Shown piece by piece: positions 1 through 64,000 of a stretch of 64,000 bases of DNA. Position 1 is the stretch's first letter. The number at the start of each line of letters is the position of its first letter. Both the position numbers and the translations under genes were made by a program. Source of the DNA: Ignavibacteriae bacterium HGW-Ignavibacteriae-2. Its GTDB lineage: Bacteria; Bacteroidota; Ignavibacteria; Ignavibacteriales; Melioribacteraceae. The stretch lies in NCBI GenBank assembly GCA_002839805.1, contig PGYT01000005.1, positions 1 to 64,000 of the forward strand, written 5' to 3'. The notes under the pieces are model-generated. The model was not told the DNA's origin. It saw only the letters and a program-made list of their open reading frames with translations, and searched no databases.

Positions 1-1
1 A

Positions 2-592
2 TATTATCAAACGTCCGATCAAACAGTTTCTTCAACCCCTTTTGCTGTTAAAATAAAAATAAATGGTACGTTTTCGGAACTGGGCAAAAATCTTGCTACA
101 TCTAAAGATAATATTCAGGTATATATCGGAGCTAGAAACATTGCCGATGACGTGCCGGAAGCGAAATACGACGCAAAAAACGCTCTATCTTTTATTCTTG
201 TAGGGAAACCCGATCTTACAGACCCGAAAGAAACTAAAAATTTGGCTCAGAGTCTTGTACGTGAAACCGCTGATTCCTTTTTGGGTTCCGCGCTTACATC
301 ACTTGTGAATACAAGAGTTGGTGATGCGATAAACGACATTCAGTTGAGCACTACCGGACAGTATACAAGATTTAATGTTTCCGGCAAATTTGAAAATGTA
401 CGTTACAGTGTTGGTGGAACAGAACAGGTTTTTCAAAATTTTTCTAGCTTTTACAAAGCCAATCTTCGTGTGGAATATCTTTTTGATCCCAACTTTTTAA
501 TCCGTTTGGAACGTAAAACCCCTCTTACAGGAACAACCGGTACCGAGGATAAAATTAATGAATTAGGTCTTAAATATATTTTGGCATTCTGA
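2..592 (+). CDS. TamB-like translocation/assembly protein, C-terminal end (5' partial)
   Basis: The reading frame is open from base 2, so this is the 3' end of a longer gene cut by the window edge; the first internal ATG-like start (152) is not the real one. About 196 residues are visible. They are rich in beta-strand-like alternation (VRYSVGG, LRVEYLF) and end in the short aromatic-terminated strand LKYILAF, as expected for the C-terminal domain of TamB (DUF490), which with Omp85-family partners helps place proteins in the outer membrane. The stop codon overlaps the start of the RNase R gene by one base (TGATG), so the two are probably translated from one message. The family call rests on the tail only and the upstream AsmA-like part is not seen. 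Confidence 0.7.
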   Translation, partial: YYQTSDQTVSSTPFAVKIKINGTFSELGKNLATSKDNIQVYIGARNIADDVPEAKYDAKNALSFILVGKPDLTDPKETKNLAQSLVRETADSFLGSALTSLVNTRVGDAINDIQLSTTGQYTRFNVSGKFENVRYSVGGTEQVFQNFSSFYKANLRVEYLFDPNFLIRLERKTPLTGTTGTEDKINELGLKYILAF

Positions 593-2691
593 TGAAAAAA
601 AATGTAAAAAAATTCTTTGGCGATAATCCAGGTTTGAAAATAAAACCGAGAGAATTAGCCCACAAACTTAATTACACAGACATTGAAGAATATGCTTCAT
701 TAAAAGAAATTCTATATAAATTGAACAAACAAGGTTATTTGGATAGACAGGGCAAAAGATATTTTCTGGCTCTAACCACTACGGATGATCTTATCGGTAC
801 TTTTCAACTTTCACGCGAAGGGACATACGGGTTTGTTTTACTGAATGAAATGAATCTGAAAGATGTTTTTATTCCCGAAAAGTATTTTAATTCGGCAATA
901 CAAGGGGATCTTGTAAAAGTTGAATTGCTAAGTAAACAACGTGGCAAAAATCTTGAAGGAAGAATTATAGAAGTAGTTGAACGAAAACATACTGAGGTTA
1001 TCGGAAAACTAGTAAAAAGAAAAAACGTGTTCTTCGTTTACCCCGATAATAATGAAATTCAAACAGATATTTATATACCAAATGAATTTTTGAACGAGGC
1101 TAAAAGCGGGGATAAGGTTGTAGTTTCCGAAATTAAATGGGATACCAACGGACTGAATCCCGAGGGTTTGATAACACAAATTTTAGGAAAAGACGGAACT
1201 TATGAAGTTGAACAAAAACTTATAATGAAACAATTTTCACTCCCATTTGAATTTTCGGATAAAGTAAACGAACAAGCAGCAGGAATAAATGAGGCAATAC
1301 CAGACAATGAAATTAAAAGAAGGATAGACTTAAGGGATAAAAATATATTTACGATTGATCCGGATGACGCTAGGGATTTTGACGATGCAGTATCAATTGA
1401 AAAACTGGATGATGGTAATTTTGAACTTGGAATTCATATTGCCGACGTAAGTCATTTTATTCCTAAAAATTCCGCTATATATAAAGAAGCTATAGACAGA
1501 GCAACCAGCGTTTACCTTGTTGGTAATGTGGTGCCAATGCTACCCGAAAAGCTTTCTAACAATATTTGTTCTCTTGTTCCAAATAGAGACAGGCTTACTT
1601 ATTCTGTAATAGCAAAAATTACACCCGTGGGTAGAGTGCTAAACTACAAAATTGCTAAAACTATAATTAATAGTAAACGCAGATTCACATACGAAGAAGC
1701 TCAGCAAGTTCTGGAGACAGGTGAAGGCGATTTTTCCGCAGAATTGTTGCTATTGGATAAAATTGCAAAAATATTAAGATCAGCGCGTATAAAAAAAGGT
1801 AGTATTAATTTTATTAGACCTGAAGTAAAATTTGAACTTTCTGATGAGGGAATACCGTTAAGTATAAAACTGAAGCATATAAAGGACAGTAATAATTTGA
1901 TTGAAGAATTGATGTTGTTAGCTAATCAGATAGTTGCAACTCATATAAACAAGAATTTTGGTAATAATCCATTACCTTTTGTGTACAGGGTTCATGACGA
2001 ACCAGAAGATGAAAAAATTCTGGAATTCAAAAGATTCGTATCCTCGCTCGGGTACAACTTTAACGCACGCACCAAAAACAAATCTAAAGAACTTCAAAAG
2101 ATTTTGGACGAAGTAAAAGATTCTCCCGAAGCGGCAGTAATTAACGAAATTGCAATCAGGTCCATGGCAAAAGCCATATATTCAACGGATAACATAGGAC
2201 ATTACGGATTAGGTTTCAAGTACTATTCCCATTTTACCTCTCCAATCCGTCGATTTCCAGATTTAATTACACATAAATTGCTTTATAAATACCTTGAAAA
2301 TGATTCAGCAGAATCTTATTCTTTAAAAGAGTTGGATAATATTTGTAATCAATCTTCAGCTCAAGAACGAAATGCGGTTAGCGCGGAAAGACTTTCCGTA
2401 AAATTGAAACAAATTGAGTTCCTGAAGGATAAAATTGGTTATGAATATGACGCAATTATTTCCGGTGTAACTAACTTTGGAATGTTTATTCAAGTTAGTG
2501 AAAACCTTGCTGAAGGACTTATTAAACTTAGAGATATGCAGGACGATTATTATATTTTTGATGAGATGCATTATTCCATAGTTGGACGTACATCCAAACA
2601 AAGATATAGATTAGGCGATAGAGTAAAAGTTAAATTGCAGCGTGTTGATGAAGAAAGACAGGAAGTAGATTTTATTTTAATGAAAAATTAA
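592..2691 (+). CDS. rnr: Ribonuclease R
   Basis: A 3'-5' exoribonuclease of the RNB (RNase II/R) family that degrades structured RNA in the cytoplasm. Visible modules in order: an N-terminal winged-helix segment (about residues 1-60), cold-shock/OB-type domains (about 65-240), the RNB catalytic domain (about 244-565) and a C-terminal S1 domain (about 618-697). The catalytic acidic cluster is clear at about residues 254-265 (TIDPDDARDFDDAV), followed by HIADVSHFI. At 699 residues it has normal length for a Bacteroidota-type RNase R, although the lysine-rich tail of the E. coli enzyme is missing. The ATG overlaps the stop of the preceding TamB-like gene by one base, indicating translational coupling. 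Confidence 0.95.
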   Translation: MKKNVKKFFGDNPGLKIKPRELAHKLNYTDIEEYASLKEILYKLNKQGYLDRQGKRYFLALTTTDDLIGTFQLSREGTYGFVLLNEMNLKDVFIPEKYFNSAIQGDLVKVELLSKQRGKNLEGRIIEVVERKHTEVIGKLVKRKNVFFVYPDNNEIQTDIYIPNEFLNEAKSGDKVVVSEIKWDTNGLNPEGLITQILGKDGTYEVEQKLIMKQFSLPFEFSDKVNEQAAGINEAIPDNEIKRRIDLRDKNIFTIDPDDARDFDDAVSIEKLDDGNFELGIHIADVSHFIPKNSAIYKEAIDRATSVYLVGNVVPMLPEKLSNNICSLVPNRDRLTYSVIAKITPVGRVLNYKIAKTIINSKRRFTYEEAQQVLETGEGDFSAELLLLDKIAKILRSARIKKGSINFIRPEVKFELSDEGIPLSIKLKHIKDSNNLIEELMLLANQIVATHINKNFGNNPLPFVYRVHDEPEDEKILEFKRFVSSLGYNFNARTKNKSKELQKILDEVKDSPEAAVINEIAIRSMAKAIYSTDNIGHYGLGFKYYSHFTSPIRRFPDLITHKLLYKYLENDSAESYSLKELDNICNQSSAQERNAVSAERLSVKLKQIEFLKDKIGYEYDAIISGVTNFGMFIQVSENLAEGLIKLRDMQDDYYIFDEMHYSIVGRTSKQRYRLGDRVKVKLQRVDEERQEVDFILMKN

Positions 2692-2705
2692 TACTGGCAG
2701 CTTAT

Positions 2706-5700
2706 ATGAAAAAATATAAAATAATAATAGCCTTTACGCTATTTATAACAAGTTCTTTATTAGCCCAATTTGGGATGAATAGAGTTCAGTATAAAGATTT
2801 TGATTGGTTTTATATTCAGTCGAAACATTTTGATATATATTTCTCTAATGAAGGTACTGCGGCAGCTGAATTTGCTTCACAAGTAGCGGAAGAATCTTTA
2901 GCTGATTTGGAAAAAAGATTAGATTATAAGATTAACAACAGAATTTCTCTTATAATATATAACTCTCATAATGATTTTCAGGAAACCAATACAACAGACG
3001 GTTATTTGGGCCAAGGTACCGGAGGATTTACAGAACCTTTTAAAAATCGTGTTGTATTCCCATTTGAGGGCTCCTACGAAAAATACCGTCATGTTATTAG
3101 TCACGAACTTGTTCACGCGGTTATGCGGGATATGCTGTATGGAGGGACAATTCAAAACATTATTGCCAAAGGAATTACCTTACAATTGCCGCATTGGTTT
3201 CACGAAGGAATGGCTGAATATTTGTCAACCGGATGGGAAACCAATTCCGATCAGTTTATTCGTAACGCTATAATTAACGAATTTCTTCCAGATATCAACC
3301 AACTTACAGGTTATTTTGGCTATAGAGGAGGACAATCAGTTTTTCAATATATAGCGGAAAAATATGGCGATCAGAAAGTAGGAGAACTACTCAGAAAAAT
3401 TAAAAACGGCGGCAGTGTTGATGAGGGATTAAAATCTGCCGTAGGTTTAACTCTAGAAGAATTAAATGATCGTTGGAAAAAGGATTTAAAAGTACGTTAC
3501 TGGCCCGAAATTGCTACGCGGCAAGAGCCTGATGATTTTGCTGAAAGAATTACAGACAATAAAAAAACGGTAGGCTTTTATAATACAAGCCCAGCAATTT
3601 CTCCTATGGGAGACAAAGTGGCATTTATTTCAGACAGGGATATTTATCTTGATGTTTATGTTATGGATCTCCAGGATAAAGAAAAAATTGAAAAAGTAAT
3701 TAGCAGCGGAACCGAAAATAATTTTGAGGAATTAAATGTTTTATTCCCCGCTCTAACCTGGTCGCCCGATAACTTGCATATTGCCCTATCCGTAAAAAGT
3801 GGTGGCTTTGATGTTATCTCAATAATTAATACTGAAACAAATGAAAGCAGAGAACTTCCGATTCGTCTGGATGGAATTGAATCTGTAGCTTGGTCCCCGG
3901 ATGGAAATCATATAGCTTTTGTTGGAAGTAACGCCAAGCAATCAGATATTTATGTTTTTGATCTGAATTCAAATCAGATAAAAAACCTTACAGATGATTT
4001 TTTCTCTGATTCAGATCCCGTTTGGACTCCCGATGGTAAATCAATTTTATTTTCTTCTGATAGAGGTCAATTTGAATCAAAAAGTTTAATTCCTTCAGAT
4101 TTTAATATGTTCGAGCACAATTATAATCAAATGGATCTTTATTTTATTTCAATTGCTGACAGAATAATTACTAGAATCACTGATTGGAAATTCAGTAGTG
4201 AAAAAACTCCTGTTGTTTCGCCGGATGGTAAGGAAATATTATTTGTCTCCGATAAAAACGGGATTTTTAATATTTATAAAAAAAGAATTCAACTCTTGGA
4301 AACCGATACTGTAAAAGCCGTTGTTGATCTTCCTGCTTTACCTATAACAAATTCCTTAAACGAGATTAACCAGCTATCACTTTCGAAAGATGGTAAAAAA
4401 CTTGTATTTACCTCTCTATACAAAATGGGTTATAATATCTTTATGATTAAAAATCCATTCATTCTCGAAACAGAATTTAAAAGCCTAGAATACACTGGGT
4501 ATATGGCAAGTGTTATTGAGAATAAACCGTGGATTAAAAAAGAAAATATTAATAATGTAGTTTCAGAATCCGATTCAAATTTAGCATCAACCGATTTGCT
4601 GAATCAAAAAGAAGAGAATGAAATAACGGAAACAAATAGTGGTAAATTTTTCACTGGGAAACTGGTCAAAGAAGCCGAATCAGATACTTCAAAAAAAGAA
4701 ACCGATTATAGTCACTATATTTTTGGGGATGAAAACTTCCAGTTCGATTCGACAAATACTTTAGCCGATAGAGAAGCACTGTTTAACGAAAAACTTGATG
4801 AAAACGGCAATTTTTTATTAAATAGGTATAAAATAAATTTTTCACCCGATTTGATATATGCAAACGCAGGATGGAGTACTCTTTACGGATTACTGGGCAC
4901 AACCGTTCTATCTTTTAGTGACATACTCGGAAATCATAGACTAATAGGTGTAACAAGTCTTCAAATAGATTTAAAAAACAGCGATTACGGATTAGCTTAC
5001 TACTACTTGGCTAACAGATTAAATATTGGTTTCGAAGGGTTTCATACAGCTAGGTTTGTTTATTTAAATAGAGGAAATGGTTCGGATCTTTTCAGGTTTC
5101 GCAACTTTGGTTTAGTTCTATCGGCCAGTTATCCGTTTAACCGTTTCTACAGAATGGATTTTGGCATGAATGTTATGAGTGTCTCTTCGGAAAATCTTGA
5201 TAACTTCAACGAACCTAGCGATCAAAGCACTTACTATGTGCCATCCGCAAGTTTTGTTCATGATAATACAATGTGGGGTTATTATTCTCCAATACAAGGT
5301 GTGCGATATTCAATTACAACTCTCGGCGATATTGGAATTGCAAATTCCAACCAAAGTTTTGTTTCATTACTTTGGGATTATCGAAAATACTTCAGGTTCT
5401 GGTATGATAATTCATTTGTCTTCAGATTTTCCGGCGGTTATTCGGGTGGAGCAAATCCACAAAGATTTTTTCTCGGAGGTACAGAAAACTGGATCAATCG
5501 ATCTTTTGCTACAGGAGATATACCTTTGACAAAAGCTTCGGATTTTGCTTTTCTTTCACCGGCTCTGCCGCTTCGAGGCTATGATTATGCGGAACAACTC
5601 GGCACCAAATATTCCTTGTTAAACCTTGAATTAAGAATGCCTTTAATAAGGTATTTACTTACAGGACCATTGCCTTTATTTTTTCAGAATATTCTGGGAA

Positions 5701-5927
5701 CTGTTTTTATTGATGCCGGTAGCGCTTGGGATTCAAATTCCCAACTCCGATTATTTACGAAAGATGAAAATAACACACGAATTACTGATGATCTTTTAAT
5801 AGGAACTGGTTTTGGTGTAAGAACTTATTTCCTTTTCGCCTTGATAAGATTTGATATAGCATGGAAGTATGACATTGATAATTTCTCTAAACCGAGATAT
5901 TACTTATCCATCGGAACAGATTTTTAA
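2706..5927 (+). CDS. Secreted peptidase MA / beta-propeller / outer-membrane barrel fusion protein
   Basis: A 1073-residue exported protein of three parts. A signal peptide (about 1-20, ending LLAQ) precedes a peptidase-MA-like metallopeptidase domain with zinc motif HELVH at about 133-137 and a downstream HWFHEGMAEY segment (about 163-172) that can supply the third ligand. A TolB/WD40-like propeller follows (about 280-600), with repeated SPDG/SxDR blades such as WSPDGNHIAFVG and WTPDGKSILFSSDR. After an acidic, low-complexity linker (about 625-720) the last 350 residues resemble an Omp85/surface-antigen beta-barrel ending in an aromatic-terminated strand (YYLSIGTDF). It starts 14 bases after rnr, so it is probably cotranscribed. 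The domain families are recognisable; the substrate is unknown. A surface or outer-membrane protease is the best inference. Confidence 0.8.
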   Translation: MKKYKIIIAFTLFITSSLLAQFGMNRVQYKDFDWFYIQSKHFDIYFSNEGTAAAEFASQVAEESLADLEKRLDYKINNRISLIIYNSHNDFQETNTTDGYLGQGTGGFTEPFKNRVVFPFEGSYEKYRHVISHELVHAVMRDMLYGGTIQNIIAKGITLQLPHWFHEGMAEYLSTGWETNSDQFIRNAIINEFLPDINQLTGYFGYRGGQSVFQYIAEKYGDQKVGELLRKIKNGGSVDEGLKSAVGLTLEELNDRWKKDLKVRYWPEIATRQEPDDFAERITDNKKTVGFYNTSPAISPMGDKVAFISDRDIYLDVYVMDLQDKEKIEKVISSGTENNFEELNVLFPALTWSPDNLHIALSVKSGGFDVISIINTETNESRELPIRLDGIESVAWSPDGNHIAFVGSNAKQSDIYVFDLNSNQIKNLTDDFFSDSDPVWTPDGKSILFSSDRGQFESKSLIPSDFNMFEHNYNQMDLYFISIADRIITRITDWKFSSEKTPVVSPDGKEILFVSDKNGIFNIYKKRIQLLETDTVKAVVDLPALPITNSLNEINQLSLSKDGKKLVFTSLYKMGYNIFMIKNPFILETEFKSLEYTGYMASVIENKPWIKKENINNVVSESDSNLASTDLLNQKEENEITETNSGKFFTGKLVKEAESDTSKKETDYSHYIFGDENFQFDSTNTLADREALFNEKLDENGNFLLNRYKINFSPDLIYANAGWSTLYGLLGTTVLSFSDILGNHRLIGVTSLQIDLKNSDYGLAYYYLANRLNIGFEGFHTARFVYLNRGNGSDLFRFRNFGLVLSASYPFNRFYRMDFGMNVMSVSSENLDNFNEPSDQSTYYVPSASFVHDNTMWGYYSPIQGVRYSITTLGDIGIANSNQSFVSLLWDYRKYFRFWYDNSFVFRFSGGYSGGANPQRFFLGGTENWINRSFATGDIPLTKASDFAFLSPALPLRGYDYAEQLGTKYSLLNLELRMPLIRYLLTGPLPLFFQNILGTVFIDAGSAWDSNSQLRLFTKDENNTRITDDLLIGTGFGVRTYFLFALIRFDIAWKYDIDNFSKPRYYLSIGTDF

Positions 5928-5966
5928 TCTAATTAAATTAAAAATACTCGATTAAATAATATTTAA

Positions 5967-5997
5967 CAAAAAATCCGGCTTAAGCCGGATTTTTTGT
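5967..5997. terminator. Bidirectional intrinsic terminator shared by convergent genes
   Basis: AAAAAATCCGGC pairs with GCCGGATTTTTT around a two-base centre, giving a strong stem with A-runs on one side and T-runs on the other. It can terminate the + strand message from 5927 and the - strand FmdB gene. The TAA of the FmdB gene (5980-5982) lies at the hairpin centre, so the last codons of that gene form half of the stem. Confidence 0.85.
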
Positions 5998-6282
5998 TGT
6001 CGGGGTATTTGATGCCGATTTTTTTTCAGTTGTAGTGCTTGTTGCTGTTTTATTTGTGCTAGTTGTTGTGGATGTAGAACTACTATTAGTAGAATTTGTA
6101 TTATTCTTATAATCTGTTTGATAAAATCCTGTACCTTTAAATATTGGACCCAATCCCGCACCAATCAATCTTTTTAACTCTCCGTTGCATTTGGTACATT
6201 TTGTAAGAGGTGCGTCTGTCATTGTCTGAAAATGTTCAAATCTATCACCACAATTAGTACACTTATAATCATAAGTCGGCAT
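5980..6282 (-). CDS. FmdB-family zinc-ribbon regulatory protein
   Basis: A 100-residue protein that begins MPTYDYKC and has a CxxC...CxxC zinc ribbon (CTNC near residue 8, CTKC near residue 28), the hallmark of the FmdB/CxxC_CXXC_SSSS family. A GLGPIFKGTGFYQTDY segment follows, which is also typical, then a Ser/Thr/Asn-rich low-complexity tail. The frame is open upstream to 6312, but the start at 6282 is preceded by GGGAG seven bases away and gives the family-standard N terminus, so I chose it. The gene is monocistronic and convergent with 2706-5927. The last codons overlap the terminator stem. The family was named from a putative regulator of formamidase; its biochemical role is not established. 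Confidence 0.9.
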   Translation of the reverse strand: MPTYDYKCTNCGDRFEHFQTMTDAPLTKCTKCNGELKRLIGAGLGPIFKGTGFYQTDYKNNTNSTNSSSTSTTTSTNKTATSTTTEKKSASNTPTTKNPA

Positions 6283-6387
6283 TATTACTCCCTGCATCAT
6301 TCTAAAAATCAAAAAAACTAAAATAATAACAAGTTTTTACAAAATAAAATCATAACAAATTATATATTTTTAGTATGTTTGAACCAT

Positions 6388-7062
6388 ATGAAATTAGATG
6401 CTATAAAATATAGTTTGGTTGCACTTTTTTTAAGTGTTTTTCTATCAGGTTGTTTAAACTACGAGCAGATTACAACTTTAAAAACGGATGGATCGGGTAA
6501 AATGTATGTTCATTATTGGATGAAATACAAACAGCCTGCTGATTCCATACTTATCGAAAAACTCGGTTTATTCAACCAGGATTCTTTACGTCGGGAGTTT
6601 ACCTCAAAATATACTGAAATTGAGTTTGTTGAGGTATATAAAGATATTTCTGATTCGGTTGTTCATTCCAAATTGGAATTTAATTTTAGCAACATAGATT
6701 CATTGAATCATATGAATGTTTTCAAAGGATTGGATTTTAATTTTGATGATTCCAATGAAGATTACACTGTTTTTACACAAAATGTTTACCCCTACGCGAC
6801 CGGTCTTGGATTTAATCTCGATAATATTCAAGTGGACTACACCTATTATATTCCCGGTAAAGTTATTGAACATAATGCGAATGAAATAAACAATAACGAA
6901 TTAATCTGGAGATTTTCACTGAATCAGCTAAGAGGCAAAAATTCTCTTCAGGTAAAATTTATTCCTTATAAATTAAAAGAAACTCCCACCTGGCTTTATT
7001 ATATTGTTTTATCTGTTCTATTGCTTGTCTTGGTTTTCCTGTTCAAAAAAAGAAAACCATAA
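6388..7062 (+). CDS. Putative membrane-anchored lipoprotein
   Basis: A 224-residue protein with an N-terminal lipoprotein signal (hydrophobic stretch then lipobox LSGC at about residues 19-22) and a second hydrophobic helix at the C terminus (about 198-218) followed by KKRKP, so both ends would be membrane-attached with a soluble domain on the outside. The opening after the cysteine, with TLKTDGSGKMYV, recalls LppM/DUF3153-like lipoproteins, but I am not certain. A TTG nine bases upstream (6379) would also be in frame; I prefer the ATG at 6388. No Shine-Dalgarno sequence is visible. A TAnnTTTG box at 6374-6381 lies so close to the ATG that a nearly leaderless message is possible. The function is unknown. 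Confidence 0.65.
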   Translation: MKLDAIKYSLVALFLSVFLSGCLNYEQITTLKTDGSGKMYVHYWMKYKQPADSILIEKLGLFNQDSLRREFTSKYTEIEFVEVYKDISDSVVHSKLEFNFSNIDSLNHMNVFKGLDFNFDDSNEDYTVFTQNVYPYATGLGFNLDNIQVDYTYYIPGKVIEHNANEINNNELIWRFSLNQLRGKNSLQVKFIPYKLKETPTWLYYIVLSVLLLVLVFLFKKRKP

Positions 7063-7098
7063 GTTATTGTTATTTAGGCAATTACAAAGATCGATAAT

Positions 7099-7129
7099 TT
7101 GACATAGCCTGTTGGTTTCTGTATATTTG
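7099..7129 (+). promoter_or_regulatory. Promoter of prs (TTGACA, 17 bases, TATATTTG)
   Basis: TTGACA (7099-7104) is followed after exactly 17 bases by TATATTTG (7122-7129), which fits the TAnnTTTG element used by the housekeeping sigma factor in Bacteroidota. Transcription would start near 7136, about 25 bases before the prs ATG. This is the best promoter match I found by eye in the window. Confidence 0.7.
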
Positions 7130-7160
7130 TAATCTTTATTTTTTTAGCGATGATATTAAG

Positions 7161-8105
7161 ATGAGTTTTAGAAAAGATTTGAGAGTATTTTCAGGCAATT
7201 CGAACACTGAATTCACAAGGAAAATTTGCGAATACCTTAACATTACAGAGGGGCAAATTGATTTAAAAAAATTTAGTGACGGAGAAATTTGGGCTAAATA
7301 TAAAGAGAATGTGCGTGGAAGAGATGTATATATTGTGCAGTCTACAATGCCGCCTGCAGAAAATCTGTTAGAAATGTTAATAATGATAGATGCCGCTAAA
7401 AGATCCTCGGCAAAAAGAGTTACCGCGGTGATTCCATATTTTGGATACGCCAGGCAGGACAGAAAAGATCAGCCCCGTGTATCCATTACGGCAAAGATGA
7501 TTGCCAATTTAATTACTGTAGCCGGAGCGGACCGTGCGATTACTATGGATTTGCATGCGGCACAAATACAGGGTTTTTTTGATATACCATTAGATCATTT
7601 ATACGCATCCCCTGTTTTTTCAAATTTGTTTGAAGAACCTATTGAGAATCTTACAATCGTTTCTCCTGATATTGGCGGGGTTAAAATTGCTAGATCGTAT
7701 GCCAAAAGGTTGAATGCGAAGTTAGTTGTAATTGATAAAAGAAGACCTGCACCAAACAAAGTGGAAGTTATGAATGTGATTGGCGATGTTGAAGGGCAGA
7801 ATATTTTGCTTATCGATGATTTAATTGATACCGCGGGTACATTTGTTTCCGCAATTAAAGCTCTTAAACTAAAAGGCGCTAATAAAATTTTTGGTGCTAT
7901 TACCCATGCTGTACTATCAGGAAGTGCAATCGAAAAGATTGAATCCTCTGAGTTGGATAAATTATACGTTACTGATTCAATTCCATTGGCTAAAAGTAGT
8001 TCTAAAATAGAAGTTAAATCTGCAACACATCTGTTTGCAGAAGCAATTATTCGTTCACATAATAACGAATCTATTAGTTCGTTATTTGACGTTGATAAAA
8101 GTTAG
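7161..8105 (+). CDS. prs: Ribose-phosphate pyrophosphokinase
   Basis: Makes phosphoribosyl pyrophosphate from ribose 5-phosphate and ATP, feeding purine, pyrimidine, NAD, histidine and tryptophan synthesis. At 314 residues it has the normal class I length. Diagnostic segments are FSDGEIWAKYKENVRG near the N terminus, RQDRKDQPRVSITAKMIAN (flexible loop region), MDLHAAQIQGFF (metal/ATP binding) and the PRPP-binding LLIDDLIDTAGT at about residues 216-227. It has its own promoter at 7099-7129 and is followed 36 bases later by rplY and then pth, a gene order common in bacteria. No truncation or unusual residue is seen. Confidence 0.96.
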   Translation: MSFRKDLRVFSGNSNTEFTRKICEYLNITEGQIDLKKFSDGEIWAKYKENVRGRDVYIVQSTMPPAENLLEMLIMIDAAKRSSAKRVTAVIPYFGYARQDRKDQPRVSITAKMIANLITVAGADRAITMDLHAAQIQGFFDIPLDHLYASPVFSNLFEEPIENLTIVSPDIGGVKIARSYAKRLNAKLVVIDKRRPAPNKVEVMNVIGDVEGQNILLIDDLIDTAGTFVSAIKALKLKGANKIFGAITHAVLSGSAIEKIESSELDKLYVTDSIPLAKSSSKIEVKSATHLFAEAIIRSHNNESISSLFDVDKS

Positions 8106-8141
8106 ATTATATTGAATAATATTCTTTGGAGATAAGCAAAA

Positions 8142-8774
8142 ATGGCAGAGAAAAGCTTAATTGCTAATAAAAGGGAAATAAGTACCAAAGGCGCAATTAA
8201 CCAAATGCGTAAAGCCGGTATTGTACCGGGCGTATATTACGCTAAAGGTCAAGAGCCTATTGCATTTTCAGTTTCTGAAATTGCACTTAAACCCCTTATT
8301 TATACGGCAGAAACGCATATTATTAATCTGGTGGTTGATGACAAGGAACCTGTAAAAGGTGTTGTTAAAGCCGTTCAGTTCGATCCGGTGACCGATAGAG
8401 TTGTCCATTTCGATATTCAAGGTGTTACTATGGGCGAAAGCATTGGACTTCAAGTTCCTATACTTATAGTAGGCACAGCCCCTGGTGTTAAAGAAGGTGG
8501 ATTGTTCCAACAGTATCTACACAAACTTGACGTTGAATGTTTACCTAGATTTATTCCCGAGAATTTGGAAATCAATATCAGTGGTCTTAATTTGGGCGAT
8601 TCTATTCACGTTCGCGATTTATCATTCGAGAATATTACTATAGTAAATTCCGAAGATACAGCTGTCGTTGCGGTTGAAACTATCAGAGGTGGTGATATTG
8701 AAGAAGAATCTGATTCTGAAGAAATAACAGAACCGGAAGTAATTGGTAAAGGTAAATCAGAAGAAGAAGACTAA
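8142..8774 (+). CDS. rplY: 50S ribosomal protein L25 / general stress protein Ctc
   Basis: A 210-residue long-form (TL5/Ctc-type) L25 that binds 5S rRNA in the large subunit. The N-terminal L25 domain (about 1-90; GAINQMRKAGIVPGVYYAKG, HFDIQGV) is followed by the beta-rich C-terminal domain (about 95-185; VPILIVGTAPGVKEGG, LDVECLPRFIPE) and an acidic tail. A GGAG sequence precedes the ATG. It lies between prs and pth, the standard arrangement, and is probably cotranscribed with both. Confidence 0.93.
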   Translation: MAEKSLIANKREISTKGAINQMRKAGIVPGVYYAKGQEPIAFSVSEIALKPLIYTAETHIINLVVDDKEPVKGVVKAVQFDPVTDRVVHFDIQGVTMGESIGLQVPILIVGTAPGVKEGGLFQQYLHKLDVECLPRFIPENLEINISGLNLGDSIHVRDLSFENITIVNSEDTAVVAVETIRGGDIEEESDSEEITEPEVIGKGKSEEED

Positions 8775-8784
8775 AGATAATTAA

Positions 8785-9399
8785 TTGCGTGCAGTTCTAG
8801 GGATAGGAAATCCTGGTAAAAAATATAACATTACCCGACACAACATCGGGTTTATGATACTTGACGCCTTTGCTTATAAGGCCAACCTAGAATACCATCC
8901 ATCAAACAGTGATTATTACATAGCGGGAAGCCCCAAAAAGGCTTCCCCTTTCATTTTAATTAAACCCACTACTTTTGTAAATTTAAGCGGTATAGCAGCG
9001 AAACAAGTTTCTGACGAATTTAATATTCACTCGTCGGAATTGCTTGTTATTTCCGATGATGTTAACTTAAGCCCCGGCAAAATTAGAGTTAGAAATTCCG
9101 GCGGTGATGGTGGACACAATGGACTATCATCTATTATTTTTCATTTAGGAACAAATAAATTTCCACGCCTGCGGTTTGGGATAGGAAATGATTTTGAACA
9201 TGGTTCCATGGCTGATTACGTCCTAACCGGTTTTACTAATGACGAATGGCCCGAAATTAAATTTGGCATTAAGTCGACGATACAATTGATTGAAAAATTT
9301 ATTGAAGGCGGTTTTGATGCGTTATTAACTCTAAATAGTCAATTAAATAAGATCGCAAACAATATCTCCAACAAAAAAAATGAAGGTAAAGAGGAGTAA
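8785..9399 (+). CDS. pth: Peptidyl-tRNA hydrolase
   Basis: Recycles tRNA by cleaving peptidyl-tRNA released from stalled ribosomes. It starts with TTG, which places the family-standard N terminus (VLGIGNPGKKYNITRHNIGF) directly after it; this segment holds the catalytic histidine (RHNIGF). Other family segments are LIKPTTFVNLSG, VISDDVNLSPGKIRVR and GGDGGHNGLSS. The 204-residue length is normal, with a lysine-rich tail. It begins ten bases after rplY and is followed by hppA three bases after its stop, so prs-rplY-pth-hppA may form one transcription unit. Confidence 0.95.
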   Translation: MRAVLGIGNPGKKYNITRHNIGFMILDAFAYKANLEYHPSNSDYYIAGSPKKASPFILIKPTTFVNLSGIAAKQVSDEFNIHSSELLVISDDVNLSPGKIRVRNSGGDGGHNGLSSIIFHLGTNKFPRLRFGIGNDFEHGSMADYVLTGFTNDEWPEIKFGIKSTIQLIEKFIEGGFDALLTLNSQLNKIANNISNKKNEGKEE

Positions 9400-9402
9400 A
9401 AT

Positions 9403-11469
9403 ATGGATCTAACAATATACTTAATTCCGATTTCAGGTTTACTTGCGCTTATATATAGCCTCTTTAAGAGCCGGTGGATTGATAAGCAGAGCGCCGGGAC
9501 CGATAAAATGATAGAAATATCTAAACACATTCGCGAAGGAGCTATCGCGTTTCTTAAAACCGAATATAAGGTGTTATTTATTTTTGTTGTAACTATTGCT
9601 GTTCTATTGGCAATTTCGAACTACTCGAATAAAGAATCAAGCTGGTTGATTGCTGTATCGTTTGTTGTTGGAGCGCTTTGCTCTGCTCTGGCGGGTTTTC
9701 TCGGAATGATGGCTGCCACTAAATCGAACGTACGTACCACTAATGCGGCAAGAAGCGGTTTGGGTCCGGCGCTTAAAATAGCATTTTCCGGCGGTTCTAT
9801 TATGGGCATGAATGTAGTAGGTCTTGGGATTTTAGGATTAAGTTTGTTATTCATTATTTATTCCAATTTAGATTGGGATATTTATAGAATAATAAATGTA
9901 CTTTCTGGTTTCTCTCTTGGTGCATCTTCAATAGCTCTTTTTGCCCGTGTTGGCGGCGGAATTTACACCAAAGCCGCAGATGTTGGGGCAGATCTTGCCG
10001 GTAAAGTTTATGAAGGAATTCCCGAGGATGATCCGCGAAACCCTGCCACTATAGCTGATAATGTCGGTGACAACGTTGGTGATGTGGCCGGAATGGGCGC
10101 CGACTTATTTGAGTCGTATGTAGGCGCAATTATCGGCACAATGGTACTGGGTGCTTTATTCGTTTCTCCGGATGTCCCAGAACTTGGTTTGGAGGCGGTA
10201 TTATTACCATTATTTTTAGCCGGAACTGGTATTGTTATTTCAATTTTGGGTACTTTCTTTGTAAATGTTAAAGAAGGGGGTAATCCGCAAAAAGCCTTAA
10301 ACCTTGGTGAATTTGGCGCTTCAGGACTAATGTTAATCGCCGCGTATTTTATTATACAAAATGTTTTGCCAGAAAACTGGACATTTGGCGGATTTTTATA
10401 CACAAATGACGGAGTTTTTTATTCAACAATTATAGGACTTTCTGCTGGTGTTCTTATAGGTTTAGTTACTGAGTACTACACTGGTACAGATTATAAACCT
10501 GTTGCTAATATAGCTAACCAATCAGTTACTGGTGCGGCTACAAATATTATTAGTGGCTTGGGAGTTGGAATGATGTCCACAGGAATTCCAATTTTAATAA
10601 TAGCCGCGAGCATAATCGGAGCTTATCATTTTTCAAATCTTTATGGTATAGCAATTGCCGCTTTAGGAATGCTTTCAACCACAGGCATTCAGCTTGCTGT
10701 TGATGCTTATGGCCCGATTTCCGATAATGCCGGTGGAATTGCCGAAATGGCAGAATTACCTAAAGAAGTTCGAGAGCGAACAGATAAACTTGACGCAGTG
10801 GGAAATACAACTGCAGCAATCGGTAAAGGATTTGCGATTGGTTCAGCAGCTTTAACCGCGTTGGCATTATTTTCAGCTTATATGATGCAGGCTAACATAA
10901 GCACGATAGATTTAGCAAAACCTATTATAATGGGAGGCTTGTTTATCGGAGCTATGCTCCCATATGTTTTTTCAGCAATGTCTATGGGTGCAGTTGGACG
11001 CGCTGCAAAACAGATGATAATAGAAGTTGGCAGACAATTCAGGGAAATTAAAGGATTACGCGAAGGCACCGCAAAAGCTGAATATTCTAAATGCGTTGAA
11101 ATCTCAACAAAAGCGGCAATCAAAGAGATGATGCTTCCTGGATTGATGGCTGTATCCGTGCCTGTATTAGTTGGTTTTGTAAGCAAAGAAATGCTTGCAG
11201 GATTATTAGCTGGTGTTACTTCCAGCGGCGTATTGATGGCAATATTTCAATCTAATGCCGGTGGAGCCTGGGACAATGCGAAAAAATTAATTGAAAGCGG
11301 AATTGAAATAGACGGATTCAAGTATGGCAAGGGTTCAGAAGCTCATAAAGCTTCTGTCGTTGGTGATACTGTTGGTGACCCGTTTAAGGATACAAGCGGA
11401 CCTTCGCTAAATATACTTATTAAGCTTATGTCGGTTGTTTCATTAGTTATTGCACCATTAATTAAATAG
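9403..11469 (+). CDS. hppA: Membrane-bound ion-pumping pyrophosphatase, K+-dependent type
   Basis: An integral membrane pyrophosphatase (688 residues, about 16 membrane helices expected) that couples pyrophosphate hydrolysis to H+ or Na+ export across the cytoplasmic membrane. The substrate-binding core is visible: [18 protein letters not shown] at about 190, [12 protein letters not shown] near 220, and matching acidic motifs near the C terminus ([16 protein letters not shown]). The [10 protein letters not shown] segment at about 467-476 has Ala where K+-independent enzymes have Lys, so it should be K+-dependent. A glutamate in ADLFESYVG occupies the position found in Na+-pumping members, but some H+ pumps share it, so the transported ion stays open. 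It follows pth by three bases. Confidence 0.95.
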
Positions 11470-11499
11470 TTCTATATTTACAAGTTATATTTTTTAAAA

Positions 11500-11545
11500 C
11501 CCTGCTTCCCGCTGAGTTCGGGAGGCCTAATTGTCCACAGGGAGG
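11500..11545 (+). promoter_or_regulatory. Structured leader of the rpsF operon (candidate S6:S18 autoregulatory RNA)
   Basis: An inner hairpin pairs GCTTCCCG (11504-11511) with CGGGAGGC (11519-11526, one G-U pair) around loop CTGAGTT. An outer helix pairs CCCTG (11500-11504) with CAGGG (11538-11542); the shared G at 11504 can pair in only one helix. The outer helix overlaps the start of the rpsF Shine-Dalgarno sequence, so folding would limit ribosome access. In many bacteria an S6:S18-binding RNA with a conserved CCG controls this operon; a CCG occurs here at 11509-11511. The match to that motif is inferred, not proven. Confidence 0.4.
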
Positions 11546-11551
11546 ATATTA

Positions 11552-11968
11552 ATGAAAAACAATCATTATGAGAGTGTTGTAATTATTAATGCAGCTCTTG
11601 AAGATGAACACATCGATAGTAACATATCACGTATCGAAGAATTCATTAAATCCCACAACGGAGAAATAATTGATATTGATAAATGGGGTCGCAAGCGCTT
11701 AGCTTACCCAATTTCAAAATCAAAATCTGGTTATTATGTTATTTTCAGATTTATTTCTACAAGGGATTTAATTGCTCAATTGGAAAGAACCTACCGTTTG
11801 GATGAGAGTATCATCCGATATTTGACAATTGTTTTGGAGCCCAAAGCTTTAGAATTTATTGCCAAACAAGCCTTGCAAAAGAAAGAAGAGGAAGCTGAAA
11901 AGGCTGAAATAGCAGCACAAGCTTCGGAAGAACAAACAACAAAATCAACGAAAGAAAATACAGAATAG
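11552..11968 (+). CDS. rpsF: 30S ribosomal protein S6
   Basis: Small-subunit protein that pairs with S18 in the platform. 138 residues: the S6 fold at about 1-98 (YESVVIINAAL, KWGRKRLAYPI, GYYVIFRF) followed by a charged Glu/Lys/Ala-rich tail. The frame is open upstream to a TTG at 11531, but the ATG at 11552 follows a strong GGGAGG seven bases away and gives the usual N terminus. It heads the conserved rpsF-ssb-rpsR-rplI operon and lies behind a leader able to form a helix over the ribosome-binding site. Confidence 0.95.
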   Translation: MKNNHYESVVIINAALEDEHIDSNISRIEEFIKSHNGEIIDIDKWGRKRLAYPISKSKSGYYVIFRFISTRDLIAQLERTYRLDESIIRYLTIVLEPKALEFIAKQALQKKEEEAEKAEIAAQASEEQTTKSTKENTE

Positions 11969-11983
11969 CTTGGAGGATTTGAT

Positions 11984-12487
11984 ATGGCTGATCTGAAAAT
12001 GCCTGAATTAAATAGTGTAATTGTAGCTGGTAATCTAACTAAAGATCCTGTATTTCGTGAGACTTCCAATAATACACCGGTTGTTAACTTCCACATTGCC
12101 GCAAATAGAAGATATAAAGACAGCAGCAATCAATGGCAGGAAGATGTTTGTTATGTTGGAGTAGTTGCGTGGAATAAATTGGCAGATAGTTGTAGAGATA
12201 GATTGAGAAAAGGCAGTGCAGTATTGATTGACGGCGAACTTCAGAGTAGAACTTTTAAGACTGAAGACGGTAGAAACAGAACAATAGTAGAAATTAAAGC
12301 AAAAAGAATTCAATTTCTTAACAAGTTACAAAGAACCGATTCCGATGTGAATGATGATGACACAACCGTAATTGAAGATGATTCAGATTCCTCTGATGAT
12401 TCTGTTTCTTACGAGGACAACTCATTCGATAAATTCTTGACTGACGAAGAATCGGATCTTATAAACGGTTCAAGGAAAAAAAATTAA
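11984..12487 (+). CDS. ssb: Single-stranded DNA-binding protein
   Basis: Binds single-stranded DNA during replication, repair and recombination. 167 residues: an OB fold at about 8-115 (NSVIVAGNLTKDPVFRET, VVNFHIAANRRY, VCYVGVVAWNKLAD, GSAVLIDGELQSRTF) and a disordered acidic linker rich in Asp/Ser. The C terminus, ending NGSRKKN, lacks the acidic DDDIPF-like tip that normally recruits partner proteins, although the linker before it is strongly acidic. It lies between rpsF and rpsR, the classic order, with GGAGG before the ATG. Confidence 0.93.
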   Translation: MADLKMPELNSVIVAGNLTKDPVFRETSNNTPVVNFHIAANRRYKDSSNQWQEDVCYVGVVAWNKLADSCRDRLRKGSAVLIDGELQSRTFKTEDGRNRTIVEIKAKRIQFLNKLQRTDSDVNDDDTTVIEDDSDSSDDSVSYEDNSFDKFLTDEESDLINGSRKKN

Positions 12488-12500
12488 AAGGAGTCGTTAA

Positions 12501-12710
12501 ATGAAAACTAGAAGAGTAAGAAGAGTAATCGAAGATTTTATAGATTACAAAGATTCGAAACGGCTTCAGAAATTTGTTACCGACCAGGGTAAAATTATCC
12601 CTAGAAGGATAACAGGTTTAAGTGCAAAACAACATAGAGAGCTTGTACGCGCAATAAAAAGAGCAAGACAAATTGCCATAATGCCATATATTTCTGAAGC
12701 AGTAAAGTAA
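12501..12710 (+). CDS. rpsR: 30S ribosomal protein S18
   Basis: Small-subunit protein that forms a dimer with S6. It has 69 residues, slightly short but complete, with the family segments [19 protein letters not shown] and [33 protein letters not shown] lies just before the ATG. No zinc-binding cysteines are present, so this is the cysteine-free form. It is the third gene of the rpsF operon, 13 bases after ssb. Confidence 0.95.
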
Positions 12711-12721
12711 GGAGTGAAGTG

Positions 12722-13165
12722 ATGAAAGTAATTTTGAGAAAAAATTTCGACCAAATCGGAAAAATTGGAGACGTTGCAGACGTGAAAGACGGATATGCCC
12801 GCAATTTTCTACTTCCTCGCAAAATTGCATATCCTGCACTTGAGGGAAACGTCAGAGCTCTTGAAGAAGAGAAAAAACAATTAGCTAAAAAACAAGTGAA
12901 AGAATTGGAAGAAGCTCAACACTTGAGTTCGGAATTAGAGAAAGTGTCTGTTACTATACCTGTAAAAGTTGGTGAAGAAGACAAAATATTCGGTTCCGTT
13001 ACAGCTCAAATGATAGCAGAATCTTTGAAGGAAAAAGGTTTCGATATTGATAGACGTAAAATTGAAATTGACGAACCTATAAAAGCACTTGGCATTTATA
13101 GTATAAATGTAAAATTGCACTCAAGTGTAACCGCAGTTGTTAAAACTTGGGTCGTAAGAGAGTAG
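12722..13165 (+). CDS. rplI: 50S ribosomal protein L9
   Basis: Large-subunit protein with two globular domains joined by a long helix. 147 residues: N-terminal domain MKVILRKNFDQIGKIGDVAD with GYARNFLLPRKIA, charged connecting helix (about 45-80), and C-terminal domain ending in a TAVVKTWVVRE strand. A GTG three bases upstream (12719) is in frame, but the ATG at 12722 sits at a better distance from GGAG (12711-12714) and matches the family start. It is the last gene of the rpsF operon and is followed by a clear terminator. Confidence 0.95.
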   Translation: MKVILRKNFDQIGKIGDVADVKDGYARNFLLPRKIAYPALEGNVRALEEEKKQLAKKQVKELEEAQHLSSELEKVSVTIPVKVGEEDKIFGSVTAQMIAESLKEKGFDIDRRKIEIDEPIKALGIYSINVKLHSSVTAVVKTWVVRE

Positions 13166-13176
13166 CAACAATAATT

Positions 13177-13199
13177 AACCGGCATAGCCGGTTTTTTTT
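13177..13199 (+). terminator. Intrinsic terminator after rplI
   Basis: AACCGGC (13177-13183) pairs with GCCGGTT (13187-13193) around ATA and is followed by a run of T. It ends the rpsF-ssb-rpsR-rplI message before secD. Confidence 0.9.
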
Positions 13200-13238
13200 A
13201 ATAATCTTTTTCTAACTAAATAATCCGAAGAAAGTAGA

Positions 13239-15113
13239 ATGAAAGAATTCAGATTTAGAATATTTATAATAGTTGCATTTGTTGCTTTAAGCGTTTACTT
13301 ACTCTACCCTACTTACGCAGATTATACCAACAACAAAGAAATACAATCTACTGTGTCTCTCATTGAAAAAAACATTAAGGTTTCCCAGCCTACAATTTCG
13401 AAGAATAAATTAGAATCAATTCTCGAATTTAAAGAAGATAGTATACGGGTTGCCGATCCTTCAATTAGAGAAAATAGGGAAAAAAGAGTAAAGTTAGGCT
13501 TGGACTTACAAGGCGGAATGTACCTTGTAATGGAAGTAAACACTGCAAAACTTTTAGAAAACCTAGTTAAAAATCCCGATGATGAGTTTAAAGCTATTTT
13601 AAGTGAAGCAGAAGCCGATGCTAGAATTACGGATGAAAATATTGTTTCGATATTAGCTCAAAAAATTCAAGCCAAAGGGAAAAGACTCAGCCGTTATTTC
13701 GGTACAATTCGGGATGAAGACGCTGATATAATAACTAAGTTGCAAGAACAGGAAGCGGATGCGGTTTCCAGAGCAATTGAAATTATCAATAACCGTGTTA
13801 ATCAATACGGTGTCTCGGAACCAAGCATTCAGAAACAAGGTGCCCGCAGAATTATTGTTGAATTACCCGGCATCGCAAAAGAAGAAGAAGCTAAAAGACT
13901 TCTTCAGGGAAGTGCGTTACTTGAATTTAAATTCGCGAGAGAAGCGGATTTCGCAATTCCTATTATGAACAGAATTGACGAAGTATTAGCGGGCAAAATA
14001 GATACATCTAATGTAAAAGATACTACTTCTACAAAGGATATGTCTCAGGAAGATTTTGCTAAACTGCATCCTTTTTATTCAATTGCGGTTATTAATCCTC
14101 AAAGCCCTTATCCGGATGCGTTCGTAAAAGAATCGAATCGCGATAGAATAATGTCTTATCTTAACAGACCCGAGGTTCAAAATGTTATTCCTGACAACGT
14201 TGAATTTCTTTTCAGCGCCAAACCGATAACACAGCAAGAAGGAGAAAATATTTTCCAATTGTATATGGTAAATAAAACTCCAGAATTAACTGGAGGTGTT
14301 ATTACCGATGCTCAGGCGAATATCGATCCTCAATCTACAAGTGCTGTTGTATATATGAACATGGACAGTGAAGGTGCAAGAGAATGGGCTAGAATCACAG
14401 GATCTAACATCGGCAAACGATGTGCGATAGTTTTGGATGGCGGTGTTTATTCCGCGCCAAGAATTAACTCCAAAATTCCTTCAGGCAGATCAGTTATTGA
14501 AGGAATGGAAGATCTTAACGAAGCCAAACTTTTGGAAATTGTTTTGAAAGCCGGTGCTTTACCTGCCCCTGTAGAAATTATTGAAGAAAGAACTGTTGGT
14601 CCTTCATTAGGTCAGGATTCAATTTATCAGGGATTTACATCAACTTTATTAGGGTTTTTTGTAGTTGCTATATTTATGATGGTTTATTACAAAAGAGCCG
14701 GTACTGTTGCCGACCTTGCTTTGTTTTTTACAATGTTATTTATTATGGGTATACTCGCAGGATTTCAGGCCACACTTACTTTGCCGGGTATCGCAGGTAT
14801 AATTTTAACGATTGGTATGGCAGTTGATGCTAACGTTATTATTTATGAAAGAATTAGAGAGGAACTTGCAGTTGGTAAAACGACAAAAGCCGGTATAGAA
14901 AGCGGTTTTGCCCATTCTTTTTCAGCAATTTTTGACTCTAACATAACCACATTCTTCACAGGTATTATACTCTATCAGTTTGGCAGCGGACCTGTTCAGG
15001 GCTTTGCTTTAACATTGATGATAGGAATTGCTTGTAGTTTATTCAGTGCGTTAGTTGTTACGAGATTAATTCTGGATTGGATGGCTGCAAAAGGCCTCCG
15101 TATAAATCTCTGA
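13239..15113 (+). CDS. secD: Protein translocase subunit SecD
   Basis: Inner-membrane component of the SecDF motor that uses the proton gradient to pull exported proteins through SecYEG. 624 residues: one N-terminal membrane helix (about 5-25), LGLDLQGGMYLV at about 87-98, a large periplasmic region (about 100-450) with the RVNQYGVSEPSIQKQG segment, and a C-terminal RND-type block of five helices from about 465, including the TIGMAVDANVIIYERIREE signature near 525. It is followed by secF 32 bases downstream with GGAG before that start. Confidence 0.95.
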   Translation: MKEFRFRIFIIVAFVALSVYLLYPTYADYTNNKEIQSTVSLIEKNIKVSQPTISKNKLESILEFKEDSIRVADPSIRENREKRVKLGLDLQGGMYLVMEVNTAKLLENLVKNPDDEFKAILSEAEADARITDENIVSILAQKIQAKGKRLSRYFGTIRDEDADIITKLQEQEADAVSRAIEIINNRVNQYGVSEPSIQKQGARRIIVELPGIAKEEEAKRLLQGSALLEFKFAREADFAIPIMNRIDEVLAGKIDTSNVKDTTSTKDMSQEDFAKLHPFYSIAVINPQSPYPDAFVKESNRDRIMSYLNRPEVQNVIPDNVEFLFSAKPITQQEGENIFQLYMVNKTPELTGGVITDAQANIDPQSTSAVVYMNMDSEGAREWARITGSNIGKRCAIVLDGGVYSAPRINSKIPSGRSVIEGMEDLNEAKLLEIVLKAGALPAPVEIIEERTVGPSLGQDSIYQGFTSTLLGFFVVAIFMMVYYKRAGTVADLALFFTMLFIMGILAGFQATLTLPGIAGIILTIGMAVDANVIIYERIREELAVGKTTKAGIESGFAHSFSAIFDSNITTFFTGIILYQFGSGPVQGFALTLMIGIACSLFSALVVTRLILDWMAAKGLRINL

Positions 15114-15145
15114 TAATTTTTGATCTATAAGGAGAATTTTAATAA

Positions 15146-16273
15146 ATGCAAATTTTTGATAACTTAAATATCGATTTCCTGGGTAAAAGAAAATATTTCT
15201 ATATGCTTTCCGGTGTGTTATTTATTCTTGGAATGCTCAGCTTATTATTCCGCGGTCTAGAACTTGGTATTGATTTTAAAGGTGGATCTGAAATCGCCTT
15301 AAAATTTGAGAAACCAATTCAGATAAGTGACATAAGAGACGATCTGAGTCAGATAGGATTAGGTAAAATTGAAATAAAAACTTTCGGCGGAGAAACAGGA
15401 GTTCTTATTCGAACCGATTTACAAGCTATACCGGAACAGATTTTCCCGAAAGTTATTTCTACAGTTGAATCAAGTATAGAAGAGTATTACCCCGGAGTAG
15501 CTAAAAATAAAATTGAGACCACGGAATCTTCAATTACATATCAATTTGAAACTGATTCCGTTGCAACAGACCTATCAGCTAAACTTTTTGAAGCTGGACT
15601 GCAATCTATGGCTTTTGAAGGAAATAAGATGTTAGTCCGTGTGGGTATTGCTGATTGGATTGAAGAAGTACTGCGAGATAAAATGCCGGATAATCCTTTC
15701 GTAATCCAAAAAGAGACCAAAGTTGGTCCTAAAATAGGCAGCGAACTTAAAAGAGATTCTATAATTGCAGTACTATTATCCCTTTTAGTAATACTTATTT
15801 ATCTTGGCTTCAGGTTTAAGTTTGTATTCGCTGTGGGCGCTGTTGCGGCATTATTCCACGATGTTTTTATTACGCTCGGACTTTTTTCGCTTTTATATGG
15901 AATAATACCGGGATTAAATCTAGAGGTTTCCATTACAATTGTCGCCGCGTTTTTAACACTTGTCGGTTATTCAATTAACGATACTGTTATTGTTTTTGAC
16001 AGGGTTAGGGAAAATTTCAAGATTCATAAAACTGCAGATCTTGAAACTAATATGAACAACGCGATCAACAAAACTTTTCGACGTACCATTATAACAAGTG
16101 CAACAACTCTTTTTGTTGTAATTGTTCTTCTTGTTTTCGGCGGAGAGGTTCTAAGAGGTTTCGCATTCGCGCTCTTCTTCGGTATAATCTTCGGTACTTA
16201 TTCGTCCATATTTGTGGCCAGTGCGTTTGTATTGGAATACGCTCAAAGATCTAAAAAAAGAATTGAGTTTTAA
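15146..16273 (+). CDS. secF: Protein translocase subunit SecF
   Basis: Partner of SecD in the accessory translocase motor. 375 residues: N-terminal helix (about 17-36), LGIDFKGGSEIALKF at about 40-54, a periplasmic domain (to about 190), then five helices with the family signature VGYSINDTVIVFDRVREN at about 273-290. A normal-length, separate SecF, not fused to SecD. A strong terminator follows at 16298. Confidence 0.95.
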   Translation: MQIFDNLNIDFLGKRKYFYMLSGVLFILGMLSLLFRGLELGIDFKGGSEIALKFEKPIQISDIRDDLSQIGLGKIEIKTFGGETGVLIRTDLQAIPEQIFPKVISTVESSIEEYYPGVAKNKIETTESSITYQFETDSVATDLSAKLFEAGLQSMAFEGNKMLVRVGIADWIEEVLRDKMPDNPFVIQKETKVGPKIGSELKRDSIIAVLLSLLVILIYLGFRFKFVFAVGAVAALFHDVFITLGLFSLLYGIIPGLNLEVSITIVAAFLTLVGYSINDTVIVFDRVRENFKIHKTADLETNMNNAINKTFRRTIITSATTLFVVIVLLVFGGEVLRGFAFALFFGIIFGTYSSIFVASAFVLEYAQRSKKRIEF

Positions 16274-16297
16274 TACGATTGCCTTTTGAAGTTATTT

Positions 16298-16329
16298 AAG
16301 CCGGTTGAATCTCAGCCGGCTTTTTTTTT
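16298..16329 (+). terminator. Intrinsic terminator after secF
   Basis: AAGCCGG (16298-16304) pairs with CCGGCTT (16316-16322) with an 11-base loop, followed by a run of T. It ends the secDF message before the convergent YhhN gene. Confidence 0.88.
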
Positions 16330-16350
16330 GCCTTTCGTGTCGCCTAAATA

Positions 16351-16977
16351 TCACATTACAGAAGATGCAATTATAACCTGAGACGCGTAATAAGTTGAAA
16401 GGATTACGATTTCGGCAGGTTTTATTCTTTCTACAAATTTATTATATGCCAGCATACTGTCAGAAACTAAAAACAATAATGAGGCTACTAAAATATTTCC
16501 TGCATATATGAAGGAATTGTAGATAAATAAATTAACAGCAAAAAAACACATTAGTGAAATTGCCGAAATATAAATTATTACAGGCAGTTTATATTTACTC
16601 TTCCGCAGTTTTAACTTGTTATAAAATACATAGGCATAAATAACTATAAAAAGTATTGGCAGAATATAAATTCTATCGCTGACATTATAAAATGCAATGG
16701 AATAGAATAAGTGCGTCAGAAGAAACGCACCAAGGCCTGCATTAAATAATTTTTCCGGAAACAAGAGAAAAATGTCGCCGGCGAGCGAACAGAATAAACC
16801 AGCAATAATTAAATTGTTATAAAAATAATTTGCCGAACTCAATGAGAATGATAATATAATAATTAAAATTGTTGTGAGCGGTTTGAAGAAAAATACAATT
16901 GAGGGTTTCTTATATTTACCGTAAATAGTAAGAAATCCGGTTATAACTATAACGGAATAAAAGACGAATAACGTCAA
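16351..16977 (-). CDS. YhhN family membrane protein (lysoplasmalogenase-like)
   Basis: A 208-residue integral membrane protein with about eight hydrophobic helices. It carries family landmarks of YhhN/TMEM86: FFFKPLTT near 30, GLFCSLAGDIFLLFPEKLF near 67-85 with the conserved aspartate, LGAFLLTHLFYSIAF, LFLVSDSMLA and STYYASQVI near the C terminus. TMEM86B in animals hydrolyses the vinyl-ether bond of lysoplasmalogens; bacterial members are assumed to act on similar ether lipids. The start is a TTG six bases after the stop of the transglutaminase-like gene, so the two are coupled. The start codon is the least certain part. Confidence 0.78.
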   Translation of the reverse strand: MTLFVFYSVIVITGFLTIYGKYKKPSIVFFFKPLTTILIIILSFSLSSANYFYNNLIIAGLFCSLAGDIFLLFPEKLFNAGLGAFLLTHLFYSIAFYNVSDRIYILPILFIVIYAYVFYNKLKLRKSKYKLPVIIYISAISLMCFFAVNLFIYNSFIYAGNILVASLLFLVSDSMLAYNKFVERIKPAEIVILSTYYASQVIIASSVM

Positions 16978-16983
16978 TATTTT

Positions 16984-18420
16984 TTACTCAAATTTTTGGT
17001 CAATATATTCAACATCCATAAAATAATCCCACTTATCGAAATATAAATTTCCCCCTTTCCATTCAACTTCACCACGCTGAAAATCGACAGTTTCGCTTCG
17101 AGGATAAATCTTTACCGGAAAAAGGGGTTGTGAATAACTATCGTTCACAATAAAATGAAATGCATCGGTATTGCAGAAATAGAACCACCGAACATTCTCG
17201 TCTTTACTATCGACCAATTTAAATGATTGATCAACTGGAAGCCATCCGTATCCTTCAAAATAAATTTCACACCAATCGTGCAAATTTGTTTCACCGGGAT
17301 GAAGCATCCAACCGCTTTGCCATTTTGTGGGTATACCGTTATAACGGCATAAAGTCATAAAAGTTAAAGTCTGAATACCACAATCTCCCCAGCCGTTACT
17401 CAAACAATATTCTGAAATATTGTTTATAGTTGAATATTCGCGCGCGCCGGCCCACGGAACATTATCATTTATCCATTTATATATAAGCTTTGCTACTATC
17501 ATGGGATCGGATTCGTCGCCAACAATATCTTTGGATAGTTTTTTTATTCTGTCGGTGAAAACGATGTGTGGCGGTAATTCTTTAGTAAATTCTTTGTACA
17601 AATCACTTTCTTCATTATATTTTTTTATGTTATTTGATGCAACATTATTGTACTCATTTTCTGCGGTGAAAATCAATTGAAACCCGAACTCCGTTGGGCT
17701 CCCTTGCACTGCAATTTTTTCAAGATATAATGTACGCTGTTTATATTCATCGGGAGCGATTATATAATTTTCACCGCTAACTTTTTCAAGGTGAACAGAA
17801 TGTTGTCTTGCATGATTTTCTTTGGGATACGGCAGCCAGCATCTTATTGTTTCACCGGCAGGAACCGCGTCCGACTCCACAACTAATTTATAATTTATTC
17901 TCATCTTAACGGGTTTAACTAAACTTTTCCGGGACAAATTGGATTCCAGAACAACCTCAGGCAGATATTTTTCCAGAAATGCATCTAGTTGTCCTTTTTT
18001 ATCCCCGTCAATTTGAATCTTTTGAGTTTTGGCCTCTTTATCCACACGGAAAAGATTTCCATGCGCACGATTGAAATAATACTTATTTCCATCTATTATT
18101 TTGTATTCCAGTGAGCCCTTATTTTCCCATTTTTTTAATTCTTCTGAAGTTGCATTCGGATAATAGTTTTGGATAAATTGAAGAACGTCTTGTTCGGTTT
18201 TGTTAAAATCTTTTTGAATCCGATTTAAAATTTCTTTCTTAAAATAAAGCTCATAAACTTCTGAATCAGATAAATCACCTTCACAAATTTGCCGGTCAAT
18301 CATTTTACGGGCTTTAGTAAATTCCCCCCTTTCAATTTCAATATTGATTAATTTGTCATTTGTCTGAGAAAATATTGCCGATGTAAACGCCATAAAAAAG
18401 AACAGTGAAAATTTCTCCAT
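16984..18420 (-). CDS. Secreted transglutaminase-like protein
   Basis: A 478-residue exported protein with a short signal peptide (ending SAIFSQ). The transglutaminase-like fold is marked by a Cys-His-Asp triad: WGDCGIQTL (Cys about 347), NLHDWCEIYF (His about 381) and GWLPVDQSF (Asp about 395). The middle part (about 165-260) looks like the beta-rich domain that precedes this fold in many bacterial homologues. Its activity is more likely peptide hydrolysis or amide cleavage than cross-linking, but that is inferred. An in-frame ATG at 18429 exists; I chose 18420 because AGGA lies nine bases upstream and would overlap the other start. It follows the homocysteine methyltransferase gene closely. 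Confidence 0.8.
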   Translation of the reverse strand: MEKFSLFFFMAFTSAIFSQTNDKLINIEIERGEFTKARKMIDRQICEGDLSDSEVYELYFKKEILNRIQKDFNKTEQDVLQFIQNYYPNATSEELKKWENKGSLEYKIIDGNKYYFNRAHGNLFRVDKEAKTQKIQIDGDKKGQLDAFLEKYLPEVVLESNLSRKSLVKPVKMRINYKLVVESDAVPAGETIRCWLPYPKENHARQHSVHLEKVSGENYIIAPDEYKQRTLYLEKIAVQGSPTEFGFQLIFTAENEYNNVASNNIKKYNEESDLYKEFTKELPPHIVFTDRIKKLSKDIVGDESDPMIVAKLIYKWINDNVPWAGAREYSTINNISEYCLSNGWGDCGIQTLTFMTLCRYNGIPTKWQSGWMLHPGETNLHDWCEIYFEGYGWLPVDQSFKLVDSKDENVRWFYFCNTDAFHFIVNDSYSQPLFPVKIYPRSETVDFQRGEVEWKGGNLYFDKWDYFMDVEYIDQKFE

Positions 18421-18433
18421 AAAAATCATCCTA

Positions 18434-19333
18434 TTATTTTGAACCGGAATTCAAAGAATTAATTTTGACTCTAAGAGCCGCAATGTGCTCAGGGGTTGTA
18501 CCACAACATCCACCTATTATATCAGCGCCGGCATCCATTAATTTTGAAAAATGCGATATAAAAAATGCTGGATCTTCTGGATATTTTAATCCGCCACCCT
18601 CAATAATTGGTAATCCGGCATTGGACTGAACTAGTAGAGGAAGGCTGCCATCGGACATTTTTATTTGTTCCACAATTAAAATCATATCAAGAAGCCCGTT
18701 TCCGCAATTTGTTCCGATGATATCGGCTCCGAATTCTTTTAAATGAACAGCCATTTCCGAAGGTGTTACTCCCATTATTGTAGTAAATGTGCCATCCATG
18801 GATTTATCGAATGTAAATGTGCAAGCTACCGGAAGAGAAGTATTTTCTTTAGCGGCTGCAATTGAGATGCGAGCTTCTTCCAGATCATAAAACGTTTCAA
18901 GACAAATTACGTCTGCTCCACCGTCTTCTAAAGCTTTACTTTGTGTTGTGTAAGACTCATACAATTCTTCCTCTGTAACATCTCCTGTTATTATAAACTT
19001 ACCCGTGGGCCCTATCGAGCCAAAAACTATTGTATCATTTCCTCCGGCCGATCGAGATATTTCTGCAGCAAGTTTATTTAATTCGTAACACCTTTCACCC
19101 AACTGATACTCTTTGAGCTTGATAATGGACCCGCCGAAACTATTGGTTTCAATTATGTCGGAACCAGCATCAACATAAGACTTTGCTACTTCATACACTT
19201 TTTTTGCGTTAGTGGAGTTCCATAATTCCGGACATTCGCCGGGTTTCAAACCTTTTTTGTGAAGGTAGGTTCCCCAGGCGCCATCAGCTAAATATTTTTT
19301 GGATTTAAGTTTACGTAATATATCTCGATTCAT
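18434..19333 (-). CDS. Homocysteine S-methyltransferase family protein
   Basis: A 299-residue stand-alone homocysteine-binding barrel like the first domain of MetH, or BHMT/MmuM. It opens with LADGAWGTYLHKKGLKPGECPELWN, has ETNSFGGS and ICLETFYDLEE, and keeps the three zinc cysteines: GTNCGNG (about 208) and GGCCGTTPEH (about 272-273). The methyl donor (methyltetrahydrofolate, S-methylmethionine or betaine) cannot be told from sequence, and no folate or B12 domain is fused or adjacent. First gene of a probable three-gene minus-strand unit with the transglutaminase-like and YhhN genes. Confidence 0.88.
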   Translation of the reverse strand: MNRDILRKLKSKKYLADGAWGTYLHKKGLKPGECPELWNSTNAKKVYEVAKSYVDAGSDIIETNSFGGSIIKLKEYQLGERCYELNKLAAEISRSAGGNDTIVFGSIGPTGKFIITGDVTEEELYESYTTQSKALEDGGADVICLETFYDLEEARISIAAAKENTSLPVACTFTFDKSMDGTFTTIMGVTPSEMAVHLKEFGADIIGTNCGNGLLDMILIVEQIKMSDGSLPLLVQSNAGLPIIEGGGLKYPEDPAFFISHFSKLMDAGADIIGGCCGTTPEHIAALRVKINSLNSGSK

Positions 19334-19364
19334 GTTTTACTCTATGTTTTTCTTTTTTTTATAA

Positions 19365-19489
19365 TAACTCGGAGTTACTAATTAATTTCCGCTAAATAAG
19401 TTCATACTATAAAATGAAATATTTTTTACGATTAGAAATTACCATTTCATTTTATCAAATTCATTATTTTGCTTACTACTTTATAGTAA
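19365..19489. promoter_or_regulatory. Inverted repeats in a divergent intergenic region
   Basis: The 213 bases between the divergent homocysteine methyltransferase and amidohydrolase genes hold three inverted repeats: TAACTC-G-GAGTTA (19365-19377), a 12-base perfect pair ATAAAATGAAAT (19409-19420) / ATTTCATTTTAT (19444-19455), and TTACTA / TAGTAA (19473-19478, 19484-19489). They could be operators for divergent promoters. The sequence is very AT-rich, so chance pairing is possible. Confidence 0.3.
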
Positions 19490-19546
19490 AATAATTTCAC
19501 AATATCAGAAATCAATTAATATTATTAAACACTTTCCGGATTAAAA

Positions 19547-21142
19547 ATGATTAAAAGAACAGCTTATATTAATGGAAAAGTATTTACCGTTGATGAAAAT
19601 AAAAAATGGGCGGAAGCGGTAGTTACCTATGGTGATAAAATAATTTTTGTAGGCAATAATATTGACGCACGAAAATTTATAAATGAAGATACAAAAGTAA
19701 TTGATCTCAATAACAGACTTATGCTCCCAGGATTTATCGATTCGCACGCCCACATTATTATGGGTGGTGAATTTCTTCTAAGTGTTGATTTATCTCAGGC
19801 AAAATCCGCAAATGAATTTATTCTTTTGTTAAAAAATCATATTGTGCAGAAAAGAGGCAAGTGGATTAAAGGAGGAAACTGGAATCATCAAAACTGGGAT
19901 ATTAAAGATTTGCCGTCCAAAGAGTGGATCGACGAGTTCAGTATTGATACACCGGTTTTTGTTTCCCGTGCTGATTATCATATGGCGCTTGCCAATTCCT
20001 GTGCATTAAAATTGGCTGGTATAACAAAAGATACACCTGATCCCGTTGGCGGCCTGATTGAAAGAAGTAAGTTAACTGGCGAACCAACCGGAATTCTTAA
20101 AGATAAAGCTATGGAACTTGTGTACAATGTAATTCCCGATTTGAGTGAAGAAGAAAATGAAGCATCAATAACTGCTGCTATGAATTTGGCAAAAAGTTAT
20201 GGCGTAACGTCTATTCATGATATTTGTTATAAAAATCATTTTAGAGCGTTGCAGAATGCCGATAATAAAGGATACCTTACATGCCGCGTTTACGCGCGTT
20301 TACCTATCGACTTGCACCAACATTTAATAGAAGCTGAAATTCAAAAAAATTTTGGTAGCGATAAATTAAAAATTGGATCGGTAAAAGCTTTTGCAGACGG
20401 CGCTTTAGGTGCTTCAACCGCCTATTTTTTTGAACCATATGAAGATGATAATAAAAACTTCGGGTTAGCAATGGATATTCTGATTGACGGCAGATTAAAA
20501 GAGTGGATGTTACAATGTGATAAGCACAAATTGCAATTATCTGTTCATGCCATCGGTGACAGAGCCATAAGTGAAATATTGGATATTGTAGAAGAAATGA
20601 ATAAACAAAATCCGAAATGGGATAGACGGTTCAGAATTGAGCATGCGCAGCATATGCGGCAATCCGATTTTAAAAGATGCGCGGAGTTGAATGTGATTGT
20701 TTCAGTTCAGCCATATCATTTATTTGACGATGGTTCCTGGATAGTCGATAAAATAGGACAAGAAAGAATGCTCACAACCTATGCGTTCAATTCATTCGTA
20801 AAAAATAATGTAAAAATGTGTTTTGGCAGCGATTGGTCTGTGGCCACTTTAAACCCGTTAAAAGGAATTTACGCGGCGGTTACAAGACACACCTGCGATA
20901 ATAACAACCCGGATGGTTTAATACCGGATGAAAAAATTACGGTTGAAGAAGCTATTAAATGTTATACAATTAACGCAGCGTATTCCGCTTTCTCTGAAGA
21001 TAAATTAGGAAGTATATGTGTTGGAAAATTTGCCGATATGGTAGTTATAAATAGAAATATTTTTGAAATCGATCCAAATGAAATAAAGGGTACCGAAGTA
21101 GATTTAACTGTGTTTAACGGAGAGATAATTTTCAGTAAATAA
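19547..21142 (+). CDS. YtcJ-type amidohydrolase
   Basis: A 531-residue metal-dependent hydrolase of the amidohydrolase_3 (YtcJ/LAF3) type. The N-terminal beta-sandwich contributes ITYINGKVFTVDE-like sequence, and the barrel shows the metal motif IDSHAHIIMGG (about 64-74), the HAIGDRA histidine (about 342), RIEHAQHM (about 365) and the catalytic aspartate in CFGSDWSV (about 425). Members hydrolyse N-acyl or amide bonds, but substrates are mostly unknown. No signal peptide is seen, so it is cytoplasmic. It lies upstream of, and on the same strand as, the T9SS cargo gene 21178-24009, with no evident functional link. Confidence 0.88.
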   Translation: MIKRTAYINGKVFTVDENKKWAEAVVTYGDKIIFVGNNIDARKFINEDTKVIDLNNRLMLPGFIDSHAHIIMGGEFLLSVDLSQAKSANEFILLLKNHIVQKRGKWIKGGNWNHQNWDIKDLPSKEWIDEFSIDTPVFVSRADYHMALANSCALKLAGITKDTPDPVGGLIERSKLTGEPTGILKDKAMELVYNVIPDLSEEENEASITAAMNLAKSYGVTSIHDICYKNHFRALQNADNKGYLTCRVYARLPIDLHQHLIEAEIQKNFGSDKLKIGSVKAFADGALGASTAYFFEPYEDDNKNFGLAMDILIDGRLKEWMLQCDKHKLQLSVHAIGDRAISEILDIVEEMNKQNPKWDRRFRIEHAQHMRQSDFKRCAELNVIVSVQPYHLFDDGSWIVDKIGQERMLTTYAFNSFVKNNVKMCFGSDWSVATLNPLKGIYAAVTRHTCDNNNPDGLIPDEKITVEEAIKCYTINAAYSAFSEDKLGSICVGKFADMVVINRNIFEIDPNEIKGTEVDLTVFNGEIIFSK

Positions 21143-21177
21143 TTTGGATTTATATTTTAACAAATGGGGATTTAGGG

Positions 21178-24009
21178 ATGAAATTTTATTCTGGTGTACT
21201 TTTTTTACTATTGCTGATTTATATTGATGTTTCGGCACAAAAAAATCTTACAAGTCTTGAAATTATAAAATCCGATTTTAATAAAGGTTTATTGAACCGT
21301 GATGAAGCATTATTGCAAAAACTGTATTCGTTAAATAATTCGCCTGAACTAAATAATAAATATATTTCCAAAATTCCTTCCAAATGTGGAACTGAGATAA
21401 TTGCAGAATACTATAGAAATATTAATACACTTGATTATAATACTAAAATAAAGGCAGATGCATTATTTTCCGAGCAAAGGGCAAAACAATTAGCCGAATT
21501 TAAATATTACTCCCCTTCAGGTAAATTTGAATTATCCTATACAACCTCGGGTACTAATGCAGTTCCTATAAACGATTCAAATAATAATAATGTCCCGGAT
21601 TTTGTAGAAAAAATTGGAAGTTATTTTGATTATGTATGGTGGTTTACGATTGATTCATTAGGCTACGAGGCTCCGCCGATTACTAGTGGTACTTTTCGCA
21701 TAGAGTTTAAGAATATGGAATATTACGGCTATACAGAGCCGGTAAACTGGCCTGGTAAGGATACTAAAATAGTTATGCACAATAATTTTACGGGTTTTCC
21801 CTCGAACGATGATCCTGAGGGGGATATTTTAGGAGCGGCAAAAGTTACTGCATTACACGAATTTAAACACTCGTTACAATTTGTGTCCAATTCTTGGAAC
21901 GACGGTGAAGGTTGGCTGCTTGAACTGGACGCGACTTGGATGGAAGACATCGGTTATGACGAAGTAAATGACTACTATAATTATCTTTCAAGTTCCCAAA
22001 TAGGAACACCTGGCAGATCACTTGATGATAGCGATGGATATGAAGACTGCATTTTTATGCATTATCTTACTCAAAAATTCGGGAATAAATTTAATTTGGA
22101 TTTTTGGAACTCTCGCAAAAACAATACTGACCAAAATGTGTTTAACACAATTAACAAAACACTGTTACAATACGGAAGTACTCTTTCGGAGTCTTTACCC
22201 GAATACTTTGTCTGGAACTATTTATGCGGTAACAATTATTTAAATGGACTTACTACTTATGAGGAAGCTGAAAATTATCCTACCCCCGCAACTTGCGGTG
22301 TTTTAAATCAATTTCCAACTTCAACCAGCGGATGCGCCATTAAATATTTCGGTGCAAACAATATAGTATTTAGTAAATTTGATTTCCCTGGGATATTTTC
22401 TTTTGATATCAGCGCATTAAATGGTCCTTTCAGTCTAGCAGTAATAACTAAAACGATCAATGCTTCGCCGGAAATAAATTATTTTAATCCTTCTCAGACT
22501 AATAAATTTTTTAAGTTGGCATCTCAAATGAATCAACTTGAGAATCTTATAATTATTCCTGTAGTTAACTCCCAACTTGATTTGGATTACTCATATTATC
22601 TAAAGTTTAACCCTTTCCAAGCGGCCTTATTCACTCATTCACCTGTAAAAGACGTGGAGCAAGCCACCGATTTGGAAATCAATGTAAAAGTTGAAACACC
22701 CTTGAATATAGCAAAAACAGATTCGTTGCAGTTATTCTGGGGAACTGATGGAATAGATTTCAAACATTTGCATATGTCACCTAAAAATATTGAAAATGAA
22801 TTTACGGCTACAATTACAATCCCTCAAAATGAAATAAGAATTTTCTACTATTTCAGTATTTATGATTCATCGGGAATTTATCTTTTTCATCCATCACAAG
22901 GATCAGTAAGTCCTTTTACTTTTTTTGTAGGCACAGATACTGTGCCGCCTGTAATTGAGCTGCACAACTTATCTGGTGAATTATCAAAATATAATTTCCC
23001 ACATCAGATAGTTGCAAAAATCTATGACAACATCTCAGTTGATTCGGCTTTTGTTGAGTTCAAAATCAATAATGGAATAACCAATAAAACTGATTTGAAA
23101 GTTTCTAAGGATTCAATATATATAGCAGAATTGAACTTGAACTCCGATCAGCTTTCAGTTGGTGATATTCTAAATTATAGAATAAAATCAGTTGATGGAG
23201 CTTCAAAAAAAAATGTTAAATACTCTCCGGAAACAGAGTATAAATCAATTAAAATCGTAGAAGGTTACAAATTTAGTTCTACCCCAAATTTATTTATATC
23301 TGATAACAACTTCCCTTCGGAAAAAGATACAATAACAATCACTGAAGATTTTATAATAAGTGATGTTGATTTTTTAATTGAGGTGCAACATAATAGGTTA
23401 AGCGATCTTGAAATGAAATTAAAAACTCCACACAGTTCCGCAAAATCTATTTTTGAGCGGCCGGGAATTGGAACCGAAAACAGAATAATAAATCCAATAA
23501 TTTTATTCGATCAATCCGCGGCATTCTCAATTGAAAGTTTCGGAATATCCGGCACTGGTCAATCCGCGATGTATTACAGGCCACTTAATATCGATCTGGA
23601 TTCATACATTGGAAAAAACGCCAAAGGCAACTGGATTCTGAATGTCTATGATAAAGAGACCGGTGAACAAGGATATGTAAAAAATTGGTCACTAATAATG
23701 CGGCATGATAACATGACTCATGCTGAGTATAATACCGGAATTCTTAATAATTACAGACTTGAGAACAATTATCCTAACCCATTTAATCCCACTACAAAAA
23801 TTACTTATGAAATTGGGGCTCGCAGCGAGGTTGATCTTTCAGTTTTTGACATACTCGGAAATAAATTAAAAACATTAGTATCCGGGATTCAAGCTGCAGG
23901 AGTTTATACAATTCAATTTAATGCAGACAATATTGCATCAGGAGTTTATCTTTACACATTAAAAACTGGCAATTTTGTAGCCACAAAAAAATTATTGCTG
24001 CTTAAATAA
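21178..24009 (+). CDS. T9SS-exported putative metalloprotease (MXAN_6640-like) with P domain
   Basis: A 943-residue secreted protein. It has a signal peptide (about 1-20, DVSAQ), a putative zinc-protease region with LHEFKHSLQF (HExxH about 227-231) and a following ELDATWMEDIGYDE segment typical of the MXAN_6640 family, a beta-rich middle (about 480-690), a proprotein-convertase-like P domain (about 700-840; DLEMKLKTPHSS, NWILNVYDKETGEQG) and a T9SS type A sorting domain (about 861-943) opening with NNYPNPFNPTTKI and ending KLLLLK. The sorting domain should send it to the cell surface or medium after processing. The substrate is unknown. Confidence 0.85.
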   Translation: MKFYSGVLFLLLLIYIDVSAQKNLTSLEIIKSDFNKGLLNRDEALLQKLYSLNNSPELNNKYISKIPSKCGTEIIAEYYRNINTLDYNTKIKADALFSEQRAKQLAEFKYYSPSGKFELSYTTSGTNAVPINDSNNNNVPDFVEKIGSYFDYVWWFTIDSLGYEAPPITSGTFRIEFKNMEYYGYTEPVNWPGKDTKIVMHNNFTGFPSNDDPEGDILGAAKVTALHEFKHSLQFVSNSWNDGEGWLLELDATWMEDIGYDEVNDYYNYLSSSQIGTPGRSLDDSDGYEDCIFMHYLTQKFGNKFNLDFWNSRKNNTDQNVFNTINKTLLQYGSTLSESLPEYFVWNYLCGNNYLNGLTTYEEAENYPTPATCGVLNQFPTSTSGCAIKYFGANNIVFSKFDFPGIFSFDISALNGPFSLAVITKTINASPEINYFNPSQTNKFFKLASQMNQLENLIIIPVVNSQLDLDYSYYLKFNPFQAALFTHSPVKDVEQATDLEINVKVETPLNIAKTDSLQLFWGTDGIDFKHLHMSPKNIENEFTATITIPQNEIRIFYYFSIYDSSGIYLFHPSQGSVSPFTFFVGTDTVPPVIELHNLSGELSKYNFPHQIVAKIYDNISVDSAFVEFKINNGITNKTDLKVSKDSIYIAELNLNSDQLSVGDILNYRIKSVDGASKKNVKYSPETEYKSIKIVEGYKFSSTPNLFISDNNFPSEKDTITITEDFIISDVDFLIEVQHNRLSDLEMKLKTPHSSAKSIFERPGIGTENRIINPIILFDQSAAFSIESFGISGTGQSAMYYRPLNIDLDSYIGKNAKGNWILNVYDKETGEQGYVKNWSLIMRHDNMTHAEYNTGILNNYRLENNYPNPFNPTTKITYEIGARSEVDLSVFDILGNKLKTLVSGIQAAGVYTIQFNADNIASGVYLYTLKTGNFVATKKLLLLK

Positions 24010-24046
24010 AAGTTTCAGTGCAAATTTATTATGTGCGGCATCTTTT

Positions 24047-25396
24047 TTAATTAAAAACGTGCCCTTCTTTTTTACGTTTCATAAAATACATGTAAAAAGG
24101 AAGTCCGGTTACAATCAAAAAAAGACAAGCCAGTACACCACCCAAAGGGAAGGCGAGGAAAGTACCGTAAACTAAATAGACCTGGACTATCATTGAAAGC
24201 ACGGCCATTAAAAACCACATTGGAGATTTAAAAACTGGGCGATAATCTTTTTTTCTTCGCAGCGAAAAAATTGCGCCATAAACCAGCATGTTTTGCAATA
24301 CATAAGAAAGAGTAAAATAGCCGAGCAAATCTCCAAGATTTCCGAATAATAATATAATTCCAAGTAACGCTTGAAATAGAATAGAAAAATCCGGAGTAAG
24401 ATATTTAGGGTGCAAGTGCCCGAAAGCTTTAAAAAACAGTCCGTCTCGCGACATCGCATATTCTAAACGCGGCTGAGTTATTACCGCTGAATTAAGGACT
24501 CCGAGCATTGATACAAATATTGCTATGGCAAATAATCCTCCAGCGATATCTGCGGAGAACGAGAAGTACTTAAATGGATTTACAAATTTACCTTCTTCAA
24601 CACCTATTAATTCAGTGAACGGTACTATTGCACTCGTGCATAAACTGATTAATACATATGCGCTCATTACAAAAAGCACAGATCCAATTAAACTTTTAGG
24701 AAGTGTCTTGTGTGGATTTTTCACCTCACCAGAAGTGTACAATATGTTAAGGAAGCCGGCGTATGCCCATACAGTTGCAGAAACACCTGCTGCTATCATA
24801 GTTAAACTTATTGGTTTGCCATCAAAAGTATTAAATAACGATTCCACCTGAAGATTTCCGGAGTTCAGAAAAAACATACCTATAATTACAACTGCAAAAA
24901 GTGGGGCTAATTTTGCAACAGTTAAAAACACTTGAATGTTGCTTCCTGTTTTTACGCTACGGTATTGTATTGCTGAAAATAATAATATTAAAACTGCAGC
25001 CAATATTTTGGCATATATTGCTATTCCAAAAGAAGGGAAAAAATAAGAGAGAGCATCGGCGGCAAGAAGCCCTATTATTGTTAAAGTTGGTGTGTCACTC
25101 GTAAGAAAAGCTGTCCATGTATACATAAATGCAAGAAACGGTGATCCGGCCTTATATACAAAATGGTAAGGTCCTCCTTGATCCGGATAAGCCGTACCCA
25201 TTTCCGCAAGAATAAATATTTGAGGCAGCCAAATTAACCCGCCGACCAACCAGATAAAAACACCAACCCATGGATTACCGACAATTGCTGCAACAATGGG
25301 AACATTAATAAAAATTCCGGAACCTATAACCTGCCCAATGATTATTGAAGTGGTTTGTAATAAATTTAATTGGCGTTTAGGTTTCAGTTCCGTCAT
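24047..25396 (-). CDS. APC-family amino acid/peptide permease
   Basis: A 449-residue inner-membrane transporter with about 12 helices. The APC-superfamily unwound helix 1 motif is visible in TSIIIGQVIGSGIFINVP (about 18-35), followed by WLVGGLIWLPQIFILAEMGTAYPDQGGPYHFVY, which is close to LAT/GadC-type members. A TTG nine bases upstream (25405) is in frame; I chose the ATG at 25396. It begins 11 bases after the stop of the DUF1460 amidase gene, and this pairing suggests it imports amino acids or small peptides released from cell wall. The specific substrate is inferred from neighbours only. Confidence 0.85.
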   Translation of the reverse strand: MTELKPKRQLNLLQTTSIIIGQVIGSGIFINVPIVAAIVGNPWVGVFIWLVGGLIWLPQIFILAEMGTAYPDQGGPYHFVYKAGSPFLAFMYTWTAFLTSDTPTLTIIGLLAADALSYFFPSFGIAIYAKILAAVLILLFSAIQYRSVKTGSNIQVFLTVAKLAPLFAVVIIGMFFLNSGNLQVESLFNTFDGKPISLTMIAAGVSATVWAYAGFLNILYTSGEVKNPHKTLPKSLIGSVLFVMSAYVLISLCTSAIVPFTELIGVEEGKFVNPFKYFSFSADIAGGLFAIAIFVSMLGVLNSAVITQPRLEYAMSRDGLFFKAFGHLHPKYLTPDFSILFQALLGIILLFGNLGDLLGYFTLSYVLQNMLVYGAIFSLRRKKDYRPVFKSPMWFLMAVLSMIVQVYLVYGTFLAFPLGGVLACLFLIVTGLPFYMYFMKRKKEGHVFN

Positions 25397-25407
25397 ACAA
25401 TACAAGC

Positions 25408-26286
25408 CTATTTATTTGATTTTTTTATTTCCCATGGTAAAATTATGTTACCCGGAGTGTTAATGTTTTCATTTACACGCATAACCGCAATACCAAGATA
25501 TTTTTCAGAATTCAAATATTTATCAACCCATTTATTTAGTGGGGTATCAAAAGTAGTCTTAGAACTTAAAGCTGATTCGCGGATAATTAAACCATTATCA
25601 CTATCAAAAACCATTAACATATGCGCCGAAAAAATATTGTTAAGCTTTGCAAACAATAAGGCTATGATGTCCCCGCTTTGTAAATGATTCTGATTTTCTT
25701 TAAATACTTCAAATGGCAAGTAATCAATTGTAATTGTTCTATCCGGTTTTACATATCGTAAATCGGTTATTCCCTTATTAGTAAAAAAATCCTTGTGCGA
25801 AATTGTTCTGGTAACTTGTTTAGTTTTAGCTTCCCCAACCTTTCTGGAAGCATCGTGCAGCAGCCAGGAATTTTCGGGGAGCCAATCCGCCATCGTATAA
25901 TGGTTGCGAGTGCGCATCCCTATTATTCCATCGGCATATCTTATTTTTTGCAGATTATTAAAAAAATTATCCCACGAATCCGATATAGAAAGCGCGAGTA
26001 CATGCTCGCAGTAAACCATGCAATTTGTTTGTTTAAAGTTTACAAGAGGCTCTGTTTCGTATAATGCGTATGGTCCGTCGCCGGAACATGTGAGGTTATA
26101 AGGCATACCTAAAAACATACTAGAGTAATACTTCATCCTTTCGGTAATTGTCATATTCTTTTTACTAACTTCGTTAAGCACTGAATCTATTTGTTTGTTT
26201 GTCAATTCATATATTTTTTTTTGCTTTTGCGCAAGCATAGATGAAAAGGATATAAACAATAAAATTACAACAAATGCCTTCTTCAT
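25408..26286 (-). CDS. DUF1460 family cell-wall amidase (NlpC/P60-like)
   Basis: A 292-residue protein with a signal peptide (ending SSMLAQ). The DUF1460 core shows FLGMPYNL near 59-65, the nucleophile region QTNCMVYCEHVLALS (Cys about 89), IRYADGIIGMRTRNHYTMADW with the catalytic His at about 129, and a downstream GDIIALLF segment. Characterised members of this family are highly specific amidases that cut 1,6-anhydro-MurNAc from its peptide, a peptidoglycan-recycling step. It lies between a DD-peptidase gene (8 bases upstream) and an APC permease gene (11 bases downstream), which fits wall-fragment breakdown in the periplasm followed by uptake. Confidence 0.88.
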   Translation of the reverse strand: MKKAFVVILLFISFSSMLAQKQKKIYELTNKQIDSVLNEVSKKNMTITERMKYYSSMFLGMPYNLTCSGDGPYALYETEPLVNFKQTNCMVYCEHVLALSISDSWDNFFNNLQKIRYADGIIGMRTRNHYTMADWLPENSWLLHDASRKVGEAKTKQVTRTISHKDFFTNKGITDLRYVKPDRTITIDYLPFEVFKENQNHLQSGDIIALLFAKLNNIFSAHMLMVFDSDNGLIIRESALSSKTTFDTPLNKWVDKYLNSEKYLGIAVMRVNENINTPGNIILPWEIKKSNK

Positions 26287-26294
26287 ATTTACCT

Positions 26295-27779
26295 CTATTT
26301 TAAATTTGCCAGTTCGTTCATAATTTCCCTATGAATTTCAGATACACGAGCTCCACTGCCGTCGAAATTATTTGCTATCATAGAAAATATTATTGTTTTA
26401 CCATTTCTATCTTTTATAAAACCCGAATAACTTCTTACACCTTGTATTACACCGGATTTAATATGAGCATTTTTTTCAAGAGCTGTTCCAATTCCCAAAT
26501 TCTTATAAAAGCCAATATCGTTGGAATCACCTACAATACCAAGAGAGTTATAGAAAGCGTTAAAATAATTTTTTCGGCTTACAGCGCTTAAAAGTTTTGT
26601 CATCATTCTTGCGCTAATCATATTTGACCGCGATAGCCCCGAGCCATCAGAAATATTAAAACCATTAGTATTAATCTTTTCTTTACTCAAAAATTGCTCA
26701 ACTATTTTAATACCCTCACTTGTACTGCCAATACCGTTAGATTTATACGCAATAGCCTTCAACAATAGTTCAGCGTACAGATTGTTACTTCGTTTATTTA
26801 ATATATAAACAATATCTTTTAACGGCGGAGAGAAAATTGTAGTCACTAATTTTAATTTGTTATAATTCTGCTTAACATATGTTTTTTGGGAGCCGCCGGC
26901 TATTATTATTCCCTTTTTGTTTAATTCTGTTAACAACAATTCAGCAGTAAATAAAGGGGGATCTGGTATGGATCCTTTAATAACAAACTCATTCGCCCCT
27001 TTTGGAACTGTGCCCTGCAGATATGCATTATACTGCAGAGGCGCGTTATAAATGTATCCGTTATCCCCGGAGCCGGATTCACCGGTTCTCATTAAATTTG
27101 TGAATGTTAGATTTGGAATTTCAGGTTCGGTTCTAATAACTTCCGCAATATCTCCTACTTTTTTGCCTGGTCTAAAAAATAAACGATATAAGTTCTCATT
27201 TATTGAAAGAGCACTGCTCGAAGCACCATAATAATTACCAATATCAATATAATTCCAGTTGTCGGGAATTGGTTGATATTCATAAGCGGAACAGTCCGCG
27301 ATTACAGAACCTGTAATTTTCTGTATACCTAATAATTGAATGTCAGATATTATTTTGGAGATCAATTCCATCAGTGGAAGTGAACCTTTAACCAAATCAG
27401 AACCCAGAGTAGGATCACCACCGCCTACAATAAAAACATTTCCATCCAGAATATTGCCGTTCAATTTACCATCATAATAAATTTTTGTTTGAAATCTGAA
27501 GTCCTCACCCAATATTTCAAGAGCAGTTATTGATGTAAACACTTTTAATCCGGAAGCGGGCGCTACACTCATATCTGAATTATGGTTAATAAGAGTTTTA
27601 CCATTCTCCAAATATTCCGCATATAAGCACCATTGTGAATTTTTAAGCAGCGTGCTACTTTTATATTTATCAATCAAGTTATTTACTGGAGCAAGATTCT
27701 GACCAAAAACAGCAATAGTCAAAAAAAATGAAACCCAAACAGCAAAGACAAATTTTAATTTATTCACGCATCTACCCAC
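26295..27779 (-). CDS. dacB: D-alanyl-D-alanine carboxypeptidase/endopeptidase, PBP4 (DacB, S13) family
   Basis: A 494-residue periplasmic penicillin-binding protein of the S13 class that trims or opens peptide cross-links in peptidoglycan. The three active-site motifs are present: PASGLK (Ser about 76, Lys about 79), KRSNNLYAE (about 327) and HIKSGVIQG (KSG about 440). The large insertion between the first two motifs is characteristic. An N-terminal hydrophobic stretch ending AVFGQ acts as signal peptide. The frame opens at GTG 27779; another GTG at 27767 would give VNKLKF and is equally possible. It heads the closely spaced dacB-DUF1460-permease unit. Confidence 0.92.
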   Translation of the reverse strand: MGRCVNKLKFVFAVWVSFFLTIAVFGQNLAPVNNLIDKYKSSTLLKNSQWCLYAEYLENGKTLINHNSDMSVAPASGLKVFTSITALEILGEDFRFQTKIYYDGKLNGNILDGNVFIVGGGDPTLGSDLVKGSLPLMELISKIISDIQLLGIQKITGSVIADCSAYEYQPIPDNWNYIDIGNYYGASSSALSINENLYRLFFRPGKKVGDIAEVIRTEPEIPNLTFTNLMRTGESGSGDNGYIYNAPLQYNAYLQGTVPKGANEFVIKGSIPDPPLFTAELLLTELNKKGIIIAGGSQKTYVKQNYNKLKLVTTIFSPPLKDIVYILNKRSNNLYAELLLKAIAYKSNGIGSTSEGIKIVEQFLSKEKINTNGFNISDGSGLSRSNMISARMMTKLLSAVSRKNYFNAFYNSLGIVGDSNDIGFYKNLGIGTALEKNAHIKSGVIQGVRSYSGFIKDRNGKTIIFSMIANNFDGSGARVSEIHREIMNELANLK

Positions 27780-27890
27780 GAGTTTTTCCCAGAAAAAAAT
27801 ATTTATCGTATTAGATAATACATGTTAGTAAAATAACAGATCTACAACGCGATTATAATTTGATTTATTTAGCTAAAATTCCAGATTTCT

Positions 27891-30890
27891 TCATTTCAAT
27901 TTTAAATAGCCGAGTATCGCTTTCATAACTAAAATTCTATCTCTCTCAGATAAAATTGTTTCATAAGGAAATCCAAATGCCACAATTCCATATTCGTATT
28001 TATATCCAACGGCGGCGCTGTAATAATTTTCATTATATCGTAGCAGACTTTCGCTTTTATTTACTGGAGCAATTGCATCAGGTGCTTCGGCAGCATATAT
28101 GGAATCATTCAACTCGGTATTAAAAAAGAACTCAAATTTTTCAGGAAGAAATTTACCATTTACCGAATGTACTAAACCTTTTTTTACAGCGTGGTCACTG
28201 CTCAAATTATATTTTAATTTTTCCTTAACAAATTTTACATCAGCATCATTTTCTTGTTTAGAAAGAAACATATCACTGCCTATATAACTTCCTGAAACAA
28301 ATAAATTGCCGCCATTATCAAGGTAAGATATAATTGCCCTCTTAAGACCATCTGTAAAAGTTTTAAATTGTGGACCCCATAATGAGTCGCCATATTCTTT
28401 TGGCCAATTGGTTTCTTTTTCTTCACCGAAAATTATATCAACAAATTCGAAACTTCTCAAATCTATCATAGAATTTTCGACGCTTTCGTCACTTGCTGTA
28501 ACAAAGGACCAGCCGTTCTGCAATAAAGCTTTACCATGAATGTTAGCATAATCGAAAGTGTTCCCGGCAATTTTTTTAGTTTCATAATCTGCATAACTTG
28601 CTCCATGTCCCGGTGCATCATCAGTAACCCATTGAGAATATGGAGAAAAATTATGTTGACTTCCTGTATAACTGAAATCATATTTATCAGGAACTCCCTG
28701 ATCTAAAAAGTCAAGAAAGCCAGTAAATTGTTCGGTTTGAATAGAAGCGGGAGGAGAAATTCTGTCGAACGCATTAATGACCAAAGCTTTTTTAGTTCTA
28801 TCGTTAGAAATACCAATGGAAATTATTTCGGTAGGGAAACTCTCACCGCCTTTGTTTACCGCCGTCACTTTAAAACTATAAATTTTATTTGTATCCATAT
28901 CTTTGAATGAATAGGATGGTTTACTAACATAAGTTCCATTATCGAATCCGGAATTTTCTATACTTTTGTACACTATATAACCCGAAGCATCAGCGGAAGC
29001 TTCAAGCGAATCTTTTTGAGGTATCCAAGATAAATCGACGCCTCCTTGAGAATTAAAATTTGAAACCAGGTGTGTTACCGGTAGAGGCTGCACTACATAT
29101 TCCAGATTGTTTTGATAGGCGACATACTTAAGAAATGCTTTATAGATTGAACGAGAAACATCGAATCTGAATCTCGGATCGCTTTGATATTTTATATCGA
29201 GAAAATTTTGATGAGACAACAATTCCAATAACACCGATGGAACATTGGGACGAGAAGCTTCGCTGTACCGGCCATCGTAAAGTTGTCTTCTGTTCCAAAC
29301 CGAATCGTATTTTGATCTTATATCCTGAGTAATTTGAGTTTGTAATATATCTGCCAAGTCCCTGTTGGTTATTCGGGAAACTCCGTCCGGGAAAACAAAA
29401 TTTGAGTCCAAATCTGTTAAACTGTAAATCGATAACGTTCCAATTGTTGTATCGTTTTTACTTATTCCCGCATCTGTATGAAACGCCATCGATAAATCTA
29501 TGGGGATGCCAAGGCCTCTTGTTCTATCTTTATTAGGACCGGCAGGGTTGCCTACAAGATAATTTACCCATTCACCCCGACTTTGATAATCATCTACATA
29601 ATCTGTGGAATCGTTATTTAGATTATAAACAAGTGTGTCAGGCATACCGGCATACTGCAAGTAATATCTTGCACCCTCGGTGTATTTTGGTCGTCCACTC
29701 GTACTTCCGCCGCGTTTAACAACCCCCATACCGCCGCCGAACCTAACAACATCGCCCGAAACAATTTTCCCTGATGTTCTACTTAGATTATCGAGTACAA
29801 CCTTGCCAGATTTATTATCCAATCCTCTAGAAAAATTAAATGTTCCCAAATAATACCATGAGTTGCCACCAATCGTTTGATTAACTTCGAATTCGGTTTT
29901 CCCACCAGTATGATATACCGTATAATGAGCGTCATCCACGTTATCCTTTGAAGCTATATAAGAGACATAAACAGAATACTCCCCGTCTGTGGGAAATTCG
30001 GGTATAAACTCTATAAATGAATTGGCCGTTAAACTACTTTTTGTGATTTTATGTGTACCATGATCAAAAGGATTATAATTAACCTCATAAGGAGGGATTC
30101 CATATAAGAATCCCACTCCAATCCCCTTTTGCCAATTTCCAATTTCAAAGTAGTTTACAGAATTTGGGATCGATTCGAATGTATCGTTATCGATTACAAC
30201 TTCATTAATTTGAGTATCACGTTCTCTTGGAATAAAAACGTTAGCTCCTGCATTCTCTAACATCGGGACTATGTATGGCAATACAAATGACATGGGACCC
30301 AGATCTTCAACTATCTGAAATAACCTAGCCCGCTGCCATAACCACCTGTCCATTGAATGATTATAATACCAGCCATGGCTATGCCAAAGAGCAATATTCC
30401 TGTTGTTTAATCCTTGCGAAATTTTATATGGTTTGCTTATGTTTCTAACGACTTGTTTCGTTATACTTTTCGCGGAAGGAAATCGACTCGCGTCCAGCGG
30501 GTTTGTTTTCCTGTAATAATTGGGAACAAGTTCTTCAATAGGAAACGTTATAGATTCTACAATAAAATTATAGTCACTAAAATATGGACTGAAAAAATTC
30601 TTTATTTCCGCATAAATTGAATCGACTTCCGGTTCTCTGAAATATCGGTATGAGAACAATTTATTTGTTTCAATAATAATTTCTTTTTTGTTTGAATCAA
30701 TTTTAATATTCGTTATTTCTGACCTACCGGGTATGTAAAAATTAAAATCGGAGGCTCTGAATTTATTTTTAAACTGCTCAAGTAATTTAGGAACAGATGA
30801 TACTATTTGCTCTTCTTTTATCGTTTCTATTGACGAACATGCAAATAATGCTAAAAGAGAGAATAGTATTATGAAATTTTTCTTTTTCAT
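27891..30890 (-). CDS. Lipoprotein with interrupted amidase_3-like domain, golvesin-like and FnIII domains
   Basis: A 999-residue lipoprotein (lipobox LFACSS, Cys about 18). An N-acetylmuramoyl-L-alanine amidase type 3 fold is suggested by WHSHGWYY (about 167), IPRERDTQIN, AFHTDAG (about 467) and VLLELLSHQNFLD (about 552), which resemble the zinc and catalytic segments. Between the first and later motifs lies a golvesin C-terminal-like beta domain (about 295-370; YSVYVSYIASKDN, WYYLGTFNF), so the catalytic domain appears interrupted by an insertion. A fibronectin type III domain follows (about 630-710), and the C-terminal 250 residues are not assigned. Related proteins are often labelled xanthan lyase. 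Peptidoglycan hydrolysis is inferred from motifs and neighbours. Confidence 0.68.
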   Translation of the reverse strand: MKKKNFIILFSLLALFACSSIETIKEEQIVSSVPKLLEQFKNKFRASDFNFYIPGRSEITNIKIDSNKKEIIIETNKLFSYRYFREPEVDSIYAEIKNFFSPYFSDYNFIVESITFPIEELVPNYYRKTNPLDASRFPSAKSITKQVVRNISKPYKISQGLNNRNIALWHSHGWYYNHSMDRWLWQRARLFQIVEDLGPMSFVLPYIVPMLENAGANVFIPRERDTQINEVVIDNDTFESIPNSVNYFEIGNWQKGIGVGFLYGIPPYEVNYNPFDHGTHKITKSSLTANSFIEFIPEFPTDGEYSVYVSYIASKDNVDDAHYTVYHTGGKTEFEVNQTIGGNSWYYLGTFNFSRGLDNKSGKVVLDNLSRTSGKIVSGDVVRFGGGMGVVKRGGSTSGRPKYTEGARYYLQYAGMPDTLVYNLNNDSTDYVDDYQSRGEWVNYLVGNPAGPNKDRTRGLGIPIDLSMAFHTDAGISKNDTTIGTLSIYSLTDLDSNFVFPDGVSRITNRDLADILQTQITQDIRSKYDSVWNRRQLYDGRYSEASRPNVPSVLLELLSHQNFLDIKYQSDPRFRFDVSRSIYKAFLKYVAYQNNLEYVVQPLPVTHLVSNFNSQGGVDLSWIPQKDSLEASADASGYIVYKSIENSGFDNGTYVSKPSYSFKDMDTNKIYSFKVTAVNKGGESFPTEIISIGISNDRTKKALVINAFDRISPPASIQTEQFTGFLDFLDQGVPDKYDFSYTGSQHNFSPYSQWVTDDAPGHGASYADYETKKIAGNTFDYANIHGKALLQNGWSFVTASDESVENSMIDLRSFEFVDIIFGEEKETNWPKEYGDSLWGPQFKTFTDGLKRAIISYLDNGGNLFVSGSYIGSDMFLSKQENDADVKFVKEKLKYNLSSDHAVKKGLVHSVNGKFLPEKFEFFFNTELNDSIYAAEAPDAIAPVNKSESLLRYNENYYSAAVGYKYEYGIVAFGFPYETILSERDRILVMKAILGYLKLK

Positions 30891-30905
30891 TATTTATCTT
30901 AAAAA

Positions 30906-33461
30906 TTAGTTCAGTAAAATCATTTTTTTTGTACTGCTAAATATATTTCCTCCATTAACCGGATGTGCTATTAATCTGTAAAAATAAACACCACTTGCAA
31001 TCTTTTCATTACCGCTTAAGTTTACCCCAAAAGTATACTGCCCAGGTTTTTGCAACGCTTGAGTTAATGATTTTATTTTCTGTCCAAGTAAATTATAAAT
31101 CTCCAATGTAACCAAAGAAGTTGTAGCTATGGAATAACTAATTTCCGTAGAGGGATTAAATGGATTTGGAAAATTTTGCTCCAGCTTGAATAAACCGGGC
31201 TGAATTGTAAGATCATTTATTGAGGTTATACCAAGATCCTTGACAAATATTTTGTCCAAGTATATTTTCCCTCTCCTGTCAGCCCCTTCCATTTGTTTTA
31301 ATCTAAACCCGCTTAAAAGATTTGGTTTTTTCACAAACTGATTTAGGGCAATTTCAAATACTTCCCATCCATACCAATTAACCGGACTTATATCAGCAAC
31401 GATTTCACCGCCATTAAAAATGGCGAAAATTGAGTTATCGCTAAGATCTCCATTTATCCATATACATAAAATTGAATCCGTTTCATCAATTTGTAAATCT
31501 TTTAGAAACATCAAGTTTATAATGCCACCAGTATCAGCAGAAAATTCATAAGTAAGTAACCCTGATGTTAAACCTTCAACGCTTCTATAACCAGATCGTT
31601 TAAATGATGTACCGATTAGTGATATACCAGTTGATATTTGATTTGAAGCAGGATCCACAATAACGTATTCGTTTTCAAAATCTTGAAGAGTCTTACCTTC
31701 CGGATAATTACCATTATCAGTTCTAAAAATAAATAAACTGTCCTTCAACATTGTATTACCTAAAAAATCTGCTATGCCCGATTTAAATGATACTTTATAG
31801 GTTGCTGAAGGAGATAGGACATTTTTCGAACGAAATGTTATATATGTAATATCGTTTTCATTAATTATTTTGCCATCCAGAATCGATACTGTTTTGTCCA
31901 AACTATCCAGTAATGATATACGGCCAATAATACCATCAACTTCTTCATTAAAAACAAATTTCATTTCGGCATGTGTGTTAACGCTATTCCCGGAAGGGAA
32001 AGCTCTTGTAATTTTTGGCGCTTCAAAATCTGGATCGGTGATTACCACAGAATAATTAAAAACTCCACCCGATTGTCCGTCGTTATCGCCGTCCAATTTG
32101 GTTCCGAAAATACTTCTTGCAGAAGTATCAATTTTAAAATCATATCTTGTTGAAAATTTCCATAGAGCAGCCGGTGAAATTACTAACTCGTTCGATCCAA
32201 TCCACCTAAGTTTTACCGAATCATCAGGTTCAATTGTAAGTGAGCTTTCAACAGATTGTTTATCCATAGATTGCGAGAAGCTCAATGTTAATGGTTTATA
32301 CGCAGGATGATTATATTTAATTTTGTTTACTGGTTCACTTACAAAGGGGCCTTTAGAATTAAGCAAACTTAAAACATCACTTCGCACAGAGGATAAATTA
32401 TTGTAAAGTGTTGTACCTGGGCATTCGGTGGAACATCCGTCCCGGTGTCCGCTGATATTATTTAAGGTTCTTCCCGAGGAAGAGTGATATGCAGTTCCAA
32501 GCGGATTAATATTTTCTAAATTACATTTCCACGTTAATATTTTAACAAGACTAGTAATTGCTTTATCGGTAGGCGGTACTGAAGTATAAGTGCCAATTAC
32601 ACAAGTTCCCATAGTATTACTGTTTGTTCCGCAAAAGTGAGCGCCAATTGCATTATTTCCACCTGAGCGTCCTTCGTAAACAACCCCGTTCGGATCCACA
32701 AGAAAATTATATCCAATATCGCCCCAGCCGTTAGTAATTGTGTGCCATCCCCAAAATGTTCTAACAACTGCCGGCCAATCTGATGATGAATTTTCAGTAG
32801 CCGAGTGATGAACTATTAAATGAGTCACTTTAGTATAATTCGGAGACCATCGTGAATTTTGCCCATCGGGGCATCCCCACTCAGTTCTGCTAATTACAGT
32901 TGGAAGGTCAAATTCTCCTTTAACGGAATTGTTTTTTGAAATAATTTCGGCTTTATCTAATATATTCTTACCTGTAGCTCCGGGATTAAGAAAACTGATT
33001 TGAAAAGATTTTCCATCTTCAAATTTTTCAAAATAATCGGCATCAACTTGTATTTGATAAAACTTATTGACTGGCTTTTCAAACATCAAACTGCTTATTC
33101 TTGTTCGGGAGTCCTGCTCGATATCATTATCAATTTTAAATTGTTTCCACTCCGACCATTTTACGCTGTCGGCCGAAAATCGAATTGAAACGCCCATTAA
33201 ATCGTAAACTCCTGATATTTTCACTATTAGACCAACAGCAATAAAAGGCGCGCTTTCTTCGAGTGGAATTAGTTTTTGGATCGAATAATAATTCTTCTTA
33301 TTCGTGTCGAAGAAAATAACACCGGATTCAACATTTTCAATCTCGCTCTCACTGGCTTCGGTAAAAGTATATTTAACTTGTTTTGTAATTATACCTTGTG
33401 CAGTTAAATCAATTGAAATTGACAATGCTATATATAAATAAAGGAGTACAATTTTTTTCAT
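30906..33461 (-). CDS. T9SS-exported PGRP/amidase_2-type N-acetylmuramoyl-L-alanine amidase
   Basis: An 851-residue secreted zinc amidase that should cut between MurNAc and the stem peptide. It has a signal peptide (ending DLTAQ) and a beta-rich N-terminal part. The amidase_2/PGRP domain lies at about 195-370: THLIVHHSA supplies the first zinc His (about 212), followed by GDIGYNFLVDPNGVVYEGR and GHRDGCSTECPG (about 335) with the second His and the cysteine ligand. Ig-like (Big_5-like) repeats follow, about 385-600. The T9SS sorting domain is at about 765-851, opening QNFPNPFNPSTEI. Export to the outside rather than the periplasm suggests attack on foreign cell walls or surface display, an inference. 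Confidence 0.9.
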   Translation of the reverse strand: MKKIVLLYLYIALSISIDLTAQGIITKQVKYTFTEASESEIENVESGVIFFDTNKKNYYSIQKLIPLEESAPFIAVGLIVKISGVYDLMGVSIRFSADSVKWSEWKQFKIDNDIEQDSRTRISSLMFEKPVNKFYQIQVDADYFEKFEDGKSFQISFLNPGATGKNILDKAEIISKNNSVKGEFDLPTVISRTEWGCPDGQNSRWSPNYTKVTHLIVHHSATENSSSDWPAVVRTFWGWHTITNGWGDIGYNFLVDPNGVVYEGRSGGNNAIGAHFCGTNSNTMGTCVIGTYTSVPPTDKAITSLVKILTWKCNLENINPLGTAYHSSSGRTLNNISGHRDGCSTECPGTTLYNNLSSVRSDVLSLLNSKGPFVSEPVNKIKYNHPAYKPLTLSFSQSMDKQSVESSLTIEPDDSVKLRWIGSNELVISPAALWKFSTRYDFKIDTSARSIFGTKLDGDNDGQSGGVFNYSVVITDPDFEAPKITRAFPSGNSVNTHAEMKFVFNEEVDGIIGRISLLDSLDKTVSILDGKIINENDITYITFRSKNVLSPSATYKVSFKSGIADFLGNTMLKDSLFIFRTDNGNYPEGKTLQDFENEYVIVDPASNQISTGISLIGTSFKRSGYRSVEGLTSGLLTYEFSADTGGIINLMFLKDLQIDETDSILCIWINGDLSDNSIFAIFNGGEIVADISPVNWYGWEVFEIALNQFVKKPNLLSGFRLKQMEGADRRGKIYLDKIFVKDLGITSINDLTIQPGLFKLEQNFPNPFNPSTEISYSIATTSLVTLEIYNLLGQKIKSLTQALQKPGQYTFGVNLSGNEKIASGVYFYRLIAHPVNGGNIFSSTKKMILLN

Positions 33462-33550
33462 GGGTTTCCGGAAATTTTATGAAGATTGTTTAAAAAACGA
33501 ACCCAATCCTTAAAAGATTGGGTTCTTAAAAATAATAAAAAAAAGCATTA

Positions 33551-34570
33551 TTAGAACTTTACACCAAATGAAAAGTAATGTACCTCTTCAAGTCGGCCAA
33601 AATCCTGATAAGCATAATCAAACAATAATCTTACAGATTCAATAAAACGATAATTTAATCCAGCACCGAATGTAAATCCTTTTTCTGAATCTGTTTCGAA
33701 TAGAGAATTATAACCGGCGCGGATTGATACCATTTCATTCCAACTATATTCAACACCAGTGTTTAAATATTCTGTATGATCATTAGGATGAACGGCATCA
33801 ATAGCAGTTGTCAATCGAGAAGAACCTGATTTAATTAAATCGGCTGCAACACCAACTCTGAATGTGAGCGGCAGATCCCATTCATCGAGTTCAACAAAAG
33901 AATTAATTAAATTACCAACCCCTTCTGAACCAACTTGTTTAATTTCTCGTATATCTCTTCCCTCCAGCTTCATCTTTGTACCGAAATTGGAGATACTTCC
34001 AGCTAGACGGAATTCGTTAAGAACGGGGATTTTATAGAGCACGCCCACATCAAGGGCAAATCCGGTAGCGGATTCGTGCCAAATATATTCTCTAACATAT
34101 TTTACGTTAAATCCTATAGAGAATTCTTCTGTAAGTTCACGAGCAAAACTCAAACCAATTGACATGGAACCGGCGTCGAATTTTTCTCCTGTGCCTTCTG
34201 GAGCTTCAACAGTTCTAACATCCATTCCATCTATTGACTGAAGAATACTTACAAAAGCACCTACAGTGCCAAAATCGGACATATGGGTTGTAACCGCGGC
34301 AAAATCATAACCAACGTCAGCAATCCAATTTGTATGATTAAATACGGCTTCATTGGAGTGATTTGTAGCAAGACCGCCGGGATTCCAATATATCGCGGAA
34401 ATATCATCAGCAGTGGCTGCGAACGCAGAGCCCATACCAATTGCTCTTGGTCCCACGCCTATTTTAAGAAATTGGGCCGCAGTTGTACCGGACTTACTTA
34501 TATTTTGTCCCTCAACAACCGAAGCGATTAATAAAATTATTGTTACAGCAAAAAACTTAATTTTTTTCAT
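33551..34570 (-). CDS. PorV/PorQ-family outer-membrane protein
   Basis: A 339-residue outer-membrane beta-barrel protein of the PorV/PorQ (UPF0164-like) family. The signal peptide ends SVVEGQ and is followed by the family opening TAAQFLKIGVGPRAIGMGSAFAATADD and YWNPGGLA; alternating strands end with the aromatic HYFSFGVKF. PorV shuttles T9SS substrates to the sortase-like attachment complex. Here it lies directly upstream (same strand, transcribed after) of a T9SS-tailed amidase and directly after a 1166-residue secreted protein, so it may serve these cargos. Whether it is the PorV, PorQ or a cargo-specific variant cannot be told. Confidence 0.85.
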   Translation of the reverse strand: MKKIKFFAVTIILLIASVVEGQNISKSGTTAAQFLKIGVGPRAIGMGSAFAATADDISAIYWNPGGLATNHSNEAVFNHTNWIADVGYDFAAVTTHMSDFGTVGAFVSILQSIDGMDVRTVEAPEGTGEKFDAGSMSIGLSFARELTEEFSIGFNVKYVREYIWHESATGFALDVGVLYKIPVLNEFRLAGSISNFGTKMKLEGRDIREIKQVGSEGVGNLINSFVELDEWDLPLTFRVGVAADLIKSGSSRLTTAIDAVHPNDHTEYLNTGVEYSWNEMVSIRAGYNSLFETDSEKGFTFGAGLNYRFIESVRLLFDYAYQDFGRLEEVHYFSFGVKF

Positions 34571-34615
34571 TTGTGACTCCTAATACAAATAGAGAAAGAA
34601 TTATTAGGATTATCT

Positions 34616-37600
34616 TTATTTAATTAGAGCGAATTTAAGAATTTTTTCACCAATTCCCGGTGCGTCAATGTGAGCGATATAAACTCCATATGCCACGCTG
34701 AAGCCGTCCTCATTTAAAAGATTCCAAAACTCCCTTCCGTTTTCAAGTCCGGAATCATGGTCAATCTTTTTAACTGGATCGCCGCTTAAGGTAAATATTC
34801 TTATTGTACATAACGAGGGCAAATTTTCAAAATAAATTCTTCTTTCGCCCCTGGTTTGTCCCGGTAATTTATTTGTTGGTTCTATAATGTTATAACCTAC
34901 ATATGGATTGGGAACAACATAAATATTATCAAGTTTGGACTTTGCGAGAGAATTGTCTAACGAAGCTCCAACAGTAGTTAACTTAAAAATATCTTTAGAG
35001 TCGAAAGGCCGTTTTGTGGCAATTTGTAACACGTCACCATCAGAAGGTTTCATTGGAACAACCAATGTGTCCGCGGGTTTTGTAATTAACACTCCCCAAG
35101 TTACGGTTTCGGTGGGAAGTCCCTTTGCTCCGGGTTTAAAGAGAACAATTTCTTCGCCAGGATCCCATTGGAAATTTCTTGTACTTGCCACGGTCTCACT
35201 TAGAAATGTGAGTATACGAGTTGGCACACCATAGGTAACTTCAGAGACCGAATAATTTACCGGACGCTTTTTGCCATCAGTCATTACGGCAGAATCAATT
35301 GGCTGAGATGAGAACCTGATTTGATAATCCGCAGGATATTTAGCTTTTTTAGGCAAACCCGATTTGTTTAAAGCAACCTTGACTGTATAATTAGTTTTGC
35401 CTTCTATCCAACGTGTATTTGCCGAATCAATTTTTATTTCTGCCTCATCGTAAACCTTCAATCGTACACCGTCAAATACAGGGTTAACGTCTTCGCCGGA
35501 AAATGCAGTACTTTCAATCACTGGTCTGAATCTGTAAGTAATTTTAAATTCGGATAAGTTTGGCATAGAACTATTATCAGTTCTTCGAACCGCTCCGCGA
35601 ACAAAATCAACTATATAATCAACGTCTTCAACATAATTTCCACTGCCATCTGTGTTTGTAATTTTAAGAAATTCATCATTCCACAAACCTTCCTTTTGGA
35701 GCATCGTAAATTTGTTATCATATAATTTAAATGTTTCAACAACCGGATTTATGTTTAGAACTGAATAATTTTTAACTGCAACCCTTTGGCGATTTACTGT
35801 CATGGAATCTTCAACAACAATTTCATATTGTCCGCCATTAACAATTGCAAGATCATTCATAATATCGAATTTAATATTTCCTGTTCCAATACCAGCGACG
35901 TGTTCTACCTGCTTGGATTTATCAATCACTGGAGCAATGTAGCCACTGGCTCGCGGTCCGGGAATAACTTGAACTGTATTTTTATCAAATGTGAGTTTCG
36001 ATGTGATAGGATCAACGGTAATTTTTTTAGTTGTTTCAGTAACCGGAATACCAACCGAATCACCGTGATCGTAAGCTACTACGGCGTAATAATAAGTTTG
36101 TCCGTTAATAACGTTATTTGAATCTACATAAGAATGTACAAGTCCTTTATTGTCACCCAAATAATATTGCACTCCTCTTCTTTGATAAGAAACGGGATGA
36201 TATCCTTGCCATGGGTCTTCAACTTTTGCAGTCCATTTTAAATCAACGTCAAATTTCGCTTCGAATCCGTCAACATCTTTTAACGGTTCGTTTAAAAAGC
36301 TGGATCCTTTTCCGTCGGTGATTATTTTAATATCTCCGAACTTAGGATCTGTGCTTCTGTAAATCACATATCCTTCAAAATCTTTTCCGGTAATTGGGTC
36401 AATACTTTCTTCTGCGGCAGTATCCCAAAATAATGTAACTTTTTTATCTCCCGGAACTGCAACCACTGTCGGTGTAACCGGAGGTTTGTAAAATTGATAA
36501 TTCTGGTTATAAATTGTCTGAACAACTTCAGCGGTAACAAGAAGGTCATCCAAGTCCTCACCGACTAAAAGAGCCATTGAAATTCTTTTAGTTTCACCGG
36601 GATCAAGCGATATATAACCGGAACCAAAAACAAACACTAAATCTGTATAGCTGGCAACGTCGGAAAAATTATGCGGAATTGCCCTGTTCCACATCAATTC
36701 GTCATCAGCGACACTTCCGCCTGAGTTCCAGGTCCAACTGTTAAAACTTGTTAAACCTATCTGGTCAGATTCATCCAAATCAGTGAACTCGAAATTAGGT
36801 TCGCCCGGATAAAGTGGGTCGGGAGAACCATCCGCCTGGGCTAAGCCAGCCGTTGGTATTCCGTCGCCTTCGCCCAGATCACCTGTGTTCGGAATTCCGT
36901 CTATACCAACATCGTGAAGATCAACGTTCCAATCCCCGTCATTATCAATTCCGTCTTCCTGACTCTCATCAATCATTCCGTCGCCGTCATCATCAAAATT
37001 ATCTTTTGAGCCGTCAAGTTTTGTGGTTCTGCCAGGACTTTCTAAAAATTTACATCCCAAATAACCCAATGGCAGACCGTAATCCCCTTTTTTATCCTTG
37101 TCAAATAAATAGACCATACTTCGGGAATAGACAGGAATTTTGGATACATCCACGGAATCCAAAGAATACGGAGGAATAAATAATCCGACGTCATCACTAT
37201 TTTCCGGAGTGCCGCCGCCAAGATCGGGATCCCCGTAAAGTCCAAAAAATACTTTATCCAGTCTTTTATTTGAAACGTTAGTAATTGTATAAACAAAAAA
37301 GATTGTATTTTCTGCAAGCGCATTACTCCACTGGAAAGCGCGTCCATCTACCTGAAGTCCTAAACCTTTACGTTTTCTATCATTCGGGAAAGGATAGTAT
37401 GGAAACTCAAGATTATCCCTATCATCCATAGCCCAAAAGACTTCAGCGTCGGCGTTCGTACCATCCTGTGCAAGAAATCCCGGCCATACGTATTTACCCA
37501 AAGCATCGTTGTACCAGCTTCTTGGCCAGCTATCGGGTTTACCATCTCCATTGTTATCGGGAGCAGGATTAGATGCCATATTAGGCTGATCAGGATCTGC

Positions 37601-38116
37601 ATAACCCGGCAACGGCTGCCATTGCCACAAAGTATCGCGAGATGGAGAGGTTTCCTGCAAACCGTAATTAAGATAGTCGTTAAGACCATCGGAAATGATA
37701 TGAATTGTATCTCCCTTTTCATTTACAACTTCGGCCCCAACAACAGGTCCAAAAGTAAATACATAGCTGAGGTCGTTCCAAACGAAATTATTAACATTTC
37801 GTATTAGTCCAAGCCCAGGTCCGATTCCGCCGAAGTTAGTTACCTGAACAGTGATTCGATTACCATTCATTAAATAACTTTTTCTATCGGCTTGTCCGGT
37901 AGTTTTTTTGAGAGATAAGGCAGAATTGTCTTTCATCACAAAATTTTCGGATGTTTTTTCCGATTTCTTAATTTTAGCCGTCTGCTGTTGTATAAATTCT
38001 TTTACAGCGGAATGTTCTCTTTCTCTTCTTTCTTGAACAGATTCCGTTTGAGCAAAGATTCCGCCGCCTAGAAAAGAACTAAGAAAGATTATGAACAATA
38101 TTTTATTAAACTTCAT
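34616..38116 (-). CDS. Large secreted protein with Ca2+-type DxDxDG repeats, FnIII region and T9SS-like tail
   Basis: A 1166-residue protein with a signal peptide (ending GGIFAQ). At about 375-420 it has acidic repeats (DDDGDGMIDESQ, GIDNDGDWNVD) like thrombospondin type 3/EF-type calcium loops. A fibronectin type III-like region follows (about 555-685; TVVAVPGDKKVTLFWDTA). The C-terminal 95 residues contain a VVPNPYVG lead and a strand-rich tail ending EKILKFALIK, a FlgD/T9SS sorting-type domain without the NPFNP variant seen in the other cargos. It lies between a TonB receptor and a PorV-like gene. I do not recognise an enzymatic domain; adhesion or polymer binding is possible. Confidence 0.75.
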   Translation of the reverse strand: MKFNKILFIIFLSSFLGGGIFAQTESVQERREREHSAVKEFIQQQTAKIKKSEKTSENFVMKDNSALSLKKTTGQADRKSYLMNGNRITVQVTNFGGIGPGLGLIRNVNNFVWNDLSYVFTFGPVVGAEVVNEKGDTIHIISDGLNDYLNYGLQETSPSRDTLWQWQPLPGYADPDQPNMASNPAPDNNGDGKPDSWPRSWYNDALGKYVWPGFLAQDGTNADAEVFWAMDDRDNLEFPYYPFPNDRKRKGLGLQVDGRAFQWSNALAENTIFFVYTITNVSNKRLDKVFFGLYGDPDLGGGTPENSDDVGLFIPPYSLDSVDVSKIPVYSRSMVYLFDKDKKGDYGLPLGYLGCKFLESPGRTTKLDGSKDNFDDDGDGMIDESQEDGIDNDGDWNVDLHDVGIDGIPNTGDLGEGDGIPTAGLAQADGSPDPLYPGEPNFEFTDLDESDQIGLTSFNSWTWNSGGSVADDELMWNRAIPHNFSDVASYTDLVFVFGSGYISLDPGETKRISMALLVGEDLDDLLVTAEVVQTIYNQNYQFYKPPVTPTVVAVPGDKKVTLFWDTAAEESIDPITGKDFEGYVIYRSTDPKFGDIKIITDGKGSSFLNEPLKDVDGFEAKFDVDLKWTAKVEDPWQGYHPVSYQRRGVQYYLGDNKGLVHSYVDSNNVINGQTYYYAVVAYDHGDSVGIPVTETTKKITVDPITSKLTFDKNTVQVIPGPRASGYIAPVIDKSKQVEHVAGIGTGNIKFDIMNDLAIVNGGQYEIVVEDSMTVNRQRVAVKNYSVLNINPVVETFKLYDNKFTMLQKEGLWNDEFLKITNTDGSGNYVEDVDYIVDFVRGAVRRTDNSSMPNLSEFKITYRFRPVIESTAFSGEDVNPVFDGVRLKVYDEAEIKIDSANTRWIEGKTNYTVKVALNKSGLPKKAKYPADYQIRFSSQPIDSAVMTDGKKRPVNYSVSEVTYGVPTRILTFLSETVASTRNFQWDPGEEIVLFKPGAKGLPTETVTWGVLITKPADTLVVPMKPSDGDVLQIATKRPFDSKDIFKLTTVGASLDNSLAKSKLDNIYVVPNPYVGYNIIEPTNKLPGQTRGERRIYFENLPSLCTIRIFTLSGDPVKKIDHDSGLENGREFWNLLNEDGFSVAYGVYIAHIDAPGIGEKILKFALIK

Positions 38117-38140
38117 TTTGTTGTCTCCATTTGGATTAGA

Positions 38141-40912
38141 TCAAAAATCAACAGATACACCAAATCTAACTTCCCTCGGCGATAAATAATAAGCCGGGTT
38201 ATTATATACTTCATTCGCAGTTTTAACTTCCGGATATATTTTCGCCAATCTATCAGTTTCCAACGCCGGCGCTCGTGTAGCACTTAACGTGTAGTTAGAT
38301 CTGCCAGTGCTGGCAAAAACAACATTTTCATTCAACGTATCAAAAAGATTAAATACTTTTACAAAAAATGATAAATCAAATCCAAACGCATTAAAAGTTT
38401 TTTCCGCGAGTAAATCTACTTTTGCTTGCAAAGGTCTTCTTTCTGAATTAGGTCTCAAAAACACCTGTTTCTCAAAAACTTCGGGTGTATAAGGAAGTCC
38501 AGTTCCTACTTGACTTACAAATGTAACATTCCAATCGTCGGACACACCGTAAGATAAAGTAGCGTTTAGCTGATGTGATTTATCCCAATCGAGAAAAACA
38601 GGAATTTTTTCGGTTTGCCTTCCTGATGAAAGGTCAAGGAAAAAAGCATCGGCACTAAAATCGTTGCCTTCGGCTGTTTGAAAGGTGTAATCTAAAGTAA
38701 AGCCGAGTCTATCCGATGGAGTTCTTCTTTTTGTAAGTGAAAATACAATTCCTTTAATATTCGCGTAATCTTTGTTCACATAAGTAAAATATGTGCTTTC
38801 ACCGCTAATACGAATTGTTTGAGGCGCGAGCAGATCACGAACATCCTTAAAGTAACCTGTTATATTGAAAGCTAAATTATCGAGCAACTGCTGCTGCAAT
38901 CCAAGTTCGTAGGAAATTGTTTTTTCAGGATTGAGGTTTGCATTACCATAATAAGGAGTACCAAATGAGAATTCATACTCAGAATTGGTGAACAGATAAC
39001 TTAACGGAGGCAACTGAAAAAAGTGTCCGTAACTAAAGTGGATTATACCTTTGTCGGTAATAGGAAATGAAACGCCTATTCTCGGACTTAATTGCTGCTT
39101 AATCTCGGCATCTGCCAACAAAGTATTCCTGTCGATAGTTGACGGAATTGTTGGATCGTATGGAGTCGGATAAAATGTGTCAGTTGAATATTTGGATTGC
39201 GCGTTAAAAAAATCGTAACGCAGGCCCACATTGACAATCAGTTTATCAAATTCCATTTTATCCTGTACATATAAAGAAAATTCGAATGGATTTCTTTCAT
39301 ACTTATTATTTCGTGTTGTGTTGGAACTAAGAATAGTTGGTCGAAGATAAATAAGAGAATCGCGTAATATTTCGAAATATTGGGAATTAATTGTGTAATA
39401 TCTCCACTGACCGCCTGCTTTAATTTCATGCGAGTTATTAATCTGACTTGTCAAATCGAATTTGGCGCCAAGAATTTGAGTTCGTTGATATGAGTGCGAT
39501 TGGCTGCTTCCTTCGAAAGTGCCGCCGGAACGGAATGCAACAGGGGCCGCTTCAGTTCGGGACTTATAATCCGGCTGATATCTTGGATCGGCGTGTAAAC
39601 CTTCCAAACTCATACCTGCGTGAAAATCAACTTCGTTTCCGTCTGCATCCAATAAGGGGTAAAGGTATCTCTTAGAATCATCAATATTATACGATGCTCT
39701 AAATGTATAAAACGTCCTGTTGCTTAGAGCGTGTCTGATTTCTAAAATGTTTAGTAATCCCCAAGAATAACGGTCATTAACTGCGTCAGGAGTATATTTA
39801 AGTTCGTGCACATAAGGTTTCCATGTTGACGCAGAATAAATCATATCTAAATTAATTTTAAATGTTGAAAACGGTCTAAAAGTTAATTTAGCTGTTGTGC
39901 TCACAGATTCACTGGTGTTCATCGCAACAGTTGAGCCGTCTCCATTTGAAGCTATTCTAATATCATTGGGATTAAATTTATCTTTGTAAACAGAATCGGC
40001 AGTATTAAACTCTCTTTTTCCGTAAAGATATCCTTTGTCATTATTATATCTGCCTGAAACAAAAAAAGAAATTTTATTCTGTGTGTACGGAACAGGTCCA
40101 CTAAGGGTCATTTCTGTAACAACATTATTCAATGGATCAATTTCGTCGATATTATTAAATATATCATTATGTGAACTGAGATGATCGCCTGTATAAGCGG
40201 AAAAACTTCCTCTATATTTTTCGCTGCCTTCTTTTGTAACAGTATTTACAATACCACTGAGAGCGTTACCGTACTCCGCGTTAAATGTACCGCTAACAAC
40301 TGATAGTTCCTGAATAGCGTTAGTAGCAACTGAAACCGAACGGGAGTTATTATAAGGGTTAACGATGGAAACTCCATTAACGGAAAACTGAGTATCGTAA
40401 TCTCTTCCTCCCCTAATATGTATTGCTCCATCAACACCCTGGGTAACCCCTGCCTGAAGACTTAATAATTGTGTAACACTTTCCACCGGCAAGGACTGGA
40501 TTTGTTCGGAATCAATTGAGGTTTGGGATGAAGTTAAATCTTTTCGTACCATTTGCACTTCAGCTCTTACAACCACAGTTTCTGTAGTAATTGATTCTGA
40601 AGACATTTCAAAATCCAGACGTGTTGTAAAATCGGCAACTACTTTAACGTCGTAAAATCTTTTTTTCTGTAAACCAACACCCGATGCAACAACAGCATAT
40701 GTACCCGGACTAATATTGTTAATAACAAAAATACCATCAACATCGGTTGCAGCTCCAAGGGTAGTGCCTTCTATAATTATATTTATTCCCGGTATGGGTT
40801 CACGGTTATCTGCATCTAAAACACGCCCCGATATCTTTCCCGTGGTTCCAGCAAAAAGATTTGCATTAAAAACTAGGGCGCAGATTATTCCATACAGCAA
40901 TTTTTTGAACAT
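38141..40912 (-). CDS. TonB-dependent receptor with carboxypeptidase-regulatory-like N-terminal domain
   Basis: A 923-residue outer-membrane receptor. A signal peptide (ending LFAG) precedes a carboxypeptidase-regulatory-like beta-sandwich (about 20-100; ISGRVLDADNREPIPGINI), then a plug domain (about 118-225; VESVTQLLSLQAGV, GGRDYDTQFSVNG) and a barrel closing with REVRFGVSVDF. No SusD partner is present beside it. The frame is open to 40933; I chose 40912 because AGGAGGAAAGC sits directly upstream. It leads the group with the 1166-residue protein, the PorV-like protein and the amidase. The ligand is unknown. Confidence 0.9.
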   Translation of the reverse strand: MFKKLLYGIICALVFNANLFAGTTGKISGRVLDADNREPIPGINIIIEGTTLGAATDVDGIFVINNISPGTYAVVASGVGLQKKRFYDVKVVADFTTRLDFEMSSESITTETVVVRAEVQMVRKDLTSSQTSIDSEQIQSLPVESVTQLLSLQAGVTQGVDGAIHIRGGRDYDTQFSVNGVSIVNPYNNSRSVSVATNAIQELSVVSGTFNAEYGNALSGIVNTVTKEGSEKYRGSFSAYTGDHLSSHNDIFNNIDEIDPLNNVVTEMTLSGPVPYTQNKISFFVSGRYNNDKGYLYGKREFNTADSVYKDKFNPNDIRIASNGDGSTVAMNTSESVSTTAKLTFRPFSTFKINLDMIYSASTWKPYVHELKYTPDAVNDRYSWGLLNILEIRHALSNRTFYTFRASYNIDDSKRYLYPLLDADGNEVDFHAGMSLEGLHADPRYQPDYKSRTEAAPVAFRSGGTFEGSSQSHSYQRTQILGAKFDLTSQINNSHEIKAGGQWRYYTINSQYFEILRDSLIYLRPTILSSNTTRNNKYERNPFEFSLYVQDKMEFDKLIVNVGLRYDFFNAQSKYSTDTFYPTPYDPTIPSTIDRNTLLADAEIKQQLSPRIGVSFPITDKGIIHFSYGHFFQLPPLSYLFTNSEYEFSFGTPYYGNANLNPEKTISYELGLQQQLLDNLAFNITGYFKDVRDLLAPQTIRISGESTYFTYVNKDYANIKGIVFSLTKRRTPSDRLGFTLDYTFQTAEGNDFSADAFFLDLSSGRQTEKIPVFLDWDKSHQLNATLSYGVSDDWNVTFVSQVGTGLPYTPEVFEKQVFLRPNSERRPLQAKVDLLAEKTFNAFGFDLSFFVKVFNLFDTLNENVVFASTGRSNYTLSATRAPALETDRLAKIYPEVKTANEVYNNPAYYLSPREVRFGVSVDF

Positions 40913-40960
40913 GCTTTCCTCCTGGAAATACATTTAAAAGAAAGATTCTAAATCTCTTTT

Positions 40961-40983
40961 AAAGAATTGTAGGGAAATTCTTT
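40961..40983. promoter_or_regulatory. Hairpin in the TonB receptor leader
   Basis: AAAGAATT (40961-40968) pairs perfectly with AATTCTTT (40976-40983) around a seven-base loop, 49 bases before the receptor ATG. It could be an operator or leader hairpin; no known motif was recognised. Confidence 0.25.
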
Positions 40984-41076
40984 TTCAACGAGGATAATTT
41001 GCATACTTATAAATCGATGTTATTTAAAACGATTTAGAAACAAATTAAGCGCAATATAAATCATTGATTAAATAAA

Positions 41077-41103
41077 AAAGCCGTGATTTTATTCACGGCT
41101 TTT
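41077..41103 (-). terminator. Intrinsic terminator after the FG-GAP protein gene
   Basis: AAAAGCCGTGA (41077-41087) pairs with TCACGGCTTTT (41093-41103). Read on the minus strand the hairpin is followed by TTTTTT, ending the 41119-42993 message and separating it from the TonB receptor promoter region. Confidence 0.85.
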
Positions 41104-41118
41104 CGCAAAATAAATTTC

Positions 41119-42993
41119 TTATTTAACCAGAGTCATTTTTATGGACTTGCTGAAATTACCATACTTTAGAGTCGCAATGTAATTTCCGCTTACAACTTTT
41201 GCGCCCAAATTATTTGTAGCGTCCCAGTTTAGTTCGTATGAACCTTTTGCGTATTCCTGATTATCAACCAAAGTTTTAATTTCTTTACCAAGCATATCAT
41301 ATACTTTTAACGATACTTTTTTGCTTATCGGTAAGCTAAATTTGATTGAAGTAGTAGGATTAAAAGGATTTGGATAATTTTGTTCCAGAGTGTAATCCTC
41401 AGGAGTAATCATTTTAAGGTCAATAACTTTAATGCCTGTAGGATCGCCGCCTTCAATTATTCTTAAATTATATGCAAAATTGTTCAATACTTTACTTTTA
41501 CTTGTCACAACAAATTTGGTACTGTCGGTATTCCATAAATAGTTGGTAGTGGCAACTGAATCGTCAACACTTTGATAAGCGAGTAACAAATCTTCTTTTC
41601 CGTTTTTATTTATATCGCCTCTGTCCATCTTTGAAATAAATGAACCGAATGTTGTATCTGTCCATTGAACACCCAAAGAGTCATAATTTTTATAAGCTAT
41701 TACCATTGGATCACCAACAGGATAACGATTTACAGTATAGTTGTCACCGCTAAGTATAGAGCCGGTTCCATTGTATTTCATCACTGTAACTGAACTTCCG
41801 GGTGAACCGCCCAATACTATTTCATCTTTCCCGTCGCCGTCTAAATCAGCGGCGCCTGTTCCCCAGTATTCACCGGTTGTTAAACCAACTTCTGTCCATA
41901 ATTTTTCTTTAAGAATAGCAAATTGATTTTGATTCCAAACGTTTACTCCATTCGAACCGGCTGGTAAATCAATCATTCCAACTGAATAATTTTTTGCGCT
42001 TGCGCCACCGATATAAAGTGCGCCATATATTTCTTCATTTCCGTCGCCGTCAACATCAAGTGCTGAAAGACCCATATAAGCAACAGCATCTTCAGCCATT
42101 TCTTTTGTAAATTCTACATATACTGGTCCGTTAACTCCACCATCTGCGTTTGGAGCCGATGGATATGTGTAAGTATCTGGTCCTGTAGGTTCAATAGACC
42201 ACATTCCAAAGAAATTCCAATAATGGTTTACTATTTCTTTTACTCCGTCACCGTCATAATCGCAAGGAATTGATTGCCACCATGAACCTGCTGAAAGTCC
42301 ATTAATAGGATGGATAGCAGGATCGCCGCCCTCTACTTGCCAGCTTGCAAAACCAGGAGCGTTACCATTAATTCCAAGGATATATACATTTTGTTTGTAA
42401 GTCATAGTTCCGGCAACATCAACGTTTGCTGTAATTAATTCATCTTTACCATCACCGTCAAAATCATATACTATAGCTCTTTCCCTGTCCATTCTATATG
42501 TTCCCATACCATTACCTAAATGAAGATCCGCGGGAAAGTCTATTATAGATTCAGTTCCAAAATCGTTATCTGTTCCTGTAAATTCAAATACTTGTATCGA
42601 ACCTGTATATCTTGGGCCTGATGGGAATATAATTTCTTTCATACCATCACCATCAAGGTCGCCAGACTGAACCCATCGAGGAACACTGTTCGGATTTGCT
42701 TCATTTAATTTTGGCGATGACCATACAAGTTCCATTACACCATCATTATATTCAATTAAATGAACACGACCACCGTTTGAATAATCTACAGCTAATACTT
42801 CTGGTTTTCCGTCGTTGTCCAAATCATTCGCGAAATAAGCTCCGCGAACATGGTTTGTTACATCCTGCCATGGTCTTAGTGGATCTGTAGGATCAAACTG
42901 ATTGGCATTAAATTTTCCAATTTGATTTACCTGTGCGAACAAACTCATTGATGTAAGAAGCAAAATTGATAAAATCGATAGCATTTTTTTCAT
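41119..42993 (-). CDS. T9SS-exported FG-GAP/VCBS repeat protein
   Basis: A 624-residue secreted protein with a signal peptide (ending MSLFAQ). Its body has repeated FG-GAP/VCBS-type calcium loops (DLDNDGKPEVLAVD, DLDGDGMKEIIF, DFDGDGKDELITA, DYDGDGVKEIVN, DVDGDGNEEIYG, DLDGDGKDEIVLGG, DINKNGKEDLLL), consistent with an integrin-like beta-propeller. The T9SS sorting domain occupies the last 85 residues, from QNYPNPFNPTTSI to SIKMTLVK. I chose the start at 42993 because GGAGG precedes it; the frame runs upstream to 43032. It stands alone between a terminator and a 299-base regulatory region, so it is probably monocistronic. Surface binding is the likely role; no enzyme domain is seen. Confidence 0.88.
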   Translation of the reverse strand: MKKMLSILSILLLTSMSLFAQVNQIGKFNANQFDPTDPLRPWQDVTNHVRGAYFANDLDNDGKPEVLAVDYSNGGRVHLIEYNDGVMELVWSSPKLNEANPNSVPRWVQSGDLDGDGMKEIIFPSGPRYTGSIQVFEFTGTDNDFGTESIIDFPADLHLGNGMGTYRMDRERAIVYDFDGDGKDELITANVDVAGTMTYKQNVYILGINGNAPGFASWQVEGGDPAIHPINGLSAGSWWQSIPCDYDGDGVKEIVNHYWNFFGMWSIEPTGPDTYTYPSAPNADGGVNGPVYVEFTKEMAEDAVAYMGLSALDVDGDGNEEIYGALYIGGASAKNYSVGMIDLPAGSNGVNVWNQNQFAILKEKLWTEVGLTTGEYWGTGAADLDGDGKDEIVLGGSPGSSVTVMKYNGTGSILSGDNYTVNRYPVGDPMVIAYKNYDSLGVQWTDTTFGSFISKMDRGDINKNGKEDLLLAYQSVDDSVATTNYLWNTDSTKFVVTSKSKVLNNFAYNLRIIEGGDPTGIKVIDLKMITPEDYTLEQNYPNPFNPTTSIKFSLPISKKVSLKVYDMLGKEIKTLVDNQEYAKGSYELNWDATNNLGAKVVSGNYIATLKYGNFSKSIKMTLVK

Positions 42994-43121
42994 AAACACC
43001 TCCAAGTGTAATTGAAATATAGAATTAGACATGTAGTTAAATTAAAACATAATAATATTTTTTGAAAAGCCCCATTATTTATTCAATTTTTTTCATCGAT
43101 ATCCCAGAAAATGAATAAAAT

Positions 43122-43180
43122 TACATAATTATTATGTATTCTTTCATAAAAAAGAACAAAATGTAACAGTAACTGTAACA
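43122..43180. promoter_or_regulatory. Two palindromes upstream of the FG-GAP protein gene
   Basis: TACATAAT-T-ATTATGTA (43122-43138) is a perfect 8-1-8 palindrome. TGTAACAGTAACTGTAACA (43162-43180) is a near-perfect palindrome with one mismatched pair. They lie 129-187 bases before the start at 42993, in an otherwise gene-free 299-base stretch. Either could be an operator; the second has the look of a dimeric regulator site but matches no consensus that I can name. Confidence 0.35.
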
Positions 43181-43292
43181 TTTCGGTTTATAAATATCTT
43201 AAAAATATTGGTCTAACTCAATAATTTAAGAATAAAATTTTATCCCCAAGCAAAGGATAATGCATAAAAGTGGAATTAGAGCGGTAATTAAT

Positions 43293-45863
43293 TTAATAAA
43301 CAGATTTTAAAAGAACTAAGGTAATATCGTCATTTTGCGGAGAACCGTTCCTGTGTTTAATTAAATCATCAAGAACACAACCCATAATTTCAGAACAATT
43401 TTTATTCAAATTTCTCCCCAATATAACATTTAGTTTTTCAGTACCAAAGAAATTATTTTGATGGTCCATTAGCTCTGTAATACCATCAGAGTAAAGTGTA
43501 ATCAAACTATTATCTTCCAAAGGGATTATTATTTCTTCTAGAACAGTGTTAAAAATTTCACCTTTCTCCAGCCCTATCCCTATACCACGCGGAGTATATT
43601 CCTTGGCTCCATCGGATGTTGTAATAAGCAATGGAGTATGCCCGGCTCGAGCAAAGGTTATAGTTTTTTTATCACTATCAATAAGGGCTATGGATACTGT
43701 AATAAACCAGTTTTTTTCAATTGAGTTATAAATACGCTGATTAATTTCCATAAGTACTTCTTTCGGAGAAAGTAAACCATTGCAATAAAGCTGCATCATC
43801 GTCTGCAATTTAGACATATAAAAAGATGCCGCCAATCCTTTGCCCGAAACATCTCCGATAACCGCAAAAAGTTTTTTGTCTGAGATTGGAATAAGATCAA
43901 AATAATCGCCGCCTACATGCATTGCCGGAATCATTTTACCGCAAATATCAAGACCTTCTATCGAAGGGAATTTTGTGGGCAATAAACTATCCTGAATAAG
44001 GCGGGCATTTTCAAGATCTCGATCCAATTTTAATTTTTCAGATTCCGATTCATACAGACGCGCATTCTCAATGGCAACAGCGGTTTGGTTAGCAGCTGCT
44101 AAAAGTAATTCCAAATCTTTTCCCGCAAATTTAGAACCGGAGTGTTTTAAGCCGAACAAAAGAAATCCGATTATTCTTGATTGAATTTTCAGCGGTAGAA
44201 TAGTAAAAATTTCTTCATCATTTAGTTTTGTATGATCTTCCGGAAAGATCATAGGAAATTCACTGTCTTCAATAACTAATAATAAATTTGAATCCTTTTT
44301 CGATAGTATCAATTGAGCTAAATTGCCAATATTTACTTCAACCGCTAATTCATTTTGCCTGAATCCAATACTTTCTGCTAAATTATAAACGTTGCTTCTC
44401 GATTTGTCTTTAAGCATAATCCCGAATCTATTTACTCGAAGCGCTTCAACAAAAGTTGAGGATGTGGATCGTAATATATTTTCGAGACCGAATATTGTAA
44501 CTACATCGCCGCTGAATTTTAATATAACTTTTTGATAAGCGAATTGTTCGGGATAAAAACGGCGCGTTATCAATTCCTGAAATCTCTCTTTAGTAGATTG
44601 GAATATTATGGCGAAGACTATAAATATAATTGCCGCGATAATGCCCTGATACTCGGTTCCAATAACACTGCTTAAGGATTGACCAAGTATATATATAATC
44701 AAGAAATAAATTGCCGCGATTGAGACAGTAGCAACACCATATAAAAGTGTGTTTTTCAATACATCTGTTACGTCCATTAATGAGTACTTAAAAATTGAAA
44801 AACCAAAAGCGATTGGTATTAAAGCAATAAGAACTATAGGTGAATATAATAACGGCGAATTATATAATGTTGACGGCGGTACCGATCTGCCAAGAATTAC
44901 AGTATAAATTGTAGCGCAAACACCAATCGTATATGCAACAAGAATTATAAATATCGCGTTGCGTTCATTTTTTGTCTGCAGCCTTAAATAGTTGATGAAC
45001 AATGACACCAGACCAATTATTGCGCTTATTAAAAGAAGTCCGCTAACAAAAAAATTATAATACGCTAAAAACAAATTAAGAGCTACAGTGCTGTCGTAGA
45101 TATACCCGAATTTAAATATTAGCACAGATACAAAAATGATAAAGGGAATAAGGTACAATGTTTTTGTAGTGTATTTTTTATCAATTATTGAAAACTTTCG
45201 TGGAAACACCCAGAAAAAATGAATTATGAGGAACGGTAAAAAAACGCCTCCAAAACTTTGAAGATTATCAAGGAAAATAAGAATTGCTTTATAAGAGTAA
45301 AGAGGATTATAAATATTTTGTGTAACCAATAGAGTAAAAGTGGAAAACAGAACAAGAGTAGCGCCTATTCGGAAAAAAAGAACTTGTGTAAAACCGTCGG
45401 GTTTGGCATTTATTACAATGGCTCCTACAAGAAGCCAGATAGCACCGATTAATATATAAGCCAGCCCACCAATTTGAGTAAGTTTTTTAACTTCAACTTT
45501 AGCATCGAAAGTCCGTCCGTCACGGCTTACACGGTAAGTGGCAGAATCCCCTGTATCCAAGGAATAAAGAGTAAGACTGGCAATTTGAAGATTCTCAATT
45601 TTTTTTCCGTTTATTTCTATCAGTTGATCGCCGTCTCGTATTCCCGCGTTCCAGGTTACTCCTTCAAATTTCACATCCTCAAAAAAGAAACCTAATTCTT
45701 CATCATCCGATAGTTTAGGACTCCAAATACATTCATCGTTTGGTTGGCGTGTAATTTCGAAAGTAAAATATAACTGCACCATTACTAAAGAAAATAAAAA
45801 TATAAGCGCTGGGGTAAGCAGCTGTTTGCGGTATTTTGTTATAAGATCTCTGATAGTTTGCAT
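43293..45863 (-). CDS. PDZ - multi-TM - GAF - SpoIIE/PP2C phosphatase
   Basis: An 856-residue RsbU-type serine phosphatase. N-terminal membrane helix (about 15-36), PDZ-like domain on the outer face (about 55-115; GIRDGDQLIEINGKKIENL), about nine further helices (128-427), a GAF domain (about 450-600) and the PP2C/SpoIIE domain (about 630-856). Metal-binding acidic motifs are intact: GGDYFDLIP, VIGDVSGKGLAAS, YSDGITELMD, NDDITLVLL. Known SpoIIE-type enzymes dephosphorylate STAS antagonists, releasing them to bind an RsbW-like kinase. Its start overlaps no upstream coding beyond one base with 45863-47542, so the two are coupled. The PDZ/membrane part implies an envelope signal. Confidence 0.9.
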   Translation of the reverse strand: MQTIRDLITKYRKQLLTPALIFLFSLVMVQLYFTFEITRQPNDECIWSPKLSDDEELGFFFEDVKFEGVTWNAGIRDGDQLIEINGKKIENLQIASLTLYSLDTGDSATYRVSRDGRTFDAKVEVKKLTQIGGLAYILIGAIWLLVGAIVINAKPDGFTQVLFFRIGATLVLFSTFTLLVTQNIYNPLYSYKAILIFLDNLQSFGGVFLPFLIIHFFWVFPRKFSIIDKKYTTKTLYLIPFIIFVSVLIFKFGYIYDSTVALNLFLAYYNFFVSGLLLISAIIGLVSLFINYLRLQTKNERNAIFIILVAYTIGVCATIYTVILGRSVPPSTLYNSPLLYSPIVLIALIPIAFGFSIFKYSLMDVTDVLKNTLLYGVATVSIAAIYFLIIYILGQSLSSVIGTEYQGIIAAIIFIVFAIIFQSTKERFQELITRRFYPEQFAYQKVILKFSGDVVTIFGLENILRSTSSTFVEALRVNRFGIMLKDKSRSNVYNLAESIGFRQNELAVEVNIGNLAQLILSKKDSNLLLVIEDSEFPMIFPEDHTKLNDEEIFTILPLKIQSRIIGFLLFGLKHSGSKFAGKDLELLLAAANQTAVAIENARLYESESEKLKLDRDLENARLIQDSLLPTKFPSIEGLDICGKMIPAMHVGGDYFDLIPISDKKLFAVIGDVSGKGLAASFYMSKLQTMMQLYCNGLLSPKEVLMEINQRIYNSIEKNWFITVSIALIDSDKKTITFARAGHTPLLITTSDGAKEYTPRGIGIGLEKGEIFNTVLEEIIIPLEDNSLITLYSDGITELMDHQNNFFGTEKLNVILGRNLNKNCSEIMGCVLDDLIKHRNGSPQNDDITLVLLKSVY

Positions 45864-47542
45864 TAGTTTACTTTAATTACCATTGCTGTAATGTCGTCAG
45901 ATTGAGCAGCGCCATCGGCATGCTCTTTTACGTCTTTCAGAATTAAATCCAAAGTATCTTTTGAACCGCTTAACTCGTGCATTAAACATAATTTTTCGAG
46001 TCTTTCCTCAGAATATTCCAATCCATCTTTATTCATTGCTTCGGTTATACCGTCAGTATAAAAAATAATTCTATCACCTTTCTTTAATTGGACACTTTCT
46101 GATTTGTATGGAATAACAGTGGGCATTACACCTAAAATCATCCCGCCAAGTTTTAATTTACTTATTTTTCCCTCGCTAATTAAAAGCGGCGGATTATGCC
46201 CCATATTTACATATTTGAAAGATTTATTTTCGTCGTTTAATATACCCCAAAAAAAGGTGATAAAGCTTCCGTCCGTTGTATTCTCAGAAACCAAATCGTT
46301 GATAAGGTTAGACGCTTGACTTAATTCAATGTTCTGCTTGCAAATAGATTGTAAAAAAGCCTGCAGGTTTGCCATCAACAAAGCCGCTTGAACTCCTTTG
46401 CCGGAAACATCTGCAATGGCCACAAGTGTTCTCGATTTATCAAGTGGTACGATATCATAATAATCCCCTCCAACCTGACGGGCACTATAATTGGCGGCGG
46501 AAATTTCAAAATTTTTCAACTGTGGAAATTTATTTGGCAATAAATTCTTTTGAATATTTTGAGCTATTTCCAAATCTTTTTCAAGTCTTTGTTTTTCAAT
46601 TGTTTCTTTGAACAAGCGTCCGTTTTCAATTGAAATAATCGCCAGGCTGCCTACAGAAGAAATATACTCGATATCAGACTTGGAATAATTATTCCTTGTA
46701 GTTTTTTTTCCAAGAATAATTAATCCTTTCGTTTCCGATTTAATCTGCATCGGTACAATCATCTCTATACCAAGTGAATTAAATGAGGGAAATTCTTTTA
46801 AGAGTTCATCCCCGTAAACAGGTTTAGTGAAGTTATCTTTGCGGCAATCTGAAAGAGCCAACGCCAGTTGATCTGATGGAAATCTGTTTTCTATAAATTT
46901 GAACTCACCGTCTTCGCATGTTACAACAGCAAATTTTGTAACCAATAGTTGACCGATTATTGAATACATCAATAATTTGCCAACCCTTTCAATTTCTAAA
47001 ATACTGCTGAACTCCTTGCTTAAATCAAAAAGAGAACTTAACTGGTTAACCTTTTGATCCAGATCACGATTTACATTTTTAAGTCTTTCAACACCAATAG
47101 AATTTTCAATTGCGGAAGCCGCAATATTGACAAGTGTTTTTATAAATTCAACGTCCTCGTAATCGTAGTCCTTGCCAATCAGTCTCCTACCTAAAAATAG
47201 AAATCCTATTTTTTTCCCCGAAGCTTCTATTGGATGAGACAATAAGAGATTATTTTGAACTAGAAAATTCTTCAGTTCATTATTATTCTCAATAGCGTTC
47301 AATGTAGAGTGCGGAAAGTTTTTTAAAACCTGGGGTGTAATTCCTTTATATGCTTTAACTATCAACTCATCGTTAACATTTGCAAGAGCTATTAATCCTT
47401 TTGAAGTGTGAAATTTGCCGAAACATGTTAGCAACAAATTATTTAAAGTAAATTCGAGTTCCAAATTGGAATTAATTAAATTGGAGAAATCAACAAGTGC
47501 AGAAAGATTTCTCAGCGCGGCATTATTATTTAATGAAAGCAT
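45863..47542 (-). CDS. Cytoplasmic GAF - SpoIIE/PP2C phosphatase
   Basis: A 559-residue soluble phosphatase. It has two GAF-like sensor segments (about 20-150 and 175-315) joined by a coiled-coil (KNVNRDLDQKVNQL), then a SpoIIE/PP2C domain (about 345-559) with GGDYYDIVPL, VAIADVSGKGVQAA, FYTDGITEAM and QSDDITAMVI. No membrane helix or signal peptide. The stop overlaps the start of 43293-45863 by one base, and it begins eight bases after the anti-sigma kinase gene. It should act on the same STAS antagonists as its neighbours, gated by a small cytoplasmic ligand bound by GAF. Confidence 0.9.
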   Translation of the reverse strand: MLSLNNNAALRNLSALVDFSNLINSNLELEFTLNNLLLTCFGKFHTSKGLIALANVNDELIVKAYKGITPQVLKNFPHSTLNAIENNNELKNFLVQNNLLLSHPIEASGKKIGFLFLGRRLIGKDYDYEDVEFIKTLVNIAASAIENSIGVERLKNVNRDLDQKVNQLSSLFDLSKEFSSILEIERVGKLLMYSIIGQLLVTKFAVVTCEDGEFKFIENRFPSDQLALALSDCRKDNFTKPVYGDELLKEFPSFNSLGIEMIVPMQIKSETKGLIILGKKTTRNNYSKSDIEYISSVGSLAIISIENGRLFKETIEKQRLEKDLEIAQNIQKNLLPNKFPQLKNFEISAANYSARQVGGDYYDIVPLDKSRTLVAIADVSGKGVQAALLMANLQAFLQSICKQNIELSQASNLINDLVSENTTDGSFITFFWGILNDENKSFKYVNMGHNPPLLISEGKISKLKLGGMILGVMPTVIPYKSESVQLKKGDRIIFYTDGITEAMNKDGLEYSEERLEKLCLMHELSGSKDTLDLILKDVKEHADGAAQSDDITAMVIKVN

Positions 47543-47549
47543 GTGAGGA

Positions 47550-47984
47550 TTAAATTAGATACTTAACTAAAAGAACCTGATTACGGTTATGGGAAATATT
47601 ACTATATTCAACTTTATCCATTAACTTTTTCATTAGAAACATACCTAGGCCGCCTCCTTTATGTTCTTTTTGTAATCTCTTCAAATCTGGTTCGGGTATA
47701 AGTTCGGGATTAAAGTTTTTTCCTTCATCAATAATTTTTATAATTATTTTTTTATTATCAGACTGCAGTTTAATAGTAATTTCGCCTTCGGGGGAATATT
47801 TATATGCATGTTTTATAATATTTGTACACGCTTCATCTACAGCTAAAATTATTTTGCTGATGGCGTCTTCGTCAACACCTGAAGAACTGGTATTTTCTCT
47901 TATAAACTTGCGAATTGTAGCAAGATTATCAGTTGTGCTCTTTACAACCAGTTCATTAATTATTTTTTGATTATTAGGTATCAA
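47550..47984 (-). CDS. RsbW-like anti-sigma/serine kinase (HATPase_c)
   Basis: A 144-residue GHKL ATPase: N box AVDEACTNIIKHAYK (about 46-60), G1-type DEGKNFNPEL (about 91) and a glycine lid GGGLGMFLMKKLMD (about 120-133). The size and order match RsbW/SpoIIAB anti-sigma factors that phosphorylate a STAS antagonist and sequester a sigma or other regulator. Its start overlaps the stop of the STAS gene (47981) by four bases (ATGA), a common RsbV-RsbW arrangement. The target of sequestration is not evident: no sigma-B-type gene is in the window, only an ECF sigma. Confidence 0.9.
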   Translation of the reverse strand: MIPNNQKIINELVVKSTTDNLATIRKFIRENTSSSGVDEDAISKIILAVDEACTNIIKHAYKYSPEGEITIKLQSDNKKIIIKIIDEGKNFNPELIPEPDLKRLQKEHKGGGLGMFLMKKLMDKVEYSNISHNRNQVLLVKYLI

Positions 47985-48340
47985 GATTTTTCTTTTTGAT
48001 TGAACTTTTCAATAGCTTCTTTTTCATCTTTAAAAAACTCATATAGAACCGGGAAACCTAAAAGGTCAAAGATATTGAACACATCATCCTGCATGTTGGA
48101 GAATTTAATATCTCCTTTGTTTTCACGCATCGTTTCAACATAAGCCATAAACACGCCCAATCCGGCACTGCTTATATATTTAAGCTCGTCAAAATTTACC
48201 ACAACCTTATAATCGTTATGATCGATAAGTTTGTTGAACTCTTGCTCCAACTCAGGTGCAGTGTGCGCGTCCAAATAGCCTTTAAGATCAATTACCCTTA
48301 CAGGCCCCACTCCGCGAGTTGTTACATTAAAATCTGCCAT
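47981..48340 (-). CDS. STAS-domain anti-sigma factor antagonist (RsbV-like)
   Basis: A 119-residue STAS protein. The phosphorylatable serine motif is present in DELKYISSAGLGVFMAY (about 51-67). It would be phosphorylated by the kinase encoded next (4-base overlap) and dephosphorylated by the SpoIIE-type phosphatases on either side. Its start overlaps the upstream phosphatase gene (48340) by one base. It carries a charged C-terminal extension (KDEKEAIEKFNQKEKS). Confidence 0.92.
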   Translation of the reverse strand: MADFNVTTRGVGPVRVIDLKGYLDAHTAPELEQEFNKLIDHNDYKVVVNFDELKYISSAGLGVFMAYVETMRENKGDIKFSNMQDDVFNIFDLLGFPVLYEFFKDEKEAIEKFNQKEKS

Positions 48341-50412
48341 TAATTAACTCCAGATGGTTTATTGTTACTTACCCACTTCATTAGTACTAAAGTGATGTCG
48401 TCATGTTGAGAATTACCTTGGGTAAAACTACTAATTTTATTAATGATTTTGCTTTTTAATTCTTCCACATTTTCAAAATTTTCAGAAGAAATTATTGATT
48501 CGAACCTATTATAACCAAATTCTTCCATTTTTATGTTTTTTGCTTCCGTAATTCCGTCTGTATACAATACTATAATATCGTTATCAACCAGGTCCACAGT
48601 TTGTTCTTTAAGGTTTTGTTCAAAGGAATAGCCATAATCTAAACCAAGTCCTATTCCATTGGGTACTAATTTTTCTATTTTTTGATTCCTGCAGATATAA
48701 ACTGGCATATGTCCTGCACGTGCAAAAGAGAGTTGTCCCTTTTTTTTATCAACAAATCCATATACGGCGGTAACAAAACTTTTCTTGTCCAGACTTTCGC
48801 TGAGAATATTATTTGCCTTTACAAGTAATTCTTTTGGACTATCTATCAACTTAGCCAAAGTTTCGAATACTCCTTTAACTTCGGCCATAATAAAGGCAGA
48901 TGATATCCCCTTGCCGCTGACGTCCGCTATTACAAATCCGAGTTTGTCTTCATTCATTCTAAAAAAATCGTAATAATCACCTCCAACTTCGTAGGCGGGA
49001 ATAAACAATGCCGATACCTGAAGATTATCGCAGTTGGGCGTTGTACTGGGTAGAATTTTATACTGAATTTCGCGGGCTACTTTTAATTCACTTTTTAATC
49101 TTTCTTTTTCAATAGATTCTTCAATTAGTTTGGCATTTTCTAAAGCTACAGCAGCATAGTCGGCAAATGCTTCAATTGATTTTTTTTCATCCTCATCAAA
49201 TCCATAATTCTGTTTACGAGCAGCGAATAAAAATCCACTCGTATTATTATGCACCTTTAACGGTGAAATTGCCAGAGCTTTAAAATCGAATAATCGTATA
49301 TCATTCTTAATTTTTAACCTGATTTGTTTTCTGCTGAATGTAACAAATTCTTCCTGATTTAGTATCCCTTCAGATTCAAATATTTTCGTAATTTCGTCAG
49401 CGTCAACATAGCCGATGTTAGAGACTGAGCTTAATTTTAATCCGCCAGGTTCTTTCGTAACAAGCCATGCGGAGTCAGAATTGCTTACCTTAGTAGTTAA
49501 ATTCGTGATACTGTCAGCAAGTTCGTTAAAATCAAACACCTGAGTAATAAGTCTGCTCAGGTCCTTAAGAGACGATGCTTCTTCTACCTTCTTATCAAAG
49601 GCTTCCGCAGTTGGCAAGTGGAAAAGTGAAGTGAAAAATATTATACCGCAATAAATGCTTCCATAAATCATCATAAGCCGCAGCAAGGAATGTAATCCCG
49701 GTGAAAAATTTTCGAGTAATTGTTTTATAAAGGAATTTTCGAAAGTACTAACAGCATTTAAGATGAAAATTATGCCTAATATAATACTTATAATAAGAAG
49801 CTGAGTTTTTTGTTTTTTTGTTAAAAATGCTATCCAGGATACTCTGAAAGAATTTATTGATATTAATATAATTGAAACAACAAAAAAAGTCAGGCCGATA
49901 AAATTTGGATCTTCCTTAGAATCCGGTAAAGATGCAGCAAAAAAAGCAAGTATAAAAAAAACAATCATGGCATCATAAGATTTATGAGTATCCGTCTTTA
50001 ATCTGATAAAGTATAATTCTTTAAAAGCAGATAAAACAACTACAACACCTGCCATAAATATGTAGGCTATAATAAGAGATATGGCCGAATAAATAAAATT
50101 TACATTTACTTCAAGACTTGGTATTACCTCGAATAGCGATGAACTTAAAGCGGAGAGAAAAAACAATACGGCATTAAAAATCCCAATATTAATTATAAGG
50201 GAAATGGGCTCATTTTTTTTCAGTTGTGTAAAATGGGAAGTGTAGAGCACTCCAAAATATAGAGCGCAAAAAATTAAAACTTCATTAAGAATAAGAATAA
50301 AAGAATTTTCCGTAATTGGAAAAATAAATTTAAAAACCAGAATAATTATGCCTATCAGAATAGTAATTTCCAGTTTTCGGGCCGATACAAGACCGCTATA
50401 TGGTAAATTCAT
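48340..50412 (-). CDS. Multi-TM - GAF - SpoIIE/PP2C phosphatase
   Basis: A 690-residue membrane phosphatase with about eight N-terminal helices (12-265), a GAF-like domain (about 285-430) and SpoIIE/PP2C domain (about 455-685): GGDYYDFFRM, VIADVSGKGISSA, YTDGITEAKN, QHDDITLVLM. Unlike 43293-45863 it lacks a PDZ domain, so it should sense another membrane cue. It is the first gene of the one-base/four-base overlapping run with STAS, kinase and two further phosphatases. Confidence 0.9.
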   Translation of the reverse strand: MNLPYSGLVSARKLEITILIGIIILVFKFIFPITENSFILILNEVLIFCALYFGVLYTSHFTQLKKNEPISLIINIGIFNAVLFFLSALSSSLFEVIPSLEVNVNFIYSAISLIIAYIFMAGVVVVLSAFKELYFIRLKTDTHKSYDAMIVFFILAFFAASLPDSKEDPNFIGLTFFVVSIILISINSFRVSWIAFLTKKQKTQLLIISIILGIIFILNAVSTFENSFIKQLLENFSPGLHSLLRLMMIYGSIYCGIIFFTSLFHLPTAEAFDKKVEEASSLKDLSRLITQVFDFNELADSITNLTTKVSNSDSAWLVTKEPGGLKLSSVSNIGYVDADEITKIFESEGILNQEEFVTFSRKQIRLKIKNDIRLFDFKALAISPLKVHNNTSGFLFAARKQNYGFDEDEKKSIEAFADYAAVALENAKLIEESIEKERLKSELKVAREIQYKILPSTTPNCDNLQVSALFIPAYEVGGDYYDFFRMNEDKLGFVIADVSGKGISSAFIMAEVKGVFETLAKLIDSPKELLVKANNILSESLDKKSFVTAVYGFVDKKKGQLSFARAGHMPVYICRNQKIEKLVPNGIGLGLDYGYSFEQNLKEQTVDLVDNDIIVLYTDGITEAKNIKMEEFGYNRFESIISSENFENVEELKSKIINKISSFTQGNSQHDDITLVLMKWVSNNKPSGVN

Positions 50413-50480
50413 ATTATTCCGAAATCAATTAAATTCAGTAAATAAATAATATTTTGATGCTTGTTTTTAATTAAGGATTA

Positions 50481-51749
50481 TTACTTTTTTTTGACACGCA
50501 TTGCTTCCTTGGCTTTTTTTAGGTCTTCTGTAACTTTTTTTAATTTAATTACAGAGTTACTATCGTTTTCCAAAGCCTCAAATACTTTCGAAAGCGAGTC
50601 CATTTTAGTTCCAAATTTGTCCCAATCATAATCGGCAGATTTTGTAGCCGCAGTAACCGTATTAGATATAAAACTCCCTAAATTTTCTAAATTAAGATCT
50701 AATTCTACTTTCTCTTTTTTATTACCATCGGAACCACTAATAATAAATTTGATACCTTTATTATAATTTTTTATCCCAAATTCAAAAGCCGCGATGTCTT
50801 CCGCCAAATTCCCCAAACTAATTCTCAAACTATCATAGTCAGGATATTTTTTATTGCTATAATATGAAGTTGGAATTGTAAGTTTACTAAAATTTGAATC
50901 GAGCTTATAGATAAATTCTTTGTTTTTGTGTTTAGACGGCGAGAATAATACTTTAGTATTTTTGGAAACAATCCCAATATCATTACTATAGTTATTAATA
51001 TATTTGCCTTTCGACTGATCAATTTTTCTCAAGTCTTCAATCATTTTCTTCTTGTCGATCGAAAAACTATAACTGAAGACAGTATCCGGCGTAAGAAAAA
51101 TATAATCACGAGTATTTTTCGATTCATCCTTATTAAGTGCTGCCAATAATTTATCCCGATTTTCTACTGCATAGTTTTTCTTTTTCGGTAATGCGCCGTT
51201 CTCGGAAAGTTTATCGCTCGAAAAATTATAAATATCTACTCCAATGGCTTTATGTAGCAAAGAAATTTTAGGATCAAGTGCAACAGTTTCTTCATTGTTC
51301 ATCAGTATTGAAGAATAAAGAGCTTCCTTATAGCTGCTAAGTATAGAATCGATTTGTTTTTGTTCACTAAGATTTAAATTCAGTTTAGTTTTAAAGAGAT
51401 TAAAATTTTCAGTTGGCTTTTCAGCCTTAATTTTACTTACAACAAAATTTTCATTTCCATAGGAATCCGATTCCAGTTTAAGTGACCTGTTATTTTCTTT
51501 ATCGATCGGAAGAATATTGTAAAGAGCAAAATTAAAAACATCCTCGTTCGTTAATTCCGATTTAACAAACAGCGGGAAAAGATTTCCCGTATATTTACTA
51601 ATAAGTCTCTCCCCTTTATTCTGAATGCTATCGTAACCTTGAGAATTGTATTTAAAATAGATCATTAAGGAAATAGTGAGCAAAGTTAATCCAGCCCAGG
51701 GCAAATAGGTTTTTAATTTGTTTTTAATATTTTCCGAAAACAGATTCAT
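50481..51749 (-). CDS. Unrecognised membrane-anchored protein encoded after an ECF sigma factor
   Basis: A 422-residue protein I do not recognise. One membrane helix near the N terminus (about 14-30, LPWAGLTLLTISLMIYF) with a short cytoplasmic segment before it suggests a large domain outside the cytoplasm. It is Lys/Ser/Asn-rich, with helical charged stretches (about 85-150) and a C-terminal coiled coil ending KKAKEAMRVKKK. The ATG is three bases after the ECF sigma stop and uses a GGGAG inside that gene, so the two are translationally linked. This is the place where a membrane anti-sigma factor usually lies, but no zinc-binding anti-sigma domain is visible; the assignment as regulator is inference only. 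Confidence 0.6.
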   Translation of the reverse strand: MNLFSENIKNKLKTYLPWAGLTLLTISLMIYFKYNSQGYDSIQNKGERLISKYTGNLFPLFVKSELTNEDVFNFALYNILPIDKENNRSLKLESDSYGNENFVVSKIKAEKPTENFNLFKTKLNLNLSEQKQIDSILSSYKEALYSSILMNNEETVALDPKISLLHKAIGVDIYNFSSDKLSENGALPKKKNYAVENRDKLLAALNKDESKNTRDYIFLTPDTVFSYSFSIDKKKMIEDLRKIDQSKGKYINNYSNDIGIVSKNTKVLFSPSKHKNKEFIYKLDSNFSKLTIPTSYYSNKKYPDYDSLRISLGNLAEDIAAFEFGIKNYNKGIKFIISGSDGNKKEKVELDLNLENLGSFISNTVTAATKSADYDWDKFGTKMDSLSKVFEALENDSNSVIKLKKVTEDLKKAKEAMRVKKK

Positions 51750-51752
51750 TGT

Positions 51753-52349
51753 TTAAGCACTTAACTCCCTGTGGTAAGGTTCCAAAATTAATTTTAAACT
51801 TTCTCTCGCGCGAAATATTCTCGATTTAACTGTCCCTACTTCGCATTCCAATTGATCCGCAATCTCTTTATAACTTAAACCGTCTATATCTCTTAAAATC
51901 AATGGCACTTTTAATTTCTCCGGTAATTTTTGTATACCTGCTCTAACAAGCTGAGGTATATCCAGATTTTCGGAATGCGCTTTAACGCCAAGTTCGTTAT
52001 GCGAATCTTTTATAGGTGTAAAAATGCTTCGCACTCGTTTTTTGCGCAAATAGTCTCTGCACTTGTTAACCGTAATACGGTATAACCAAGTTGTAAATTT
52101 GGATTCGAACCGGAATTCTTTTACTTTGTGAAATACACTTATAAATACATCCTGGGAAATATCATCAACAAATTCCGAGTCACCTAGAGTTAGATAAACA
52201 AGATTTCGGACTTTGTCTTTGTGTAAATTAATAAGTTTTTCAAATGCCGAGTCGTCTCCATCGATATATTCGTTAATAAGAACGAAGTCACGATCAAGTA
52301 TTTCTTGATCTTTATTTGACGAATTTTCCGAATTTAAGTTTAAATCCAT
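51753..52349 (-). CDS. ECF RNA polymerase sigma factor
   Basis: A 198-residue sigma-70 family extracytoplasmic-function factor. Region 2 at about 25-100 (YLTLGDSEFVDDISQDVFISVF, FESKFTTWLYRITVNKCRDYL), a linker, and region 4 at about 130-190 with helix-turn-helix GLSYKEIADQLECEVGTVKSRIFRARESL. It reads like sigma-E/RpoE types. Downstream and coupled is the unknown 422-residue membrane protein. It diverges from the STAS gene at 52573 across a 223-base AT-rich gap that contains the palindrome GTTATTAATAATAAC (52431-52445), a possible operator. Confidence 0.93.
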   Translation of the reverse strand: MDLNLNSENSSNKDQEILDRDFVLINEYIDGDDSAFEKLINLHKDKVRNLVYLTLGDSEFVDDISQDVFISVFHKVKEFRFESKFTTWLYRITVNKCRDYLRKKRVRSIFTPIKDSHNELGVKAHSENLDIPQLVRAGIQKLPEKLKVPLILRDIDGLSYKEIADQLECEVGTVKSRIFRARESLKLILEPYHRELSA

Positions 52350-52572
52350 GTTTTAGACGAGATTATTTAATTTGAAGTTCCAAATAGAAAAATTATATTC
52401 ATTACGTGTAATTTAATTCTTTCTAAAATTGTTATTAATAATAACTTTATTTTTTCACCTACAATCAATAATTTAACGAGTAATATAAATATTTATGATC
52501 AATAATATTTAATTCTTCTTTCTTTTTTGAACTTGTCAACAATTTTTAACAATAAATATCAGGGAAGGCCAT

Positions 52573-52911
52573 ATGAAAATTAAAACAAATGAAAAATATG
52601 GGGCACTAATTATCGAATTTAAAGGTAATGTGATGGGCGGCCCTGAAGCACAGGAATTTCAGGACCTGCTCCACAAATCATTAGAAGAAGGTAAAAAAAA
52701 TATTGTTGTAGATTTAGCAGCGGTAAAGTTTATGAACAGTTCTGGGTTAGGTCTGCTGATCAGCGGTTTTACAACAATGAAAAATGGCGGCGGATCCTTA
52801 AAACTAGCGAATGCTACCGAAAAAATTAATAGTTTATTAATTATCACTAAATTGATAACAATCTTCGAACACTTCGATTCTGTAGATGCCGCAGTTGAAA
52901 GTTTCAATTAA
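52573..52911 (+). CDS. STAS-domain anti-sigma factor antagonist (RsbV-like)
   Basis: A 112-residue STAS protein with phospho-site motif AVKFMNSSGLGLLISGF (about 51-67). It belongs to the same class as 47981-48340 but is a diverged paralogue, transcribed divergently from the ECF sigma gene and ended by its own terminator, so it is expressed separately. A GGGAAGG sequence precedes the ATG. It may be a second substrate for the RsbW-like kinase or for the orphan phosphatases. Confidence 0.92.
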   Translation: MKIKTNEKYGALIIEFKGNVMGGPEAQEFQDLLHKSLEEGKKNIVVDLAAVKFMNSSGLGLLISGFTTMKNGGGSLKLANATEKINSLLIITKLITIFEHFDSVDAAVESFN

Positions 52912-52936
52912 TAATTACTTAAAATATTTTTTTTAA

Positions 52937-54268
<1,332 letters not shown>

Positions 54269-54291
54269 TTTGTTCAACATTTCTTTTAATT

Positions 54292-54323
54292 AAGCACATT
54301 GGAGATTATCAATGTGCTTTTTT
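54292..54323 (+). terminator. Intrinsic terminator after purA
   Basis: AAGCACATTG (54292-54301) pairs with CAATGTGCTT (54310-54319) around an eight-base loop, then a T run. A strong 10-base-pair stem. Confidence 0.9.
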
Positions 54324-54381
54324 AGTTTAAACATTTTGCCCTTTATAGTTATCTATCATTTTAATTATATTTTGCAGGTGT

Positions 54382-54423
54382 ATGAAAAAAACGTTTCCAA
54401 ATTATAAAATACCGGGCGAATAA
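54382..54423 (+). CDS. Possible 13-residue leader reading frame before the histidine kinase
   Basis: An ATG with AGGTG six bases before it opens a 13-codon frame (MKKTFPNYKIPGE) that stops three bases before the ATG of the histidine kinase gene. The kinase start has no good Shine-Dalgarno sequence of its own, so the mini-frame could deliver ribosomes by translational coupling. It may also be a chance frame. Confidence 0.3.
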   Translation: MKKTFPNYKIPGE

Positions 54424-54426
54424 TTC

Positions 54427-55641
54427 ATGAAAGTAAAAATGAACGGCGGTCCCGCTTCAATGTACCTCAAATTAATACTTTTAGTAATTGCGTCGTTTAT
54501 TGCAGCGGGGACTTTGATATACACTCAGCAATTAGTAAACGACTTACAGGAAAGAGAAAGGCAGATTGTAAAACTGTATGCCAGCAGTTTGGAATCAGTT
54601 GCAAGGGATGCATCTTCCGGAGTGGATTTTACTTTCCAACTTGATATTATAAAAAGAATAAATTTCCCGCTAATTCTTGCAGAAGTTGATTCAAATAATT
54701 TGGCTCTTGAAGTTATAGGGCAGCGAAATGTTTTAATAGATTCAACAATGTCACACGATAAAATTGAATCCGAGCTTTTGAAATTAACTGAAGAATTAAA
54801 AAAACTGCATGACCCCATATTGATTATTATTCCGGATGCCCATACCAGGCAAGCGGTGTTTTATGGCGACTCTATACTTGTTACCAAATTAATGTACTAT
54901 CCCTATTTACAAATTATTTTCGCGATAATATTTATACTGATATTCTATGTCTCTTTCAGTTACATGAAACGAAACGAACAAAGCAATATTTGGGTCGGAA
55001 TGGCTAAGGAAACTGCCCATCAGTTGGGTACACCTATTTCCAGTTTAATGGGCTGGCAGGAAATATTAAAGATGAGCTATGATAAAGCGGATAATGTTCT
55101 TGATGTTGCCAATGAAATGGAAAATGATCTTGTACGACTAAATAAAATCACAAATAGATTTTCTAAAATTGGTTCTAAACCGGAACTTAAAGAAGAGTTT
55201 TTATACGAAGTAATTGATAAAGTACTCAATTATTTTAAGAGGAGAATTCCTCAATCCTCAAAAAAAGTTAGTCTATCCGTAGAGGGTGACAGAAACCTAA
55301 AATGTAAAATAAATCACGAACTTTTTGAGTGGGTTATAGAAAATCTTATTAAAAATGCACTCGATGCGATGGATAACGAAAGATCAGGTTTAATTACAAT
55401 CAAATTTCAAAAGACTAATAAACATATTGAAATAGATATTATAGATAACGGTAAAGGTATAGACCTTAGGAGAAGAAAAGATGTATTCCGACCCGGCTAC
55501 AGTACGAAAAAACGCGGCTGGGGTCTGGGATTAAGCCTTGCCAGAAGAATTATAGAAAATTATCATAAAGGGAAAATTTCGGTAAAAAGCTCAGTTCAAA
55601 ACGAAGGGACTGTTTTTCAAATAATATTACCAAAGTATTAA
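54427..55641 (+). CDS. Orphan sensor histidine kinase
   Basis: A 404-residue membrane histidine kinase. Two helices (about 13-32 and 157-178) flank an extracytoplasmic sensor segment of about 120 residues. There is no HAMP domain. The phospho-acceptor motif is GMAKETAHQLGTPISSLMGW (His about 198), and the HATPase has an N box (VIENLIKNALDAMD), G1 (DNGKGIDLRRR) and G2 (KRGWGLGLSLARRIIENYH). No response regulator gene is adjacent, so its partner lies elsewhere. HQLGTP in place of HEIKNP/HELRTP is a recurring variant in Bacteroidota kinases. An internal ATG at 54439 could also serve as start. Confidence 0.92.
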   Translation: MKVKMNGGPASMYLKLILLVIASFIAAGTLIYTQQLVNDLQERERQIVKLYASSLESVARDASSGVDFTFQLDIIKRINFPLILAEVDSNNLALEVIGQRNVLIDSTMSHDKIESELLKLTEELKKLHDPILIIIPDAHTRQAVFYGDSILVTKLMYYPYLQIIFAIIFILIFYVSFSYMKRNEQSNIWVGMAKETAHQLGTPISSLMGWQEILKMSYDKADNVLDVANEMENDLVRLNKITNRFSKIGSKPELKEEFLYEVIDKVLNYFKRRIPQSSKKVSLSVEGDRNLKCKINHELFEWVIENLIKNALDAMDNERSGLITIKFQKTNKHIEIDIIDNGKGIDLRRRKDVFRPGYSTKKRGWGLGLSLARRIIENYHKGKISVKSSVQNEGTVFQIILPKY

Positions 55642-56144
55642 TTATAAACTAATATAAGTTAATTTTTTTACTTCCTGAGATTAAGAATAAAAAGACACTC
55701 TATTCTCATTATTTATTTTCTTTTAAACTTGATCGCTTTTTTTTGAGGATTTTCTCAATTTATATTATGGCACTGTTATTGTTGATTATTAACTGTATTT
55801 CAATGATGAATGTAATACACTCCCCATTTATAACACACCAAGCTGTCGTAGATGTGCCCTCAACTGCGACAGCTTTCCCTCTAAACCTTATAAAATCTCA
55901 ATAAACGACTTTAATCCTCACTATTTTAAATAAGTTTACAGTTATACTCAATTTGCATAAAAGATGATTAACTTTACAGAGATAGATTTTCAATAAAAAA
56001 ATAGCGGCAATATTTACCACTTGGCTAATATTACGCACTTTGCTGTTCCCTACAAATTATTCTTTTAATTACTAATATTTGTAGAATTGAGGGTACGTGT
56101 ATATTTTTATAATCTGAAACTTTATCGTTAGGAATATTTATTAT
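55642..56144. other. 503-base gene-free region with a 12-base-pair hairpin
   Basis: No coding frame, tRNA or known RNA is recognised here. The most striking structure is AAGCTGTCGTAG (55840-55851) pairing with CTGCGACAGCTT (55864-55875), 12 base pairs with one G-T pair and a 12-base loop, clearly more GC-rich than its surroundings. Near the right end CTACAAAT (56050-56057) and ATTTGTAG (56077-56084) form a second inverted repeat close to the dCMP deaminase gene and may belong to its control region. The rest is AT-rich with no visible repeat family. Confidence 0.5.
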
Positions 56145-56630
56145 ATGAAAACAAAAAACAAAAGACCTTCTTGGGATGAGTATTTTTTAAAAGTGGCAAT
56201 GCTCGTTTCCGAAAGAGCAACATGCCCTAGAATGCATTGCGGGTGTGTCTTGGTTAAAGATAAACAAATTTTATCTACAGGATATAACGGTTCAATTCCT
56301 GGGGACGCTCATTGTGAGGATGATGGATGCATGATAGTAGATAATCATTGTGTTAGAACTATTCATGCCGAAATGAACGCAATACTGCAATGTTCATCCC
56401 ACGGTGTAAATACTTATGGCGCAAAAGCTTATGTTACAAATATGCCATGTACAAATTGTGCAAAAGCTTTAATTGCGGCAGGTATTAAAGAAATAATAAT
56501 TTTTTCTGATTATCATGATACTTTAGCGGAAGATTTTTTTAGGAAAGCGAAGGTCAAATTAAAACGTATGCAAATCCCGGATAATAATATTCACTATGAC
56601 CTGAAAAATTATTCTTCTGCAAAAAAATAA
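56145..56630 (+). CDS. dCMP/cytidine deaminase family protein (ComEB-like)
   Basis: A 161-residue zinc-dependent deaminase. Catalytic motif RTIHAEMNAIL (His and Glu, about 76-80) and MPCTNCAKALI (two zinc cysteines, about 105-108) with the usual insertion containing extra Cys/His (CEDDGCMIVDNHCV), as in deoxycytidylate deaminases. It probably converts dCMP to dUMP for dTMP synthesis. It stands alone after a 503-base gap and 85 bases before ppk; a shared message is possible. Confidence 0.9.
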   Translation: MKTKNKRPSWDEYFLKVAMLVSERATCPRMHCGCVLVKDKQILSTGYNGSIPGDAHCEDDGCMIVDNHCVRTIHAEMNAILQCSSHGVNTYGAKAYVTNMPCTNCAKALIAAGIKEIIIFSDYHDTLAEDFFRKAKVKLKRMQIPDNNIHYDLKNYSSAKK

Positions 56631-56715
56631 GTCAATTCCGCTGTAGCAATAATTAAATAACGAAATGATTTATTTTTTATTACATTTAATGGTTTAAAAT
56701 TGTCTGTGCGTTAAA

Positions 56716-58845
56716 ATGAATCTAAATAAAGAAAATTTAAAAAAATATTTAGTCCCCGAAAATTTTTTCAACAGGGATTTAAGCTGGCTCGAGTTTAATA
56801 AACGAGTATTAGACGAAGGATTAAATCCGAATTTACCTCTTTTGGATAGGGTAAAATTCATATCCATTTTTTTCTCAAATCTCGACGAATTTTACATGAT
56901 TCGTGTTTCCGGATTAAAAGAGCAGATTAGGGCACGGGTTAACGAGCCTTCTATTGACGGTTTGACTCCTATAGAGGAATTAAATCGAATTAGAGAAGAG
57001 ATTAGACCAACGCTTGATTGCGTTTATGATTATTGGCACAATAAAATTATTTCAGAGCTTAAAGAAGACCATATTTATATAAGTAGTTATAATGAATTGC
57101 CAAAACCAGCAAAAGAAGCTTTAAAAGATTATTTTTCAAAAGAAATTTACCCTGTACTTACACCCCTTGCCTTCGATCCGGGAAGACCATTTCCTTATAT
57201 TTCCAATTTGAGCCTCAGTTTTGCAATTCTTATAAAAAAGCCAAACGGTGAGAAACATTTTGCAAGAGTTAAAATTCCGAGCATTTTACCCCGTTTACTA
57301 AGAATAGACGAGATTATACCGCCGATAAAAAAGAATGGTATTGCTAATGCATATAGATATATATGGTTAGAAGACATTATAAAAAATAATTTACCAATTC
57401 TTTTCACCGGAGTAGAGGTTTTAGAAGCCCATGCATTCAGAATTACTAGAAACACAGACCTCGAAATTCAGGAAGACGAAGCAGACGATCTTTTAGAACT
57501 TATTGAAGAAAACATTAAACAAAGAAAATTTGGTTCGGTTGTTAGGCTCGAAGTTGAAAAGGATATGCCCGAGTTTATGATTGATACGCTTAATGAAAAT
57601 CTTGAAATCAATAGGGATGCGATTCATATAATAAACGGACCTTTAGGTTTAAGTGCCGCAATGGAGTTATATAACATTCCATTTTATCATTTAAAAGAAA
57701 AACTTTATCATCCCGTTACTCCGCATGTATTTGAGGAAGAGGAAAATATATTTTCTCTGATTCGTCAGAAGGACATATTACTTCATCATCCATACGATTC
57801 CTTCTCCCCTGTAATAGATTTTATAAAAACTGCTTCGCAAGATCCCGATGTGCTTGCTATTAAACAGACATTGTACAGAGTGGGTCCCAATTCTCCAATT
57901 GTTCGATCGCTGATTGAAGCAGCCGACAGAAAAAAACAGGTCGCTGTTCTAGTTGAACTAAAAGCCCGATTCGACGAGGAGAATAATATATATTGGGCTA
58001 AAGAATTGGAAAAATCGGGAGTCCATGTAGTATATGGCCTTGTAGGTCTTAAAACACATTCTAAAATGACATTAGTCGTACGGCGCGAATTAGACGGCGT
58101 AAAAAGATATGTTCATCTGGCAACTGGAAATTATAACGCTTCAACCGCTAAATTATATACTGATCTCGGTATTTTCACCGCCGATCCTGACCTGTGCGCC
58201 GATGTATCAGAAGTATTTAATTACCTTACTGGTTATTCTGAACAAAAAAAATTCAGAAAAATATTTTTGTCGCCAATAAACATGCGTTCAAAATTCTTAA
58301 AACTCATTCATAGAGAAATTACTAATTCAAGGTTAGGGGGAAAAGGACATTTAATTTTTAAAATGAATTCTCTTGTTGATCCTACTATCATATCCGCTTT
58401 ATATGAAGCTTCAAAATGGGGGGTGAGAATTGATCTTATAGTTAGAGGAATTTGCTGCCTCGTTCCGCAGGTACCCAACCTTAGCGAGAATATTTTTGTA
58501 AGAAGTATAGTAGGCCGTTTTTTAGAGCATAGCAGGGTTTATTACTTCTTTAACAATGGCGCAGAGGATATGTATTTAAGTAGCGCCGATATAATGCAGA
58601 GAAATTTGGACAGGAGAGTTGAACAAACATTCCCCATCGAGAATAAACAAATTAAAGAACAGATTAAGCATACTCTGTTGGATATGTCTCTTAACGACAA
58701 TGTAAAATCGAGCATTTTATTGCCGACCGGTAAATACGTACGCAACAGAAAAGTGTACAATCAAGACGTAGTTAATTTACAGGAATGGCTGATGAATTTT
58801 ACAAGTAATCATCAGCCCAAAACAAAGAAAAAAATAAAAAATTAG
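56716..58845 (+). CDS. ppk: Polyphosphate kinase 1
   Basis: Reversibly makes long-chain polyphosphate from ATP. 709 residues with the PPK1 layout: N-terminal domain (FFNRDLSWLEFNKRVLDEG), middle domain with IKQTLYRV, and two phospholipase-D-like C domains. Phosphorylated histidine motif GLKTHSKMTLVVRRE is present, and FLEHSRVYYFFNNG holds the second histidine. HLATGNYN is intact. It is convergent with the iron-uptake genes and has a weak hairpin just after its stop. Confidence 0.95.
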   Translation: MNLNKENLKKYLVPENFFNRDLSWLEFNKRVLDEGLNPNLPLLDRVKFISIFFSNLDEFYMIRVSGLKEQIRARVNEPSIDGLTPIEELNRIREEIRPTLDCVYDYWHNKIISELKEDHIYISSYNELPKPAKEALKDYFSKEIYPVLTPLAFDPGRPFPYISNLSLSFAILIKKPNGEKHFARVKIPSILPRLLRIDEIIPPIKKNGIANAYRYIWLEDIIKNNLPILFTGVEVLEAHAFRITRNTDLEIQEDEADDLLELIEENIKQRKFGSVVRLEVEKDMPEFMIDTLNENLEINRDAIHIINGPLGLSAAMELYNIPFYHLKEKLYHPVTPHVFEEEENIFSLIRQKDILLHHPYDSFSPVIDFIKTASQDPDVLAIKQTLYRVGPNSPIVRSLIEAADRKKQVAVLVELKARFDEENNIYWAKELEKSGVHVVYGLVGLKTHSKMTLVVRRELDGVKRYVHLATGNYNASTAKLYTDLGIFTADPDLCADVSEVFNYLTGYSEQKKFRKIFLSPINMRSKFLKLIHREITNSRLGGKGHLIFKMNSLVDPTIISALYEASKWGVRIDLIVRGICCLVPQVPNLSENIFVRSIVGRFLEHSRVYYFFNNGAEDMYLSSADIMQRNLDRRVEQTFPIENKQIKEQIKHTLLDMSLNDNVKSSILLPTGKYVRNRKVYNQDVVNLQEWLMNFTSNHQPKTKKKIKN

Positions 58846-58874
58846 TTTTTGGAAATTTTCCGAAACTGTTTTTA
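58844..58874. terminator. Possible terminator between convergent ppk and feoB permease genes
   Basis: AGTTTTTGGAAA and TTTTCCGAAACT (58844-58867) can form an imperfect stem followed by GTTTTTA. It overlaps the ppk stop codon and the end of the convergent gene. Weak, AT-rich pairing. Confidence 0.4.
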
Positions 58875-60287
58875 TGAGATAATATGCCAAATTTGAGCTA
58901 CAAAAAAGCAAACTACTATCCCCATAATTAATGGCATAACTGTAGAGAAAACTGTCCATTTTATACTTCGTGTCTCTTTGTATATCGTATAAATTGTTGT
59001 AGAACAAGGATTATGCAACAAACTGAATAACATCAAACAAATACCGGTTAATGCAGTCCATCCGCCAGCGTGCAATATGATAGCAGTATCCTGAATAGAA
59101 CTCAATTCGAATATTACACCCGATCCTTCACCAACTCCGGTCAACCCAGCAGATAAAACTGTGAGCATCAACACAGTTGGAATTACAATTTCATTCGCTG
59201 GAATAGCTATGATGTATGCTAACAATATTACTCCGTTTAATCCAATCAACAATCCAAATGGGTTTGACCATTCTATAAAAATTTGAGCTAAACTTGAACC
59301 CTCTATTGTTATATTAGCAACAAGCCAGATAACAATTCCGGCAGGAACAGCAAATACAATGGCTCGCCATAAAACAAAAATAGTTCTGTCTATTAAAGAA
59401 GTATAAAGTGTCTGCATAATTCTAGGTGGCCTGTAAGGGGGCAATTCCAAACTATAGGCAGAAGCCTCCCCCTTTAGTGCCGTTTTAGATAAAGAATAAG
59501 ATACTACCAAACTGAGAATTATACCGAGCAGAGCAACTGAAACAACTGCTGCCGCAGATGCTAATCCGGCTAAATAAGGCGGTGCCAGAGAACCTATAAA
59601 TATCGAAGCAATCAATATCTGAGTTGGCCATCTGCCGTTACAAAGTGAAAAATTATTTGTAATAATCGCAAGCAGTCTCTCACGTGGACTGTCAATTACT
59701 CTGGCAGCAACAACTCCTGCAGCGTTGCAACCGAACCCCATCGCCATAGTTAAAGCCTGTTTTCCGTGTGCGCCCGCTTTACGAAATAGGGAGTCCATAT
59801 TAAACGAAACGCGTGGTAAATATCCGAAATCTTCGAGTAAAGTGTACATCGGGAAAAATATAGCCATTGGAGGAAGCATTACCGCAATTACCCAAGCCAT
59901 AGAAAGATAGGCTCCATCAAGTAAAACTCCATCAATAAAAAATGGAAGACCGATGCTATATGATAATGATTTAAGCCAGGGATGAACTGTGTCCAATAAA
60001 ATTGAGGCTATAAATGCGGAAGGGACATTTGCTCCGACAATTGTAATCCAGAATACAAACGCTAACAAAATAAACATTATCGGGAATCCGTAAAGTTTAC
60101 TCGTAAGAATTTTATCTAACTTTATGTCGAAAGCGTAAGATTCTTTATCTCCGAATGATTTCACTGTTTTCTTACTTATTTCAGCTGCATCTTTATAAAT
60201 TGATTCTAAAAGAGAATCGTGTAAAGTTTCGCCTAATTCCCAACGCAGTTCATTTGCTCTATTGATTAAAATTTCATTTTCTTTCAT
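58872..60287 (-). CDS. feoB: FeoB permease part (ferrous iron transport, membrane domains only)
   Basis: A 471-residue inner-membrane protein equal to the C-terminal two thirds of FeoB. It begins in the helical segment that normally follows the GTPase (about 1-60), then has about ten helices. It shows the Gate/nucleoside-recognition segments MGFGCNAAGVVAARVIDSPRERLLAIITNNFSLCNGRWP, where the conserved cysteines that line the iron path are kept, and the matching C-terminal VLHNPCSTTIYTIYKETRS-like stretch. The GTPase is encoded by the separate upstream gene (60319-61119), 31 bases apart. An in-frame TAA two codons before the ATG rules out a simple continuous frame. AAAGGG lies before the start. 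Confidence 0.9.
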   Translation of the reverse strand: MKENEILINRANELRWELGETLHDSLLESIYKDAAEISKKTVKSFGDKESYAFDIKLDKILTSKLYGFPIMFILLAFVFWITIVGANVPSAFIASILLDTVHPWLKSLSYSIGLPFFIDGVLLDGAYLSMAWVIAVMLPPMAIFFPMYTLLEDFGYLPRVSFNMDSLFRKAGAHGKQALTMAMGFGCNAAGVVAARVIDSPRERLLAIITNNFSLCNGRWPTQILIASIFIGSLAPPYLAGLASAAAVVSVALLGIILSLVVSYSLSKTALKGEASAYSLELPPYRPPRIMQTLYTSLIDRTIFVLWRAIVFAVPAGIVIWLVANITIEGSSLAQIFIEWSNPFGLLIGLNGVILLAYIIAIPANEIVIPTVLMLTVLSAGLTGVGEGSGVIFELSSIQDTAIILHAGGWTALTGICLMLFSLLHNPCSTTIYTIYKETRSIKWTVFSTVMPLIMGIVVCFFVAQIWHIIS

Positions 60288-60318
60288 ATTTTATGCCCTT
60301 TATCCAAACATTTCAATT

Positions 60319-61119
60319 TTATTGTAAAGATCTTTCCATTACATTGGAGGTAATTTCCAGATTCCCGATTTCGCCCGAGTTTACAGCGTCAATCATACTC
60401 TGGTCCCCTTCCAGCAGCCGCATAGCGACCCAACGTTTGTTCGGTAATTTGGGGAATTGTTCCTGGAGCTTAATTGTAAGGTCGTTAATAGCAAAATCCA
60501 CTTTGGAAGAAATTGATTTTATCCTTCTTGGTGCACAAACAAAACTTCCGTTAGCAACTTCATCTATATATCTCAGCACTTCATCCATTCCCTTTTTCTG
60601 GCGTGCTTCTGTAGGAATTACAGGTATACCAAGTTCTTTTGACAATGCGCGAACGTCAATTTCCATTTTATTTCTTTTTAACTCATCCATAAGGTTCAGA
60701 ACCAAAACGGCTCTGTCTGTAATTTCCAATATTTGAAGCACCAGATTGAGGTTTCTTTCAAGCCTTGTAGAATCTACAACTATCACAGTAACGTCCGGTT
60801 TCCCGAACAAAATAAAGTTTCGCGCGATATCCTCATCAGTACTGGTTGATAAAAGGGAATAAGTCCCGGGTAAATCAACAATTTTGAAATTTTTATTTGC
60901 GTAGCTAAATCCCCCTTCGGCCCGTGCAACAGTTTTACCAGGCCAGTTACCTGTGTGTTGTCTTAATCCTGTAAGGTTATTAAAAATTGTACTTTTACCA
61001 GTATTAGGATTACCCGCCAAAGCAACCACATAATCAAACTTATCCATATTTATGCCCAGTTTTACAAGATTATTGATGTTATGCACCGGGCAGTTTTCAC
61101 AATTGTTTAATTCATTCAT
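60319..61119 (-). CDS. feoB: FeoB GTPase part (separate gene)
   Basis: A 266-residue FeoB-type G protein. G1 GNPNTGKST (about 34-42), G2 region with TGNWPGKT, G3 VDLPGTYSL (about 78), G4 NLMDE and G5 PTEARQ. A helical domain follows to the end ([17 protein letters not shown]) and the frame stops there. It starts with a cysteine-containing extension (NCENCPVHN) that is unusual in position. A start at residue 25 (MDKFDY, 61047) would drop it, but the 61119 ATG lies three bases after the upstream stop. It powers or gates the permease encoded 31 bases downstream. Confidence 0.9.
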
Positions 61120-61122
61120 AAT

Positions 61123-62148
61123 TTACTCACTTATAATATCTTTAATAAAAACCTGACTAGCGTGTTTTTTACGTATAGCTATAGTAGCTCCTCTAATTCT
61201 GTATCCTGTAGGATCGCCGCCAAGGCTTTGTATTTCGGCTTTTACTTCGGAACCAGGAACAACTCCAAGATCCAATAAACGCCTTCTTTGTTGGCCCCTT
61301 ACTGCTTTGGCAATGCCAACAATTGTCCCCTTTTGTCCAACAGAAAGATCAGACAATTTTTTAAAAGACTTCACTACGTTTTTACTATCCGGAATAAGAT
61401 TAACCGAAATATTATTCGCAATAATTGGTGCAAGAATCGCAATCTCTCCATTTGCCTCAAACTTAATTCTGTTGGATGATTTTTCTATCATTCTAATTTG
61501 TTGCCCTACATACAATCCTTCAGCAACAAGCTGAGCATAAACGGTGCTGGGCTCATCTTCCAAATGTAAAATTTTTGCAAATTCCCCTTCGTTTAACTGT
61601 GTAATTGGAATCCCGATTTTTTGAGGAAGTTCGCCTTTAGTTGAAGGAATAGGATCTCCATGTGGATCCATTATAGGATTACCTATTTGAGCCGCTAGTT
61701 CATTAGCAGCTTCAATTGACATCATATGTTCCATTTCTTCGGCTTGCGAATGCCATTCGGTTTCATTTACGCTGGTCTCGTCAGCGAGGTATCTTTCCCA
61801 TAATCGGTGAACACGAATAACCCTAAGTGCGTATGACCGGCCTTCACTGGTTAAAATAAATCTATCTCCAGTGTTTGTAATAAGCCCCATATCCTGAAGT
61901 GTATCAATAACTTTAGCCGCATCATCTTTAGGCAGAGTTAAACTTCCCGAAATACTGGCAAGAGAGCAGTCGGCATTGTTATATTCGCAGTCGTAAAAGT
62001 GCTTTAATGCGTCTTCAATTTTAACGCGTTTATTATTCAGCAGAGCCCTTTTCCATTTTGCGATAAGACCTTTTTCAGGAAAAAAAAGGTAGCCCGAAAA
62101 CAAGAGAATTGATGTCCCTACTATTAATGTATAAAGATTACTGTCCAC
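61123..62148 (-). CDS. Membrane-anchored DtxR-like protein fused to FeoA
   Basis: A 341-residue fusion. An N-terminal membrane helix (about 5-22) is followed by a basic stretch (KWKRALLNNKR), a DtxR/MntR winged helix (about 40-105), and the metal/dimerisation domain (about 108-175; VHRLWERYL, WHSQAEEMEHMMS, DPHGDPIP). An SH3/FeoA-like segment follows (about 180-235), and then a typical FeoA domain (about 263-340; LSVGQKGTIVGI, RRRLLDLGVVPGSEV, GATIAIRKKHA). Probable metal ligands of the DtxR type are His, Glu, His, Glu, His, with Glu at the position of DtxR Cys102, as in MntR. Its start overlaps the preceding regulator gene by 11 bases. The role could be repressor, or FeoA/FeoC-like partner of FeoB at the membrane. 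Confidence 0.8.
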   Translation of the reverse strand: MDSNLYTLIVGTSILLFSGYLFFPEKGLIAKWKRALLNNKRVKIEDALKHFYDCEYNNADCSLASISGSLTLPKDDAAKVIDTLQDMGLITNTGDRFILTSEGRSYALRVIRVHRLWERYLADETSVNETEWHSQAEEMEHMMSIEAANELAAQIGNPIMDPHGDPIPSTKGELPQKIGIPITQLNEGEFAKILHLEDEPSTVYAQLVAEGLYVGQQIRMIEKSSNRIKFEANGEIAILAPIIANNISVNLIPDSKNVVKSFKKLSDLSVGQKGTIVGIAKAVRGQQRRRLLDLGVVPGSEVKAEIQSLGGDPTGYRIRGATIAIRKKHASQVFIKDIISE

Positions 62149-62824
62149 TTAAATCCTCATTTGTTTTTTTAATCACAAAAAGTTTATTGGCAAGTGTTGC
62201 ACTAAAAGAATGTTTTTTATTATTGAATAAAATAAAAATTGAGTTATCAAATTCGAGTCTGTTCATAAGCTCAATTTTAGTGTTTAACTCGATGCCAAGT
62301 GAAGTAAAGTATTCCATAACTTCCTCATTTTGATGATCAACCCTAGCTACATAATAAGATGACCCCACTTTGGCCTCAGCTAGGGAAATCAATTCTGGAC
62401 ACACAGGCATTTTGCCGTTTTTATTGGGAATTGGATCACCATGAGGATCGAATTCCGGATATCCCAAATGACTATCAATTTTATCGATTAACAGATCAGA
62501 AGTTTGATGTTCCAGAATTTCAGCCTCCCGATGCACTTGACTCCATGAAAAATCCAGAGTTTTTATTAAAAATGTTTCCCACAAGCGGTGTCTGCGCAAC
62601 ATATTCAGTGCTAATTTTTCACCTTTGGCCGTCAGCTTTAGTCCTTTGTATTTTTCATAATGAACAAAACCCTGGCTGTGCAGTTTTTTTGCCATTTCAC
62701 TAGTAGCCGCATTTGTAACTTCCAATTTTTCGGCAAGATGCGCGGTACTTACCCTAAGGTTATTGCTACCGCTCATTTTGTAAATTTCTTTTAAATAATC
62801 TTCTTTTGAAAATGATACTAACAT
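62138..62824 (-). CDS. DtxR/MntR-family metal-dependent repressor
   Basis: A 228-residue soluble regulator. Winged helix at about 1-70 (SKEDYLKEIYKMSGSNN, NAATSEMAKKLHSQGFV), metal/dimerisation domain (about 75-145; MLRRHRLWETF, VHREAEILEH, DPHGDPIP) and a C-terminal SH3/FeoA-like domain (to about 225). The metal positions are conserved in the same form as in the following protein, with Glu in the place of DtxR Cys102. Frame is open to 62872; I chose the ATG at 62824 because upstream sequence looks like promoter/operator. First gene of the Feo operon. It most likely represses the operon when metal is bound. Confidence 0.88.
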   Translation of the reverse strand: MLVSFSKEDYLKEIYKMSGSNNLRVSTAHLAEKLEVTNAATSEMAKKLHSQGFVHYEKYKGLKLTAKGEKLALNMLRRHRLWETFLIKTLDFSWSQVHREAEILEHQTSDLLIDKIDSHLGYPEFDPHGDPIPNKNGKMPVCPELISLAEAKVGSSYYVARVDHQNEEVMEYFTSLGIELNTKIELMNRLEFDNSIFILFNNKKHSFSATLANKLFVIKKTNEDLSGQ

Positions 62825-62831
62825 GTTTCTA

Positions 62832-62860
62832 AACTTAAGCGAACTTAACTTAATTGTCAA
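62832..62860 (-). promoter_or_regulatory. Candidate iron-responsive operator/promoter of the Feo operon
   Basis: On the + strand AACTTAA occurs twice in direct repeat, at 62832-62838 and 62842-62848 (period 10), inside a longer A/T-symmetric stretch. TGTCAA at 62855-62860 reads TTGACA on the minus strand. The block lies 8 to 36 bases before the regulator ATG, where a DtxR-type operator would be expected. If the TTGACA is a real -35 box, the message would have almost no leader. Inference. Confidence 0.35.
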
Positions 62861-62971
62861 GCATACTTTCATACTTTTTGTACTAAATTAATTCACATGT
62901 TAAAATTCTGATATGTTTCTCTACACATTTTTTTGTAACTTTGTTGATTAAAATTTATAAAGGAAGATATA

Positions 62972-64000
62972 ATGCCCGATATTAGCAAAGAGAATGTTAT
63001 TTCCGCATTACAAAATGTGGAAGATCCTGATCTGAAGAGAGATCTTGTTAGTTTGGGAATGGTTAAAAATATTTCGATAGATGGACAAAATATAAGTGCA
63101 ACTGTAGAATTAACCACACCTGCTTGCCCTTTGAAAGACAAAATTAAAAATGATTGCATCAGTGAAATTAAAAAGAACATTCCAGATGCTGGGGAAATAA
63201 CTATTAATATGACAGCAAAAGTTATTAGTTCGAACAGTTCAAAAAAGAATTCGATTCTGCCGGGTGTGAAAAACACCATTGCAGTAGCCAGCGGTAAAGG
63301 CGGAGTTGGTAAAAGCACCGTGGCGGTAAATCTGGCAGTAGCTATGGCACAATCTGGAGCCAAAGTAGGGCTGATTGATGCTGATATATATGGGCCAAGT
63401 ATACCAATGATGCTTGGTATTAAAGAAAAACCACAAATTTTTCAGGACACCAATTCGCAGAAAATGTTACCTCTTGAGAACTATGGCGTAAAATTAATGT
63501 CCATAGGTTTTTTAATTGACGATGATTCTCCTGTTATTTGGCGCGGACCAATGGCAAGTGGCGCAATTAAACAATTTATGTCAGATGTTGAATGGGGTGA
63601 ACTTGATTATTTGTTTTTCGATATGCCGCCTGGTACCGGCGATATTCAACTTACACTTGTGCAAACAATTCCTCTCTCAGGCTCTATTCTTGTCACCACT
63701 CCGCAGCCTGTGTCATTAATTGATGCGCAAAAGGGGTTAAATATGTTTAGAAGAGTAAACGTCCCCGTGTATGGTATAATTGAAAATATGAGTTATTTTA
63801 TTGCGCCTGATACCGGCAACAGGTATGAAATTTTCGGGCATGGCGGTGGTGAAAAGTTGGCTGCTGAACTTAGCACAGAGTTTTTAGGTGGAATTCCTAT
63901 TGATCCCCGAATACGCGAAGGGGGCGATACCGGAAAACCGATAGTTTTTGACAGAAAAGATTCTAAAGAGTCTCAGATTATTTATGAAATTTGTGGTAAA
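62972..64000 (+). CDS. Mrp/NBP35-family iron-sulfur carrier ATPase (3' partial)
   Basis: Frame open to the end of the window, 343 codons visible. The N-terminal MIP18/DUF59 domain (about 1-85; VISALQNVEDPDLKRDLVSLGMV) is followed by the ATPase: deviant Walker A VASGKGGVGKST (about 105-116), IDADIYGPSIPMMLG, and DMPPGTGDIQLTL. It carries or assembles iron-sulfur clusters. AGGAAG precedes the ATG. It diverges from the Feo operon across 147 bases, so the two may share iron control. A possible TAnnTTTG box (62936-62943) lies upstream. The C-terminal end, normally with a CxxC, is mostly beyond the window. Confidence 0.93.
   Translation, partial: MPDISKENVISALQNVEDPDLKRDLVSLGMVKNISIDGQNISATVELTTPACPLKDKIKNDCISEIKKNIPDAGEITINMTAKVISSNSSKKNSILPGVKNTIAVASGKGGVGKSTVAVNLAVAMAQSGAKVGLIDADIYGPSIPMMLGIKEKPQIFQDTNSQKMLPLENYGVKLMSIGFLIDDDSPVIWRGPMASGAIKQFMSDVEWGELDYLFFDMPPGTGDIQLTLVQTIPLSGSILVTTPQPVSLIDAQKGLNMFRRVNVPVYGIIENMSYFIAPDTGNRYEIFGHGGGEKLAAELSTEFLGGIPIDPRIREGGDTGKPIVFDRKDSKESQIIYEICGK

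Follow-up and report, generated by a model that had tools for sequence, protein, structure and literature searches.

A membrane-anchored DtxR-FeoA fusion protein encoded beside a split FeoB in Ignavibacteria: a putative metal-sensing FeoA subunit

Over a hundred genomes of the Ignavibacteria type encode, together with the bacterial iron importer FeoB, a protein (TM-DtxR-FeoA) in which one membrane helix, a DtxR module and a FeoA domain are joined in a single chain. This protein, found in a window of 64,000 nucleotides (Ignavibacteriae bacterium HGW-Ignavibacteriae-2, contig PGYT01000005.1, positions 1 to 64,000), is most likely a membrane-bound metal sensor and FeoA subunit that would gate FeoB. 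The explanation preferred here as a whole, with a probability of about 0.58, is that a metal-sensing FeoA subunit feeds back on FeoB beside repression of the operon by a soluble DtxR, and that it originated from the tail of a permease-DtxR fusion. As read from sequence, the evidence comprises the architecture of the protein, its operon, conservation of its metal ligands, loss of its DNA-contact residues, homology of its anchor, and an operator box that tracks the soluble DtxR; metal binding, contact with FeoB-N, the direction of control and the identity of the metal are proposed.

Gene layout and domain architecture

Four genes lie on the same strand of the window in the order dtxR, TM-DtxR-FeoA, FeoB-N, FeoB-C:

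62138..62824, (-), soluble DtxR-family repressor (PF01325, E 8.4e-16; PF02742; PF04023), likely start 62824 by homology, versus 62872
62835..62848, (.), DtxR-type operator box TTAAG-N4-CTTAA, with TTGACA (62855-62860) on one side and the start codon on the other
61123..62148, (-), TM-DtxR-FeoA gene, 341 aa, GTG start with GAGG before it (ORF and domains, 45-member alignment, fold)
60319..61119, (-), FeoB-N, 266 aa, GTPase and first part of the helical domain (PF02421, E 1e-61; PF17910, partial; split point)
58872..60287, (-), FeoB-C, 471 aa, rest of the helical domain and membrane permease (PF07670, PF07664; split point)

From N- to C-terminus, TM-DtxR-FeoA itself comprises a single membrane helix, a winged helix that is degenerate, a DtxR metal/dimer domain, an SH3 domain and a canonical FeoA domain:

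62083..62139, (-), N-terminal transmembrane helix, approximately residues 4-22, N-out/C-in (hydropathy, positive-inside bias)
62020..62076, (-), basic linker, residues 25-43, homologous together with the helix to the last transmembrane helix and linker of metal ABC permeases (by an HMM restricted to residues 1-43)
61852..62019, (-), degenerate acidic winged helix, residues 44-99, ligand D46 kept (no PF01325 match, net charge, contact residues lost)
61639..61851, (-), DtxR metal-binding and dimerisation domain, residues 100-170, with H114, E118, H133, E137, E140 and H141 (PF02742, Fe_dep_repr_C, residues 100-168, E 1.5e-23; ligands in 44-45 of 45)
61393..61596, (-), DtxR SH3 domain, residues 185-252, with family-specific H195-x-E-D-E-P (fold match up to residue 252)
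61141..61359, (-), FeoA domain, residues 264-336 (PF04023, E 5.9e-23)

The open reading frame is real and coding, and overlaps the upstream dtxR by 11 bp. The N-terminal membrane helix proposed in the initial annotation was confirmed in 45/45 aligned homologues, each of which starts ahead of it (alignment, hydropathy) and has a more positive segment after the helix than before it, and also appears as a separate helix (residues 3-22) in an AlphaFold model built from five sequences (pLDDT 82.9, pTM 0.69). Because all 45 compared homologues have the helix and none runs only from the winged helix onward, a misread start is ruled out.

In the model the helix is followed by the three-domain DtxR fold, which matches MntR and IdeR structures (5zr6: Z 21.5, rmsd 1.8, 206 residues), and then by a second FeoA-like domain, giving two beta domains. 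The complete metal/dimer domain and the succession of DtxR module and FeoA in one frame were correctly recognised at the outset, but DtxR's own SH3 domain, which sits between the metal domain and FeoA, had been overlooked; hence there are two FeoA-fold domains, and two FeoA stretches overall in the Pfam matches. The winged helix, initially described as complete, is so as a fold in the model, but it is doubtful as a DNA-binding domain because PF01325 gave no Pfam match even at E 1. No ABC-3 permease domain was matched by Pfam in TM-DtxR-FeoA either, whereas the L087 and L131 proteins do match it.

Distribution, operon structure and split FeoB

A scan of 395 genomes of the window's phylum yielded about 40 full-length TM-DtxR-FeoA homologues, almost all of them from the class to which the window belongs; a scan of named genomes with one protein gave five loci, and the named relatives that possess the protein are Ignavibacteria MAGs. 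As to whether the gene always neighbours feoB, the same order on one strand is found in 44/44 fetched loci, with dtxR adjacent in 38. FeoB-C was found in 114/391 genomes of the class, and 66 further TM-DtxR-FeoA homologues include 64 with FeoB-C within 1.1 kb after them and two on separate contigs. In 104 related-genome loci (40 fetched, 64 by coordinates), the TM-DtxR-FeoA gene immediately precedes FeoB and has the same orientation. Outside the window's class, two genomes belonging to a different family (G107 and G029; loci L079 and L083) also contain the whole four-gene operon; horizontal transfer is likely there, because these loci are nested inside the tree.

FeoB is thus the neighbour throughout, but the single feoB of the initial annotation proves to be two genes. 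The break lies in a loop of the cytosolic helical domain, through which the intact FeoB homologues run straight. FeoB is split in most homologous loci and intact in L078, L085, L142 and L143; among the 44 fetched loci, two have an intact FeoB. Conversely, a split FeoB without the membrane protein is found in seven loci. Since the split FeoB and TM-DtxR-FeoA occur independently, tethering a loose GTPase cannot be the sole role of the latter, and the notion that the split FeoB requires a tether is unsupported.

At the N-terminus of FeoB-N (window 61080-61119), immediately ahead of the GTPase domain, this FeoB-N clade has a conserved C-x-x-C motif (NCENC) that may be a site for metal or redox chemistry; the aligned full-length FeoB of contig C50 lacks it. 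The same genome encodes two full-length FeoB proteins elsewhere; upstream of a second full-length FeoB, on contig C50, is the gene for a 169-aa protein with a FeoA-like part (L094, 7137-7646), and a third FeoA-FeoB pair is found beside it.

In seven relatives, a plain FeoA occupies the place that TM-DtxR-FeoA has in the others, which agrees with the suggestion that TM-DtxR-FeoA is a FeoA substitute. This plain FeoA of 77-83 aa fills the slot (dtxR, feoA, FeoB-N, FeoB-C) in family f59 and in genome G164 (L095); at L138 the contig ends ahead of dtxR, and G665 was rejected as a standalone-FeoA locus because of a contig end. The FeoA domain of TM-DtxR-FeoA shares 45% identity with the standalone FeoA that L095 has in this slot, and is apparently the operon's own FeoA. 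In the FeoB-C tree f59 branches first, and TM-DtxR-FeoA was evidently gained a single time and may have been lost later in G164, the position of which is unsure because of its long branch.

Metal ligands and DNA-contact residues

In the 45-member alignment, H114, E118, H133, E140 and H141 are conserved in 45/45, E137 in 44/45 and D46 in 41/45. E137 occupies the position of DtxR Cys102, as in MntR, and therefore Fe and Mn cannot be distinguished. Judged from these ligands, TM-DtxR-FeoA would bind metal. The metal/dimer domain is also the most conserved part of the protein, with a mean pairwise identity of 63% (FeoA 55%, winged helix 41%; the winged helix of the soluble paralogues, 47%), and the H-x-E-D-E-P motif of the SH3 domain, present in 45/45, differs from the soluble paralogues.

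The DtxR module appears, on the other hand, to have lost DNA binding. The mean net charge of its winged helix is -3.0, versus +1.5 in the soluble paralogues. Inspection of the recognition helix, as the initial annotation had advised, revealed that the DNA-contact residues are not kept: the position of DtxR P39 is D or E in 35/45 homologues, position 42 is A in 31/45, against S or T in 39/39 soluble paralogues, and the family lacks the wing motif Y-x-x-Y-K/R-G. Two cysteines of the degenerate winged helix, C54 and C61 (window 61966-61989), are kept in 33/45 and 24/45 homologues, respectively.

TM-DtxR-FeoA might be mainly a scaffold that, through its anchor, gathers FeoA and the separate FeoB-N GTPase at the permease half of FeoB, with metal sites that serve structure rather than sensing. 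FeoB is split in most loci, which leaves FeoB-N without a covalent link to the membrane, and FeoA is the last domain of TM-DtxR-FeoA while FeoB-N is the product of the next gene. The seven loci with split FeoB and no membrane protein, the four with the membrane protein and an intact FeoB, and the greater conservation of the metal/dimer domain than of FeoA argue otherwise, and such a role, though the strongest competitor of a metal-sensing FeoA subunit, seems unlikely.

The soluble DtxR and its operator

The start of dtxR is probably at 62824 rather than 62872, because its homologues begin there and an operator occupies the extra stretch. The palindrome TTARG-N4-CYTAA is found in the promoter region of 32/39 loci with dtxR, against 0.09 expected (mean of shuffled sequences; at most 2 matches in 100 shuffles), and within 300 bp at 0/6 loci without an adjacent dtxR (Fisher p 2e-4). 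All six of the latter retain TM-DtxR-FeoA with its ligands and degenerate helix; a soluble full-length DtxR was not found in five of their six genomes, and in the sixth (G290) one lies about 2.2 kb upstream. Conversely, f59 has no membrane protein, yet dtxR and the box are present in 5/5. Thus the two functions are separable in both directions, and the soluble paralogue, not TM-DtxR-FeoA, apparently reads the operator, in accordance with the proposal that the neighbour keeps the DNA-binding task; the same comparisons rule out TM-DtxR-FeoA as reader of the operon's box.

Another DtxR-like box in the window, at 32359, is inside an 820-aa ORF and was taken as chance. In G290 (contig C1, locus L047, 5575-7500), a gene for a 641-aa protein of NRAMP-like appearance is directly upstream of the TM-DtxR-FeoA gene, with dtxR beyond it.

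Origin of the membrane anchor

The weak matches of the first scan were ABC-3 metal permeases with a C-terminal DtxR module, in which the last permease helix and linker (e.g. LFSPKEGVVTKFFRRRSASKMVLIEDVIK) resemble the start of TM-DtxR-FeoA (LFFPEKGLIAKWKRALLNNKRVKIEDALK). An HMM of residues 1-43 was compared with a set of 1206 proteins in which other helices, both from these permeases and from FeoB, were represented. Outside its own family it matched nothing but the final helices of metal permeases (E 2e-6 to 0.5), and unrelated matches began at E 1.5. A tree of the two-domain core places the soluble DtxRs on one side and TM-DtxR-FeoA with the permease-DtxR fusions on the other (support 95/94), though the branch uniting these two is deep and could reflect long-branch attraction; the TM-DtxR-FeoA family forms one clade (100/99). 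From the anchor homology and the tree, the initial idea that a repressor-like module simply became membrane-bound is not sustained, and the best reading of TM-DtxR-FeoA is that a metal ABC permease-DtxR fusion contributed its tail, which became joined to FeoA. Two related genomes (L131, 7700-9208; L132, 7277-8785) encode a 502-aa ABC-3 permease-DtxR-SH3 fusion some 1.7 kb downstream of this operon.

Permease-repressor fusions have been reported in 11 phyla, and in the fusion YtgCR of Chlamydia the YtgR part is cleaved off and acts as an iron-dependent repressor (PMC5599777, PMC7755916). As in YtgCR, the final helix of a metal permease carries at its cytoplasmic end a DtxR-type domain with conserved metal ligands, and helix and linker are homologous (the comparison used Bacteroidota permeases of this type). 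Unlike YtgCR, TM-DtxR-FeoA keeps only that last helix and no complete ABC-3 domain, has lost the DNA-contact residues, and has an extra C-terminal FeoA, being coupled to FeoB rather than to an ABC importer. This kinship would suit a membrane-tethered or cleaved transcription regulator, the DtxR part of which acts in place or is released for metal-dependent repression, and the conclusion that DNA binding was lost draws on residues and charge, whereas YtgR of the same fusion type binds DNA. Such a regulator is nevertheless improbable: its recognition-helix and wing residues are replaced in an acidic winged helix that PF01325 does not match, most loci have a true soluble DtxR and box upstream, the box is gone where the membrane protein alone remains, and cleavage would part the FeoA tail from the anchor beside FeoB. 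An annotation artefact or decayed gene, with the helix as a misread start or the DtxR part vestigial, could be imagined from the GTG start, the overlap with the upstream gene and the diverged winged helix, but is rendered negligible by the helix at the same place in every homologue, the good ribosome-binding site, the high conservation and the single origin.

Comparison with other systems

TM-DtxR-FeoA shares with canonical DtxR, IdeR and MntR the three-domain fold, dimer domain and metal sites, and differs from them in its membrane anchor, acidic winged helix and extra FeoA. The usual FeoA is small, single-domain and cytosolic, whereas here every homologue has its FeoA attached to an anchored DtxR module. 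FeoC is a small winged-helix partner of FeoB; a sequence relation to TM-DtxR-FeoA is not detectable, the FeoC family being absent among its Pfam matches at E<=1. PgMntR of Porphyromonas gingivalis is a soluble DtxR with twin FeoA domains that binds DNA, though not the feoB1 promoter, and for which a membrane helix is not reported (PMC4805248); TM-DtxR-FeoA resembles it in the DtxR module followed by two FeoA-fold domains, but not in its anchor, degenerate winged helix and fixed feoB partner. In FeoAB of Bacteroides fragilis, FeoA stabilises the GTP-bound NFeoB (PMC8980893); in both cases FeoA forms one chain with a further Feo component, the FeoB GTPase in FeoAB and a membrane-bound putative metal sensor here. 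A survey of Feo systems notes FeoA proteins that carry an additional domain, as well as 'Meo' systems of Mn type, and makes no mention of DtxR in its main text (PMC8749426). A literature search on membrane-bound DtxR, split FeoB and FeoB-DtxR of Ignavibacterium, with subscription papers mostly outside its scope, found no description of TM-DtxR-FeoA.

Proposed role

When metal is plentiful, the soluble DtxR would bind the operator and repress the operon. TM-DtxR-FeoA, held in the inner membrane by its one helix with its domains in the cytoplasm, would dimerise and bind Fe(II) or Mn(II) through the conserved sites of its DtxR module; its metal state would be relayed via the SH3 domain to the C-terminal FeoA, which would act on the FeoB GTPase. 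As a metal-sensing FeoA subunit it may thus control FeoB directly, adjusting it after translation and providing fast feedback on transport. It most likely arose a single time, when the DtxR tail of a metal ABC permease-DtxR fusion, together with the last permease helix, became joined to the feoA already present in the operon. We put at about even the chances that the DtxR module left DNA to become an allosteric cytoplasmic metal sensor, with FeoA conveying the metal occupancy of the anchored dimer to the FeoB GTPase; the same fold would then be used twice per operon, at the promoter and at the transporter.

These findings bear on two questions, the effect of FeoA on FeoB and the feedback control of Feo transport by cytosolic metal: in more than 100 genomes FeoA is naturally joined to a putative metal sensor of known fold and ligands, and the reading of DNA is left to a neighbour. 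A comparative set is at hand in ligand mutants, the FeoA-only relative (f59) and the intact-FeoB relative (L085 type). Permease-DtxR fusions, seen as hidden repressors on the model of YtgCR, may in some lineages be transporter sensors, and the operon suggests that these bacteria limit metal uptake at two levels, the transporter itself and its gene.
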